NCBI GenBank assembly: GCA_025930755.1
Contig: JAICOJ010000019.1
Span: 1 to 45,260, forward strand
Length of the DNA stretch: 45,260 bases
From: Gemmatimonadaceae bacterium
GTDB taxonomy: Bacteria > Gemmatimonadota > Gemmatimonadetes > Gemmatimonadales > Gemmatimonadaceae
Direction of reading: 5' to 3'
In this document: piece by piece, positions 1-45,260 of the stretch
Layout: every line of letters begins with the position of its first letter
How positions within the stretch are numbered: position 1 is the stretch's first letter
Notes under the pieces: model-generated
Seen by the model: the letters and a program-made list of their open reading frames with translations, nothing else
What the model was told of the DNA's origin: nothing
Databases searched by the model: none
Program-made: the position numbers and the translations under genes

Positions 1-1
1 A

Positions 2-406
2 TGGAGCGCCTACCAGCGGCGCATTGCGCACGACGTCGCGTTGGCGCGCCGCCTGTTCGAGCGCGCGGCGGCGCACGAGGAGCTCGAGACGGTGGGTCAG
101 CCTCCTCAGCTCTCGATCGCGTGCTTCCGCTACGTCCCGCGTGAGCTTCGTGGGGACCCGGCCGCCGAGCCGTACCTGAACGCGCTCAACGAGCGGCTGA
201 TGGCCGAGCTGCAGCTGGGCGGACGGGTCTTCCCATCGAACGCGGTCATTGATGGACGCTTCGCCATCCGTGCGTGCATCGTGAACTTCCGCACCGAAGT
301 CGCGGACGTCGACGCACTGGTCGAGCTCTCGGTCGCGAACGGGCGACGCCTGCATGTAGAGGGGTCCGGGGTCAGGGGTCAGGGATCAGGGGATGTCAGG
401 GTGTAG
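2..406 (+). CDS. PLP-dependent decarboxylase, C-terminal part (5' end outside window)
   Basis: The reading frame is open from the window edge, so only about 134 C-terminal residues are visible. The segment containing PQLSIACFRYVP, NERLMAELQLGG and FAIRACIVNFRTEVADVDAL resembles the C-terminal small domain of group II pyridoxal-phosphate decarboxylases (aromatic-L-amino-acid or tyrosine decarboxylase type), which remove the carboxyl group of an amino acid to give an amine. The PLP lysine and substrate pocket lie upstream and cannot be checked, so the substrate is unknown. The last roughly 13 residues (VEGSGVRGQGSGDVRV end) are read from a GGGTCAG-type heptamer array, and the stop codon lies inside that array. 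The natural C-terminus has therefore probably been replaced or extended by repeat DNA. Confidence 0.75.
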   Translation, partial: WSAYQRRIAHDVALARRLFERAAAHEELETVGQPPQLSIACFRYVPRELRGDPAAEPYLNALNERLMAELQLGGRVFPSNAVIDGRFAIRACIVNFRTEVADVDALVELSVANGRRLHVEGSGVRGQGSGDVRV

Positions 407-475
407 GGGCTAGGAGCCCAACGCTGTTCTCTCCTGTAACCCGTCCCCTGACACCCCCTGATCCCTGACTCCTGA
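367..475. repeat. Heptamer inverted repeat, GGGTCAG type
   Basis: The left arm (372-401) and right arm (446-475) are 30 bases each and complementary at 28 of 30 positions, separated by a 44-base spacer. Within the left arm CAG recurs at 373, 380 and 387, a 7-base period. The array overlaps the end of the decarboxylase gene and fills the gap before the histidine kinase. As RNA it could form a very long hairpin and might terminate the upstream gene, but there is no T tract after it. Confidence 0.8.
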
Positions 476-504
476 AGTTCCATACTTCTCTCACAACTGC
501 AACG

Positions 505-534
505 TTGTTTCGGGGCAGCCGGGCGCCCTATCAT
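505..534 (+). promoter_or_regulatory. Candidate sigma-70 promoter for the kinase/regulator operon
   Basis: TTGTTT (505-510), an 18-base spacer and TATCAT (529-534) form a plausible promoter. Transcription would start near 541, almost at the ATG at 543, so the message could be nearly leaderless. The word TCACAACTG sits just upstream at 491-499. Judged by eye only. Confidence 0.4.
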
Positions 535-542
535 CTCCTCTG

Positions 543-2291
543 ATGCGCGCCTCCCTCTTTCGCCGTCCGAGCTGGCCTCTCGTCCTCCTGTTCGGCAGCC
601 TCGGCGCCACCGCCATTGCCGCGCTGGAGGCCCACCGGACCGTTCGCTCCCAGCGCGCGCTGGCCGAGCACGCGCTGCGGGACTACGCCTCCTTCGCGTC
701 GTGGAGCTACCAGCAGCACCTTCGCGAGACGATGAGCGCAGCCATCCGGGAGGCGTTGGGGGCCGTGAACCACGGGGACAACATGCACACGTCGCCCCGG
801 ATACCCGACGCGTCGGAAGTGCCGCACTACCTGCCCTGGGATGACGGCTGCTCCTGCCACAAGCCGCGGCTCGGGCCCATTCCCGCCGCCTTCTTCGGCT
901 TCACGTTAGGCGCTGATACGCTCGGGCTGGCGCTCAACGTCAGCCCGCACCCGGAGGATGGCTGGCTCGTCCAGCGACCGCGCGAGCCGGCGGCGATACC
1001 GGCGACGCTGGCGAATGACCGGGAGGAGCGACGTTGGGTCAGCGACACCCTCACGGCGCAGATCCGGGCCGGAGTGCGATCGGAGTGGCGCTACAACGTG
1101 GTGGCCGGCGAGTGGCGTGGGCAGCCGCGCCTGCTCGCGTACACGCTCATGCCGATGACGACCGGCGACACGGTCGTCTACGGTGCGACGTACACGCCCA
1201 CAATGTTTGCGTCGTTACTCGGCGGTATTCTCGACCGCGACGGCGTGCTCCCCGAGAGCTTCACCCGCGATCGCCGCAATCGCGAGGTCGTCACGATCTC
1301 CGTGACCGATGCGCGAGGGCGCGCGCTGTACGAGTCGAGTCCTGGGGTGGAGTGGCGCTTCGACGCCACCAGCACCCTTCCCGTGTCGTTCGGCGCGCTT
1401 CAGGTGCGCGCGCAGATTCGGCCAGCCCTCGCCGGCGAGATCATCATCGGTGGCCTGCCGAAGTCACGCCTTCCGTTCCTGCTCGCCTTACTCGGACTGT
1501 CGGCCGCGCTCGGCGTCGTGGCCGTCATGCAGCTGCGTCGTGAGGAGGAGCTGTCCACCCAGCGCGCGCGCTTCGTCTCCGGTGTGTCGCACGAGTTGCG
1601 GACGCCGCTGGCGCAAATTCGGCTCTATCTGGAGACGCTGCGCCTGGGTCGCTTTCGCACCGACGCGCAGCGGGAGCGCTCGCTCGAGCAGATCGACCGG
1701 GAGACTCGTCGTCTCGCGCACCTGGTGGAGAACGTGCTGCGCTTTTCACGACGGGGAACGCCCGCACCGGACGACGCACGTCGGGAGCGGGTCGATGTCG
1801 CGAGCGAGGTGCGGGACGTGACGAGCGAGTTCGCGCTGCTCGCCGCGGCTCGCCGTGCCACCATCTCGGTGGACGTCCGCAGCCAGCCACATGTGGTCAT
1901 GGTTCCCGGTACGCTGCGGCAAATCCTCATCAATCTGCTCGACAACGCGGTCAAGTATGGGCCGCCCGAACAGACCGTGCGGGTCACGGTGGAGGGGGAC
2001 GGTCGCGCCGCGCGTCTCGAGGTGCTCGACGAAGGGCCCGGGATTCCTTCGTCCGAGCGCGAGGAAGTCTTTCAACCGTTTCGTCGGGGACGCGCTGCCG
2101 CGTCCAGCGGCGCGGGCGGCAGCGGCATCGGGCTGACGATCGTGCGGGAGATCGTTGCCGCCCACGGAGGCGTGGTAGCGGTCGCTGATTCTCAGCGAGG
2201 CGCGCGGATCGTCGTCGAGCTGCCGGATGTCGGAGTCACTGCCGGTGCGCCCGAGGGCATCTCACGCGTGCCGTCACCGGCCACGACCTGA
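543..2291 (+). CDS. Membrane sensor histidine kinase
   Basis: 582 residues. An N-terminal membrane segment (about 11-27) is followed by a periplasmic sensor region of some 270 residues and a second membrane segment (about 305-328). The kinase core then has an H-box FVSGVSHELRTPL with phospho-acceptor His350, an N-box (LINLLDNAVKYGP), a DEGPGIP G1 box and a GSGIGLTIVREI G2 box, so it is a complete HisKA/HATPase kinase that should phosphorylate the regulator encoded next to it. The sensor region matches no family I recognise; it carries a CSCH cluster (DDGCSCHKP, about residues 102-106) that could bind a metal but is not a CXXCH haem motif. The stop at 2289-2291 abuts the ATG of the regulator. 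The signal sensed is unknown; the sulfur operon downstream is a possible target by proximity only. Confidence 0.9.
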   Translation: MRASLFRRPSWPLVLLFGSLGATAIAALEAHRTVRSQRALAEHALRDYASFASWSYQQHLRETMSAAIREALGAVNHGDNMHTSPRIPDASEVPHYLPWDDGCSCHKPRLGPIPAAFFGFTLGADTLGLALNVSPHPEDGWLVQRPREPAAIPATLANDREERRWVSDTLTAQIRAGVRSEWRYNVVAGEWRGQPRLLAYTLMPMTTGDTVVYGATYTPTMFASLLGGILDRDGVLPESFTRDRRNREVVTISVTDARGRALYESSPGVEWRFDATSTLPVSFGALQVRAQIRPALAGEIIIGGLPKSRLPFLLALLGLSAALGVVAVMQLRREEELSTQRARFVSGVSHELRTPLAQIRLYLETLRLGRFRTDAQRERSLEQIDRETRRLAHLVENVLRFSRRGTPAPDDARRERVDVASEVRDVTSEFALLAAARRATISVDVRSQPHVVMVPGTLRQILINLLDNAVKYGPPEQTVRVTVEGDGRAARLEVLDEGPGIPSSEREEVFQPFRRGRAAASSGAGGSGIGLTIVREIVAAHGGVVAVADSQRGARIVVELPDVGVTAGAPEGISRVPSPATT

Positions 2292-2975
2292 ATGGCGCGC
2301 ATCCTGATCGTCGAGGACAGCGAGGATCTGGCCGAGGCGCTCGCGCACAATCTCGAGCTGGAAGGACACGAGGCGAAGATCGCCGGCGACGGACGCGTCG
2401 CGGTGACGACCGCGAGCGACTGGCAACCACATCTCGTGATCCTCGATCTCATGCTCCCCGGCATCGATGGATACGAAGTGCTCCGCCGGCTGCGCGGGAA
2501 CGACTACGACGGTCCGGTGATGATTCTCACGGCGAAGGGAGAGGAAGCCGACAAGGTGCGCGGCTTTCGGCTCGACGCCGATCAATACGTCACGAAGCCG
2601 TTCGGCTTGCTGGAGCTGCTCGAGCGCGTTTCCTCGCTTCTGCGCCGGTCCAACGCGCGCACTCCCCCAGAACGTCCCCGCATCGACTTCGGAACGGTCA
2701 CGATCGACCCCGCTTCACGCTGCGTGACACGCGCCGGCGAGCGCGTCACGCTGACGCCGAAGGCGTATGACCTGCTCATGGCGCTCATCGAGCGTGACGG
2801 TGCGGTCGTCTCGCGCGCCGAGCTGCTCCGCGAAGTGTGGGGCTATGGGGCATTCGTACTTTCGCGCACCGTCGACTCGCACGTTGCCGAGCTCCGGCGG
2901 AAGCTCGAGGACGACGCGACGAATCCGCGACACATCGTCACCGTGTGGAAGGTGGGGTACCGGTTCGTCGCCTGA
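2292..2975 (+). CDS. OmpR/PhoB-family response regulator
   Basis: 227 residues. A receiver domain (1-120) has the acidic pocket at the N-terminus (VEDSED), phospho-acceptor Asp52 in VILDLMLPG and the conserved TAKG and VTKPF lysine motifs. A C-terminal winged helix (about 130-227) contains LTPKAYDLLMAL, SRAELLREVWGY and the terminal hairpin VWKVGYRF. It is the cognate partner of the adjacent kinase, with no intergenic base. It would bind direct-repeat DNA sites as a dimer; TCACAACTG occurs both before the operon (491-499) and just after this gene (3008-3016) and is a candidate half-site. Confidence 0.92.
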   Translation: MARILIVEDSEDLAEALAHNLELEGHEAKIAGDGRVAVTTASDWQPHLVILDLMLPGIDGYEVLRRLRGNDYDGPVMILTAKGEEADKVRGFRLDADQYVTKPFGLLELLERVSSLLRRSNARTPPERPRIDFGTVTIDPASRCVTRAGERVTLTPKAYDLLMALIERDGAVVSRAELLREVWGYGAFVLSRTVDSHVAELRRKLEDDATNPRHIVTVWKVGYRFVA

Positions 2976-3064
2976 CCCCCAGGCTGCTCCGCGCGCTAAC
3001 ACATCTGTCACAACTGTCGCACCGAACGGCCAACCTCTCGAAGACGCGCGGAGGTAGACTCGCC

Positions 3065-3162
3065 GTACGCAGTTCGCAATTCGCAGTTCGCAGTTCGCAT
3101 TACGCAGTTCGCAGTTCGCAGTCCGCAGTCCGCAGTCCGCAGTTCGCCGTTCGCCGCTCGCC
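3065..3162. repeat. Direct heptamer array, GTTCGCA type, 14 units
   Basis: Fourteen consecutive 7-base units fill 98 bases exactly. Most read GTTCGCA, with variants GTACGCA, ATTCGCA, TTACGCA, GTCCGCA (three in a row), GTTCGCC and GCTCGCC. Unlike most other arrays in the window it has no inverted partner. It lies between the response regulator and the rhodanese start and reads without stops on both strands. Confidence 0.9.
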
Positions 3163-3185
3163 CCCTTTCTCTCGTGGAGGTCCCG

Positions 3186-4082
3186 GTGCTCCTGGCCTTT
3201 GCCGTTGTCGTCGCGGTCGCTACGTCGGTCGCGGCCGACTCATCTGCCTGGCCTCCCTCGATGGTCGTCTCCGCCGAGTGGGTGGCCAGTCACCGCGATG
3301 ATCGCGGCGTCGTGCTGCTGCACGTGGGCGAGCGTCGCGGGTACGAGCGCGAGCACATTCCCGGTGCGCGCTACATTTCCTTCGACGACGTCGCGCGCCG
3401 CGGCGAAGCCGCTGGCGCGAACACCCTCGAGATGCTGCCCCCCGAGGAGCTGCGCGCCAACCTGGAGCGCATCGGCATCTCCGACGATTCCCGCATCGTC
3501 GTGTATTACGCGGACGAATGGGTGTCACCCGCGACGCGCGTCGTCTTCACGCTCGACTGGTTTGGGCTGGGGGACCGCACGACGTTGCTCGACGGCGGCA
3601 TCGATGCCTGGAAACGTCGCGGGCTCCCGCTGACGAGCGAGGCTCCCCGTGTGGCGAGGGGGAAGCTGTCGCCGCGCACGCCGCGGCCGATCATCGTCGA
3701 CGCGGCGTGGGTGCGCGCGAACGCGCCCGGGAAGGGGATCGCGTTGATCGACGCGCGCGCGCCGGTGTACTACGACGGCCCGAAGCACGGCGATCACCGC
3801 CCCGGGCACATCCCCGGTGCCGTGAACATCCCGTTCACGTCGCTCGTCGACGACAGCGTGCGTCTGGCGAGTCTCGAGGCGCTGCGCGATCAATTCCGGG
3901 CGGCCGGGGTGAAGGACGGCGACACGATCGTCGCGTACTGCCATATCGGACAGCAGGCGACGGCGGTGCTGTTCGCGGCACGCGCCCTCGGCTATCAGGT
4001 CCGGCTCTACGACGGGTCATTCGATGACTGGTCGCGCCGCACCGAGCTGCCCGTGGAAAGCTCGAGGAAGGGCAGCCAGTGA
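3186..4082 (+). CDS. Exported tandem-domain rhodanese sulfurtransferase
   Basis: 298 residues from the GTG at 3186, chosen because GGAGG (3176-3180) lies five bases before it; an in-frame GTG at 3174 would add four residues. A hydrophobic N-terminus ending in VAA looks like a signal peptide. Two rhodanese domains follow (about 24-140 and 160-295). The first has YYADEW where a cysteine would be and is probably structural. The second keeps the active-site loop YCHIGQQA with Cys252, which would carry a persulfide from thiosulfate or mercaptopyruvate to an acceptor. The CHIGQQ loop is typical of thiosulfate sulfurtransferases. Its GTGA overlap with the next gene places it at the head of a sulfur-handling operon. 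Confidence 0.88.
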   Translation: MLLAFAVVVAVATSVAADSSAWPPSMVVSAEWVASHRDDRGVVLLHVGERRGYEREHIPGARYISFDDVARRGEAAGANTLEMLPPEELRANLERIGISDDSRIVVYYADEWVSPATRVVFTLDWFGLGDRTTLLDGGIDAWKRRGLPLTSEAPRVARGKLSPRTPRPIIVDAAWVRANAPGKGIALIDARAPVYYDGPKHGDHRPGHIPGAVNIPFTSLVDDSVRLASLEALRDQFRAAGVKDGDTIVAYCHIGQQATAVLFAARALGYQVRLYDGSFDDWSRRTELPVESSRKGSQ

Positions 4083-4600
4083 GCTCGACCTCGGGAGGGG
4101 CGGCGTACGGAAGCCCGTACCTCGCCGGGGTCGGGATCGGTCTCGTGCTGATCGCGGCGTACGTGGTCATGGGTCACGGTGTCGGCGTGTCGGGCGCGCT
4201 GACGAGCGTCGCGGGCACCGTCACCACCGTCGCCACGAACGCTCCCGCCTCGGCCGCGTGGCGCGGGTACGCGGCCCCCGGATTCGCCGCGCTGCTCAGC
4301 GACTGGTTCGTGGTCGAGGTGATCGGAATCACGTTAGGCGGACTGGCCTCGGCGGCGCTGGCCGGCCGGCTTCGGCGCGAGACGGAGCGCGGCCGAGGCG
4401 TCGGCGTGAGCCGGAGAGTGGCGTTTGCGCTGGGCGGCGGGGCCATCATGGGCATCGGCGCACGGCTCGCCAAGGGATGCACGAGCGGGCAGGCGCTCAC
4501 CGGTGGGTCGCTGCTGAGCGTGGGGAGCTGGATCTTCATCGCCACGGCGTTTGCGGCCGCCTACCTCATCGCGCCACTCGTCAGACGGGAGTGGCGATGA
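4079..4600 (+). CDS. YeeE/YedE-family transporter, first half
   Basis: 173 residues, starting at a GTG that overlaps the previous stop. At least four hydrophobic segments and the family signature AKGCTSGQALTGG, holding a conserved cysteine, identify a YeeE/YedE (DUF395) membrane protein. Single-chain members such as TsuA carry thiosulfate and have two such repeats; here the repeats are separate genes, as in the paired PmpA/PmpB arrangement. It overlaps the next gene by ATGA, so equal synthesis of two halves is likely. Thiosulfate or another reduced sulfur species is the expected substrate, inferred from the rhodanese genes on both sides. Confidence 0.85.
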   Translation: MSSTSGGAAYGSPYLAGVGIGLVLIAAYVVMGHGVGVSGALTSVAGTVTTVATNAPASAAWRGYAAPGFAALLSDWFVVEVIGITLGGLASAALAGRLRRETERGRGVGVSRRVAFALGGGAIMGIGARLAKGCTSGQALTGGSLLSVGSWIFIATAFAAAYLIAPLVRREWR

Positions 4601-5187
4601 TCGCGCCGCTGTATGAAGCGGGCGCGCTGAGCCCCCGGAGCGGACTCGTCGTCGCGCTGGCGCTCGGCCTTGCCTTCGGATTCTTCCTCGAGCGCGCTGG
4701 ACTCGGGAGTGCGCGGAAGCTCTCCGCGCAGTTCCAGCTTACCGACTTCACCGTGCTCAAGGTCATGTTCACCGCGATCGTGACTGCCTCGCTGGGAGTC
4801 TTCTGGCTCTCGCGGCTCGGCGCTCTCGACCTCGGTCGCGTTTACGTTCCCGAGACGTATCTACTCCCGCAGCTGGTCGGCGGAGCGGTGTTCGGCGCTG
4901 GCTTCGTGGTCGCTGGACTCTGTCCTGGCACCGCCTGCGTCTCGGCGGCGACCGGACGGGGCGACGGGGTCGCCGTCGTCGGCGGACTGCTGCTGGGAAT
5001 CTTCGCGTATGGCGCGATGTATCCCGTCGTCGAACGGTTCGCGAGCTCGACGCCGCGAGGCACCTTCACGCTCCCGCAGCTCATCGGCGCCTCGCATGGC
5101 ATGACGCTGCTCATCCTCGTCGTCGTCGCCCTCCTGGCGTTCCGCGGAGCGGAGTGGCTCGAATCGCGACGCGCGGCCGCCGCATGA
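4597..5187 (+). CDS. YeeE/YedE-family transporter, second half
   Basis: 196 residues from the ATG at 4597; the open frame extends upstream, but this ATG overlaps the preceding stop (ATGA) and gives a protein starting just before the first membrane segment. Five or so hydrophobic helices are present, with FGFFLERAGLGSARKL near the start and the second family cysteine in VAGLCPGTACVSAATG. It is the partner repeat of the gene upstream, and together they would make one sulfur-compound channel in the inner membrane. Its stop overlaps the start of the Tat-type rhodanese by four bases. Confidence 0.85.
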   Translation: MIAPLYEAGALSPRSGLVVALALGLAFGFFLERAGLGSARKLSAQFQLTDFTVLKVMFTAIVTASLGVFWLSRLGALDLGRVYVPETYLLPQLVGGAVFGAGFVVAGLCPGTACVSAATGRGDGVAVVGGLLLGIFAYGAMYPVVERFASSTPRGTFTLPQLIGASHGMTLLILVVVALLAFRGAEWLESRRAAAA

Positions 5188-5759
5188 TCACGTCCCGTCG
5201 GCGCACCGTTCATCTCGGACTCGCCGGCGTGGCACTGGCGCTCGCGGGGGGCGCGGCCATACGCGGCGACGCTGCCGCACGCGCGGCCGCAGATGGGGCG
5301 GCCGAGATCACGGCACTCGAGCTCGCTCGGTGGATTCGCGAGGCGCGACCGAACCTGCGCGTGATCGATGTGCGCGACGCTGACGCCTTCGAGTCCTTCG
5401 CCATCCCGAGCGCCGAACGCATGAGCGCGAATGATCTCACGCGCGTGCGCTGGGAGCGCGACGCGAACGTCGTCATCTATGCCGACAGCGGAAGCGCCGC
5501 ATGGCGCGCCGAGGAGGCGCTGCGCACATCCGGCGTGGACAACGTCTTCGTTCTGCGCGGCGGACTCGCTGCGTGGGTCAGCACGATCGCCGCGCCGGTG
5601 CTTCCGCCCAACCCATCTCCCGAGGCTGCCGCGGTGTCGCGCGAGATCGCGGAGCTGAGTCGGTGGTTCGGCGGAGTGCCGCGCGTCGGCGAACCCGTGT
5701 CCACGACCGGTGACAGCCTGCGCGAGGCGCTCGGGCGCATGCGGCGGCGAGGATGCTGA
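5184..5759 (+). CDS. Tat-exported rhodanese-fold protein without the catalytic cysteine
   Basis: 191 residues. The N-terminus (SRRRTVHLGLAGVALALAGG) looks like a twin-arginine signal. One rhodanese fold follows (about 45-135), with VIDVRDADAFESFAIPSA and VFVLRGGLAAW. The active-site loop reads VVIYADSGSAAW, so the expected Cys is replaced and normal sulfur transfer is unlikely. A lone cysteine is the very last residue (RRRGC). A C-terminal region of about 50 residues follows the fold. It may bind sulfur species or act as a scaffold for the transporter; this is inference. Four-base overlaps or tighter on both sides tie it to the operon. Confidence 0.8.
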   Translation: MITSRRRTVHLGLAGVALALAGGAAIRGDAAARAAADGAAEITALELARWIREARPNLRVIDVRDADAFESFAIPSAERMSANDLTRVRWERDANVVIYADSGSAAWRAEEALRTSGVDNVFVLRGGLAAWVSTIAAPVLPPNPSPEAAAVSREIAELSRWFGGVPRVGEPVSTTGDSLREALGRMRRRGC

Positions 5760-7141
5760 GCGAGGCGCAACGAGCGGTCGCGCCAGTCGACGAGGCACGC
5801 GACGACGCCCGCTTCTTCGCGCTGTTGCGCGCCCGGGAGCTCTCACGCGTCGATCGTGCTCGTCAGACCTATCTCGACTGGACCGGCAGTGCCTTGCACC
5901 CCGAGTCACTCGTGAGGCGACACGCGCAATCGCTGCACGACACGGTCCTGGGCAACCCCCATTCGGACAGCCTGGCGTCACGCGCCAGCACATCGCTGAT
6001 CGAAGCGGCGCGCGCTGCCGTATTGCGCTTCCTCGATGCATCATCTGACGACTACGACGTCTGCTTCTGCGCGAACGCGTCGGGAGCGCTTCGACTCGTC
6101 GGTGAGGCGTACCCGTTTGGGCGCGGATCCCAGCTCGTGCTTGCCGCTGACAACCACAACTCGGTCAACGGCATTCGCACGTGGGCCCGCACCGCCGGGG
6201 CGACCGTGCGCATCCTGCCGCTGGATGATGAGTTGCGGCTGCACGGTGGGATCACCGCGCTTGGCACCGAACGCGCGACCGAGCCTTCGCTCGTGGCGTT
6301 TCCAGCGCAGTCCAACTTTTCCGGAGTGCGCCACCCACTCGAGCTCGTGCATCGGGCGCACGAGCTGGGCTTCGACGTCCTTGTCGACGCCGCGGCCTTT
6401 CTGCCGACGTCGCCCCTGTCGCTGCGTGAGGTGCGGGCAGATTTCGTGGCGCTCTCGCTGTACAAGATCACGGGCTATCCCTCCGGCATCGGCGCGCTCG
6501 TCGCGCGACGCGCGGCGCTCGCGAAGCTCCGGAGGCCGTCCTTTTCAGGCGGAACGGTCGAAGCCGTCTCGGCGTGGGACGATGTCCACGTACTCAAGCA
6601 GGACTCCGAAGCGTTCGAGGATGGAACGGTGAACTTTCTTGGCCTCGCCGCCGTTCCCGCCGCCCTCGAGTTCATGACCAGCGTGGGTATGTCGCGCATC
6701 ACGCGCCGTGTTTCGGCGCTCGCGCGGGATCTGACCGACCGCCTCGCCTCGCTACACCACCGCAACGGGGCGCCGCTCGTTGCCCTCTACGGCGCGAATG
6801 GCAGCGATCATGGTGCGACGATCGCTTTCAACGTGCTGGACGCGGGCGGCAATGTGGTTCCCTACTGGCACGTGGAAGAGCGTGCGCGGGAGAGCCGCGT
6901 GTCCGTCCGCGGCGGCTGCTTCTGCAATCCCGGTGCGGCCGAGCGCGCGCTGGGAATCGACGCGGGCGCCCTGGCCGACTGTCTGCGTGTCGCGCGCGAG
7001 CGTCAGCACGCGTTCTCGCACGCCTGGCTGGCCGAATGCCTCGGCACACCAGTCGGCGCGCTGCGGATCTCCCTCGGCTACGGATCAGACTCGACGGATA
7101 TCTCGCGCGGTCTGGGTCTGCTGGAGCATTGGAGAGTGTAA
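5753..7141 (+). CDS. Class V aminotransferase, MoCo-sulfurase / cysteine-desulfurase-like
   Basis: 462 residues, starting inside the previous gene (7-base overlap). The fold-type I PLP enzyme is shown by DNHNSVNGIR, the VDAAAFLPTSPL segment and SLYKITGYPSGIGALV, whose Lys238 should bind PLP. That lysine context and the GGCFCNPGA motif (Cys389 and Cys391) resemble eukaryotic molybdenum-cofactor sulfurase N-domains more than IscS/SufS. The likely reaction is removal of sulfur from cysteine onto an enzyme cysteine for transfer elsewhere. The acceptor is unknown; the rhodanese and YeeE/YedE genes in the same operon suggest shared sulfur trafficking. No MOSC domain is attached. Selenocysteine lyase or an unrelated aminotransferase remain possible. 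Confidence 0.82.
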   Translation: MLSEAQRAVAPVDEARDDARFFALLRARELSRVDRARQTYLDWTGSALHPESLVRRHAQSLHDTVLGNPHSDSLASRASTSLIEAARAAVLRFLDASSDDYDVCFCANASGALRLVGEAYPFGRGSQLVLAADNHNSVNGIRTWARTAGATVRILPLDDELRLHGGITALGTERATEPSLVAFPAQSNFSGVRHPLELVHRAHELGFDVLVDAAAFLPTSPLSLREVRADFVALSLYKITGYPSGIGALVARRAALAKLRRPSFSGGTVEAVSAWDDVHVLKQDSEAFEDGTVNFLGLAAVPAALEFMTSVGMSRITRRVSALARDLTDRLASLHHRNGAPLVALYGANGSDHGATIAFNVLDAGGNVVPYWHVEERARESRVSVRGGCFCNPGAAERALGIDAGALADCLRVARERQHAFSHAWLAECLGTPVGALRISLGYGSDSTDISRGLGLLEHWRV

Positions 7142-7158
7142 GGGCCAAAGGCAAGAAA

Positions 7159-7253
7159 GGCGCTGGAGGCGCTGGAAATGCGCTGGAGGCGCGGGAACAG
7201 CGCTGACAGACTCAGCGCCTGGTCCAGCGCTGCTCCAGCGCTGCTCCGGCGCT
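7159..7253. repeat. GCGCTGGA/CCAGCGC imperfect inverted repeat
   Basis: Between the desulfurase-like gene and the copper genes, copies of GGCGCTGGA (period 9 to 11) on the left face CCAGCGCTGCT copies (period 11) on the right. The centre CAGCGCTGA-CAGAC-TCAGCGCCTG forms a stem. It may end the sulfur operon transcript, although no T tract follows. The period is not 7, so it is kept apart from the heptamer arrays. Confidence 0.6.
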
Positions 7254-7268
7254 CAATCCCTACCGGAC

Positions 7269-7298
7269 TTGCAATAGGGGTGGGGGGTATGCTAGTCT
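7269..7298 (+). promoter_or_regulatory. Possible promoter and copper-responsive operator before the chaperone gene
   Basis: TTGCAA (7269-7274), an 18-base spacer and a weak TAGTCT (7293-7298) precede the ATG at 7305 by only a few bases. The spacer holds a G-rich stretch ending in GGGGGGTAT (7282-7290), which resembles one half of a CsoR-type operator (GGGGTAT); the matching left half is not in inverted orientation. No csoR gene is in the window. Weak evidence. Confidence 0.3.
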
Positions 7299-7304
7299 TC
7301 GGGC

Positions 7305-7514
7305 ATGGAGACTCTCAACCTCACCATCGGCGGGATGTCCTGCGGCCACTGTGTCGCACGCGTCTCGAAAGCGCTGGGCGGGATGGAAGGGCTCGATGTC
7401 GAGGCCGTGCGCATTGGCGCCGCCGAGCTTCGCTACGATCCCGAGCGCCGCTCGGTCGACGAGATCCTCGAGGCGGTGCGCGACGCTGGCTACGAGCCGA
7501 GCGTCGCCGCGTAG
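7305..7514 (+). CDS. copZ: CopZ-like heavy-metal-associated copper chaperone
   Basis: 69 residues, one complete HMA domain. The metal site is GMSCGHC with Cys13 and Cys16, and the domain ends with the usual DAGYEP motif. Such cytosolic chaperones carry Cu(I) to the N-terminal domain of the copper ATPase encoded 15 bases downstream. Size and motif are typical. It could also hand copper to a regulator; none is adjacent. Confidence 0.88.
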   Translation: METLNLTIGGMSCGHCVARVSKALGGMEGLDVEAVRIGAAELRYDPERRSVDEILEAVRDAGYEPSVAA

Positions 7515-7529
7515 GCGCTGAGCGAGCCA

Positions 7530-9788
7530 ATGGCCGCCACCCTCGAAAAGCCCGCTACAGCGGCAGCCCGCGTCACCATTCCCGTCGGCGGGATGACCTG
7601 CGCCGCTTGCCAGGCAAGCGTGCAGCGGGCGCTCTCGAAGGAGCCGGGGGTGCTCGACGCCTCGGTCAACCTCATGACCGAGAGCGCCGCCGTGACGTTC
7701 GATCCGGCTGTGACGACTTCGGCGGCGCTCGTCGGCGCGATTCAGCGGTCCGGATACGAGGCGGCACTCCCGTCTCCATCGCGCGACGCGTTCGCCGAGC
7801 AGGAGGCGCGCGAGCGCGATCAGGCGCGCGAGTACGAGGCATTGCGCCGAAAGGCGATCGTCAGCGGGATCATCGGGGTCGCCGCGATGCTCGTGTCCAT
7901 GCCGATGATGCGCGGCGCCGGTCACGGTGGCGCGCTCTCGTGGGCATTGCTCGCGGTGACGATCTTCGTGATGGCGTGGGCTGGCCGCCACTTCTACGTG
8001 CGAGGCTGGAAGGGAATACGGCGGCGCTCGCCGGACATGAACACCCTCATTGCGATCGGCACCGGCGCGGCCTTCCTGTACTCTGCGACGGCGACCGTTG
8101 CGCCGGGTCTGTTCCTGCGGCATGGGCTCATGCCGGACGTGTACTACGAGGCGGTGATTATCATCATCGCCCTCATCCTCGCCGGCAACACCCTGGAAGC
8201 GCGCGCGAAGCGCAACACGACGTCGGCGCTGCGCGCCCTCGCCAGCCTGCAGCCGACGACGGCGCGGCTCGAGCGCGGAGCCAGCGATGTCGATGTGCCG
8301 GTCGATCAGGTGCGGCGCGGCGACATCGTTCTCGTGCGGCCAGGCGAGCGCATCCCGGTTGACGGAGAGATCATCACGGGCGAGAGCGCCATCGACGAGT
8401 CGATGATTACCGGTGAATGGATGCCCGTGTCGAAGCGAGCGGGCGACCGTGTCACCGGAGGCACCATCAACCGCAGTGGCGCCTTCCGCTATCGCGCAAC
8501 GACGCTGGGCGCCGACAGTGTGCTCGCGCGCATCGTCCGTGTGATGCGCGAGGCGCAGGCCTCGCGCGCTCCGGTGCAGGCGCTCGCCGACCGCATCAGC
8601 GCCATTTTCGTCCCGACCGTGCTCGCGATCTCCGCCGTGACGTTCGCCATCTGGATGCTCGTGGGTGGCGAAGCATCGCTGGCGCACGCCCTCGCCGCAT
8701 CGGTCTCGGTGCTGATCATCGCGTGCCCATGCGCGATGGGACTCGCGGTTCCGACGGCGGTGATGGTCGCCACGGGGCGCGGCGCCCAGATGGGCGTGCT
8801 GATCAAGGGGGGAGAAGCGCTGCAGCGCGCTGGCGAGGTGACGCTGGTGGCGCTGGACAAGACGGGGACGGTCACGGAGGGACGGCCGACCGTGACCGAC
8901 ATCATTCCGGTGTCCGGCGATCACGATGCGGCCGAGATGCTGCGCCTCGCGGCGGCGGTCGAATCGGTGAGCGAGCATCCGTTGGCGGAGGCCATCGTCA
9001 GGCACGCGACGGAGCGCGGGATCGTGGTGGAGCGCCCGGACGCGTTCGACGCGCGACCGGGACGCGGTGTGCGTGCAACGACGGGTGGACGATCGGTCGG
9101 GATCGGCAACGAGGCGTTCATGCGCGAGCTCCGCATCGACGTCGCTCCCCTTGGCGCGGAGCTGGCGCGGGTCGCCGAGGCGGGAAAGACGCCTGTGCTG
9201 ATGGCCATCGACGGCACGTTGGCCGGCCTCATGGCGATCGCGGATCCACTGCGGCCGTCGGCGGTCGAGACCGTTCGCGCCCTGCGACGTCGCGGACTCG
9301 AGGTGGTGCTCATCACGGGCGATCACGAGCGAACCGCGCGGGCGATCGCCCGCGAGGCGGGGATCGATCGCGTCGTCGCTGGCGTCTCCCCCGAGGGGAA
9401 GGTGACCGAGGTCGAGCGCCTGCGGGCGAGCGGGCACGTCGTCGCGATGGTGGGCGACGGGATCAACGACGCACCGGCGCTCGCGAGCGCCGATGTGGGC
9501 ATCGCCATCGGCACGGGCACCGACATAGCGCTCGAAGCCGCCGACGTCGCGCTGATGCGCGGAGATCCCCGGGCCGTGGTCGACGCCATCGACCTGTCGC
9601 GGCGTACGATGCGCACGATGCGACAGAATCTGTTCTGGGCATTCGTGTACAACGTGATCGGAATCCCGATCGCCGCCGGCGTGCTCTACCCCGCGTTCGG
9701 GCTGCTGCTGAACCCGATCGTCGCCAGCGCCGCCATGGCGTTCAGCTCGGTGAGCGTCGTGACCAACTCGCTCCGCCTGCGCGCCTAA
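7530..9788 (+). CDS. copA: Copper-exporting P1B-type ATPase CopA
   Basis: 752 residues. An N-terminal HMA domain has GMTCAAC (Cys24, Cys27). Eight membrane segments are expected; the sixth holds the transport motif ACPCAMGL (Cys399, Cys401). Other hallmarks are ITGEW in the actuator domain, phosphorylated Asp443 in [18 protein letters not shown] in the nucleotide-binding domain and [10 protein letters not shown]. The last helices keep the YN (FVYNVIGIP) and MxxSS (MAFSSVSV) residues of Cu(I) pumps. It exports Cu(I) from the cytoplasm using ATP. It is cotranscribed with the chaperone and converges on the methyltransferase with a 4-base overlap of stop codons. An alternative Ag(I) role is common for this family. 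Confidence 0.95.
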
Positions 9789-10660
9789 CCACGCTTCGTT
9801 CCCCGCACGTCGAGGCTGGGTGACAGGCGCGGCGCAACGGCGCGCGCGGCGAGCGTCGGCGCGATCAGCGCGAGGTCGAGCGCCTTCACGAGCGGGTTGC
9901 TCATGATGCCGTGGCGGCGGGCGACCGGGAACAGGCTCTTCACGGCGCTGTTCGCCTCGATGGTGAGCGAGTCGAGAATGGGAATCTCCACGCGGACATC
10001 GTGGAATCCGGCCTTCTCCAGCATCCTGGTCAGTGAGCGGCCGGAGAAGAAGTTCAGGTGCGTCGGATCCTCCAGATTCCACCACGCATCGCGAAAAATT
10101 TCCAGCCCCATCGACTCCGCGTTCGGCGTGACGAAGTAGAAGCGTCCGCCGGGAGCGAGCGACGTCGCGAGGGTGTCGAACACGCGCTGCGGATCGCTCA
10201 GATGCTCGATCACGTGCACACCGTACACGAGGTCGAAGTGGTCCCGCGGCAGGTCGATGTCCTCGGCCCGTCCCAGATGGAGCAGGCCGCGCTCCCGCAC
10301 GAGCGGATCGATGTCGACATCGAGCATCCCGGCCTCGATGCCGTGCACCTCATGGCCGGCATCGAGGAACTGACGCAGCATGAGCCCGCGTCCGAACCCC
10401 AACTCGAGAATGCGGGCTTTCTTCCCTGTCGGCACGAGCGAGCTCATGCGCTGCATCGTGAGCGCTATCCGCACCTTGTCGAATGCGGCGCTTCCGCCCC
10501 ACGCGTGTCCCCGCACGGGGCGACTCGAGTAGCGGAGGTCGCGGACGATATGCCCGCAGGTCGGGCATTTCCCGAGCAGTGTGTCGTGGCCCACGTCCCA
10601 CCACACCGTCCTCGTTCCACACGCAGGGCATTCGGGCGACTCGGCTGCTGACGGTCTCAC
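9785..10660 (-). CDS. Class I SAM-dependent methyltransferase with N-terminal zinc ribbon
   Basis: 291 residues. A four-cysteine ribbon comes first (CPAC at 11-14 and CPTC at 32-35). The methyltransferase domain follows, with motif [10 protein letters not shown] (about 88-96), a predicted SAM-binding acidic residue in GIEAG and YGVHVIEHL as motif IV. The domain resembles methyltransferases of the type-11/23 group that often act in polysaccharide or secondary metabolism. The substrate is unknown. It lies 7 bases after the CopC-CopD gene on the same strand, so the two are probably cotranscribed, but no copper link is evident in its sequence. Confidence 0.8.
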
Positions 10661-10667
10661 GGCGTCT

Positions 10668-12065
10668 TCACTCGGTAGGAGGAGGCGTGGCGACGAGCCA
10701 CGCCGTCAGGATGAGCACGACGAATCCGAGGGCGAGCTCGGCGGTCGCGGTGCGACGCAATGTGCCGACCCGGTCGGCGTTCATCGCCGGGCGCAGCCGC
10801 CGCCAGTTGTACGCGCCGGCGAGCAGCACCAGGACGACCCCGCCAAGCTTCCAGAGGAACACGCGCCCGTACTCCGATCCGGTGATGGCGCTCCACGAGC
10901 CGATTCGAATGACGGCGGCGATCACTCCCGTCACGGCGAGCGCGGCTGCCAGGGTGAGCGCCAGCGGAGAGAACGCGTCGACCATCCCGCGGACGGCGAG
11001 CCCCCGGCCTAACGGTTCGAGGCGCGCGGTGGCGGGCACGCCGGCGATGACGACGCACAGCAGCGCGCCGAGCCATCCGCCTGCGGACAGCACGTGCACC
11101 GTGTCGCTGATCACCGCCGGAATCGTCCACGCTCGCGACGCGACGGCGTGCCCGGACAACGCCGTCGCGAGCGCGAGCCCGAGGACGCCGACTGCCGCGA
11201 GCGGCCACATGGGTCGTGCCGACCGGGCCAGGGCGACAATGAGGGCAACCACGGACGCCGCGGCGAGCATCAGCCCCCAGCCCCACGGCGTCTCCGACAC
11301 GGCGGAAAGAAACTGTGCGTTCGGGAGCGCGCCGCGCACGGCATAGGACTGCGCGATGAGGCGCGCGACGACGAGCACCGCCAACACTCCGCTGGCCGCA
11401 AGCGCCGCGCGCGCGGCGCGATGGCGCGCTTCGACGACGAAGTCGGCGCCGAGGTCGGGCACGCGGTGGTGAGTCGCCGGGACGACGATCAGTGAGAAGA
11501 TCACCGCGCCCACCACGACGAGGATTGCGGCAAAGGTCAGCAGGCGAATGACGCCGTAAGGCCACGAGTCGACGCCGAATGCGGTGTCGGCCTCGGCGAC
11601 CGACTCGGGCGGCGGCGTCGTGTCGAGAACCATTGGCGGGAGCGCGGCACTCGCCGCTGAATCCATGGGCGACACTGCAAGGCCATCGGCATCGACCGCG
11701 ATTCGGAACGTGACGGTGCCGCGGACGGGGTGCCCGTCGGCGCTGGTGATCTGCCACCGGATTCGATACCGCCCCGCGGTAAGCGGACCAGCCACGTCGG
11801 CGACGACGACGGCGGTCGAGTCGGGGGTCGCGACCCGGAGCGCCGACAGCGTGACGCGCTGCGAGTCGGGGCCGATGAGCTCGATCTGGGTGAACGCCAG
11901 CTGGGGCGGCTCGCTGAAGGTGAGCCGGATCACCCGCGGAGCGACGCGGAGATCGGCACCGTTGGCCGGCTCCGACCTGCGGAGAACGGTGTGCGCGACC
12001 ATCACCGCTGGCCACGCGAGGACCACGACGATGGCGGTGAGCGCACCGCTGCGTACGAATCGCAT
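10668..12065 (-). CDS. CopC-CopD fusion, copper resistance/uptake protein
   Basis: 465 residues. After a signal peptide, cleavage at MVA-H would expose His25 as the N-terminal ligand of a CopC domain (25-about 120). The other CopC ligands are visible as Asp110 and His112 in SADGHPVRG. A linker of about 45 residues leads to a CopD domain with some eight membrane segments, including GVIRLLTFAAILVVVG and the HVLSAGGWLGAL helix. CopC binds periplasmic Cu(II) and CopD is an inner-membrane copper protein, generally linked to copper import. The natural fusion is known in several phyla. It faces the CopA operon, giving the cell export and periplasmic handling side by side. Confidence 0.88.
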   Translation of the reverse strand: MRFVRSGALTAIVVVLAWPAVMVAHTVLRRSEPANGADLRVAPRVIRLTFSEPPQLAFTQIELIGPDSQRVTLSALRVATPDSTAVVVADVAGPLTAGRYRIRWQITSADGHPVRGTVTFRIAVDADGLAVSPMDSAASAALPPMVLDTTPPPESVAEADTAFGVDSWPYGVIRLLTFAAILVVVGAVIFSLIVVPATHHRVPDLGADFVVEARHRAARAALAASGVLAVLVVARLIAQSYAVRGALPNAQFLSAVSETPWGWGLMLAAASVVALIVALARSARPMWPLAAVGVLGLALATALSGHAVASRAWTIPAVISDTVHVLSAGGWLGALLCVVIAGVPATARLEPLGRGLAVRGMVDAFSPLALTLAAALAVTGVIAAVIRIGSWSAITGSEYGRVFLWKLGGVVLVLLAGAYNWRRLRPAMNADRVGTLRRTATAELALGFVVLILTAWLVATPPPTE

Positions 12066-12177
12066 GACGGGATCTTATCGTGACGCGACACCGCAAGGTA
12101 GCGCGTCCTGGTGTTTTGCCCGCACGGGCACGCTTCGTGTACATGTCATGGGCGGGACATTCTCCGGAGGAAGTTCG

Positions 12178-12408
12178 ATGGGCGGGAGCAAGCCTAGTCA
12201 GTTCTGGCAGAAGGAGCCGCCAGCGACGGATCGCAAGTGGCGCACGGAGGACGAAGGTGTGCTCGAGCGGGAGAAGCACGAGTTCGCGGCGAGCGAAGCG
12301 GAGGATCGCGAGATGATCCCCGGGCAGAATCGCAAGCCGTCGAACCGGGCAAAGTCCCAGGCGAAAGGAAAGAAACGCGCGGGGAAGCGCGGGAAGTCCG
12401 GGCGCTGA
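12178..12408 (+). CDS. Small highly charged hypothetical protein
   Basis: 76 residues from the ATG at 12178, which has a strong GGAGG (12166-12170) seven bases upstream. The N-terminus contains QFWQKEPPATDRKW, the middle is acidic and the last 20 residues are almost only Lys, Arg, Gly and Ser. It has no membrane segment or signal peptide. The basic tail suggests nucleic-acid or ribosome contact, but I recognise no family. Coding status rests on the ribosome site and codon use that matches the neighbours. Confidence 0.55.
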   Translation: MGGSKPSQFWQKEPPATDRKWRTEDEGVLEREKHEFAASEAEDREMIPGQNRKPSNRAKSQAKGKKRAGKRGKSGR

Positions 12409-12489
12409 TCCGCACGGGCGGAGGGCGCGCCGTCCCGCGCCCCCGCCACCCTTCCGGAACCATTCGCTCGTGCGGTGCGTAAGGCCCGC

Positions 12490-13239
12490 ATGCGTTCCAC
12501 TGCGCCATCGTGGCCGCGCACGTACTGGCGGCAGAGTCGCGCCCACCGTTACAGCCTTCTGTTCGCGCTTCCGCTCCTCGTGGCGTACGAGGCGCTGGCC
12601 GCCATCCTCGGTCACGGGGAGGAGCAGGCCATCCGGAACGGCGCCGACGTCCTCCTGAAGAGCGCGTTCATGGCGCTGCTGGGCCGGCACGGCCCCCTCG
12701 TGTTCGGCGCGCTGCTCATCGGCGTCGCGCTCTGGCTGGTGGTTCGCGACCTGCGCGCGCACGGCTCCAGGCTATCGCCGCGCATCTTCGCCGGGATGAC
12801 GGCCGAGTCGATCCTGCTGGCGCTGGCGTTCGGGATCGTCGTGTCGACGATCACCAGTCGAGTGCTCGCGCCGTTCGCGGCGCTCGCGCAAACGCCGATG
12901 CAGGAGCTGGATGTCATGACGCAGCTCATGGTCTCGCTGGGGGCGGGACTCTACGAGGAGCTGCTCTTTCGGGTCCTGCTGGTCGGAGCGATCGCGGCGT
13001 TAGGCGCTCGCGTGCTGGGGTGGCGGCCACTCACGGCCGGCGCGGTGGCGGTCGGCGTCGGTGCGCTGATCTTTTCGGCGTTTCACTACATCGGCCCGTT
13101 CGGGGATCCCCTCGAGGCGGGATCGTTCACCTTTCGCCTCATCGCGGGCATCTTCTTCAGCGCCCTGTTCGTCACTCGCGGCTTTGGGATCACGGCGTGG
13201 ACGCACGCGCTCTATGATGTCTTCCTGCTTTTTGGCTGA
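12490..13239 (+). CDS. CPBP-family intramembrane glutamic endopeptidase
   Basis: 249 residues from the ATG at 12490, preceded by AAGG; an in-frame GTG at 12475 would add five. Six or more membrane helices are visible. The CPBP (CAAX protease and bacteriocin-processing) motifs are present: EExxxR as YEELLFR (Glu156, Glu157, Arg161), FxxxH as FSAFH (His199), and HxxxD as HALYD (His239). These form the membrane-buried glutamate protease site. The substrate is unknown; bacterial members process peptides or small membrane proteins. It is followed after three bases by an esterase gene. Confidence 0.85.
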   Translation: MRSTAPSWPRTYWRQSRAHRYSLLFALPLLVAYEALAAILGHGEEQAIRNGADVLLKSAFMALLGRHGPLVFGALLIGVALWLVVRDLRAHGSRLSPRIFAGMTAESILLALAFGIVVSTITSRVLAPFAALAQTPMQELDVMTQLMVSLGAGLYEELLFRVLLVGAIAALGARVLGWRPLTAGAVAVGVGALIFSAFHYIGPFGDPLEAGSFTFRLIAGIFFSALFVTRGFGITAWTHALYDVFLLFG

Positions 13240-13242
13240 GGC

Positions 13243-13929
13243 ATGAACGACGCCGAGCTTCCTGTAGGAGAGCACCACCTGGCCGTGACGCGCACGGCCC
13301 GGTACTGCACGCTCGGGGATGCCGCTGCGCCGGCGAGCGACATCTGGATCGTGTGTCACGGCTTCGCGCAGCTCGCTCGCGCGTTCATCGAGGAGTTCCG
13401 GGTGATCTCCGGGCCGGGCCGTCTGATCGTCGCGCCAGAGGCACTCAACCGATTCTATCTGAATCGGGATGGCGGGCGCGCCGGCGCGAGCGCGCGCGTG
13501 GGTGCCACGTGGATGACGCGCGAGGACCGCCTCGCCGAGATCGACGACTACGTGGCGTATCTGGACGGCCTGCACCGCGAGATCGTCGGCGAGGGGCGTC
13601 CTCCGAGCGTGCGTGTCACCGCGCTCGGGTTCTCGCAGGGAACGGCGACCGTGGCGCGCTGGCTCGTGCACGGCTCCGCGAGAATCGATCGTGTGGTCTT
13701 GTGGGCGGGTCTTCTTCCGCCCGAGATCGACGTCGCCGGCGATGCACGCGAGCGCCTCGCGTCAACGGACCTGGTGCTGGTGCGCGGCACGCGCGACGAA
13801 ATGCTCGAGGCCCAGCAGCTCGAGACGCAGCGGGAGTCTCTGGCGACGGCGGGCGCTCGCGTCACCCTTCTCGAGTTCGACGGCGGGCACCGAATGGACC
13901 GTGACACGTTGGCGCGGCTCGTTGGCTGA
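13243..13929 (+). CDS. Alpha/beta-hydrolase, phospholipase/carboxylesterase-like
   Basis: 228 residues. The oxyanion strand is IVCHGFAQ, the nucleophile elbow GFSQG has Ser131, the probable acid lies in RGTRDEM and the catalytic His in FDGGHRMD. Size and GFSQG fit the phospholipase/carboxylesterase (YpfH-like) family, which hydrolyses short acyl esters in the cytoplasm. No signal peptide is present. The start is three bases after the CPBP stop, so it is likely cotranscribed. The substrate cannot be told from sequence. Confidence 0.82.
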   Translation: MNDAELPVGEHHLAVTRTARYCTLGDAAAPASDIWIVCHGFAQLARAFIEEFRVISGPGRLIVAPEALNRFYLNRDGGRAGASARVGATWMTREDRLAEIDDYVAYLDGLHREIVGEGRPPSVRVTALGFSQGTATVARWLVHGSARIDRVVLWAGLLPPEIDVAGDARERLASTDLVLVRGTRDEMLEAQQLETQRESLATAGARVTLLEFDGGHRMDRDTLARLVG

Positions 13930-13980
13930 ACGCATGGATGCCAGCCCGACGTTCCGAGTTCTGACGTCTTTGCCGTCGCC

Positions 13981-14547
13981 CTACCCGTTGTAGATCTCTC
14001 CTTCAGCCGCGTATCGCTCGAGCACCGCCCGCGCCTCCTCCCGCAGCACCCCGTGCACGATCGTGATCCCACGCTGTTCCAGATAGCGATACGACTCCGG
14101 GAACACCGGCCCCTCGTCGAAGCGCGCCTGCATCGCGTCGTCGCGCGTCGCCCCGCACACCAGCCGTCGCACCCCGCTCCACAGGGTCGCGCCCAGGCAC
14201 ATGGCGCAGGGATCGCACGAGGAGATGAGCGTGTGGGCGGGCAGGCCGGGAGCGCCTAACGTGTAGCTCCCCACCCGCTGCTGCGCCAGCATGAGCGCGA
14301 GCATCTCGGCGTGCAGGATCGAGTTGTTCTCCGGCACGACCCGGTTCAGGCCGACCGACACGAGACGGCCCGTGTCCTCCTCCACGATCGCCGCGCCGAA
14401 CGGACCGCCGGTGCCGCGCGCGATGTTCTCGGCGGCCAGCGAGATCGCCAGCCGCATGCGCGCGTCGTCGGTGGGATACTGCTGCGTCCAATCGACGACG
14501 TCATCCACCCACGCCGGAAGCGCGATCGAGAGCCGGCGATCGGTCAT
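13981..14547 (-). CDS. Nucleoside/guanine deaminase-like zinc enzyme
   Basis: 188 residues from the ATG at 14547, which overlaps the mutY stop (ATGA); a longer open frame upstream is only mutY in another frame. The cytidine-deaminase fold has the zinc and proton-shuttle motif HAE (His79, Glu81) and PCAMC (Cys114, Cys117). The stretch after it (GATLWSGVRRLVCGATRDDA) resembles guanine-deaminase-like proteins rather than TadA, which would be shorter. Likely reaction: hydrolytic deamination of a purine or related base. Coupling to mutY suggests a shared role with damaged bases, but this is inference. Confidence 0.82.
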   Translation of the reverse strand: MTDRRLSIALPAWVDDVVDWTQQYPTDDARMRLAISLAAENIARGTGGPFGAAIVEEDTGRLVSVGLNRVVPENNSILHAEMLALMLAQQRVGSYTLGAPGLPAHTLISSCDPCAMCLGATLWSGVRRLVCGATRDDAMQARFDEGPVFPESYRYLEQRGITIVHGVLREEARAVLERYAAEGEIYNG

Positions 14548-15248
14548 GTGATGCGATCGCTCGGAGCGTGCCGGGCGGAACGGCACAGCGTGCGGACGGG
14601 ACACACGGTGCAGCGCGCCACACGCGCCGTGCACACGAGGGCGCCGAGCTCCATGATCGCCTGATTATGCGTCCACGTCGCGCGCCCGGTGCGCGGCAGC
14701 ACGGCCTCGGCGATCGCCCACAGCGTCCGCTGGCCCCGCGTCGTCCGTGGGTCGACGCGAGGCGCGAAGACGCGGCGGAGCACGCGGGCCACGTTGGTAT
14801 CCACCAGCGGGGCGCGTCGCTCGTAGGCAAACGACGCCACCGCTCCCGCGGTGTATGCGCCGATGCCGGGAAGTCGGCGCAGCTCCGTGGGGTCGGACGG
14901 CAGCGCTCCAGTACCCCTCGTGACCGTGCGCGCCAGGGCGTGCAGATTGCGCGCGCGCGCGTAGTATCCGAGTCCCGACCAGGCCTCCATCACGCGCGAG
15001 CGACGCGATCGGGCGACGGCATCGAGCGTGGGAAACTCGCGAAGAAACCCGCCATACCGCTCGAGGACGCGGGCGACCTGCGTTTGCTGGAGCATGAGCT
15101 CCGAGATCAGCACGCGATAGGGATCACGCGTGCGGCGCCATGGGAGATCGCGCCCATGGGCGCGAAACCAGGTCCGGAGGCGGCGCCCGAAGTCGCGGCG
15201 CATGTCGTCGGGGACGCGCGCGGAGCGGGGCAAGCGAGCGGGTGTCAT
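14544..15248 (-). CDS. mutY: A/G-specific adenine glycosylase MutY, short form
   Basis: 234 residues from the ATG at 15248; an in-frame TTG at 15293 would add 15. The HhH-GPD fold is clear: SELMLQQTQV with catalytic Glu50, the hairpin PGIGAYTAGAV, catalytic Asp150 in LVDTNV and a 4Fe-4S cluster loop with spacing C-x6-C-x2-C-x5-C near the C-terminus. MutY removes adenine mispaired with 8-oxoguanine. The NUDIX-like C-terminal domain of about 100 residues that recognises 8-oxoguanine is missing, since the gene ends about 10 residues after the cluster. The enzyme may therefore have relaxed specificity or be another HhH glycosylase of the MutY subfamily. Confidence 0.85.
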   Translation of the reverse strand: MTPARLPRSARVPDDMRRDFGRRLRTWFRAHGRDLPWRRTRDPYRVLISELMLQQTQVARVLERYGGFLREFPTLDAVARSRRSRVMEAWSGLGYYARARNLHALARTVTRGTGALPSDPTELRRLPGIGAYTAGAVASFAYERRAPLVDTNVARVLRRVFAPRVDPRTTRGQRTLWAIAEAVLPRTGRATWTHNQAIMELGALVCTARVARCTVCPVRTLCRSARHAPSDRIT

Positions 15249-15363
15249 CGCGGCGCGAACGATATGAGCGCGCTGGCGCTCGCGCCAGCGCAAAACGCCG
15301 TGCCGGGCATTAGACTTCTCACGCCACGTGTACGCTCCCGCCTAACCCTCACGCCCGCTTCCA

Positions 15364-16170
15364 ATGTTCATTCGTATCGCTGCCCTCGCGCTGGGGATGC
15401 TCGCGCTCGTGATCGCGCCCTCCGCGCAGGCTCAGTCCGCGTCGTTCGCCTACGCGCCCGGCGCCTCGCAGTATCGCGTCCAATCGACGACCAAGATCGT
15501 CCAGGAAGTCGGTGGTCAGACGACCGAGGGCGAGCTCCGCACGAACCACCTGCTCACGCTCGCCATCGGGCGCAAGGCGAAGGACACGCTCGCGCTCACG
15601 TACACGTGGGACTCCGCCCGCGTTTCGACGAGCGGTGGGATCCCCGTGCCCGACCTCTCCCGGGTGAGCGGAACGAAAGCCGCCGGGTTCGCCTCCCTCA
15701 CGGGCCGGATGTACTCGTTCGACCCGGGCCGGGCGGCCGCCGAGGGCATGCCGGACATGGCCGAGTTCGAGATGTTCCTCCCCGTGGTCACGCCCGCGGA
15801 CAAGAAGGTCGGGGACAGCTGGGTCGATACCCTAACGGTGAACGGCAAGCGCGGCGGTCTCGATGTCAACACGAACCTCATCGTCACATCGAGGATGGCG
15901 GGCGACACGACGTACGCCGGCGAGACGTCGTGGCGCATTCAGCGGAATCTCACCTTCACCGTGTCGGGCGCCGGTGAGCAGCAGGGCACGGCGCTCGTGA
16001 TCGAGGGCACCGGCACCGGCGAGCGCACCGATTACATCACGTCGAAGGGCGTCTATCTGGGCTCGGCGTTGAGGCAGACCGCGAAGAGCACCGTCTCCCT
16101 GCCCGTGAACAACATGACGATCCCGATGACGACGACGGTCACGTCGACGGTGGAGCGCGTGAAAGGCTAG
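15364..16170 (+). CDS. Secreted protein of unknown function
   Basis: 268 residues. It has a good signal peptide (MFIRIAALALGMLALVIAPS, cleavage near AQAQ). The mature part is rich in Thr, Ser and Gly with alternating hydrophobic residues, so it should be mainly beta strand. It has no cysteine after the signal and no membrane segment. I recognise no family. Its stop overlaps that of the response regulator on the other strand by four bases. Confidence 0.8.
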   Translation: MFIRIAALALGMLALVIAPSAQAQSASFAYAPGASQYRVQSTTKIVQEVGGQTTEGELRTNHLLTLAIGRKAKDTLALTYTWDSARVSTSGGIPVPDLSRVSGTKAAGFASLTGRMYSFDPGRAAAEGMPDMAEFEMFLPVVTPADKKVGDSWVDTLTVNGKRGGLDVNTNLIVTSRMAGDTTYAGETSWRIQRNLTFTVSGAGEQQGTALVIEGTGTGERTDYITSKGVYLGSALRQTAKSTVSLPVNNMTIPMTTTVTSTVERVKG

Positions 16171-16637
16171 GAGTCCGGCCCCACGGGACCCTTTGCATAA
16201 CGCCTGACGACCGCCAGCAGCTCGCGGTCGCTGATCGGCTTGACGAGATAGTCATTGCCGCCGGCCGCGAGCGCGGTGTCGCGATCGCCCGAGGCGGCGA
16301 GCGCCGTCAGGAAGACGATCGGCACGCGCGCCATCGTCCCCGACTGCGCCCGGATCCGTCGGGCCGCCGTGACGCCGTCCATCGACGGCATGGCGATGTC
16401 CATCACGATGAGATCGGGATGCGACAGCTTCACGAGCTCGATGAGTTCGCGCCCATCGCCCGCCTCGAGCACCTGGTAGCCCTCGGCCTCGAGGAGCGCG
16501 CGCGTCATCATCCGCTGAAAAATGCTGTCATCCGCGAGTACGATCGTTGGAACGCGTCGGCCCGCGCGTGTGGGCATTGGGGCGGGCCGGGACGAGCGCT
16601 TCTCGTGAGCAGAGTGCTGCATAGACGCCTGCTGCAT
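16167..16637 (-). CDS. Single-domain CheY-like response regulator
   Basis: 156 residues. An N-terminal extension of about 30 residues, rich in Arg and Pro, precedes one receiver domain: LADDS acidic pair, phospho-acceptor Asp80 in LIVMDIAMPSMDG, FLTALA and the lysine of YLVKPIS. It has no output domain and would act by protein contact. The alternative starts at 16622 and 16577 give shorter N-termini. No kinase lies next to it, so its partner is unknown. Confidence 0.85.
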   Translation of the reverse strand: MQQASMQHSAHEKRSSRPAPMPTRAGRRVPTIVLADDSIFQRMMTRALLEAEGYQVLEAGDGRELIELVKLSHPDLIVMDIAMPSMDGVTAARRIRAQSGTMARVPIVFLTALAASGDRDTALAAGGNDYLVKPISDRELLAVVRRYAKGPVGPDS

Positions 16638-16702
16638 AGGTACTGCTCAAAAAGCAACGACCGGGCCACGCAGGCGTCGAACGTGTCTATTTTTCCGTCC
16701 CC

Positions 16703-17143
16703 TCACTCCTCGCCCTTCCAGCGACGTCGACGCTTCCGCTCGCGGAGCCGCCGCTTGTCCTCCAGCCGCGCCTCCACAGCGCCGCGCGGCACCCGCGTGC
16801 GTTTCCGCGCCTTCGGCACCGCCAGCGCCCGCCGGATTAGATCGCTCAAACGTGTCTCGGCGCGCTCGCGGTTCTGCCGCTGGCTTCGCGAGTCGCTCGC
16901 CACCACGCGAACGGTGCCTTCATCGCTCACGCGCGCGCCTAACCGGGCCAGCACGCGGGTCCGCTCGTCATCGCTGAGCGCCCGTGTCCGTATCACGTCC
17001 CAGGTGATCTCGATCCGCGTCGATGATGTGTTGACGTGTTGGCCGCCGGGGCCACCAGAGCGTGTGGCCCGCACGATGAGCTCGGAACGAGGGATCGCGA
17101 CGGTATGCGTGATGCGGATCGCATCGCCGTCGCTGTCGCTCAC
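16703..17143 (-). CDS. arfB: Alternative ribosome-rescue factor ArfB (YaeJ-type peptidyl-tRNA hydrolase)
   Basis: 146 residues. The class I release-factor motif SGGPGGQHVN places GGQ at 33-35, preceded by the expected short strand and IPRSELIVRATR. The C-terminus (residues 105-146) is very basic, with RERKRRRR, the tail that enters the empty mRNA channel of a stalled ribosome. ArfB hydrolyses peptidyl-tRNA on ribosomes that have run off broken messages. Codon-recognition domains of normal release factors are absent and the length is typical. It overlaps the upstream CBS protein gene by four bases. Confidence 0.9.
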   Translation of the reverse strand: MSDSDGDAIRITHTVAIPRSELIVRATRSGGPGGQHVNTSSTRIEITWDVIRTRALSDDERTRVLARLGARVSDEGTVRVVASDSRSQRQNRERAETRLSDLIRRALAVPKARKRTRVPRGAVEARLEDKRRLRERKRRRRWKGEE

Positions 17144-18483
17144 GCGGCGGTGCCGGCTCCCGCGGGCGTCCGGTGCACCCGCACTGCCGCGACGCGGCGC
17201 CCATCCATGGCGACGACCTCGAGCTCTCCCCCCGGGAACTTCACCCGGTCGCCGACGCGCGGGAGGCGGCCAAGGCGCGAGAAGACGAAGCCGCCCAGTG
17301 TCGACCAGCTCCCCTCGGGGATCGGGATGTTGTGGTCGGACCGGACGTCGATGAGCGAGAGGGATCCGGCCAGCTCGAGCACGCCGTCGCTCATCAGCGA
17401 CGTGCGGGTGGCGAGGTCGTATTCGTCCGCGATGTCGCCGACGACTTCCTCGACGAGGTCCTCCATCGTCAGGATCCCCGCGGTTCCGCCGTACTCGTCC
17501 AGGACGATGGCCATGTGCGCCCGTGTGCGTCGCAAGTCATCGAGCACGCGCTCGGCCGGCCGGCTGTCGGGGACGAACAACGGCTCGCGGAGCAGATCCC
17601 GAAGATTGAAGGCTTTGGAGCGGTCGTGAAGCCACAGGTCCTTGGCCAGGAAGATGCCGACGACGTCATCGAGCGATTCCTGGTACACGGGATAGCGCGA
17701 GTAGCGCTCGCGGCGCACGGTGTCCCACACCTCGGCTTCCGTCGCGTCGGCCGGGATCGCCATGATCTCCGTGCGCGGACGCATGACGTCGCGCGCCTTC
17801 TTGAAATGAAAATCGAAGACGCCGGCCAGCATCGCGCGGTCCGCCTCGTCGAGCAGACCGTGCGCGCTCGTCTGCATGACGAGCATTCGCAGCTCTTCCG
17901 GAGAGTGTACGCGCGCCGACTCCTCGACGGCCCGAAGCCCGAGCGCCTTGAGCAGGCCGTTCGCGGTTCCGTTGAGCACCCAGATGAAGGGCGTCATGAG
18001 CTGCGCGAACCAGCGCAGCGGCCGCACTACCCACATGGTCACGACTTCCGGGTGCAGCAGCGCGAGCGACTTCGGCATGAGCTCGCCGAGCACGATGTGG
18101 AGGAACGTGATGATTCCAAACGCGGTCGTTATCGCCGCCACGCTGTGCACGGCCAGGCCGGGGGCCTCATACCCGAACGCTGCCAGCGCTTGGTCGATGA
18201 GGGCCGCCAGGGTCGCTTCGCCGATCCAGCCCAGCCCCAGCGAGGCCAGCGTAATGCCGAGCTGGGTCGCCGAGATGTACTTGTCGAGGTGGGAGATCGT
18301 GTCCTGCACGATGCGGGCGGTGGCATTCCCGCGCGCGGCCAGCGCGTCAATGCGGCTCTTGCGGGCGCCGACGAGGGCGAACTCGGCCGCGACCATGAAG
18401 GCGTTCGCGAGCACGAGCACAATCACGGCCAATAGCCGAAGCGCAATCTGGCCGAGCGTCAGATGATCGCCTACGGGCTCCAC
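17140..18483 (-). CDS. CNNM/HlyC-CorC family membrane protein with CBS domains
   Basis: 447 residues from the GTG at 18481-18483, with AAGGGG four bases upstream; an ATG at 18564 would add 27 unlikely residues. Domains in order: CNNM (DUF21) membrane domain with about four helices (10-195), including NAFMVAAEFALVGARKSR; a CBS pair (about 205-325) with RDVMRPRTEIMAIP and GGTAGILTMEDLVEEVVGDI; and a C-terminal CorC/HlyC domain (about 340-430). Family members are linked to Mg2+/Co2+ efflux; the haemolysin name is historical. It heads an operon with arfB. Confidence 0.88.
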   Translation of the reverse strand: MEPVGDHLTLGQIALRLLAVIVLVLANAFMVAAEFALVGARKSRIDALAARGNATARIVQDTISHLDKYISATQLGITLASLGLGWIGEATLAALIDQALAAFGYEAPGLAVHSVAAITTAFGIITFLHIVLGELMPKSLALLHPEVVTMWVVRPLRWFAQLMTPFIWVLNGTANGLLKALGLRAVEESARVHSPEELRMLVMQTSAHGLLDEADRAMLAGVFDFHFKKARDVMRPRTEIMAIPADATEAEVWDTVRRERYSRYPVYQESLDDVVGIFLAKDLWLHDRSKAFNLRDLLREPLFVPDSRPAERVLDDLRRTRAHMAIVLDEYGGTAGILTMEDLVEEVVGDIADEYDLATRTSLMSDGVLELAGSLSLIDVRSDHNIPIPEGSWSTLGGFVFSRLGRLPRVGDRVKFPGGELEVVAMDGRRVAAVRVHRTPAGAGTAA

Positions 18484-18564
18484 GTAACCCCTTGGTGCGG
18501 TAGTTCGTCGAAGATATAGCAAAATGCGACGGTCCGGGCACCTCGGCAGCGTCGCGAAACGCAA

Positions 18565-18653
18565 GGAACGAGGAACGAGGAACCAGGGAGCGGCCTTCGA
18601 ATCCCGGCGCGCCAGCCCTCCATTCCACTTCCTCGTTCCTCGTTCCTCGTTCC
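18565..18653. repeat. Heptamer inverted repeat, GAACGAG type
   Basis: GGAACGAGGAACGAGGAA (18565-18582) is mirrored by TTCCTCGTTCCTCGTTCC and one further unit (18629-18653), around a 46-base spacer. It lies between two diverging genes and ends only seven bases before the PilS-like start codon at 18661, so it covers the whole region where that gene's promoter and ribosome site should be. Confidence 0.88.
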
Positions 18654-18660
18654 GTCCCCC

Positions 18661-20301
18661 ATGCTAGACTCCCGCCGAATTGTTCGCTGGGCCTACATCG
18701 GCCGGCTGTCGCTGTCCGCCGCGATCTTCTCCGCGGCGCTGTTCGCGTGGGAAATCGCCAACCCGACGAACACCCGCCTCGCCGCGCTCATGCTCGTCGG
18801 GGCCATGATCTTCACGGTCGGCTCCGCATGGTTCGAGATGACACGCCCGGAGCGGACCGGGCGCGCCTTCTTCTATCTGCAAACTCTGTTCGACCTGATC
18901 CTCGTTACCGCCACGGTGCACATCACGGGGGGGGCGAGCTCGCCGTTTGCGGCCCTCTACATCCTCGTTATTGCCTACGCGTCCCTGGTGCTGCCCATCG
19001 GCAGTGGGCTCCTCGTGGCCGCATTCGGCAATGTGCTGTACATCGGCGACGTGGTCTGGAGCCATGGGCACGACATCGGAGCAAGCGTCTGGCTCCAGCT
19101 GGCGATCTTCGCCCTCGCCGCGCTCGGTACTGGTGTTCTGGCCGCTCGCATGCGCGAGGCAGGTGCCGGGCATGCATTGCAACTCGAGGCCCAGCTGGAG
19201 CGGGTCCGCCTGCAGGCGGATGACGTGCTGCGCACGATTCGCAGCGGGATTCTTACCGTCGAGCACAACGGTGCTCTCGCGTTCGCCAACCCGGCAGCGG
19301 GCCGGATGCTGGGCTTCGAGCCGGTGCAGGCGATCGGAACCCCGATCCGCGAGCTGTTCGGCGACAAGGCTCCCGTGCTCGTCCAGGCGCTCGAGCGCAC
19401 GATTCGCGATCGCATCCGCATCTCGCGCTGGGAAGCGACCATTGCGGGCGAGGGCGGCCCGTTTCCCATCGGCCTGAACACGACCACCATCGACGCCGAC
19501 GGCACCCCCGAGGGGATCTCGGCGACCGCGATCTTCCAGGACATCACCGACTCCAAGCGTCTCGAGGAGCTGCGCCTGCGGGCCGAACGTCTCGAGGGCG
19601 TGGCGGAGCTCAGCGCGTCGCTCGCGCACGAGATCAAGAACCCGCTGGCCTCGATTCGAAGCGCGGTCGAGCAGCTGTCGCGCGTCCCCCAGACGACCGA
19701 GGATGCGCGAACGCTGGCCGCGCTGATCATTCGCGAATCGGACCGACTGTCCCGGCTGCTGTCGGAGTTCCTCGACTTTGCGCGCACTCGCGTCACCCGC
19801 ATCGCGGAAGTGGATCTGGGCGACCTGGTGAAGGGTGCGGTGAAGCTGGCCGCAACGCACCCCGATGGCCACAAGCGCGTTCGCGTCTCGTGCGCGACCC
19901 CCACGCACGGCATTCCCGTCGAAGGCGATGAGGACCTGCTCCACCGCGCGGTCTTCAACATCGCGCTCAATGCCGTGCAGGCGGCGCGCGACGACGGCCA
20001 CGTCTGGGTGGAAGTGGCGTCCGTGCCGCCCGAGCAGCTCCCGGTCGGCGTGTCGTTCGAGCGTGGCGCCGCCTCCGTGCGCATCACCGATGACGGTCCC
20101 GGCATTCCCGCCGCGGTCCGCGCCAAGATGTTCGACCCGTTCGTGACGACGAAGCCCGGCGGTACCGGCCTGGGCTTGCCGATCGTGCACCGTGCGATCG
20201 AGGCCCACCGTGGTCTCGTCTTCGTCGACAGCGGCAGCTCAGGAACGCGCTTCACCGTGCTCCTGCCGCGCCGCCAGCCCAAACCCGAGGAGTCCCCGTG
20301 A
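18661..20301 (+). CDS. PilS-like sensor histidine kinase (NtrB type)
   Basis: 546 residues. The first 165 hold about six membrane helices, as in PilS. A PAS domain (about 185-300) contains GILTVEHNGALAFANPAAGRMLG. The kinase core has the H-box SLAHEIKNPLASI with His323, an N-box NIALNAVQAA, DDGPGIP and GTGLGLPIVHRAI; HEIKNP is the NtrB-class form. Its stop overlaps the start of the sigma-54 activator (GTGA). PilS senses pilin in the membrane and phosphorylates PilR, and the nearby prepilin genes support that assignment. No clear ribosome site precedes the ATG. Confidence 0.88.
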   Translation: MLDSRRIVRWAYIGRLSLSAAIFSAALFAWEIANPTNTRLAALMLVGAMIFTVGSAWFEMTRPERTGRAFFYLQTLFDLILVTATVHITGGASSPFAALYILVIAYASLVLPIGSGLLVAAFGNVLYIGDVVWSHGHDIGASVWLQLAIFALAALGTGVLAARMREAGAGHALQLEAQLERVRLQADDVLRTIRSGILTVEHNGALAFANPAAGRMLGFEPVQAIGTPIRELFGDKAPVLVQALERTIRDRIRISRWEATIAGEGGPFPIGLNTTTIDADGTPEGISATAIFQDITDSKRLEELRLRAERLEGVAELSASLAHEIKNPLASIRSAVEQLSRVPQTTEDARTLAALIIRESDRLSRLLSEFLDFARTRVTRIAEVDLGDLVKGAVKLAATHPDGHKRVRVSCATPTHGIPVEGDEDLLHRAVFNIALNAVQAARDDGHVWVEVASVPPEQLPVGVSFERGAASVRITDDGPGIPAAVRAKMFDPFVTTKPGGTGLGLPIVHRAIEAHRGLVFVDSGSSGTRFTVLLPRRQPKPEESP

Positions 20302-21680
20302 TTGCCCCCGCCTCCGATCCACGCCCGAGTGTGCTGATCGTGGATGACGAATCCGCGATCCTCGACACGCTGCGGATTCTGCTGAAGAACGAAGGCTTCG
20401 AGACGCACGTCGCGCTCGGCGGCAAGCAGGGCATCGAGCGCCTTCAGGACGTGAAGCCCGACATCGTCATCACCGACGTGCGGATGCCCAACGTCGGCGG
20501 CCTCGAGGTCCTGAGCGCGGCGCGGCAGCGCGATCCGGATCTCCCGGTGATTCTCATGACCGCGCAAGCCGATCTCCGGTCGGCGATTCAGGCGGTGAAC
20601 GCGGGCGCGTACTACTACGTGCAGAAGCCGTTCGCCAACGACGACATCGTGGCGATCCTGCGCCGTGCCGCCGAGCATCGGCAGTTGCGCGTCGAGAACA
20701 AGTCGCTCAAGCAGGAGATCAAGCGCCGCGGGTTCGACACGTCCTCGCGCCCGATTGGACGGAGCAAGGCGTGGCTCGACGTGCTGCGGCTCGCCGAGAC
20801 GGTCGCCCCCTCCGAGTCGACGGTGCTGATTCAGGGCGAGTCGGGCACCGGTAAGGAAGTGGTCGCGCGCTACATCCACGAGCTGTCGGGACGGGCGGAC
20901 GCGCCGTTCCTCTCGATCAACTGCGGTGCGCTCCCCGAGTCCCTGCTCGAGAGCGAGCTGTTCGGTCACGTGAAGGGCTCGTTCACCGGCGCCGTGAAGG
21001 ACAAGGCCGGTCTCTTCACCGCCGCCGCCGGCGGCACGTTCTTCCTCGACGAAATCGGCGAGACGACGCCGTCGACCCAGGTGAAGCTGCTTCGCGCGCT
21101 GCAGGAGCGCGAGATCATCCCGGTCGGCGCGACGGAAGCCATTCCGACGGATGCGCGGGTGCTCGCCGCGACGAACCGGGAGCTGGAAGAGGAAATGAAG
21201 CGGGGAGGATTCCGCAGCGATCTCTTCTATCGCTTGAACGTGTTCGCGCTGCACCTTCCGCCGCTGCGCCACCGCAAGGAGGACATTCCGCTCCTCGCCA
21301 CGTCCTTCCTCGAGCGCACGGCGAAAGCGCGCGGCGAGCCGCTCAAGCGGCTCAGCGAAGAGGCGCTCGAGATCATGCGGGAGTACGCGTGGCCCGGCAA
21401 CGTCCGTGAGCTCGAGAACTCGCTCGAGCGCGCCGCGATTCTGACGAACGGCGAGGTGATCGATCCCTCGGCGCTTCCGGAGCGCATCACCGAGCGCCGG
21501 TCCGAGCCGCTCGTCAGCGAGCGCGGCCCGACGAATCCGACGCTCGACGTCATTGAGCGTGCCTACATCCTGTGGGTGCTCGACAGCGAAGGGGGCAACA
21601 AGAGCCGGGCGGCCGAGGTGTTAGGCATCGATCCCTCCACGCTCTACCGCAAGCTCTCGCGGTTCGGCGTCGAAGCCTGA
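20298..21680 (+). CDS. PilR-like sigma-54-dependent response regulator
   Basis: 460 residues. Receiver domain (about 10-125) with Asp60 in IVITDVRMP. AAA+ domain (about 145-380) with Walker A GESGTGKE at 180-187, the sigma-54-contact loop as GSFTGA at 227-232 (Ser in place of the usual Ala), and GGTFFLDEIGE. A Fis-type helix-turn-helix closes the protein (NKSRAAEVLGIDPSTLYRKL). It should activate sigma-54 promoters from enhancers when phosphorylated by the upstream kinase. The only strong sigma-54 site found is before the prepilin genes (24507). Confidence 0.9.
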   Translation: MIAPASDPRPSVLIVDDESAILDTLRILLKNEGFETHVALGGKQGIERLQDVKPDIVITDVRMPNVGGLEVLSAARQRDPDLPVILMTAQADLRSAIQAVNAGAYYYVQKPFANDDIVAILRRAAEHRQLRVENKSLKQEIKRRGFDTSSRPIGRSKAWLDVLRLAETVAPSESTVLIQGESGTGKEVVARYIHELSGRADAPFLSINCGALPESLLESELFGHVKGSFTGAVKDKAGLFTAAAGGTFFLDEIGETTPSTQVKLLRALQEREIIPVGATEAIPTDARVLAATNRELEEEMKRGGFRSDLFYRLNVFALHLPPLRHRKEDIPLLATSFLERTAKARGEPLKRLSEEALEIMREYAWPGNVRELENSLERAAILTNGEVIDPSALPERITERRSEPLVSERGPTNPTLDVIERAYILWVLDSEGGNKSRAAEVLGIDPSTLYRKLSRFGVEA

Positions 21681-21682
21681 CC

Positions 21683-22897
21683 ATGACGGCGCGGCCGCTT
21701 CCGTCGCTCCGCTGGGAGCTGCTCGGGAACCTCGCGGTTCTCGCGACCGCCGCGCTCATGCTCGCTGTCGCGAGCCTGCTCGTGTTCACCGGGATCGCCG
21801 AAAGCCGGAATGCGGCGCTGTGGCTGACGATGCTGATCATCGCCGACGTGATGATCTTCGTCGTGTTCGGCGGCTACCTGGTACGACGACTCGTCATCCG
21901 GCCGGTCGACGAGATCGTCGCCGCCGCCGAGGCGATCGCGGAAGGCGACCTCGCCCGACGCGCTCCGGAGATGAACTCGGTGGAGCTCGCGCGGCTGGCG
22001 ACGAGCCTCAACCGCATGACGACGCGCCTGCTCGAGGAGCAGACGCTGGTCGTGCGCGCGGAGAAGATGGCGAGCGTCGGCCGGTTAGCCGCGGGTATCG
22101 CGCACGAGATCGGCAATCCCCTTGGCGCGATCAATGGCTACACCCACCTGGCTCGGCGACGGCTCCGCGACAGAGGACTCGAGGATGAGCTCGATGCCAT
22201 CGAACGGGAGACGACCCGCATCGACCGGATCGTGCGTGGCTTGCTGGACTATGCGCGGCCGCGTCGCGCGACGCCCGAGTCGATCGGCATCGAGGAGTGC
22301 GTCGAGCGCGTCGTGACGATGCTCCGTGATCAGGGCGCCCTCAGGGAGGTCGAGGTCCGTACGGAGATTCCGTCGGGCGTTCCCGCGCTCTCGGGAGATC
22401 GCCACGAGCTCGAGCAGGCACTCGTCAATCTCCTGCTCAACGCCATCGACGCCATGGATGGACGCGGCGCGGTGACGATTGCCGCGCGCGCGGACTCACT
22501 GGCGTCGCTTCGCGATGATGCTGCCGTGCGGAAGGGGGATTCGCCCAGCGTGATGGCCGAGCGCGAGCGGAATCCGCGCGTGCGGGCGTGGCTGCACCGG
22601 GTCGGGGAGCCCTCGCGCATTCTTACCGTGACGGTCGCGGATTCCGGTCCAGGCGTCGACCCCGATGACATGGAGCGCATCTTCGATCCGTTCTTCACCA
22701 CCAAGCCTCCGGGGAAAGGCACCGGCCTCGGCCTCGCCATCGTCGCGCGCATCGTCGACAACCTCGGCGGCGTCGTGTGGGTGCGTCCGGCGCGGGAAGG
22801 AGGGGCCGCATTCGTCATGATGTTCCCGCTCGGCGTCGCGGTGTCGGCGCCGGTGAGTCTCATGCCGCGCGTTCGTGAGGGAGCGCTCGTCCGATGA
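21683..22897 (+). CDS. HAMP-containing NtrB-type sensor histidine kinase
   Basis: 404 residues from the ATG three bases after the PilR-like stop. Two membrane helices (about 12-35 and 45-70) with almost no periplasmic loop are followed by HAMP (70-125), H-box GIAHEIGNPLGAI with His141, N-box LVNLLLNAIDAM, DSGPGVDPDD and GTGLGLAIVARI. An insertion of about 50 residues, rich in charged residues, sits between the N and G1 boxes. With so small an external loop it probably senses a membrane or cytoplasmic signal. It is translationally coupled (ATGA) to its own sigma-54 regulator. Confidence 0.88.
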   Translation: MTARPLPSLRWELLGNLAVLATAALMLAVASLLVFTGIAESRNAALWLTMLIIADVMIFVVFGGYLVRRLVIRPVDEIVAAAEAIAEGDLARRAPEMNSVELARLATSLNRMTTRLLEEQTLVVRAEKMASVGRLAAGIAHEIGNPLGAINGYTHLARRRLRDRGLEDELDAIERETTRIDRIVRGLLDYARPRRATPESIGIEECVERVVTMLRDQGALREVEVRTEIPSGVPALSGDRHELEQALVNLLLNAIDAMDGRGAVTIAARADSLASLRDDAAVRKGDSPSVMAERERNPRVRAWLHRVGEPSRILTVTVADSGPGVDPDDMERIFDPFFTTKPPGKGTGLGLAIVARIVDNLGGVVWVRPAREGGAAFVMMFPLGVAVSAPVSLMPRVREGALVR

Positions 22898-24255
22898 CCG
22901 GCATGCGCATCCTCATCATCGATGACGAGCCCGCACTGCGGCACACCATCTCGGCGATCCTGCACGACGAGGGACACGAGGTGACGACCGCCACCGACGG
23001 GGAGGATGCGCTCGCCAGGCTCGCCGTCGCTCCCGCGGATCTCATTCTCTGCGACGTACGCATGCCGACCATGGATGGGATGACCTTTCTCGAGCGCCAC
23101 GTCGGTCATGGCGGGTCGGGCCTGGTCGTCATGATGAGCGCGTACGGAGATTCGGAGACCGCCATCGCCGCCATGCAGCGCGGCGCGTACGACTGGATCC
23201 AGAAGCCGTTCCGCGCCGAGGAGATCGTGCTGGTGGTGCGGAAGGCGGTCGAGCGGGAGCGACTGCGCGCCGAGGTGAAACGGCTCGAGGGTGAGCTGTC
23301 GACGCTGCGCCAGTCGAGCGACGCGATCATCGGGCGCAGCGAGGTCATGCGCACGGCGCTCGACGTCGCGCGCAAAGTCGCCCGACATCCGGCGACGGTG
23401 CTGCTCACCGGGGAGAGCGGAACGGGGAAGGAGATCGTCGCGCGTCTCATTCATCGCGAGAGCCCGCGAGCGAGCGCACCCTTCGTCGCCGTGAACTGCG
23501 GCGCGATCCCCGAGGCTCTGCTCGAAAGCGAGCTGTTCGGGCACGAGAAGGGTGCGTTCACCGGGGCGACGCGGGACAAGGCCGGCCTCTTCGAGGACGC
23601 GCACGAGGGCACGCTCTTTCTCGACGAGATCGGTGAGCTGCCGGCGGCGTTACAGGTGAAGCTGCTGCGCGCGCTCCAGGAAGGGGAAGTCCGGCGCGTC
23701 GGTGCGAACGTGTCGAAGGCCGTCGATGTGAGAGTCATTGCCGCGACGAACCGCGATCTGCACGCGGATGTCGCGAGCGGCCGTTTCCGCGCCGACCTCT
23801 TTTATCGCATCAACGTCGTGGCGATCGCGCTGCCGCCGCTGCGCGATCGGCCGGACGACGTCCCGGAGCTGGCGCTCTTCTTTCTCGAGCGACATGCCGC
23901 GCGCATGGGTCTCGAGGCCCACGGCATTTCGCCGAGCGCGATGCGGATTCTCGCCGAGCATTCGTGGCCGGGCAATGTGCGCGAGCTGGAGCACGCGATC
24001 GAGCGCGCGCTGGTCATGACGGGCGGGAAGACGATCGAGGCAGCGGATCTCCCATCGCCCGTGCGCTCGAGCGGGCGCCACGCGGCCGTCACGGACGGAA
24101 CGCTCTCGGTGAAGCAGCAGACGACCGAGCTCGAGAAGGCGTTGATCCGTCGCGCGCTGGAGCACACGCGGGGCAATCGAACGCGTGCGGCGCGGTTGCT
24201 GGAGCTCTCGCACCGCGCATTGCTCTACAAGATTCGAGAGTATGGGCTGGAGTGA
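22894..24255 (+). CDS. NtrC-family sigma-54-dependent response regulator
   Basis: 453 residues. Receiver with Asp54 in [16 protein letters not shown]+ domain with Walker A GESGTGKE at 173-180, canonical GAFTGA at 220-225, [10 protein letters not shown] and the arginine-rich sensor region; C-terminal Fis-type helix-turn-helix ([21 protein letters not shown]). It is a paralogue of the PilR-like protein. Its stop codon is overlapped by the following heptamer array, so the protein end borders repeat DNA. Targets are unknown; either this regulator or the PilR-like one could use the sigma-54 promoter 250 bases downstream. Confidence 0.9.
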
Positions 24256-24412
24256 ACGACTGCGAACTGCGAACTGCGAACTGCGAGCTGCGAACTGCGA
24301 GCTGCGAAGCTGTGGCACCTCACCCACCCTGCCGTCTTCGCAGTTCGCAGTTCGCAGCTCGCAGTACGCAGTACGCAGTACGCAGTACGCAGTACGCAGT
24401 TCGCAGTCGTTC
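24254..24412. repeat. Long heptamer inverted repeat, TTCGCAG type, unequal arms
   Basis: The left arm 24254-24309 (56 bases) carries CTGCGAA/CTGCGAG units. The right arm 24336-24412 (77 bases) carries TTCGCAG, CTCGCAG and five TACGCAG units. The outer 18 bases pair perfectly, and the arms differ by exactly 21 bases, three units, consistent with unit gain in one arm. It starts on the stop codon of the NtrC-like gene. Confidence 0.92.
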
Positions 24413-24415
24413 CAC

Positions 24416-24453
24416 CTATGCAAACAGTTGCGAAGCTGAACTTCTTTGCATAG
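24416..24453. promoter_or_regulatory. Perfect inverted repeat, candidate enhancer for the prepilin operon
   Basis: CTATGCAAA (24416-24424) and TTTGCATAG (24445-24453) are exact reverse complements with a 20-base centre that itself contains AGTT and AACT. Its midpoint lies about 98 bases before the start point predicted from the sigma-54 promoter. That spacing is typical for NtrC-family enhancers. Binding by the PilR-like or NtrC-like protein is inference. Confidence 0.55.
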
Positions 24454-24506
24454 CGAGCAGGGCACCCGAACAAAGACAACACTTTATCCAATAACGAGTT
24501 AGCGCA

Positions 24507-24522
24507 TGGCACGGGCCGCGCC
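24507..24522 (+). promoter_or_regulatory. Sigma-54 promoter candidate for the minor prepilin operon
   Basis: TGGCACGGGCCGCGCC matches the -24 box TGGCACG fully and keeps the invariant GG-N10-GC spacing (GG at 24508-24509, GC at 24520-24521); the -12 TT is missing. Transcription would start near 24533, leaving a 19-base leader that holds AGGAG before the ATG at 24552. Confidence 0.6.
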
Positions 24523-24551
24523 TATGTGGTGGGCGCCACCCAGGAGCCTTC

Positions 24552-25001
24552 ATGCGCACTACACGCTTCGCGTTCACGGTCCTCGAGCTCATCACGGTGA
24601 TGAGCATCATCGGCATCCTCACCGTGATCGCCCTCCCCAAGTTCACCGAGACCGTTCGCAACTCGAAGGTGCGGTCGGCTCGCGATGAAGTCGTGTCGTA
24701 CTTCATGCGCGCGCATGCCGTCGCCATTCAACGCGGACAGCGCACGCACGTGCGCGTCGCCGGCGACCGCATGTCCGTCGTCACCGAGAACAACGGCGTC
24801 GAGCAGACCGTGCTGCAGAGCGACCTCTACTCCGGCCACGGCGTCTCGCTCTACGCATCGCAGAATGAATTCACGTACGACCCGCGCGGCTTCGCCCAGA
24901 ACATTCCGGGCATGGGCCGCCTCATGGTCACGCGTGACAGCAAATCGATGCCGGTGTGCGTGACCGGCCTCGGCAAAGCCTACCTCAACGGGTGCAACTG
25001 A
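24552..25001 (+). CDS. GspH/FimU-type minor prepilin
   Basis: 149 residues. The class III signal reads RFA before FTVLELITVMSIIGIL, so cleavage would be between Ala and Phe rather than the usual Gly-Phe, with Glu at mature position 5. One hydrophobic helix is followed by a beta-rich domain of about 115 residues. It ends with two cysteines (VCVTGLGKAYLNGC) that could form the disulfide loop. FimU/GspH proteins sit at the pilus tip complex. AGGAG precedes the ATG. It is the first gene after the sigma-54 promoter and is followed after one base by the PilV-like gene. Confidence 0.85.
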   Translation: MRTTRFAFTVLELITVMSIIGILTVIALPKFTETVRNSKVRSARDEVVSYFMRAHAVAIQRGQRTHVRVAGDRMSVVTENNGVEQTVLQSDLYSGHGVSLYASQNEFTYDPRGFAQNIPGMGRLMVTRDSKSMPVCVTGLGKAYLNGCN

Positions 25002-25002
25002 C

Positions 25003-25413
25003 ATGCTGACCCGACTCTTTCGCACTCGCCGGGCGCGCCGCGCGCGCCGCGCCGGGTTCACCGTCATGGAGCTCATCGTCGCGATCGTGATCCTCTCGAT
25101 CGGACTGCTGGGTCTGGCGGCGACCTCCGGCATCGTCATGCGCCTCATCGGCGGCGGTACGCATCAGACCGTGGCCGCGAACGTCGCGCTCGCGCGCTTC
25201 GAGCACCTTCGCTCGCTGAGCTGCGGACGCATGACCGGTGGGGCGGCGAACAATCGCAATGTCCAGGAAGCGTGGTCTGTGACGCCGATCGGCCCCGTCG
25301 CCACGCCACGGGCGATGGACGTCCGCCTCACGATCACCTACCAAACCTCGATGCGACGCGGCGGCTCGTCCTCGCGCACGCAATCGTACCGGAGTCAGAT
25401 CGCATGCATCTGA
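25003..25413 (+). CDS. PilV-like minor prepilin, copy 1
   Basis: 136 residues. A very basic leader (RTRRARRARRAG) precedes the cleavage site G-FTVMELIVAIVILSIGLL with Glu5. The globular part is short (about 90 residues) and holds the pair SCGRM and IACI, a likely disulfide. Position between the FimU-like and PilW-like genes and resemblance to copy 2 (27728) support a PilV role. It overlaps the next gene by 10 bases. Confidence 0.85.
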   Translation: MLTRLFRTRRARRARRAGFTVMELIVAIVILSIGLLGLAATSGIVMRLIGGGTHQTVAANVALARFEHLRSLSCGRMTGGAANNRNVQEAWSVTPIGPVATPRAMDVRLTITYQTSMRRGGSSSRTQSYRSQIACI

Positions 25414-26369
25414 TCACACCGAACGCCCAGACCCAGTGCGCCCAGCCCGGGCGCCGAGGGATCACGCTCCCTGAAATGATGGTGGTGCTGGTGTTGTTGG
25501 GGCTCGTCGTCGGCGGCCTGATGACGGTCCTGGTGCGCCAGCAGCGCTTCTACACCGGCACCAGCGAGATCATCCAGACGAAAGGGAGCGCGCGGCAGGC
25601 GATCGATATCCTGTCGAGCGAGCTGCGCGGCATTTCCACGGGTACGCGGAACGGCGCTCCGAATAATGTCGACATCTACGCGATGAGTGATTCGTCGCTG
25701 ACCTTTCGCTCGCAGTTCGGCGGGTCGGTGGTGTGCACGATCGATCCCTCGCGCACGGTCATCACCCTCCCGCCGCGGCTGATGGCGGCCCAGAACGGAC
25801 TGACCTCCTTCCTCTCGGATGCGCGAACCGGCGACTCGGTCTTCGTCTTCGATCAGGGCGCGCAACCGGGCACGAACGATGATCGCTGGCAGCGCGTGGC
25901 GCTCGCACGCGATCCGGGCGTTGGCGTGTGCCCGGTGGCGCCGGTCGGCTTCACCGCCACCGCCGTCGAAGAGGCAGCCAGCATCCAGATCGTCCTCACC
26001 GATCCGCTCGCGGGCAGCGTCATGCTCGGCGCGCCCATCCGGTTCTTCCGTCCGGCGTCGTACAGCCTGTATCAGGGCGCCGGCGGCGATTGGTGGCTCG
26101 GCTATTTCTCGTGCCCCGGCAACGCGTGTACGCCGCGTGAGGCGGTCAGCGGCCCGTACCAGCCGTACGCGGGCGCCGGCGGTCCAAGCGGTCTCGCGTT
26201 CGCCTACTTCGACTCCACCGGCGCGGTCACGGCCGACCCTCGTCTCGTCGCACGTATTGACGTGGTCGCTCGCTCGCAGAGCCAGTTCGATCTCGACGTC
26301 GCGAACGTTCGCCGTCGGAAGTATCAGGATTCGCTCGGGGTTTCCATCGCCGTGCGAAACCGGATCTGA
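25404..26369 (+). CDS. PilW-like minor prepilin, copy 1
   Basis: 321 residues from the ATG at 25404, inside the end of the PilV-like gene. The prepilin site is RRG-ITLPEMMVVLVLLGLVV with Glu5. The large mainly beta C-terminal part contains VDIYAMSDSSLTFRSQ, IRFFRPASYSLYQG and cysteine pairs (VCTID; FSCPGNAC). The same landmarks occur in copy 2 at 28124, so the two are clear paralogues. PilW-type subunits join the tip complex that primes pilus assembly. Confidence 0.85.
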   Translation: MHLITPNAQTQCAQPGRRGITLPEMMVVLVLLGLVVGGLMTVLVRQQRFYTGTSEIIQTKGSARQAIDILSSELRGISTGTRNGAPNNVDIYAMSDSSLTFRSQFGGSVVCTIDPSRTVITLPPRLMAAQNGLTSFLSDARTGDSVFVFDQGAQPGTNDDRWQRVALARDPGVGVCPVAPVGFTATAVEEAASIQIVLTDPLAGSVMLGAPIRFFRPASYSLYQGAGGDWWLGYFSCPGNACTPREAVSGPYQPYAGAGGPSGLAFAYFDSTGAVTADPRLVARIDVVARSQSQFDLDVANVRRRKYQDSLGVSIAVRNRI

Positions 26370-26393
26370 CGTATGCCTCCAGGAGAACCTCTC

Positions 26394-27506
26394 ATGTCAC
26401 GCATGCCCTCGCGACGTCGCGGCTTCGCCCTCCCGGTGGCGGTGTTCGCCATCGTGATCATCGGCGCGCTCGTCGGCGGTGCTTTCTTCGCCTCGACGCA
26501 GGAGTTTCGGATCGGCACCAACACGCTTCAGCAGACGCGTGCGCTTGGCGCAGCAGAATTCGGGCTGAACCAGACGCAGGCAAACTGGAACGGCAGGTGG
26601 AACACGTCGATGCAGCGCGGCCAAATCCAGACGCTGACGCCGGCCACGTCCGACGGCTCCGTCGCGACGGTGCGCGTGACCCGGTTGAACGACCAGGCCT
26701 TCCTCGTCGCCGCCGAGGGACGGTCCGGTCAGGCGCGGCGCCGTACGGCGAAGCTGCTCGTGTTGAATTTGCCACAGATCAATTTTCTCGCGGCGCTCAC
26801 TGCCCGTGGCGCTACGCGGATCGGCGGGAGCTCGCAGATTGACGGGAACGATCACAACTATCCCGGGTGGGACTGTCCGGCCCTCGGCCCGGCCAAGCCC
26901 GGAATCGCGGCGTCCGATACATCACAGATCACGACCTCGGGCTGCTCGAACTACAGCTGCATCGCAGGTAGTCCCAAAGTCGTCGAGGATCCTGCCGCCG
27001 CCGATACGAATACGTACTTCACGTTCGGGTCAATCGGCTGGGCCGAGCTGCGCTCCATGGCGAGCAAGATCGTGAGTGGCAACATCCAGGGCATCGGCCC
27101 GACCGTCATCAGCGGTCAATGCAACGAAGCCGACTTCAAGAACTTCGGTGAGCCGTGGAAGGGGACGGGCGCTCCATGCACCAACTACTATCCGATCATC
27201 TACTCGGCAGGCGACCTCATCCTGAACACCGGGCGAGGGCAGGGAATCCTCCTGGTCGAGGGCAACCTCGAAGTACAAGGCGGCTTCGAGTTCTACGGAC
27301 CCGTCATCGTGCGCGGAACGCTTCGAACGGCTGGCGGCGGGGGCCACTTCAACGGCGGCGTGCTCGCGGCCAACGTCGAGCTCGACCAGAACGTCGTGAT
27401 CGGTAATGCCGTCATCTCCTACTCGCGGTGCGCCATCCTGAAGGCGCTGAACGGCAGCGCGACGCCGACCACCGCGGTCGAGCGGGCGTGGTACGAGGTG
27501 TATTAG
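26394..27506 (+). CDS. PilX/GspK-like minor prepilin, copy 1
   Basis: 370 residues from the ATG at 26394, chosen for AGGAG (26381-26385); an in-frame ATG at 26373 would add seven. The N-terminus RRRG-FALPVAVFAIVIIGAL is prepilin-like but lacks Glu5, as in GspK-type tip subunits. The C-terminal third (GDLILNTGRGQGILLVEGNL, then VQGGFEFYGPVIVRG) looks like a short beta-helix. Cysteines occur in pairs. It closes the first prepilin block and has a paralogue at 29023. Confidence 0.83.
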   Translation: MSRMPSRRRGFALPVAVFAIVIIGALVGGAFFASTQEFRIGTNTLQQTRALGAAEFGLNQTQANWNGRWNTSMQRGQIQTLTPATSDGSVATVRVTRLNDQAFLVAAEGRSGQARRRTAKLLVLNLPQINFLAALTARGATRIGGSSQIDGNDHNYPGWDCPALGPAKPGIAASDTSQITTSGCSNYSCIAGSPKVVEDPAAADTNTYFTFGSIGWAELRSMASKIVSGNIQGIGPTVISGQCNEADFKNFGEPWKGTGAPCTNYYPIIYSAGDLILNTGRGQGILLVEGNLEVQGGFEFYGPVIVRGTLRTAGGGGHFNGGVLAANVELDQNVVIGNAVISYSRCAILKALNGSATPTTAVERAWYEVY

Positions 27507-27527
27507 CGCTCGGAAAGACGGCAACGA

Positions 27528-27635
27528 CGACAGAGTTCAGAATCCAGAATTCAGAGCTCAGCTGAAGGGCCTGCGGGGAGCCGACACTGGCTCCCCGCGG
27601 TCGTCTCCGGATCCCTGAAGTCTGTCTTCTGCGCT
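27528..27635. repeat. Degenerate heptamer inverted array, AATTCAG type
   Basis: Left: CGACAGA, GTTCAGA, ATCCAGA, ATTCAGA, GCTCAGC (27528-27562). Right: CTGAAGT, CTGTCTT, CTGCGCT (27615-27635), the reverse-complement pattern. Both keep CAG or CTG every seven bases and flank the GC hairpin at 27571-27600. More diverged than the other arrays. Confidence 0.65.
27571..27600 (+). terminator. Strong GC hairpin after the first prepilin block
   Basis: GCGGGGAGCC (27573-27582) and GGCTCCCCGC (27589-27598) pair perfectly around GACACT, with a further C-G pair outside. No T tract follows, so it may pause or stabilise the 3' end rather than act as a classical intrinsic terminator. The rest of the 27507-27727 gap holds only the heptamer arms. 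Confidence 0.5.
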
Positions 27636-27727
27636 CCGTGATCTTCGCCGCCGTGGGCCGCGACGATCCGATGTGGGCCGCGGCGTGGCGGTGACGCCGG
27701 GTGGGGCTACGAAGCTATCCTGCCGCC

Positions 27728-28117
27728 ATGAAGCTCCGACTGCTGCGATCCCGCCGAGCCTTTACCCTCCTCGAGATACTCATCGCCCTCGTGCTCCTCG
27801 GCGTCGGCGTACTCGGTGTCTCAGCCAGCGCTACGCTCGTGTCACGCATGGTCGGCGACGGTTCCCGCCTCACGCTCGCGGCCACGATCGCGACCGCGCG
27901 GCTCGAGCGGTTGCGAGCGATCCCATGCGCGAGCGCGACGTCCGGCACCGCTATCACCCGAGGTATCGAAGAGCGGTGGAGCGTCGCCGCCTTGGGCCCT
28001 GGGCTGAACGCCCTCGAGGTTCAGCTGTCGGTGACGTATCCGCTCCGCACACAATTCGGCACGGGCCCAACGCGCACGCAGCTGTTCCGCGGCGCGATCC
28101 ACTGCACCGATGCCTGA
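27728..28117 (+). CDS. PilV-like minor prepilin, copy 2
   Basis: 129 residues from the ATG at 27728; the frame is open nine codons further up, without a ribosome site. Leader MKLRLLRSRRA, then FTLLEILIALVLLGVGVL, with Ala-Phe at the cleavage point and Glu5. The globular part mirrors copy 1: ATARLERLRAIPCAS against ALARFEHLRSLSCGR, and a terminal FRGAIHC against YRSQIAC. It opens the second block. No FimU-like gene precedes it. Confidence 0.83.
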   Translation: MKLRLLRSRRAFTLLEILIALVLLGVGVLGVSASATLVSRMVGDGSRLTLAATIATARLERLRAIPCASATSGTAITRGIEERWSVAALGPGLNALEVQLSVTYPLRTQFGTGPTRTQLFRGAIHCTDA

Positions 28118-28123
28118 TGCGCG

Positions 28124-29026
28124 ATGGCCATTCCCCGTGGCAGGCCGGGCGTCACGCTCGTCGAGCTCGTCGTCGCGCTCACGCTTTTCAGCATCGTTGC
28201 CACCATCATGCTGACGATGCTGCGGGGACAGCAGCGATTCCACGCCGCCTCGCTCGAGATCATCGATACCAAGCGCGCCACGCAGCAGGCTACCGGCCTG
28301 CTGTATGGAGAGTTGCGCGGCGCGTCCAGCGTGGACCTCTACGCGATCAGCGACTCCTCGATCGCCTTTCGCACCACGATTGGCGCGGCGCATCTGTGCG
28401 GGCTCGATTCGACGCGCGCCTCCCTCACCGTCCCTTCGACGCGATCCACCGGTGCCGCGCCGCTGTCGACGTTTCGCGCCCTCCCCCGCGCGGGGGATTC
28501 GCTTCTCGTCTTCGATTCCGGCGAAGCCCCCGAGCCTGACGATGATCGGTGGCACCCGCACGTGCTCGTCGCCGATCCCGCCGGTGGCGTGTGTCCGACC
28601 CGTCCTCATGGGCTCGCATCCAATGGGATCGAGGCATCCGGGATCGCCTTCCAGGTCGCTCCACCTCTGGCGGGGAGCATCGTCATCGGCGTGCCCCTGC
28701 GCTTCTTCCGCCCTGCCAGCTACTCCCTCTATCGCGGCACCGGCGCAGCCTGGATGCTCGGCTATTCCACCTGCGCGGCCGGCACGTGCACGGCCCGTCA
28801 GCCGGTGAGCGGCCCCTACCTCCCGTTCGTGAGCGGGGGAGAGGGAGGCGTCGCGTTCTCCTACTTCGACGGCCAGGGCGCTCCAACTGGCGATCGGTCG
28901 CGCGTCGCCCGAGTAGACGTCATCGCGCGAGCGCGAACCGCATCGACGCTCCACGTCGGTCACGTCCGCGGCCAGCGGTATCAGGACTCGCTGGCGCTGA
29001 CGATCGCGCTTCGAAACGGATCATGA
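28124..29026 (+). CDS. PilW-like minor prepilin, copy 2
   Basis: 300 residues. Prepilin site RPG-VTLVELVVALTLFSIV with Glu5. Strong similarity to copy 1 includes RFFRPASYSLYRG, VSGPYLPF, VDLYAISDSSIAFR and the C-terminal RYQDSLALTIALRN. Cysteines matching those of copy 1 are kept (STCAAGTC). The start is six bases after the PilV-like stop. Its stop overlaps the next start by ATGA. Confidence 0.83.
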   Translation: MAIPRGRPGVTLVELVVALTLFSIVATIMLTMLRGQQRFHAASLEIIDTKRATQQATGLLYGELRGASSVDLYAISDSSIAFRTTIGAAHLCGLDSTRASLTVPSTRSTGAAPLSTFRALPRAGDSLLVFDSGEAPEPDDDRWHPHVLVADPAGGVCPTRPHGLASNGIEASGIAFQVAPPLAGSIVIGVPLRFFRPASYSLYRGTGAAWMLGYSTCAAGTCTARQPVSGPYLPFVSGGEGGVAFSYFDGQGAPTGDRSRVARVDVIARARTASTLHVGHVRGQRYQDSLALTIALRNGS

Positions 29027-30048
29027 CCAGCGGAGATCGGAAGGGGTTCGCGATCGCGACGGCGCTGTTCACCCTGGTCGTGATCGCGGCGCTCGCCATC
29101 GGAACGCTGTATGCGGCCACGCATGAGCTCCGTGGCGGCGCCGACGCCATCCACCAGGCCCGCGCCATCATGGCGGCCGAGCTGGGGGTCGAACAGACCA
29201 TCGCGGCGTGGAGCCGCGAGTGGAACGGCGCGCTCGGCCGAGGCTACGGGCGAAGCTGGACGTATCCCACCGTCGAAGGCGCTCGGATCACGGTGGCCCT
29301 CATGCGCCTGGCGGATGATCTCTTCCTGATCACGTCCGAGGCACGAGCGGGTCGGGCGCGCCGCCGAGTGGCGCGCGTCGTTAGGCTCGACGTCGACGAC
29401 CCGCCGCTTCGGGCCGCGATTCTGGCGACCGCTGTGATCGACAGCACATCGGGCTTCGGTCTCGAAGGATCCGATCATCCGCCGGCGCAGTGGGACTGTC
29501 CCGCGCCAGGACCACCCCTGCCCGCAGTCGTCATCACCGATACGACCTCGGCATTGCGCCTCGGTCAGTTCGACTGGGGAACGCTCGTTGGGCTTGCGCA
29601 TTCGCGGGTAACCGTGCGCGTCACCGGTGCCGCGCCTCGAGTCGGTGCCGAAGAGTGCGACACCGCCGCGCCCGGGAATTGGGGCGAGCCTAACAGGTGG
29701 ATGGGCGGTCCGTGCACCGGCTACTACCCGGTCGTCCATGCGCCCAGTGATCTGGTGATGGACGGCGGGCGAGGGCAGGGCGTGCTCGTCGTCGACGGGA
29801 ATCTCACCATTCAGGGCGGGGCCGAGTTCACCGGTGTCGTGCTGGTGCGCGGCGCGGTCCTCGACGGTCCCGGCGGCGGGCGCGTAACCGGCGCACTGTC
29901 GATCGCCGGACAGGGCGCAGCGCTTTCATCACTCGGCGGAATATCGATTGAGTTCTCCCGATGCGCGGCGCGCAAAGCCTTGCTCGGTATCGCGATGCCG
30001 AAAGCGGTGGTCGAGCGCTCGTGGAGCGAGCTGTTTCTCGACCCATGA
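29023..30048 (+). CDS. PilX/GspK-like minor prepilin, copy 2
   Basis: 341 residues from the ATG at 29023; the frame is open far upstream but that part is antisense-type shadow. N-terminus RKG-FAIATALFTLVVIAAL, again without Glu5. Shared with copy 1: a WDCPA motif, GGPCTGYYPVVHAPSDL against GAPCTNYYPIIYSAGDL, GRGQGVLVVDGNLTIQGG and the ending VVERSWSEL against AVERAWYEV. It is the last gene before the 371-base leader of pilM. Confidence 0.82.
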   Translation: MTSGDRKGFAIATALFTLVVIAALAIGTLYAATHELRGGADAIHQARAIMAAELGVEQTIAAWSREWNGALGRGYGRSWTYPTVEGARITVALMRLADDLFLITSEARAGRARRRVARVVRLDVDDPPLRAAILATAVIDSTSGFGLEGSDHPPAQWDCPAPGPPLPAVVITDTTSALRLGQFDWGTLVGLAHSRVTVRVTGAAPRVGAEECDTAAPGNWGEPNRWMGGPCTGYYPVVHAPSDLVMDGGRGQGVLVVDGNLTIQGGAEFTGVVLVRGAVLDGPGGGRVTGALSIAGQGAALSSLGGISIEFSRCAARKALLGIAMPKAVVERSWSELFLDP

Positions 30049-30060
30049 GCGCGGTCATGA

Positions 30061-30143
30061 GGAACGAGGAACGAGGAAGTGGCGCGGACCCGCTCGCGCG
30101 ATGAACTCGAACAGCCGCTTCCTCCTTCCTCGTTCTTCGTTCC
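30061..30143. repeat. Heptamer inverted repeat, GAACGAG type
   Basis: GGAACGAGGAACGAGGAAG (30061-30079) faces CTTCCTCCTTCC followed by TCGTTCTTCGTTCC (30118-30143) across a 38-base spacer. The right arm has two deviations and one extra unit. It begins 12 bases after the stop of the second PilX-like gene. Confidence 0.85.
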
Positions 30144-30419
30144 CATTCTCCATATCCAACACTGCCTTGATGTTACTTCTCCTTCGGTGGCGCGTTTTCG
30201 GGGAAGTAACGTCCGATCCCGAAGGTGAATCTGTCGCGCGAGGCGCGGCGCGAAACGGGCCGCGAAAGGTAAGTGCAGGCCGCCTCGTTACTACAGCGAC
30301 CCGCTTCCAGTCTGATATCGAGGCCCGTCGCTCCGGTTTCCCAAACCGAAACGAGAAGACGTGCCGGCACGCGAAGGTCGCACGTCCCCGCTGGCTCCAC
30401 CTGACACCCCGGTCACACC
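30144..30419 (+). other. Long non-coding leader region upstream of pilM
   Basis: No credible gene in 276 bases. It holds several small inverted repeats: CCTTCGG (30181-30187) and TTCGGG (30197-30202) can each pair with the same CCCGAAGG stretch (30218-30225), so two hairpins would exclude each other; CGGTTT-CCC-AAACCG (30334-30348); and the 12-base palindrome CGTGCCGGCACG (30360-30371). A promoter for pilMNOPQ is expected here, but I found no convincing boxes and no sigma-54 site. Confidence 0.45.
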
Positions 30420-31463
30420 ATGGGTCTCTTCGGTCGCAGGAAGACGACAATCGGCCTCGATATCGGATCGGGCCTCATCAAGGTCGCGGTCATCGACCAC
30501 GGCAAGGGCGAGCCCGAGCTCACCAAGGTCGCCATCGCTCCGCTGCTCGCTGACGCGATCGTCGAAGGCGAGATCATGGATCCCGGCATTGTCGCCGACG
30601 CCATTCGCGCCGCGCTGTCCGAAGCGGGGATCAAGGGCAAGAACATCGTGACCGCCGTCGGCGGCCGCGACGTGATCATCAAGAAGATTCAGATCGACCG
30701 CATGAAGGAAGCACAGGCGCGCGAGGTCATCCGCTGGGAGGCCGAGCAGCACGTGCCCTTCGACATGGAGTCGGTCGAGCTCGATTTCCAGATTCTCGAC
30801 CCCGACGCCGACGACCTGCAGATGAACGTGCTGCTCGTCGCCGCCAAGCGGGACCTCGTCGAGAACAAGATCCGCCTGATGCACGACGCCGATCTCGATG
30901 CGCGCGTCGTGGACGTCGACGCCTTCGCCCTGCATAACGCGTTCGAGGTGAACTACCCCGACGCGATGATGGGCGTGGTCGGTCTCGTCAACATCGGGCA
31001 CGAAGTCACCAACATCAACATCCTCGACGACGGCGTTCCGCTGCTCACGCGCGATATCGCGCTCGGCACGCGGCGCTTCCGTGAGGATCTCCAGCGTGAG
31101 CGCGGCTTGAGCGCCGAAGAAGCGGACGAGCTGCTCCAGGGCTACGACCGCTCGCCGCACCTCGACGCCGTCATCGAAAGTCGCGGCGAGGAGATCGCGG
31201 TGGGTGTCGAGCGCGCGGCGGCCTTCCTGGCCTCGTCGACGCGCTCCGGCTCGACGATGAAGGCGGTGTATACGAGCGGCGGCGGGTCTCGCGTTCCGGG
31301 ACTCACCGAGGCGCTCGCAAATCGGTTGCGTGTGCGCGTCGAACAGGCGAACCCGCTGCAGCGCTTGAACGTTCGTGACGGCGCTTTCGGGTCTCTCGTC
31401 CTTGATGACGTCGCACCTCTCTTGATGCTCCCCATTGGGCTGGCGCTCCGCCAGGTCGCCTGA
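30420..31463 (+). CDS. pilM: Type IV pilus assembly ATPase-like protein PilM
   Basis: 347 residues. Actin-like fold with TTIGLDIGSGLIKVAVI at the N-terminus, EVIRWEAEQHVPFDM typical of PilM, VVGLVNIGHEVTNINIL and the YTSGGGSRVPGL nucleotide loop. PilM is cytoplasmic and binds the N-terminal tail of PilN, linking motor ATPases to the inner-membrane complex. It is the first gene of pilMNOPQ in the usual order, 18 bases before pilN. Confidence 0.93.
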   Translation: MGLFGRRKTTIGLDIGSGLIKVAVIDHGKGEPELTKVAIAPLLADAIVEGEIMDPGIVADAIRAALSEAGIKGKNIVTAVGGRDVIIKKIQIDRMKEAQAREVIRWEAEQHVPFDMESVELDFQILDPDADDLQMNVLLVAAKRDLVENKIRLMHDADLDARVVDVDAFALHNAFEVNYPDAMMGVVGLVNIGHEVTNINILDDGVPLLTRDIALGTRRFREDLQRERGLSAEEADELLQGYDRSPHLDAVIESRGEEIAVGVERAAAFLASSTRSGSTMKAVYTSGGGSRVPGLTEALANRLRVRVEQANPLQRLNVRDGAFGSLVLDDVAPLLMLPIGLALRQVA

Positions 31464-31481
31464 CCCTCTCCCGACGACCCC

Positions 31482-32234
31482 ATGATCGAGATCAATCTCC
31501 TTCCCGGATCCGGGAAGAAAGCGCGAGGCAAGTCCTCGGGATTCGCCCTCGGAGGGGCGTTCGCGGGGATCATCGCGCAGGTGAAAGATCCCTACCTGAT
31601 GGGTGCGGCCGCTCTGGTCATTCTGTCGGCCGTCGCCACGGTGGGTCTCTGGGGTCTGCAGCAGTCGACGTCGTCGCGGCTCGACCGTGAGCTGCAGACG
31701 GCCGTGCAGGACTCCATTCGCTTCGGCCTCATGATCAAGGAGCGCCGCAAGGTGCTCGCGCAGCGCGATGAGGTGCTCGGTCAGCTGTCGATGATCAAGA
31801 CCATCGACGACAACCGCTTCACCTGGCCGCACATCATGGACGAAGTGAGCCGCGCGCTTCCGCCGTACACCTGGCTGACGTCGATGGCGCAAACGAGCGC
31901 CGTCCCCGCGCCTCCGGGCTCGGAGCCGCCAGCACCGGCAGCGGTGCCGGGACGCCCCGCCGCACCCGCGGGCGTCACCGCGCAGGCCGCGGTCGATACC
32001 GCACCACAAGGACTCACGTTCCGATTGATCGGGCAGACCGTCGACATCCAGGCGCTCACGCGCTTCATGAAGGATCTCGAGGCCTCGCCCTTCATCAAGG
32101 ACATACAGCTGATCAAGTCGGTGACGATCATCGTGGAACAGCGCGAAGTCACCGAGTTCCAGCTCGACGCGGCGTGGGAGGTCCCGGATCCCTCCGTGAT
32201 TCGCACCGTCCCCGTCTCTCTGGCGGTGAGGTAA
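31482..32234 (+). CDS. pilN: Type IV pilus inner-membrane protein PilN
   Basis: 250 residues. The start MIEINLLPGSGKK is the PilM-binding motif of PilN. One membrane helix (about 45-62, LMGAAALVILSAVATVGLWG) is followed by a coiled-coil stretch and a ferredoxin-like periplasmic domain with a Pro/Ala-rich insert (PAPPGSEPPAPAAVPGRPAA, about 142-165). It pairs with PilO, whose start is two bases after its stop. The length is about 50 residues above the usual 180-200 because of the insert and the N-terminal spacer. Confidence 0.92.
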   Translation: MIEINLLPGSGKKARGKSSGFALGGAFAGIIAQVKDPYLMGAAALVILSAVATVGLWGLQQSTSSRLDRELQTAVQDSIRFGLMIKERRKVLAQRDEVLGQLSMIKTIDDNRFTWPHIMDEVSRALPPYTWLTSMAQTSAVPAPPGSEPPAPAAVPGRPAAPAGVTAQAAVDTAPQGLTFRLIGQTVDIQALTRFMKDLEASPFIKDIQLIKSVTIIVEQREVTEFQLDAAWEVPDPSVIRTVPVSLAVR

Positions 32235-32236
32235 CT

Positions 32237-32854
32237 ATGGCTGGAATGGGACAGCGCGAAAAGAATCTCGTCGGCATCGCGGCGCTCGCCGTGATGGCCG
32301 CGGGCGCGTACTGGTACTTCCTGCATCGTCCGAAGGCGATCGAGCTCGCCGAGACCAGCACGCGTGTCGAGCGGCTCAAGACCGAGAACGATAAGGCGAA
32401 GGCCGAGGTCGCGAAGGGTCGTCCGGAAGAGATCCGCGCGCAGCTCGCGCAGTATCAGCAGAACCTCGCGCTCATTCGCACGCTCGTGCCGACGAGCAAT
32501 GAAGTCCCGGCGCTGCTCGAGCAGGTCTCGACGGCGGCGCGCCGTGTCGGACTCGACCTGGCCGCGGTGACCCCGCAGCCGGTGATCCAGGGCGACCGGT
32601 ATGACACCTATCGCTACAACATCGACATCGCGGGGAACTACCACGATCTCGCGACGTTCCTCACGAACGTCGGATCGCTGACGCGAATCGTCGCTCCCAT
32701 GAATCTCCAGCTCTCGCAGCCGTCGAATCCGGCGGCGGCGAAGGCGCGCGCGCAGAAGGATGCGTCGGTCGTCGACGCGCGCTTCCTGATCCAGACGTAC
32801 GTGTCGAAGGCCATCACCAGTCTGCCGATGCCTGCGACGACGGGAGACAACTGA
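32237..32854 (+). CDS. pilO: Type IV pilus inner-membrane protein PilO
   Basis: 205 residues from the ATG at 32237 (the frame is open further up, inside pilN). One membrane helix (about 10-28), a coiled coil (ELAETSTRVERLKTENDKAK region) and a periplasmic ferredoxin-like fold with VPTSNEVPALLEQVSTAA and the YNIDIAGNYHDLATFL strand-helix, all characteristic of PilO. It forms a heterodimer with PilN and connects to PilP. The pilP start follows after one base. Confidence 0.92.
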   Translation: MAGMGQREKNLVGIAALAVMAAGAYWYFLHRPKAIELAETSTRVERLKTENDKAKAEVAKGRPEEIRAQLAQYQQNLALIRTLVPTSNEVPALLEQVSTAARRVGLDLAAVTPQPVIQGDRYDTYRYNIDIAGNYHDLATFLTNVGSLTRIVAPMNLQLSQPSNPAAAKARAQKDASVVDARFLIQTYVSKAITSLPMPATTGDN

Positions 32855-32855
32855 C

Positions 32856-33521
32856 ATGCGCCGCTCGCTCGCACTCCTGATGCTCGCCAGCGCCGTCGCG
32901 CTCGGATCCCCGATGAGGGCACCCGTGCTCCTCGCCCAGTCGGGTCCAGGCGCCGCCGGCACGCGCGCGAAGAACGCGGCGCGCACCGCCGCGGCCAAGA
33001 CCGACGCGCACACGCGCGCGGTTCAACAGCCAACCGCGTCGAGCGGACCGGCGGAGTCATCGACCGGTCGTTCGACCACCAGACAGCCCTCCAGCGGACA
33101 GGTCTCGCAGACGTCCGCCGCGCCGCAAGGCGTGCAGCACTCGGCGCCGACGCCGAATGATGCGTCGTCGGTCTCGGTGCCGGGCGGCAAGAGTGAAGTC
33201 GGGTTCCGGCGCGAAGCGTTCAGCTACGAGAAGTCGGGTCGACGCGACCCGTTCCTCTCACTGCTGCACAGCAACGACCTGCGCCCGATGATCAACGACC
33301 TCAAGCTGGTCGCCGTGCTGTACGATCCGGTCGGCCGGTCGTGGGCGGTCATGCGTGACATGACCACGAAGGAGCAGTACCGCGTCAAGGTCGGCCAGCA
33401 GCTTGGCCGCATGCGCGTCACACAGATCCACCCGAAGTCCGTGACTTTCACGATCGAAGAGATCGGTTTTAGCCGTCAGCAGACGCTGGCGCTCAACGAT
33501 TCAAAGGAGAGGGAGCCATGA
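32856..33521 (+). CDS. pilP: PilP-like pilus alignment protein
   Basis: 221 residues. A hydrophobic signal (about 4-24) ends near VLLAQ without a lipobox cysteine, whereas PilP is usually a lipoprotein. A disordered Ala/Thr/Ser-rich linker of about 75 residues follows, then the PilP beta domain with SGRRDPFLSLL, LKLVAVLYDP, YRVKVGQQLGRMRV and VTFTIEEIGF. PilP bridges PilN/PilO to the secretin. It overlaps pilQ by ATGA. Position in the operon supports the name more than overall similarity. Confidence 0.85.
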   Translation: MRRSLALLMLASAVALGSPMRAPVLLAQSGPGAAGTRAKNAARTAAAKTDAHTRAVQQPTASSGPAESSTGRSTTRQPSSGQVSQTSAAPQGVQHSAPTPNDASSVSVPGGKSEVGFRREAFSYEKSGRRDPFLSLLHSNDLRPMINDLKLVAVLYDPVGRSWAVMRDMTTKEQYRVKVGQQLGRMRVTQIHPKSVTFTIEEIGFSRQQTLALNDSKEREP

Positions 33522-35470
33522 GGCGAGTCTGGATGCTGGCAGCCGTGGTCGGGTTTGCGCTCGCGGGCGCGACCGACGGGCGTGCCGCAGACACGGATGC
33601 GCCGCGGGGAAGTGGGGAGGTGGTCTCGCTGAGCGTCGTCCCGATGACCGGACGTGCTGAAGTCGTCATTGCAGTCGACGGCTCGGTCGATGTCCAGGAC
33701 TTTACCCTCTCGAAGCCCGCGCGCGTCGTCATCGATTTGAAGGGCGCGCGTCTCACCATGCCTGCGCGGCTGTACGACAAGGTTCAGCGTGGCGCGATCA
33801 TGAACCTTCGCGTCGCGCAGTATAAGGAAGAGGTCGTTCGCGTCGTGATCGATCTCGACCAGTCACGCGACTACTCGATCACGCGCGGCGAAGAGTCGAT
33901 CCGTGTCTCGATCGACGCCGAAGCGGGTGCGTTCAACGCCTGGCACGCCGGTGCCCCGACGCTGACGCGCACGGTCGCCGCTCCCGTCGAGAAGCGGATC
34001 GAGCCGGCGCCCAAGGCGCAGGTCAGCCGCCGCACGCAGCCCACGGCCCGCAGTGCGCAGCCGTCCCTCTCGCAGCAGCCCCGCATCACGGTGACCTACC
34101 AGGACGCCGACATTCGCGACGTCGTCGCCGCGTTTGCCGCGTTCAGCGGTCGCACGATCGTGGTCGGCAAGGAGATCAAGGGCACCGTCACCGCCGAAGT
34201 GCGCGACCAGCCCTGGGACGTCGCGCTCCGCGCGATCCTGCAGTCGCAGGGCCTCGCCGCGGTCGAGGATGCCAACGGCATCATCGCGGTCGACTCCTAC
34301 GAAAACATCGCGTCGCAGCAGGCCACCGAGCCGCTCTCGACGCAGATCGTTCCCGTGAACTACGCGCGCGCCGGCTCGCTCGTCGAGACGGTGAAGTCGC
34401 TGCTCTCCAGAGACTGCGGCGGCGGACGGGCGTCCGCGGCGCAGTCTGGGGCCCGCGCGATGGGTGCCGACGCCTGCATTACGCGCGGCTCCGTGGTCGC
34501 CGACTCCGGAACCAACCGTCTGATCATCACCGACGTTCCGTCACGGCTGCCGGAGATCACCGGCTACGTCCAGGATCTCGACGTTCGCACGCCGCAGGTC
34601 GCGATCAAGGCGAAGATCATCTTCGTCAACCGCACCGACATCGAGGCGCTCGGCGTCACCTACGACCTGGGCAGCCAGACGCAGTTCTTCAACAAGCTCG
34701 TCCAGCGCACCGACCCGAGCACCTTCGAGCCGGTGGATACCGACGGCGACGGCATCAATGACGCCTTCGGCGGGTCGCCCTTCGAGCAGAACACCAACAT
34801 CATCGACATCGGCGGCAACGCACTCGCCGCGATCTCGAACGCGAACGCCCGTATCGTCAACCCGGCGCTCGAGCTGATCTTCTCGACCGCGATCGGCAAG
34901 TTCGACCTCACCGCGTTCATCGACGCGCTGCAGGAAGTCCGGCTCGCCGACATTCAGGCGGAGCCGAGCATCGTGACGCTCGACAACCGCAAGGCGGAGA
35001 TCCTCGTCGGTGAGGAGACCCCGATCCGCGTGATCGACCTGGGCTCGCAGGGCCAGGGCGGTGGCGGCGGCCAGACGAACCAGCCGCGCGCGACCGTGAA
35101 CTTCAAGGAGACGGGCATCATTCTGTCCGTCACGCCGCACATCACGAACAACCGCCACATCCTCATGACGCTGCACTCGGAGCGCTCCAACCTCCAGGCG
35201 GCGGCATCGGACCTCGGCTTCACGTTCCAGAAGCAGCGTGCCGACAACCAGCTCCTCGTCGCGGATGGCGAGACGGCGGTGATCGGCGGGCTCACCGTGA
35301 CCGAAGTGACGGTCTCGAAAGTCGGCATCCCGATCCTCGTGGACCTGCCGCTCATCGGAAAGCTCTTCGGTCAGACCACGACCCGTGAAGAGAAGCGCGA
35401 CCTGCTGATTCTGGTCACGCCCCACATCATCGACGAAGGAGAGAGCATCGCGCCGCCCAACGGCCGCTGA
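33518..35470 (+). CDS. pilQ: Type IV pilus secretin PilQ
   Basis: 650 residues. Signal peptide (1-about 24), one AMIN domain (about 30-130) that would bind peptidoglycan, a short linker, an STN/N0 domain (about 190-260, ITVTYQDADIRDVVAAF), secretin N1-type domain (270-370) with the long loop holding paired cysteines (SRDCGGGRAS and DACITRG), and the secretin barrel (about 375-640) with VGEETPIRVIDLG, ETGIILSVTPHI and the closing VPILVDLPLIGKLFG-type motif. A loop near residue 410 reads DTDGDGINDAFGG, a calcium-binding-type sequence. It forms the outer-membrane pore for the pilus. Confidence 0.93.
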   Translation: MRRVWMLAAVVGFALAGATDGRAADTDAPRGSGEVVSLSVVPMTGRAEVVIAVDGSVDVQDFTLSKPARVVIDLKGARLTMPARLYDKVQRGAIMNLRVAQYKEEVVRVVIDLDQSRDYSITRGEESIRVSIDAEAGAFNAWHAGAPTLTRTVAAPVEKRIEPAPKAQVSRRTQPTARSAQPSLSQQPRITVTYQDADIRDVVAAFAAFSGRTIVVGKEIKGTVTAEVRDQPWDVALRAILQSQGLAAVEDANGIIAVDSYENIASQQATEPLSTQIVPVNYARAGSLVETVKSLLSRDCGGGRASAAQSGARAMGADACITRGSVVADSGTNRLIITDVPSRLPEITGYVQDLDVRTPQVAIKAKIIFVNRTDIEALGVTYDLGSQTQFFNKLVQRTDPSTFEPVDTDGDGINDAFGGSPFEQNTNIIDIGGNALAAISNANARIVNPALELIFSTAIGKFDLTAFIDALQEVRLADIQAEPSIVTLDNRKAEILVGEETPIRVIDLGSQGQGGGGGQTNQPRATVNFKETGIILSVTPHITNNRHILMTLHSERSNLQAAASDLGFTFQKQRADNQLLVADGETAVIGGLTVTEVTVSKVGIPILVDLPLIGKLFGQTTTREEKRDLLILVTPHIIDEGESIAPPNGR

Positions 35471-35488
35471 TGCGATCCTGATCACGCC

Positions 35489-37987
35489 ATGACGACCCTG
35501 CCGAACATGCTCCGCTCCCGCGGAGTCGCCCTTGGCGCATTCGCCATCCTTCTCGGGATGGCGGCATGCGCCGAGCAGCAGCCTTCGGGCTCGCTCGGTG
35601 ATCTCGATTCGCCGGGCCTGACGCTGGCTCCGCTCGACGCTCCGAACGACAGCTCGATCGCCTTCACGGCGACCGCTGTCGACAATCTGGGTATCAAGTC
35701 GATCCGGATTGTCATCTCCGGCGGCGTTGCCGGTGTGATCGACACGAACTTCACGGTGAACCAGACGCGGGTCACCGTGCCCTATTCGCTCGCCATCCCG
35801 ACGACGGTGCAGCCGGGTACGGCGATCGTTCTCGTCGGTACCGCCACCGACGGCGCTCGCAACGTCTCGGGGCCCGACACGCTGACGCTCACCGTTGGCG
35901 GCGTCGCGCCACCGACGGTTCGCATCGTCTCGCCGACGGCCGCCGATGCGGCGGTCGTGGGACGCCAGGTGCTCATCACGATCACCGGCTCGAGTGAGCT
36001 CAAGATCCGCTCGCTCGGCTATATCGCGACCGGTGCAGTGACCGGCGTCGATTCCGTGGTGTACGGCAACCCGCTGCTCGTCGACCGCACGGCGATCGAT
36101 ACACTGACGATCCCGCCGACGGCGGCGCCGGGCCCACTCACGCTCCAGCCATTCCTCGTCGACTCGCTTGGACGCCAGCGGTTCCTCGGCGCGCCGGTCA
36201 CGCTGCAAGTGATCCCGGCCGCGGGAGCAGGCACGCGGCCAGTCGTCGACTTCGGGCTCAACGAGCGCATCGAAGTTACTGACACGATTTTCGTCACGGC
36301 CAACGATCCGGCGGGCATCTCGATGCTCGGCTACGACGTGCGGTTGTTGGATGGCACCATCGTCGGGCAGGATTCCCTCGTCTCGTCCGGACAGATCACG
36401 TCGCTCCGCAACACCTTCACGATGCGGCTCAACGTGACGACCTTCCCCACCCGGGTGCTCGTCAGGGCCTGGGCCCGCAACTCCGCCGGCACGTCCGATA
36501 CGGCGCGAGTCGGGGGAGTCGTTCGTGTCGACACGATCACGGTGGTCGCCGGGAGCACCCGTCCGCTGCCGGTCGGCGGACTCGTCGCCGACGGGCTGTA
36601 TCACCAGGCCAGCGACAAGCTCTACCTCTCGAACATCACGCGGAATCAGCTCGAGGTGTTCTACCTCGGCGACTCCACGTTCAAGACGCCGGTCCGCGTC
36701 GGCTCACGTCCATGGGGCGTCGCGGCATGGCCGCGGGATCGCGGAGACGTCACCGTTCCGCGCCTGGGCCAGGGCGACACCATTCTCGTCGCGAACAACG
36801 GCGGGACGTCGATCAGCTACGTCCGCGTCAATCCGGCCGATCCGAACGACAGCGGGCTCGAGGTGTATCGCTACCCGCTGCCGAACATCATTCTCTACAC
36901 GATCACGGCGAAGCTGTCCGAGAACACCGGACAGCTGCTCCAGGTCCGCACGCGCTACGACTTCAGCGACCGGCCGCAGTGGCTGGGTGCAGTCTGCAAG
37001 GGCGCGACGACCGCAAACTCGCCGTGCACCGAAGTCGTCGCCGTCTACTCGACGTCGCCGACCCTCGGCCAGAACGTGCCGTTCGACAAGAATAACGGGA
37101 CGATTCGCTGGGAGAACCTGACGACGCGGCAGAGCCATTACTTCTGGCAGCAAGCCAACGGTCAGGGCGACCGTCGCGCCGATACGCTCGAGATCGAGCG
37201 CTTCGGGTCGATGGACGCGAGCGGTAACATCGTCGGTCACGCCGACTCGCTCCTGGTGCCGTTCCTCCAGATCGGGACGCACGCCTCGGGCGACACGGCC
37301 CTGGTGGCCAATGTCGTGAGAATCCCGGAGCTGGCGTTCCGCGATACCACATTCGTCCGCAACTCCGGGAACTTCCGCCGGGCCATCATGGGCGAAGGCG
37401 GACGCGTGCTCGGCGATGACATAACGAGAAACGCGCGCGCGATCGGATACGACGCGACCATCGGCATGAAGCTCAGCAACTACTCGCACCCCGGGTACGT
37501 GCTGCCGACGCCGGTCGCGGACTCCGGAATCTCACGCGCCATGGACGTCACCGACTACGTGGCGAACACGTCGTCGCGCGTGCTTGGCGTGAGCATCAAC
37601 TTCGACGGCCAGATCGCCGCCTTCCGCGCCGATTCGGTCTACCTGATCGACCCGCTGCTGCGCCTCCAGGGTGTGCTCGAGGTCAACGGCACGAACGCGG
37701 GCTTCGACTTCCACCCGCTGAACTACGGTGGCGGTGATCCAGGCGTCCCCGGCTCGGTGCTGCCGACCGAACGGCTGGCCTTCTCCGCCTCGCTGCAGCC
37801 GGAGATCGAAGTGTACGACACGTGGGAATACCGCCGCGTCGGCTGCGTACCAGTACGCGACCCGATCATCGGGCCGATCAAGGCGTCGGTGCGCAACGGA
37901 CAGGTCGTGCTCGTCGGGGCGACCGCCCGCGGCGTGATCATCGTCGCACTCGGAAACCTGCTGACGTCGAGTTGCCAGGTTCCCTGA
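35489..37987 (+). CDS. Large lipoprotein with Ig-like repeats, unknown function
   Basis: 832 residues. A hydrophobic signal ends at GMAAC, a probable lipobox with Cys29 as the lipidated residue. The first half contains two or three beta-sandwich repeats (FTATAVDNLGIKSIRIVISG; TITGSSELKIRSLGYIATG; VTANDPAGISMLGYDVRLL). The second half (from about 365) has propeller-like strands such as GLYHQASDKLYLSNITRNQL and PWGVAAWPRDRGDV. It starts 18 bases after pilQ and is very likely cotranscribed. A surface-exposed pilus accessory or adhesion protein is a reasonable guess; no family is recognised. Confidence 0.8.
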   Translation: MTTLPNMLRSRGVALGAFAILLGMAACAEQQPSGSLGDLDSPGLTLAPLDAPNDSSIAFTATAVDNLGIKSIRIVISGGVAGVIDTNFTVNQTRVTVPYSLAIPTTVQPGTAIVLVGTATDGARNVSGPDTLTLTVGGVAPPTVRIVSPTAADAAVVGRQVLITITGSSELKIRSLGYIATGAVTGVDSVVYGNPLLVDRTAIDTLTIPPTAAPGPLTLQPFLVDSLGRQRFLGAPVTLQVIPAAGAGTRPVVDFGLNERIEVTDTIFVTANDPAGISMLGYDVRLLDGTIVGQDSLVSSGQITSLRNTFTMRLNVTTFPTRVLVRAWARNSAGTSDTARVGGVVRVDTITVVAGSTRPLPVGGLVADGLYHQASDKLYLSNITRNQLEVFYLGDSTFKTPVRVGSRPWGVAAWPRDRGDVTVPRLGQGDTILVANNGGTSISYVRVNPADPNDSGLEVYRYPLPNIILYTITAKLSENTGQLLQVRTRYDFSDRPQWLGAVCKGATTANSPCTEVVAVYSTSPTLGQNVPFDKNNGTIRWENLTTRQSHYFWQQANGQGDRRADTLEIERFGSMDASGNIVGHADSLLVPFLQIGTHASGDTALVANVVRIPELAFRDTTFVRNSGNFRRAIMGEGGRVLGDDITRNARAIGYDATIGMKLSNYSHPGYVLPTPVADSGISRAMDVTDYVANTSSRVLGVSINFDGQIAAFRADSVYLIDPLLRLQGVLEVNGTNAGFDFHPLNYGGGDPGVPGSVLPTERLAFSASLQPEIEVYDTWEYRRVGCVPVRDPIIGPIKASVRNGQVVLVGATARGVIIVALGNLLTSSCQVP

Positions 37988-38011
37988 TCGGGCGTTAAGC
38001 AGACAGCAGGA

Positions 38012-38066
38012 CGAACGAGGAACGAGGAACGAGGAAGCGACTTCCTTGTTCCTCGTTCCTCGTTCG
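38012..38066. repeat. Near-perfect 26-bp heptamer hairpin, GAACGAG type
   Basis: The left arm 38012-38037 and right arm 38041-38066 are 26 bases each with a 3-base loop (CGA); 25 of 26 positions pair and the last would be a G-U pair in RNA. It lies 24 bases after the lipoprotein stop and 13 bases before the aroC start. Confidence 0.93.
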
Positions 38067-38073
38067 GTATGTT
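38046..38073 (+). promoter_or_regulatory. Possible aroC promoter partly made of repeat DNA
   Basis: TTGTTC (38046-38051), a 16-base spacer and TATGTT (38068-38073) would start transcription at about the aroC ATG (38080). The -35 box includes the one base of the right arm that departs from the heptamer pattern. Seen by eye only. Confidence 0.3.
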
Positions 38074-38079
38074 CACCCC

Positions 38080-39279
38080 ATGCTTCGCTTCACCACGGCC
38101 GGCGAATCCCACGGGCCAGCGCTCATCTCCATTCTCGAGGGAGTGCCCGCTGGCCTGCCACTGCTCGCCGAGCACGTGAACGCGGAGCTCGCGCGGCGGC
38201 AGCGCGGATACGGGCGCGGCCGACGCATGCAGATCGAGCAGGACGCGATCGAGTTCCTCGGCGGCGTGCGCGCCGGTGAGACCATCGGGGCGCCGGTCGC
38301 GATGCTCATTCGGAACCGCGACTGGGACACGTGGCGGGAGATCATGGACCCGGCCCCGCGGGCGGCCGACCCGGAGCTGCGGCGGCGCGCCGTTAGGCGA
38401 CCGCGCCCCGGGCACGCCGATCTCACGGGCCTCCTCAAATACGCCCGCGACGATGCACGCGACATCCTCGAGCGCGCCTCGGCGCGCGAGACGACGGCCC
38501 GCGTGGCCGCGGCCGCGGTCTGCAAGCGACTGCTCGACGAGTTCGGCATTCGTGTCGGCAGCCACGTCGTCCACCTGGGTGGGATCGATGCGCGCCGTCC
38601 CGAGGAGCTTCCGCCGGACCTCGCGGCAGCCGCGGATGCCTCGCCGCTCCGGACGCTCGACACCGACGCCGAACGGGAGATGGTCGCCCGCATCGACGCG
38701 GCCAAGCGGGAGGGGAACACGTTAGGCGGCGTGTGCGAAGTCGTCTGTACGGGCCTCCCCGTCGGACTCGGCTCCCACGTGTCGTGGGATCGGAAGCTCG
38801 ACGGACGCCTCGCCGCCGCGATCATGTCCATCCCGGCGGTGAAGGGGGTGGAGATCGGGCTCGGCTTCGAGGCCGCCAGGCGCCATGGGGCGGACGTGCA
38901 CGACGAGATCGTCCCCGCCGCCGACAGTCCCCGAACGGGTCACGTGCGCCGGGTGACCAACCGCGCCGGGGGGCTGGAGGGTGGAATGACCACCGGCGAG
39001 CCACTGGTCGTGAAAGTGGCGATGAAGCCGATCAGCACCTTGATGCGTCCTCTAGGTACAGTGGATCTGGACTCCGGCGCCCGGGCCGAGGCGGTCGCCG
39101 AGCGGAGTGATGTGACCGCCGTTCCGGCGATGGGCGTCATTGCAGAGGCAATGGTGGCGTTCGTGGTCGCGCAGGCGTTCCTCGAGAAGTTCGGCGGCGA
39201 TTCGCTCGCCGAGTTGCGGAGGAACCATGACTCATATGTTTCGGACATTGCCGCCCGAATGGGCCGGCAAGGAGACTGA
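38080..39279 (+). CDS. aroC: Chorismate synthase AroC
   Basis: 399 residues. Family signatures are present in order: TTAGESHGPAL at the N-terminus, RPRPGHADLTG (about 108-118), ERASARETTARVAAAAV (about 131-147) and GMTTGEPLVVKVAMKPISTL (about 306-325). The enzyme converts 5-enolpyruvylshikimate-3-phosphate to chorismate with reduced FMN, the last shikimate step. It overlaps the shikimate kinase gene by 53 bases, so the two are coexpressed. A pilQ-aro neighbourhood is also known from Proteobacteria (pilQ-aroK-aroB). Confidence 0.95.
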   Translation: MLRFTTAGESHGPALISILEGVPAGLPLLAEHVNAELARRQRGYGRGRRMQIEQDAIEFLGGVRAGETIGAPVAMLIRNRDWDTWREIMDPAPRAADPELRRRAVRRPRPGHADLTGLLKYARDDARDILERASARETTARVAAAAVCKRLLDEFGIRVGSHVVHLGGIDARRPEELPPDLAAAADASPLRTLDTDAEREMVARIDAAKREGNTLGGVCEVVCTGLPVGLGSHVSWDRKLDGRLAAAIMSIPAVKGVEIGLGFEAARRHGADVHDEIVPAADSPRTGHVRRVTNRAGGLEGGMTTGEPLVVKVAMKPISTLMRPLGTVDLDSGARAEAVAERSDVTAVPAMGVIAEAMVAFVVAQAFLEKFGGDSLAELRRNHDSYVSDIAARMGRQGD

Positions 39280-39796
39280 GCGACACCTCGTCCTGGTCGG
39301 TCTTCCCGGGTGCGGAAAGACGACCGTCGGCCAGGGTGTGGCCACGCAGCTCGGTCGCGCCTTTCTCGATCTCGACCACGAGATCGAGCGGCGCGAGGGA
39401 TCCGACATCGCCACGATCTTCGCGGAAAAGGGCGAGCCGTACTTTCGCGAGTGCGAGCGGACGGTGACCGCGGAGCTCGCCGAGATCGGCGGGCTCATCG
39501 TGTCGCCGGGCGGCGGCTGGATGACGAACGCCGACGCCCTCGCGACGCTTCGGCCGCGCGCGAAGGTGATTTATCTCAAGGTGAAACCGGAGACCGCGCT
39601 CAAGCGAATGGGCGCATCGCGGACCAGCAGACCGATCCTCGTGCATCCCGATCCCCTGGGCGAGCTGCGCCGTCTCCTCGCCGAGCGAGGCGGCGTCTAC
39701 GAGCGCGCCGACGAGGTCATCGACACCGAACGCATGAGCGTACAACAGGTTATCGCGAAGGTCGCAGCGCTTGCCCCCAGGAGAGGTGCGGCATAG
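39227..39796 (+). CDS. aroK: Shikimate kinase AroK
   Basis: 189 residues from the ATG at 39227, inside aroC, with GGAGGAA just upstream; a second ATG at 39236 has poorer spacing. The P-loop GLPGCGKTTVG (about 25-35), shikimate-binding DLDHEIERREG, the EKGEPYFRECE segment and SPGGGWM identify the kinase that phosphorylates shikimate at the 3-hydroxyl with ATP. Together with aroC it covers two steps of chorismate synthesis; aroB and others are not in the window. Confidence 0.93.
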   Translation: MTHMFRTLPPEWAGKETERHLVLVGLPGCGKTTVGQGVATQLGRAFLDLDHEIERREGSDIATIFAEKGEPYFRECERTVTAELAEIGGLIVSPGGGWMTNADALATLRPRAKVIYLKVKPETALKRMGASRTSRPILVHPDPLGELRRLLAERGGVYERADEVIDTERMSVQQVIAKVAALAPRRGAA

Positions 39797-39797
39797 G

Positions 39798-39843
39798 TTG
39801 AAACCCTTCGTGGCCGAAACGGTATTACATCTATCATTAGATG
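39798..39843 (+). promoter_or_regulatory. Candidate promoter and palindrome before the smg-like/topA operon
   Basis: TTGAAA (39798-39803), a 19-base spacer and TATTAC (39823-39828) lie in the most AT-rich patch of the area. CATCTA-TCAT-TAGATG (39828-39843), a perfect 6-bp inverted repeat, overlaps the predicted start point and could be an operator. The rest of the gap up to 39961 has no clear gene. Confidence 0.35.
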
Positions 39844-39961
39844 CAGATGCAGATGCGCGCTCGCGATGGGGCGCGCGGCGTTTCGGTGATGGCGTCGCCG
39901 GACTCGGCCGCCAGGGTGGAGGTGAAACCTCCCCATCGTTTTCTCGAGGGCACGACTTCCA

Positions 39962-40198
39962 GTGACTTTTCGCGTAATGGGGCCTCACGAGCAGGGCCGG
40001 TTTGCACCCGAGGCGTGGGGACGTTTGCTGCAGTTGAAGGGATCCGGGGCGCTCAGCGCCCCTGAGCTCGAGCAGGTGATCGAGCGCGCGCTCACGCACA
40101 TCGATGGGCGCATCGCGCTCGACGACCTTCGTCTCCTGCTCGAGGGGGTGGGCGTGATCGATGACACCGACGGCCCAGGCGCCGATCGGGTGCATTGA
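39962..40198 (+). CDS. Smg/DUF494-like protein, short (N-terminal part missing or frameshifted)
   Basis: 78 residues from a GTG at 39962. FRVMGPHEQGRFAPEAWGRL, LKGSGALSAPELEQVIERAL and GRIALDDLRLLL resemble the C-terminal half of Smg (DUF494), a roughly 150-residue protein of unknown function often encoded next to topA. The N-terminal half is not found in this frame, which has stops at about 39890 and 39923. Another frame (39771-39965) is open and ends in a TGA that overlaps this GTG; the N-terminus may have been lost, or a frameshift may separate the two. It ends three bases before the topA ATG. Confidence 0.55.
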   Translation: MTFRVMGPHEQGRFAPEAWGRLLQLKGSGALSAPELEQVIERALTHIDGRIALDDLRLLLEGVGVIDDTDGPGADRVH

Positions 40199-40200
40199 TC

Positions 40201-42789
40201 ATGGCCGAGAAGAAGACAAAGGCGCCCAAGGCAGCGAAGGGGTCCAAGGGATCGAAGGTCGCGAGGACGGCGCGGAAGGGCACCAAAGCGATCGTCCCCG
40301 CGCCGGCGAAGATCGTGTCCCGGCGCTCCACCCGAAAAACCGCCGTCGGCAAGGCACCCCCAGTCGACGACACGCCGTCGGTGATGGGCTCCGGTGCGTC
40401 GCTCGTCATCGTCGAGTCGCCCGCCAAGGCCAAGACCATCGGCAAATACCTCGGCCGCGCCTATCGAGTGAAGGCGACGGTCGGGCACGTGCGCGACCTC
40501 CCGCAGAAGAAGCTGGGCATCGACATCGCGTCCGGCTTCGTCCCGGAGTACGTCACGATCGCGGGCAAGGAGAAGACGCTCGCCGATCTCAAGACCGCCG
40601 CGAAGGATGCCCGCGAGATCTTCCTGGCGACCGACCCCGACCGCGAAGGAGAGGCGATCGCGTGGCACGTCGCCGATCAGATCCGCCGTCGTGGCGGCGC
40701 GCCGATTCGCCGGGTGCTCTTCCACGAGATCACGAAAGACGCGGTGCAGACCGCGATCGACAACGCTGGCGTGATCGACGAGAAGAAAGTCGAGGCGCAG
40801 CAGGCGCGACGAGTGCTCGACCGCCTCGTGGGCTACAAGGCCTCGCCCCTGCTGTGGAAGACGGTGAAAACCGGCCTGTCGGCGGGCCGCGTGCAGACGG
40901 TCGCGCTCCGGCTCATCGTCGAGCGCGAGCGCGAGATCCGCGCGTTCACGGCCGTCGAATACTGGAGCATCGAGGCCCAGCTCGAGAAGGAGGGCCAGCA
41001 GTTCACCGCGCGGCTCCACCACATCGATGGCAAGAAGCCGGAGATCCCCAACGAGCAGACGGCGAAGGGAATCGTCGACGCCGTGACCGCGATCGCGAAG
41101 CGCGAGATGGGCAAGCTCGGAGCTGGCAGTTCGGAGCTCGCAGTTCGCAGTTCGCAGCTCGCAGCTCGCAGTTCGCAGTTCGCAGTTGGTGTCTTCCCGG
41201 TCTCCGACGTCAAGCGCCGCGAGCGGCGGAAGAACCCCGCCGCGCCGTTCACGACGAGCACGCTCCAGCAGGAAGCGGCCAAGAAGCTGGGCTTCGGCTC
41301 CAAGCGCACCATGCGCGTCGCGCAGGACCTCTACGAGGGCATCGAGCTGGGTGACGAGACCGTTGGTCTCATTACGTACATGCGCACCGACTCCACGCGC
41401 GTGTCGCCGACGGCTGCCGGTCAGGCGCGTGATCACCTGCGCGTGTTATTCGGAAAGGAGTTCCTCGCCGACTCGCCGCGCCTGTACGGCAACGCGAAGC
41501 AGGCAAACACGCAGGACGCGCACGAGGCGGTCCGCCCAACCGATCCGACGCGTCACCCCGAGCACATCCGCCGCTACCTCGACGCCGATCAGTTCAAGCT
41601 CTACCAGCTGATCTGGCAACGCTTCATGGCGTCGCAGATGGCGCCGGCGGTCTTCGATACGACGACGGTGGAGTATCATCTGGAGTCCGACGGCTCGCAG
41701 GGTACAGCACGCAGTACGCAGCACGCAGCACGCAGCTTTCACTTCAGATCGACCGGTTCCGTCATCAAGTTCCAGGGCTACCTCGCCCTCTACCGCGAAG
41801 CGCACGAGGAAGGGGAGGGTCGCGCGCTCGAGGACGAGCAGCCGCTGCCGGTCCTCGAGACGGGCGAGCGCATTCCGGTGCGCGAGATCGTACCGAACCA
41901 GCATTTCACCGAGCCGCCCCCTCGCTTCAGCGAGGCGAGCCTGGTGAAGGAGCTCGAGCGCCTCGGGATCGGGCGCCCGTCGACGTACGCATCGATCATT
42001 TCGACGCTCACCGAGAAGCAGTACGCGCGCCTCGAGCAGCGTCGCTTCTTCCCGAGTGACCTGGGCGAGAAGGTCGAGCGAGTGATGGTCAAGCAGTTCC
42101 CCGACATCTTCAACGTGAAGTTCACGTCGGAGATGGAAGAGGAGCTCGACAAGGTGGAGGACGGCAGCCTCGGCTGGCAGCGCGTGCTCGAGGAGTTCTG
42201 GAAGCCGTTCGAGTCCGCGCTCAAGACCGCCGATCCGCAGAAGATGATCGCCGATGCGCACGACCTGGGCGATCTCGTCAACGAGCGCTGTCCGGAGGAC
42301 GGCGGCCGCCTCATTGCGCGCAGCGGCCGCTTCGGGCCGTTCATCGCTTGCGAGAACTACCCGGCGTGCAAGCACACGCGTCGTCTCGCCGGCGACAAGA
42401 AGCCTGACGAGCCGACGAACGAGGTGTGTCGTGAGTGCGGCGCGCCGATGCTCATCAAGCATGGCCGGTACGGGCGCTTCATGGCCTGCAGCCGCTATCC
42501 CGAGTGCAAGCACACGCGTCCGATCCCCCTCGGCGTCAAATGTCCGAAGGATGGCGGCGATCTCACCGAGCGCCGCTCACGCCGCGGCAAGATCTTCTTC
42601 GGATGCGCGAACTACCCGAACTGCGACTTCGTCTCCTGGAATCGCCCGGTCGCCGAGCGATGCCCCGACTGCGGCTTCGAGGGTGCGGAAGCGAAGAGCA
42701 CGAAGGCCCGCGGCGAATTCCGCAAATGTCTCAAGTGCGGCAACGAGTGGGACGTGGTCGCGCGCGAGGAGGAAGCGGTGGCGGTCTAG
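40201..42789 (+). CDS. topA: DNA topoisomerase I TopA with two repeat-derived insertions
   Basis: 862 residues from the ATG at 40201. A lysine-rich N-terminal extension (about 1-65) precedes the Toprim domain (LVIVESPAKAKTIGKYLG; acidic ATDPDREGEAIAWH). The active-site tyrosine is Tyr393 in GLITYMRTDSTR. Four zinc-ribbon modules close the protein (CPEDGG, CRECG, CPKDGG, CPDCG). The enzyme relaxes negative supercoils by single-strand passage. Two stretches, about 309-330 and 499-512, are encoded by heptamer arrays (SELAVRSSQLAARSSQFAV; ARSTQHAARS) and lie where other TopA proteins have short loops, just before the KNPAAPFTTSTLQQ segment and before GSVIKFQGYLALY. The frame stays open across both, so the gene appears functional. 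Confidence 0.93.
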   Translation: MAEKKTKAPKAAKGSKGSKVARTARKGTKAIVPAPAKIVSRRSTRKTAVGKAPPVDDTPSVMGSGASLVIVESPAKAKTIGKYLGRAYRVKATVGHVRDLPQKKLGIDIASGFVPEYVTIAGKEKTLADLKTAAKDAREIFLATDPDREGEAIAWHVADQIRRRGGAPIRRVLFHEITKDAVQTAIDNAGVIDEKKVEAQQARRVLDRLVGYKASPLLWKTVKTGLSAGRVQTVALRLIVEREREIRAFTAVEYWSIEAQLEKEGQQFTARLHHIDGKKPEIPNEQTAKGIVDAVTAIAKREMGKLGAGSSELAVRSSQLAARSSQFAVGVFPVSDVKRRERRKNPAAPFTTSTLQQEAAKKLGFGSKRTMRVAQDLYEGIELGDETVGLITYMRTDSTRVSPTAAGQARDHLRVLFGKEFLADSPRLYGNAKQANTQDAHEAVRPTDPTRHPEHIRRYLDADQFKLYQLIWQRFMASQMAPAVFDTTTVEYHLESDGSQGTARSTQHAARSFHFRSTGSVIKFQGYLALYREAHEEGEGRALEDEQPLPVLETGERIPVREIVPNQHFTEPPPRFSEASLVKELERLGIGRPSTYASIISTLTEKQYARLEQRRFFPSDLGEKVERVMVKQFPDIFNVKFTSEMEEELDKVEDGSLGWQRVLEEFWKPFESALKTADPQKMIADAHDLGDLVNERCPEDGGRLIARSGRFGPFIACENYPACKHTRRLAGDKKPDEPTNEVCRECGAPMLIKHGRYGRFMACSRYPECKHTRPIPLGVKCPKDGGDLTERRSRRGKIFFGCANYPNCDFVSWNRPVAERCPDCGFEGAEAKSTKARGEFRKCLKCGNEWDVVAREEEAVAV
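41126..41188 (+). repeat. In-frame heptamer array in topA, GCAGTTC type
   Basis: Nine units in a row (GCAGTTC, GGAGCTC, GCAGTTC twice, GCAGCTC twice, GCAGTTC twice, GCAGTTG), 63 bases or 21 codons. Two more degenerate units may lie just upstream (41112-41125). Same family as the arrays at 3065 and 24254. Confidence 0.93.
41695..41736 (+). repeat. Second in-frame heptamer array in topA
   Basis: Six units (TCGCAGG, GTACAGC, ACGCAGT, then ACGCAGC three times), 42 bases or 14 codons. The boundaries are fuzzy, but the unit total keeps the reading frame. Confidence 0.85.
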
Positions 42790-42791
42790 TC

Positions 42792-42887
42792 CGAACGAGG
42801 AACGAGGCACGAGGAAGTGGGTGGCGAGTCTCTCTCTCGCCACCCATTTTGTTTGAATGGTGCTTCCTCGTTCCTCGCTCCTCGTTC
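42792..42887. repeat. Heptamer inverted repeat spanning the topA-trmFO gap, GAACGAG type
   Basis: The left arm 42792-42817 starts two bases after the topA stop. The right arm 42863-42887 lies inside the trmFO reading frame. The arms pair with two mismatches. A separate 10-bp hairpin sits between them. Confidence 0.9.
42819..42853 (+). terminator. Intrinsic terminator after topA
   Basis: GGGTGGCGAG (42819-42828) and CTCGCCACCC (42836-42845) pair perfectly around TCTCTCT and are followed by ATTTTGTTT, the only hairpin in the window with a T-rich tail. It would end or attenuate transcription between topA and trmFO, nested inside the heptamer arms. Confidence 0.7.
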
Positions 42888-44206
42888 ACGTGGTCGGCGG
42901 CGGCCTCGCCGGCTCCGAAGCCGCCTACCAGCTCGCCGAGCGCGGAGTCTCCGTCGTCCTGCACGAAATGCGGCCCGTGCGCGAGACGCCGGCGCACAAG
43001 ACGGACCGGCTGGCCGAGCTGGTGTGCTCCAACACCTTCAAGAGCACCGAGGTCAGCAACGCGCACGGGCTTCTCAAGGCCGAGATGCGCGCGATGGGGT
43101 CGATGATCCTGCAGGCGGCCGACGACGCGCGCGTTCCCGGCGGGAGCGCGCTCGCGGTCGACCGTGATCTCTTCTCCGCCGCGGTGCACGAGCGCGTGAC
43201 GTCGCATCCGCGCATTCAGGTCGTTCGCGAGGAGGTGACGACGCTCCCGTCGCCCGGCATCATCGCCACCGGCCCGCTCACGTCCGATGCGCTCGCCGCT
43301 GCGATTCGTGAACGGCTCGGTGTCGAGTCGCTCGCCTTCTACGACGCGATCGCTCCCATCGTGTCCGCCGATTCCATCGATGGGTCGATCGTGTGGCGGG
43401 CGTCGCGCTACGATCGCGAGACCATGGCCGGCACCGAGGAGGGCGCATACATCAATTGTCCGATGAATCGCGAGGAATACGCTGCGTTCATCGACGCGTT
43501 GACGACGGCCGATCAGCACCATGGCCACGAGTTCGACACGGTGCCCTACTTCGAGGGCTGCATGCCCATCGAGGAGATGGCGCGCCGCGGTCGCGACACG
43601 CTGCGTTTTGGGCCGATGAAGCCGGTGGGGCTGCGCGACCCGCGCACCGGTCACATTCCGTACGCCGTCGTGCAGCTGCGCATGGAGGACAGGGCGGGGC
43701 AGATGTGGAACCTCGTCGGATGCCAGACGCGCATGCGGATCCCCGAGCAGCAGCGCGTCTTTCGCCTCATTCCTGGTCTCGCCGACGCGGAGTTCCTGCG
43801 CTACGGCTCGATCCATCGGAACTCGTACGTCAACTCGCCGGCATCGCTCACGCCGCACCTCTCGTTGCGCGACGACCCGCAGATGATGTTCGCGGGGCAG
43901 CTCACGGGGGTGGAGGGATACACGGAGAGCAGTGCGACCGGCCTCCTGGCGGGCATCAACCTCGCCCGTATGCTCAACGGGGAGGAGCCGGCCATGCCTC
44001 CGACGACGACGATGCTTGGCGCGCTCTACCGCTATCTCCGCGAAGCGGACCCGCGCCATTTCCAGCCCATGAACGCGAACTTCGGTCTCGTGGACGAGCT
44101 GCCCGAGCCGGTTCGCGACAAGCGACTGAAGCGGGAGATGCTGGCGGGCCGCGCGCTCGCGGAGCTCGGGGCGTGGCTCGATCAGATGGCGGTAGCGCAC
44201 CGATGA
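42857..44206 (+). CDS. trmFO: tRNA uracil-54 C5-methyltransferase, folate- and FAD-dependent, TrmFO
   Basis: 449 residues. The dinucleotide-binding start is VVGGGLAGSEAAYQLAERG; other TrmFO landmarks are HEMRPVRETPAHKTDRLAEL, VCSNTFKSTEVSNAHGLLK, INCPMNREEYAAFIDAL and the C-terminal ANFGLVDELPEPVRDKRLKR. It makes ribothymidine at position 54 of tRNAs using methylene-tetrahydrofolate and FADH2. The first 11 or so residues (MVLPRSSLLVH) are encoded by the right arm of a heptamer repeat, and the first beta strand needed for the FAD fold is partly repeat-derived. Later starts (for example the GTG at 42890) would remove that strand. The gene order topA-trmFO-xerC is conserved in many bacteria. Confidence 0.93.
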   Translation: MVLPRSSLLVHVVGGGLAGSEAAYQLAERGVSVVLHEMRPVRETPAHKTDRLAELVCSNTFKSTEVSNAHGLLKAEMRAMGSMILQAADDARVPGGSALAVDRDLFSAAVHERVTSHPRIQVVREEVTTLPSPGIIATGPLTSDALAAAIRERLGVESLAFYDAIAPIVSADSIDGSIVWRASRYDRETMAGTEEGAYINCPMNREEYAAFIDALTTADQHHGHEFDTVPYFEGCMPIEEMARRGRDTLRFGPMKPVGLRDPRTGHIPYAVVQLRMEDRAGQMWNLVGCQTRMRIPEQQRVFRLIPGLADAEFLRYGSIHRNSYVNSPASLTPHLSLRDDPQMMFAGQLTGVEGYTESSATGLLAGINLARMLNGEEPAMPPTTTMLGALYRYLREADPRHFQPMNANFGLVDELPEPVRDKRLKREMLAGRALAELGAWLDQMAVAHR

Positions 44207-45129
44207 CCGCGGCCGGGGGCCCGCTCGACGACTTCCTGGACCATCTCGCGAAAGAGCGCGACGTCTCCCCCAACACCATCACGGCGTACTCGCGCGACTT
44301 GAGCGCGTTCGTCGCCTTTCTCTCCACCTACTACGGGACGAGCGACTGGACCTGGGGTGGGGTGGACCGCCTGGCGATCCGCGGATTCATGGCGCACCTG
44401 ACGAGAGCCCGGCTCGGCAAGCGATCGATCGCGCGCGCGCTGTCGGCGGTCCGATCGTTCTATCGCTTCCTGCATCGCACCGAGGCGGTGGAAGCCAATC
44501 CGGCGCGTGGCGTGGGATCGCCGAAGGTGGAGAAGCACCTGCCCGGCTACCTCGACCGGGCGCAGATCGGCTTGCTGTTTCAGATGGCCGAGACGCGGGC
44601 GTGGGAGGGGCGGTTCTCCGATGTGCGCAACCTCGCGATGCTCGAGCTGTTCTATTCGACTGGCCTGCGCCTCTCGGAGCTGCGCGGCATCAACCGGATC
44701 GATCTCGATCTCGTATCGCAGCAGGTGAAGGTGCGCGGAAAGGGGCGAAAGGAGCGGATCGTTCCGGTCGGCGATCACGCGCAGCTGGCGCTGAGAAACT
44801 ACGAGGCGAAGCGCGACGAGCTCCTGCGGCAGCTCGGCGCGCGCGGCGATCGCACCGCCTACTTCCTGAGCCGAACGGGCAAACGAATCTCGGTCCGCGC
44901 GATCCAGAATGCCGTCACGACGTTCCTCGACCAGCTGGACGAGGACGCCGGCCTTTCCGTGCACTCCCTGCGTCACACCTTCGCGACCCACCTGCTCGAT
45001 GCCGGCGCCGACCTCCGCGCCGTCCAGGAGCTGCTCGGCCACGCTTCGGTCTCGACGACGCAGGTCTACACGCACGTGAGCGTCGAGCGGTTGAAGGAGG
45101 TGTACCGGAAAGCGCATCCGAGAGCGTGA
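44203..45129 (+). CDS. xerC: Tyrosine recombinase XerC
   Basis: 308 residues from the ATG at 44203, overlapping trmFO by ATGA. An N-terminal SAM-like core-binding domain (1-about 100) is followed by the catalytic domain with the full set: Arg156 in TGLRLSEL, Lys180 in VRGKGRKER, His254 and Arg257 in HSLRHTFATH, His280 in LLGHAS and nucleophile Tyr289 in VYTHVS. XerC with XerD resolves chromosome dimers at dif. Neighbourhood with topA and trmFO, as in the topA-trmFO-xerC-hslVU order, favours the housekeeping enzyme rather than a phage integrase. Confidence 0.92.
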   Translation: MTAAGGPLDDFLDHLAKERDVSPNTITAYSRDLSAFVAFLSTYYGTSDWTWGGVDRLAIRGFMAHLTRARLGKRSIARALSAVRSFYRFLHRTEAVEANPARGVGSPKVEKHLPGYLDRAQIGLLFQMAETRAWEGRFSDVRNLAMLELFYSTGLRLSELRGINRIDLDLVSQQVKVRGKGRKERIVPVGDHAQLALRNYEAKRDELLRQLGARGDRTAYFLSRTGKRISVRAIQNAVTTFLDQLDEDAGLSVHSLRHTFATHLLDAGADLRAVQELLGHASVSTTQVYTHVSVERLKEVYRKAHPRA

Positions 45130-45130
45130 T

Positions 45131-45160
45131 AGGGATCAGGAGTCAGGAGTCAGGGATCAC
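45131..45160. repeat. Heptamer array, GGGATCAG/GAGTCAG type
   Basis: CAG recurs at 45137, 45144 and 45151 and CAC at 45158, exactly seven bases apart, beginning just after the xerC stop. It is the same family as the repeat at 367-475. The G-rich DNA to about 45190 and the C-rich DNA to 45227 that follow are loosely complementary. Confidence 0.8.
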
Positions 45161-45222
45161 GGGGGGTGAAGGTATAGGGTTGAGGGGGGAACCCCGGCAC
45201 ACCGAAAACCCCCAACCCCACA

Positions 45223-45250
45223 CCCCCAGAAACCAGACAACAGACTACAG
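45223..45250. repeat. Heptamer array, AAACCAG/ACAACAG type
   Basis: Four units CCCCCAG, AAACCAG, ACAACAG and ACTACAG, with CAG at 45227, 45234, 45241 and 45248. It may continue past the window edge. Confidence 0.65.
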
Positions 45251-45260
45251 ATGCCATAAA

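Follow-up and report, generated by a model that had tools for sequence, protein, structure and literature searches.

The question raised by this locus is which regulator activates the minor pilin genes in a type IV pilus cluster with two sigma-54 activators of its own, and through which DNA elements. The window, by which the whole analysed stretch of 45,260 nucleotides is meant, carries pilS, pilR, an ntrB/ntrC-like pair, fimT and pilV/W/X-like genes, followed by pilM, pilN and pilQ (Table 1). Named relatives place the source in the phylum Gemmatimonadota, order Gemmatimonadales and family Gemmatimonadaceae, and the gene order fimT-pilV-pilW-pilX-pilMNOPQ is kept in other families. The true start of the ntrB-like gene probably lies inside its open reading frame. 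In the first-pass annotation, a sigma-54 promoter, a matched enhancer-like palindrome and two sigma-54 activator genes upstream were proposed to form a control circuit for the minor prepilin operon. Both activators are borne out by Pfam, each having receiver, sigma-54 AAA+ and HTH_8 domains, and sigma-54 control is supported by phylogenetic footprinting and by rpoN, which was found in the genome (4.27 Mb). Of the two activators, PilR is an unlikely binder of the palindrome, given its recognition helix and the pilA box.

Table 1. Features of the window that bear on control of the minor pilin operon (positions in the window).
Feature	Position	Strand	Basis
pilS: PilS-like sensor kinase	18661..20301	+	6TM_PilS, PAS, HisKA
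pilR: PilR-like sigma-54 activator, probably for pilA, not the fimT promoter	20298..21680	+	Pfam; HTH differs; different pilA box
ntrB-like sensor kinase (HAMP/HisKA/HATPase), proposed partner of the ntrC-like activator	21572..22897	+	Pfam; gene pair syntenic
ntrC-like (NtrC/AtoC-like) sigma-54 activator (receiver, AAA+, Fis-type HTH), proposed enhancer binder	22894..24255	+	Pfam, NCBIfam
Inverted heptamer array (long hairpin), activator gene to enhancer	24254..24412	.	TRF; fold z -12.7
AtoC-type 40-bp predicted enhancer, two inverted 20-bp halves	24415..24454	+	Identity to E. coli atoDAEB AtoC site
Dyad 1, TGCAA-ACAG-TTGCG	24419..24432	+	Conserved in 32 genomes
Dyad 2, TGAAC-TTCT-TTGCA, 18 bp from dyad 1	24437..24450	+	Conserved in 32 genomes
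Middle symmetric element TAA-N4-TTG-N5-CAA-N4-TTA, probable IHF-type bend site	24477..24501	+	Held-out scoring; shared with pilA
Sigma-54 -24/-12 promoter TGGCACGGGCCGCGCC, 45 bp before fimT	24507..24522	+	GG-N10-GC; fixed distance to enhancer
fimT/GspH-type minor prepilin, first gene of the operon	24552..25001	+	PF12019; conserved order
pilV-like, pilW-like and pilX-like minor prepilin genes	25003..27506	+	N_methyl / PilV matches; synteny

The favoured reading, to which a probability of about 85% is given, is that the minor pilin operon is turned on by a sigma-54 circuit of the AtoC type, with DNA bending by a homodimeric IHF-like protein and with PilR assigned to pilA. It draws throughout on sequence evidence: the sites themselves, the constant distances between them in the order, their occurrence next to the activator gene and the AtoC-like helix-turn-helix (HTH) of its product. 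Briefly, a signal would activate the ntrB-like kinase, which would phosphorylate the ntrC-like activator; this protein would then bind the tandem pair of dyads that closely follows its gene, within the predicted enhancer. A homodimeric IHF-like protein would bend the DNA at the middle element, so that the activator AAA+ domain could open the sigma-54 holoenzyme at the -24/-12 promoter, and transcription would begin near 24533 and run into fimT-pilV-pilW-pilX.

With regard to the promoter, the claimed GG-N10-GC spacing is confirmed for TGGCACG-N6-GC, beginning at 24507. Its -24 half (TGGCACG) is canonical, whereas the -12 half is CGC-GCC and not TTGCW, a deviation from the TTGC of the general rule (TGGCAC..TTGC, with N10 between GG and GC). 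If the second G of GG is taken as -24, the transcription start of the operon would be 24533. The perfect inverted repeat claimed about 98 bases upstream of the predicted start was also recovered: its 9-bp arms CTATGCAAA/TTTGCATAG, at 24416-24424 and 24445-24453, are separated by 20 bp, and the midpoint lies ~98 bp before 24533. Taken singly, neither motif carries much weight, because TGGCACGN6GC occurs 46 times in the genome (versus 180 for the reversed control pattern) and perfect 9-bp inverted repeats with spacers of 3-40 bp are common in the window (62, versus 12-31 in mononucleotide shuffles). The palindrome is the only one of these 62 with A+T-rich arms and, with its spacer included, is unique in the genome. 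Such frequencies would favour the view that promoter call and palindrome are chance products of a G+C-rich genome, but this view is hardly credible, since both elements are conserved across the order at fixed spacing, as judged by shuffle controls and held-out scoring. It is this conservation that is decisive.

Orthologs of the ntrC-like gene were collected from 151 genomes of the order, their scores grading from clear orthologs to PilR-like paralogs, and 42 loci were scored for dyads. Two tandem dyads of the form TGCAR-N4-YTGCR, with starts 17-19 bp apart, were detected between the ntrC-like gene and fimT in 32 of the 42 loci, including that of the window's genome. The dyad-pair score is 16-20 of 20 in these loci, versus a maximum of 15 among 840 shuffles. 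As the 32 loci were chosen by dyad score, their dyads are there partly by construction, whereas selection did not extend to distance, promoter or middle element; the genomes are related, so that the counts are not independent events. In 31 loci the -24 element starts 86-89 bp past the first dyad; in the remaining one the interval is 78 bp, about one helical turn less. In many genomes the first dyad starts right at the activator stop codon. In the sister species G001, the only genome of the same genus that was found, enhancer (ATGCAAAAAGTTGCGACGCTGAACCTGTTTGCATAG) and promoter (TGGCACGAGTCGCGCC) are retained while the DNA between them has drifted. The cross-family alignment also led to rejection of the 9-bp palindrome as a binding unit, as it reveals two separate tandem dyads, 18 bp apart in the window, of which the palindrome forms the outer arms, that is, half-sites. 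The enhancer-like element is backed by order-wide conservation, with its unit redefined.

Alignment of the 32 fimT promoters at -24 gives GG in all of them and A in 31. The -12 C, which is usually conserved in sigma-54 promoters, varies (C in 11, T in 12, A in 8), and C in place of T right before the -12 G occurs only in the window and in G001. The -12 element of these promoters is looser than the textbook rule. Many of the promoters of loci L097-L112 have TGT or TGA for TGC at -12, which is unusual for sigma-54; pilA promoters of the order keep TTGC there, unlike many fimT promoters.

Among the scored loci, pilV-first operons have neither the dyads nor the promoter, and in G022 and G128 the activator lies beside fimT with no clear dyads. 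No good sigma-54 site was found before the fimT operons that lie outside the pilus cluster (G021, G007, G011, G016 and G027). A close activator ortholog is absent from most Gemmatimonadaceae examined, which indicates that the circuit is dispensable there. In G167, G173 and G174 (L280, L279 and L282), which have no ntrC-like neighbour, the IHF-like dyad and the -24/-12 element are kept together with another shared upstream stretch, CGAWAGWTATGT, which is perhaps the box of another activator. When the set was extended through the pilM neighbourhood in named genomes, most loci had no fimT in the flank, and only L202, L266 and L270 added or repeated examples.

As for the protein that would bind the dyads, the enhancer of E. 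coli AtoC is known experimentally and is comprised of inverted 20-bp sites, GCTATGCAGAAATTTGCACA/TGCGCAATTTTCTGCATAGC, in a 40-bp palindrome (PMC3118216). At 24415-24454, the window has a pair of inverted 20-bp sites of this GCTATGCAGAAATTTGCACA type; 27 of 40 positions are identical to the E. coli enhancer (28 of 40 on the other strand), and the next best place in the window reaches 23. The E. coli enhancer starts 12 bp past the atoC stop codon, ahead of the target operon. The ntrC-like activator is 47% identical to E. coli AtoC, and its recognition helix is like that of AtoC (SRRALMYKLQEYG), while that of PilR (DPSTLYRKLSRFG) differs. Its best NCBIfam match is the AtoC equivalog (NF008469), at 508 bits; the cut-off of 714 is not reached, and the protein is accordingly termed AtoC-like and not AtoC. 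Its mode of action at the DNA is probably that of AtoC, although it falls outside the AtoC equivalog. The binder of the enhancer is likely to be this adjacent NtrC-family protein and not PilR. A genome scan with the enhancer pattern at up to 2 mismatches for further targets of the activator recovered the fimT site and otherwise only weaker matches, of which several look like repeats, and the reversed control pattern gave more hits in total. The complete pattern occurs nowhere else in the genome.

Between enhancer and promoter, 30 to 6 bp upstream of -24, the 32 aligned promoters share a symmetric element, TAA-N4-TT(G)-N5-(C)AA-N4-TTA, which in held-out scoring falls within 1 bp of one position in 31 of them. 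It recurs 16-19 bp ahead of -24 in 44 pilA promoters, a position roughly one helical turn more distal than at fimT; this set was defined by an element score of at least 3 within 14-20 bp, and scores there reach 23.6, versus a 99% shuffle limit of 10.5. HU/IHF proteins kink DNA at steps spaced 9 bp. In the middle element, TT and AA steps are 9 bp apart, and the IHF core CARNNNNTTR is conserved and mirrored, while the WAT part of WATCARNNNNTTR is not conserved. The genome holds one IHF/HU-family gene, with greater similarity to IHF than HU; binding of a symmetric site by a homodimer would be in keeping with this. Taken together, the element is quite probably an IHF-type bend site. It was first read as a PilR site, and the IHF reading came to be preferred for the core, the symmetry, the sharing between pilA and fimT at differing distances and the independence from the upstream box. 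If the element instead bound another specific regulator, PilR for example, fimT would have a two-input promoter. This is suggested by its being a true dyad, conserved nearly as well as the -24 element and common to pilA promoters; it is considered unlikely, although worth keeping in view, given the IHF core with its 9-bp steps, the position between enhancer and promoter, the constancy of the element where the upstream box is of another type (G003, G167, G173 and G174), and the separate GCA-N3-TGC box that pilA has farther upstream.

PilR itself, in place of the NtrC-like protein, might drive fimT through the palindrome. The pilR gene sits in the same cluster, and PilR activates pilin genes in other bacteria. 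In G003, moreover, where no activator gene lies beside fimT, the fimT promoter has one GCA-N3-TGC box. On the other hand, the PilR recognition helix is different, the N6 dyads accompany the ntrC-like gene and are missing from that same G003 promoter, which keeps the middle element and the -24/-12 element, and the pilA promoters of the order show another box: GCA-N3-TGC is present in 22 of 41 (0.9 expected), mainly near -109 and -88, while GCA-N6-TGC, the form found in fimT promoters, is present in 1 of 41. The fimT promoter thus lacks the upstream box common to pilA promoters of the order, by which a PilR target would be recognised, pilA promoters being the expected targets of PilR. Control of fimT by PilR is regarded as improbable. 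A search for the palindrome before pilA elsewhere in the genome had also been suggested; it gave no such site, the enhancer pattern being restricted in this genome to fimT.

The AtoC-like circuit is therefore retained for fimT, and PilR probably serves pilA through a box of equal half-sites at other spacing. The N3 box at pilA versus N6 at fimT indicates that the two activators likely discriminate by half-site spacing; both PilR and the ntrC-like protein may recognise one and the same half-site, at different spacings. In addition, activator inputs look as if they had been exchanged on a fixed core in a few cases (G003, G167, G173 and G174). A broader model, which we hold tentatively and at somewhat less than even odds, combines these points: paralogous activators would share the half-site GCA/TGC and have their targets separated only by spacing (N3 for PilR/pilA, N6 for the AtoC-like protein and minor pilins), one symmetric bend site would be served by a homodimeric IHF, and upstream boxes would be swapped while the core of bend site and promoter stays fixed across the order.

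Several other features were observed. The pilA gene of the window's genome lies on a contig other than that of the pilus cluster (G000:C236:12789-13076, L168) and has its own -24/-12 element (CGGCACCCGCATTGCC) and IHF-like dyad. It is the one clear copy in this genome, versus about ten or more near-alike copies each, over many contigs, in G121 and G005 (e.g., L138 and L139). The heptamer hairpin between the activator gene and the enhancer was considered as a part of the switch and dropped, as it is missing or different in relatives: a different repeat hairpin occupies the equal place in the ntrC-fimT gap of G001, and none is present in other families. More arrays of 7-bp units occur in the window (3060-3154, 18564-18653, 38013-38065, 41114-41187 and 42793-42887), and in several cases two arrays face each other in inverted orientation and fold into very stable hairpins (z -7 to -12.7).

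From DNA features of the locus that are conserved throughout an order whose members are mostly uncultured, it can be predicted which activator controls which pilus genes. The locus would also extend the recognition code of AtoC, known from Proteobacteria, to a distant phylum, and it makes a clean case in which the setting of binding specificity by half-site spacing can be tested. Minor pilins prime pilus assembly, and the arrangement suggests that they can be switched separately from the major pilin. In the literature searched, no work on pili regulation in Gemmatimonadota was found, nor the combination of a dedicated minor-pilin activator beside PilSR with a spacing difference.

The closest known counterpart is the E. 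coli AtoSC/atoDAEB system, which likewise pairs an activator of the NtrC family, closely alike in its recognition helix, with a 40-bp inverted enhancer (outer arms CTATGCA/TGCATAG) between the activator stop and the target operon. The target is different, minor pilins here and short-chain fatty acid catabolism in E. coli; the dyads are 18 bp apart here versus 19 in the E. coli enhancer, the kinase shows HAMP/HisKA/HATPase matches and no PAS match, unlike that of AtoSC, and the conserved IHF-like dyad is an addition relative to atoDAEB. Sigma-54 PilSR/pilA systems occur in Pseudomonas, Geobacter and others, and are resembled here in that pilS-pilR lies in the same cluster and sigma-54 promoters precede pilA in this order; however, the activator assigned to fimT is a second NtrC-type protein and not PilR. 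In commensal Neisseria, pilE is controlled by RpoN, IHF and the Nps/Npa pair (PMC6528607), and that system is similarly a sigma-54 pilus gene with an NtrC-type activator site upstream and IHF between activator and promoter. Only the major pilin is so controlled in Neisseria (PMC6528607), whereas here a dedicated activator is proposed for the operon of minor pilins, the box before pilA is a separate one with other spacing, and the IHF-type site shows dyad symmetry.

Follow-up and report, generated by a model that had tools for sequence, protein, structure and literature searches.

Two in-frame heptamer arrays in topA of a Gemmatimonadaceae bacterium, probably captured from a genome-wide repeat

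The topA gene of a Gemmatimonadaceae soil bacterium, represented by a MAG, contains two in-frame arrays of tandem heptamers, which are probably copies of genome-wide short-period arrays, captured in tolerant loops of the protein through copying within the genome. The pattern is bigger than these two arrays: heptamers inside genes carry words of the host genome, most dispersed arrays form inverted pairs at gene ends, and the word changes between congeners. The sequence analysed, referred to as the window, is the stretch from position 1 to 45,260 (45,260 nucleotides) of contig JAICOJ010000019.1, which belongs to assembly GCA_025930755.1 (4.27 Mb in 275 contigs; here G000). The wider scan covered about 1.02 Mb of G000 together with 0.59 Mb from G001 (JAICNG01, OF_bin.40), the sole other genome of the genus compared. 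Genes were called with a home-made caller, and the genomes are MAGs that are possibly incomplete.

Results

Two heptamer arrays lie in frame in topA

The product of topA matches TopA proteins of the PDB at E values of 2e-159 and below, and Y393 and R395 of the catalytic motif are invariant in an alignment of 31 sequences, indicating that the reading frame is intact (Table 1). Array 1 reads GCAGTTC GGAGCTC GCAGTTC GCAGTTC GCAGCTC GCAGCTC GCAGTTC GCAGTTC GCAGTTg, in agreement with the nine units and 63 bases given in the initial annotation, and is recovered by TRF at 41126–41187 with period 7. For array 2, six units and 42 bases had been proposed. An in-frame array is present at this position, but its clean portion amounts to about 4.6 copies (41705–41736 by TRF); units 5' of that portion are degenerate, and the six-unit parse takes in GGTACAG, which mismatches at four of seven positions.

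Table 1. Features of the window discussed in the text
Feature	Position	Strand	Remarks
topA, DNA topoisomerase I, 862 aa	40201..42789	+	single uninterrupted ORF
array 1	41126..41188	+	nine GCAGTTC-type heptamers, 63 bp; residues 309-330 (SSELAVRSSQLAARSSQFAVG); single-armed
array 2	41694..41735	+	CACGCAG/TACGCAG-type heptamers; residues 498-512; single-armed
left arm, GAACGAG word, two-armed element of topA-trmFO spacer	42793..42816	+	repeat detection
right arm, TTCCTCG word, two-armed element of topA-trmFO spacer	42864..42887	+	repeat detection
two-armed element, GAACTGC / GCAGTTC (word of topA array 1)	24259..24407	+	MFE -112, z -13.5
two-armed element, GAACGAG / TTCCTCG word	38013..38065	+	z -12.4
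two-armed element, AACGAGG word	18564..18653	+	inverted partner found
long intergenic GCAGTTC-type array without clear partner	3060..3162	+	repeat detection

When the peptide was held constant, none of 20,000 synonymous recodings reached the lag-7 score of array 1 (38) and two of 20,000 reached that of array 2 (19). Shuffling the codons of the full topA CDS 2,000 times gave a top lag-7 score of 11, compared with these values of 38 and 19. The period-7 repetition is a property of the DNA and is not imposed by the peptide. No inverted partner of array 1 was found within 220 bp (best match 11/14), the best for array 2 was 9/14, and both arrays fold no better than shuffled sequence (z 0.2 and 1.0). 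A search for a plasmid copy of this topA found none.

The arrays occupy variable loops of TopA

As the initial annotation had suggested should be checked, we aligned about 100 TopA loci. Neither segment is conserved across the orthologues: every other TopA in this set either lacks the array or has different sequence in its place. The idea that the sites correspond to short loops elsewhere is right for the E. coli and Thermotoga enzymes, in which alignment gaps at about residues 293–331 and 499–513 cover both sites. It does not describe the closer relatives: a variable loop of 10–20 residues is already present at site 1 in most of the nearest full-length ones, and length varies at both sites among the Gemmatimonadaceae. 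In an AlphaFold model built with an alignment of 31 sequences (the window plus fetched loci; mean pLDDT 83), both arrays are predicted as low-confidence segments (pLDDT 53–69) of an otherwise confident fold, array 1 being placed between helix 285–309 and strand 330–344, and array 2 at the turn joining strands 483–495 and 512–524.

The 5' part of topA in the congener G001 is 82% identical to that of G000. At site 1, G001 has TTCCTCG GTCCTCG TTCCTCG GTCC, a word unlike the GCAGTTC of G000, and at site 2 it has CGCAATC CGCAATC, compared with CGCAGYA in G000. The resulting loop peptides, VLVPRSF and ALGAARNPQS, are quite unlike those of G000. The G001 assembly splits inside topA at loop 2, giving two contigs (end of L075, start of L079) that overlap at their ends and match almost completely on either side of a loop that differs, including a 15-bp in-frame gap. 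Most simply, these represent two coexisting alleles; an assembly artefact is the alternative.

Arrays within genes keep the net frame

Since 7 equals 1 modulo 3, every frame of one strand of a heptamer array encodes an identical cycle of seven residues (AVRSSQF from GCAGTTC, FLVPRSS from TTCCTCG and HAARSTQ from CACGCAG), and the frame therefore depends on total length alone. GCAGTTC and TTCCTCG contain no stops on either strand, while TGACTCC and CTGAATT are stop-free on one strand only. Two predictions had followed from the apparent unit counts in topA, namely that units within genes come in threes and that lengths change in steps of three units. Neither is supported, as other arrays within genes measure approximately 25, 25, 27 and 28 bp (3.5–4 units) and the apparent alleles of G001 loop 2 differ by 15 bp. 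In-gene arrays preserve net frame, not a particular number of units.

Arrays in other core genes carry words of the same genome

The proposal that the repeats can enter genes and be tolerated extends beyond topA to three genes that, on the basis of sequence motifs, we take to be tgt, metH and the gene for an acyl-CoA carboxylase beta subunit. One loop of the carboxylase subunit contains GCAGTCC in G001, degenerate GCAGTTC in G000 and CCGCTTC/CGGGAAG in G006. The linker after the first domain of MetH contains CGCAATC in G001 and TCTCGCA in G011. The Tgt loop preceding FPIVQGG carries four or five distinct words across five genomes: a two-armed GGGCCAA... in G001, GAACGAG in G000, a two-armed GATTCCC in G003, CGATTCC in G006 and GGGGAGC in G041. 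In G001 and G003, whole two-armed elements thus lie in frame inside tgt. Arrays thus do make new protein loops, as first proposed for topA: they lie in loops that the E. coli and Thermotoga TopA lack, and in Tgt, the carboxylase and MetH as well. Usefulness of the loops is not needed as an explanation; tolerance suffices.

In the genomes for which the dispersed word was counted, arrays within genes carry that genome's own word; at site 1 of topA and in Tgt and the carboxylase the match is exact or has one mismatch. The resident word is found within genes in G000 (GCAGTTC in topA and carboxylase, GAACGAG in Tgt), G001 (AAGGGCC in Tgt), G003 (GATTCCC in Tgt) and G006 (CGGGAAT/GATTCCC in Tgt and carboxylase). 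This agreement between in-gene and resident words is the strongest argument that the arrays were captured from the dispersed pool and not grown locally.

Among further cases, the Tgt loop of two genomes from another family of the order (loci L295 and L299) has period-8 arrays in place of period-7 arrays. In G001, a two-armed AAGGGCC element lies in frame at the N-terminus of a recombinase-like (XerC-type) gene after trmFO (L189, 2671–2770); the recombinase-like gene after trmFO in the window (44203–44240) is without it. Five other candidates (L115, L119, L128, L162 and L163) were rejected as in-gene arrays, because codon usage upstream of the array is non-coding and the true start is therefore probably downstream of it.

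The arrays belong to a genome-wide set of inverted pairs

The scanned 1.02 Mb of G000 contains 117 period-7 arrays, 109 of them intergenic, and between none and four arrays at periods 4–6, 8, 10 and 11. A period-9 set of 48 arrays is also mostly intergenic, with other words and again with inverted pairs; period-9 repeats of AGGCGCTGG / CAGCGC units at 7155–7253 of the window belong to it. The G000 heptamers fall into the word families GCAGTTC, TTCCTCG, TGACTCC/TGACCCC, CTGAATT and AATCCGC. An intergenic array of about 14 units, noted at the outset, was recovered by TRF at 3060–3154 with 13.6 copies.

Among the first 99 period-7 arrays of G000, 83 have an inverted partner at most 220 bp away. 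These pairs surround hairpin cores, some of which are common to several copies; the core of the GCAGTTC-armed elements is AACCCTCGGGAAGCTAC...GTAGCTTCCCGAGGGTT, and that of the TGACTCC-armed elements is a double hairpin with CTCATCAGATGAGCAAA. In G000 and G001 alike, the elements show enrichment between convergent genes (18/60 compared with 54/379, p=0.0005, in G000; 9/21 compared with 41/229, p=0.005, in G001) and are rarer between divergent genes (p=0.058 and 0.017, respectively), a distribution that would be expected if they resemble terminators. The two-armed elements of the window fold strongly, with z from -10 to -13. In the element of the topA-trmFO spacer, the arms fold together around a terminator-like core (MFE -61.9, z -9.9). 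The start predicted for trmFO falls within the heptamer arm on the right (42857–42895; MVLPRSSLLVH...), so that the arm may supply the N-terminus of the protein, or the start may be misplaced. An Rfam scan of 119.5 kb holding several elements matched tRNA alone and no element.

Words are genome-specific, and arms and cores are separable

Counts of three tandem copies of a word, overlapping matches included, differ sharply between genomes. GCAGTTC gave 145 matches in G000, 80 in G003, which belongs to another genus, and none in the congener G001 or in 38 others; TTCCTCG gave 66 in G000, two in G001 and none elsewhere; and GATTCCC gave 100 in G003, 31 in G006 and none elsewhere. The CTCATCAGATGAGCAAA core is present in ten copies in G000 and nine in G001 and is absent from 58 other genomes, and in the five copies read per genome the arm words are largely unlike between G000 and G001. 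The core of the GCAGTTC-armed elements of G000 was not found in G003, although G003 has 80 matches to the word. Around a similar core in the topA-trmFO spacer, G000 has arms of the TTCCTCG word and G001 arms of the AATCCGC word. In the orthologous spacer L138/L218, both genomes have the terminator core, and the arms are confined to G000. Cores and arms of the elements are separable.

Candidate movers

No transposase or copying enzyme linked to the arrays was found. G000 has one copy of a RAYT-like Y1 transposase (G000:C64:10760-11086); none was detected in G001, G003 or G006, all of which bear arrays. A search for reverse transcriptases in G000 and G001 found none. Neither enzyme was consistently present in the genomes searched, and both were set aside as movers. 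A phage-borne repeat in general was rejected: the two main words occur in one and five stretches among 2.9 million viral contigs. One viral contig, L336, holds two arrays of the GCAGTTC word and one of a different heptamer. The elements have the inverted arms of a MITE, and the few comparisons of empty and filled sites yielded no definable target-site duplication. For the topA arrays neither such a duplication nor a clean empty site was defined, since both genomes known from the genus have arrays at these positions.

Discussion

The most probable account of these observations is that array DNA would spread by being copied from one locus of a genome to another, either through transposition of elements or through conversion or template switching onto a pre-existing array. 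Copies arriving in coding genes would be retained only in a tolerant loop or linker and with a net length that is a multiple of three. Capture may be eased by the seven-residue cycle common to all frames and by the stop-free words seen within genes, and a single arm, as in topA, would be without a strong hairpin to hinder transcription. Slippage and ordinary indels could later alter array length in frame. The protein loop would then be incidental to a repeat that is selfish or structural, and not a designed feature. As the topA arrays are without a core, they may also have originated independently of the element.

If the arrays had instead grown in place by replication slippage, starting in an unconstrained loop from a 7-mer that happened to be duplicated and with no transfer, the length variation of both TopA loops within the family and the length polymorphism would be accounted for, and array 2 does differ from its G001 counterpart by few substitutions. 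Slippage would nevertheless yield unrelated words, whereas the arrays of Tgt, of the carboxylase and of topA at site 1 carry the dispersed words of the genome, and this holds in other genomes too. The site 1 words of two congeners are themselves unrelated, and we consider local growth distinctly unlikely as the origin of the arrays. Quite improbable, in our view, is that some hitherto unrecognized machinery writes or converts arrays of short period (7, 9 and, in places, 8) whose word can change, and keeps the two arms alike. It would fit a period that is nearly fixed while the word varies by genome, and the separability of cores and arms, as seen in the CTCATCAGATGAGCAAA core with differing arms and in GCAGTTC arrays of G003 that are without the G000 core. 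The same pattern could, however, arise from ordinary recombination, arm-to-arm template switching and selection of hairpins, and the searches for a Y1 transposase and a reverse transcriptase found no candidate enzyme. A related proposal, that an undescribed process in the Gemmatimonadales installs and rewrites period-7/9 arrays with a genome-specific word, in both arms together, and repeatedly targets or survives in the same core-enzyme loops across genera, seems to us unlikely.

Two further explanations give the arrays a function. TopA binds DNA, and the loop peptides are rich in Ser and Arg, as might be expected if basic, serine-rich loops had been selected for DNA binding or for regulation of TopA. 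This is very improbable, given that the congener has quite different peptides at the same sites (VLVPRSF and ALGAARNPQS) and that similar arrays occur in the unrelated enzymes Tgt, MetH and carboxylase. A contingency repeat that switches topA by frameshift would exploit the unit length: as 7 is not divisible by 3, a change of one unit shifts the frame. Such phase variation is scarcely credible here, since topA is expected to be essential and every allele seen is in frame, including the two apparent G001 alleles 15 bp apart. Capture from the dispersed pool by within-genome copying is our preferred reading.

REP and REPIN elements, which are mobilised by RAYT transposases, form intergenic hairpin pairs in many copies; their REP sequence is expected to be conserved and to be accompanied by a RAYT partner. 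The many-copy intergenic hairpin pairs described here resemble them, but several array-bearing genomes had no detected RAYT-like gene. Rickettsia palindromic elements (Ogata et al. 2000, 2002) are small dispersed inverted-repeat elements found in frame in unrelated genes, including those for metabolic enzymes; they are conserved, are about 150 bp long, encode a conserved peptide and are apparently tolerated by the fold (PMC10969869). In-frame insertion in unrelated genes (topA twice, tgt, the carboxylase beta subunit and metH) is a shared feature, and the two-armed in-frame tgt copies of G001 and G003, which are palindromic as a whole, are a close fit. The topA arrays, in contrast, are single-armed, have no core and are not palindromic; moreover, words and peptides here change between congeners at one site, the arms are tandem heptamers, and arms can be separated from cores.

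Heptamers of Beggiatoaceae and Cyanobacteria (the STRR of Microcystis and Nostoc) are dispersed and mostly intergenic, with some copies in ORFs, strain-specific placement and reported indels in steps of 7 nt, and the TAACTGA repeats of Beggiatoaceae have one dominant word, lie mostly upstream of start codons and, where within ORFs, are mainly at protein ends (PMC4679880). Tandem arrays of 7-bp units dispersed through the genome, mostly between genes, are common to both systems. Those described here differ from TAACTGA repeats in their words, in forming inverted pairs around hairpins mostly downstream of genes, and in having copies deep in core enzymes. Tandem repeats of constant size and variable sequence in Bacillus share with the present arrays a fixed period with a unit sequence that varies by family or species, but their periods are 52 and 20–21 nt and not 7 or 9, and the abstract describing them makes no mention of in-frame loop insertion (Subirana and Messeguer 2021, PMC8161180). 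The present system combines features of the Rickettsia elements and of the heptamer repeats and is distinct from each in its turnover of words between congeners, its separable arms and cores, and its use of the same loops across genera. General repeat and transposon counts have been reported for Gemmatimonadota (PMC11237797), and no earlier description of this system in that group was found in the literature searched.

These arrays provide a bacterial case outside Rickettsia in which a dispersed repeat supplies sequence to essential enzymes. As genome-specific words make donor and recipient recognizable, the origin of new protein loops becomes directly testable. A near-constant period combined with rapidly changing sequence is unexplained by current classes of repeat. 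There is also a caution for the analysis of proteins from MAGs, whose variable loops can be repeat-derived. In this bacterium and its relatives, a roaming repeat would appear to keep rewriting the surface loops of core proteins.
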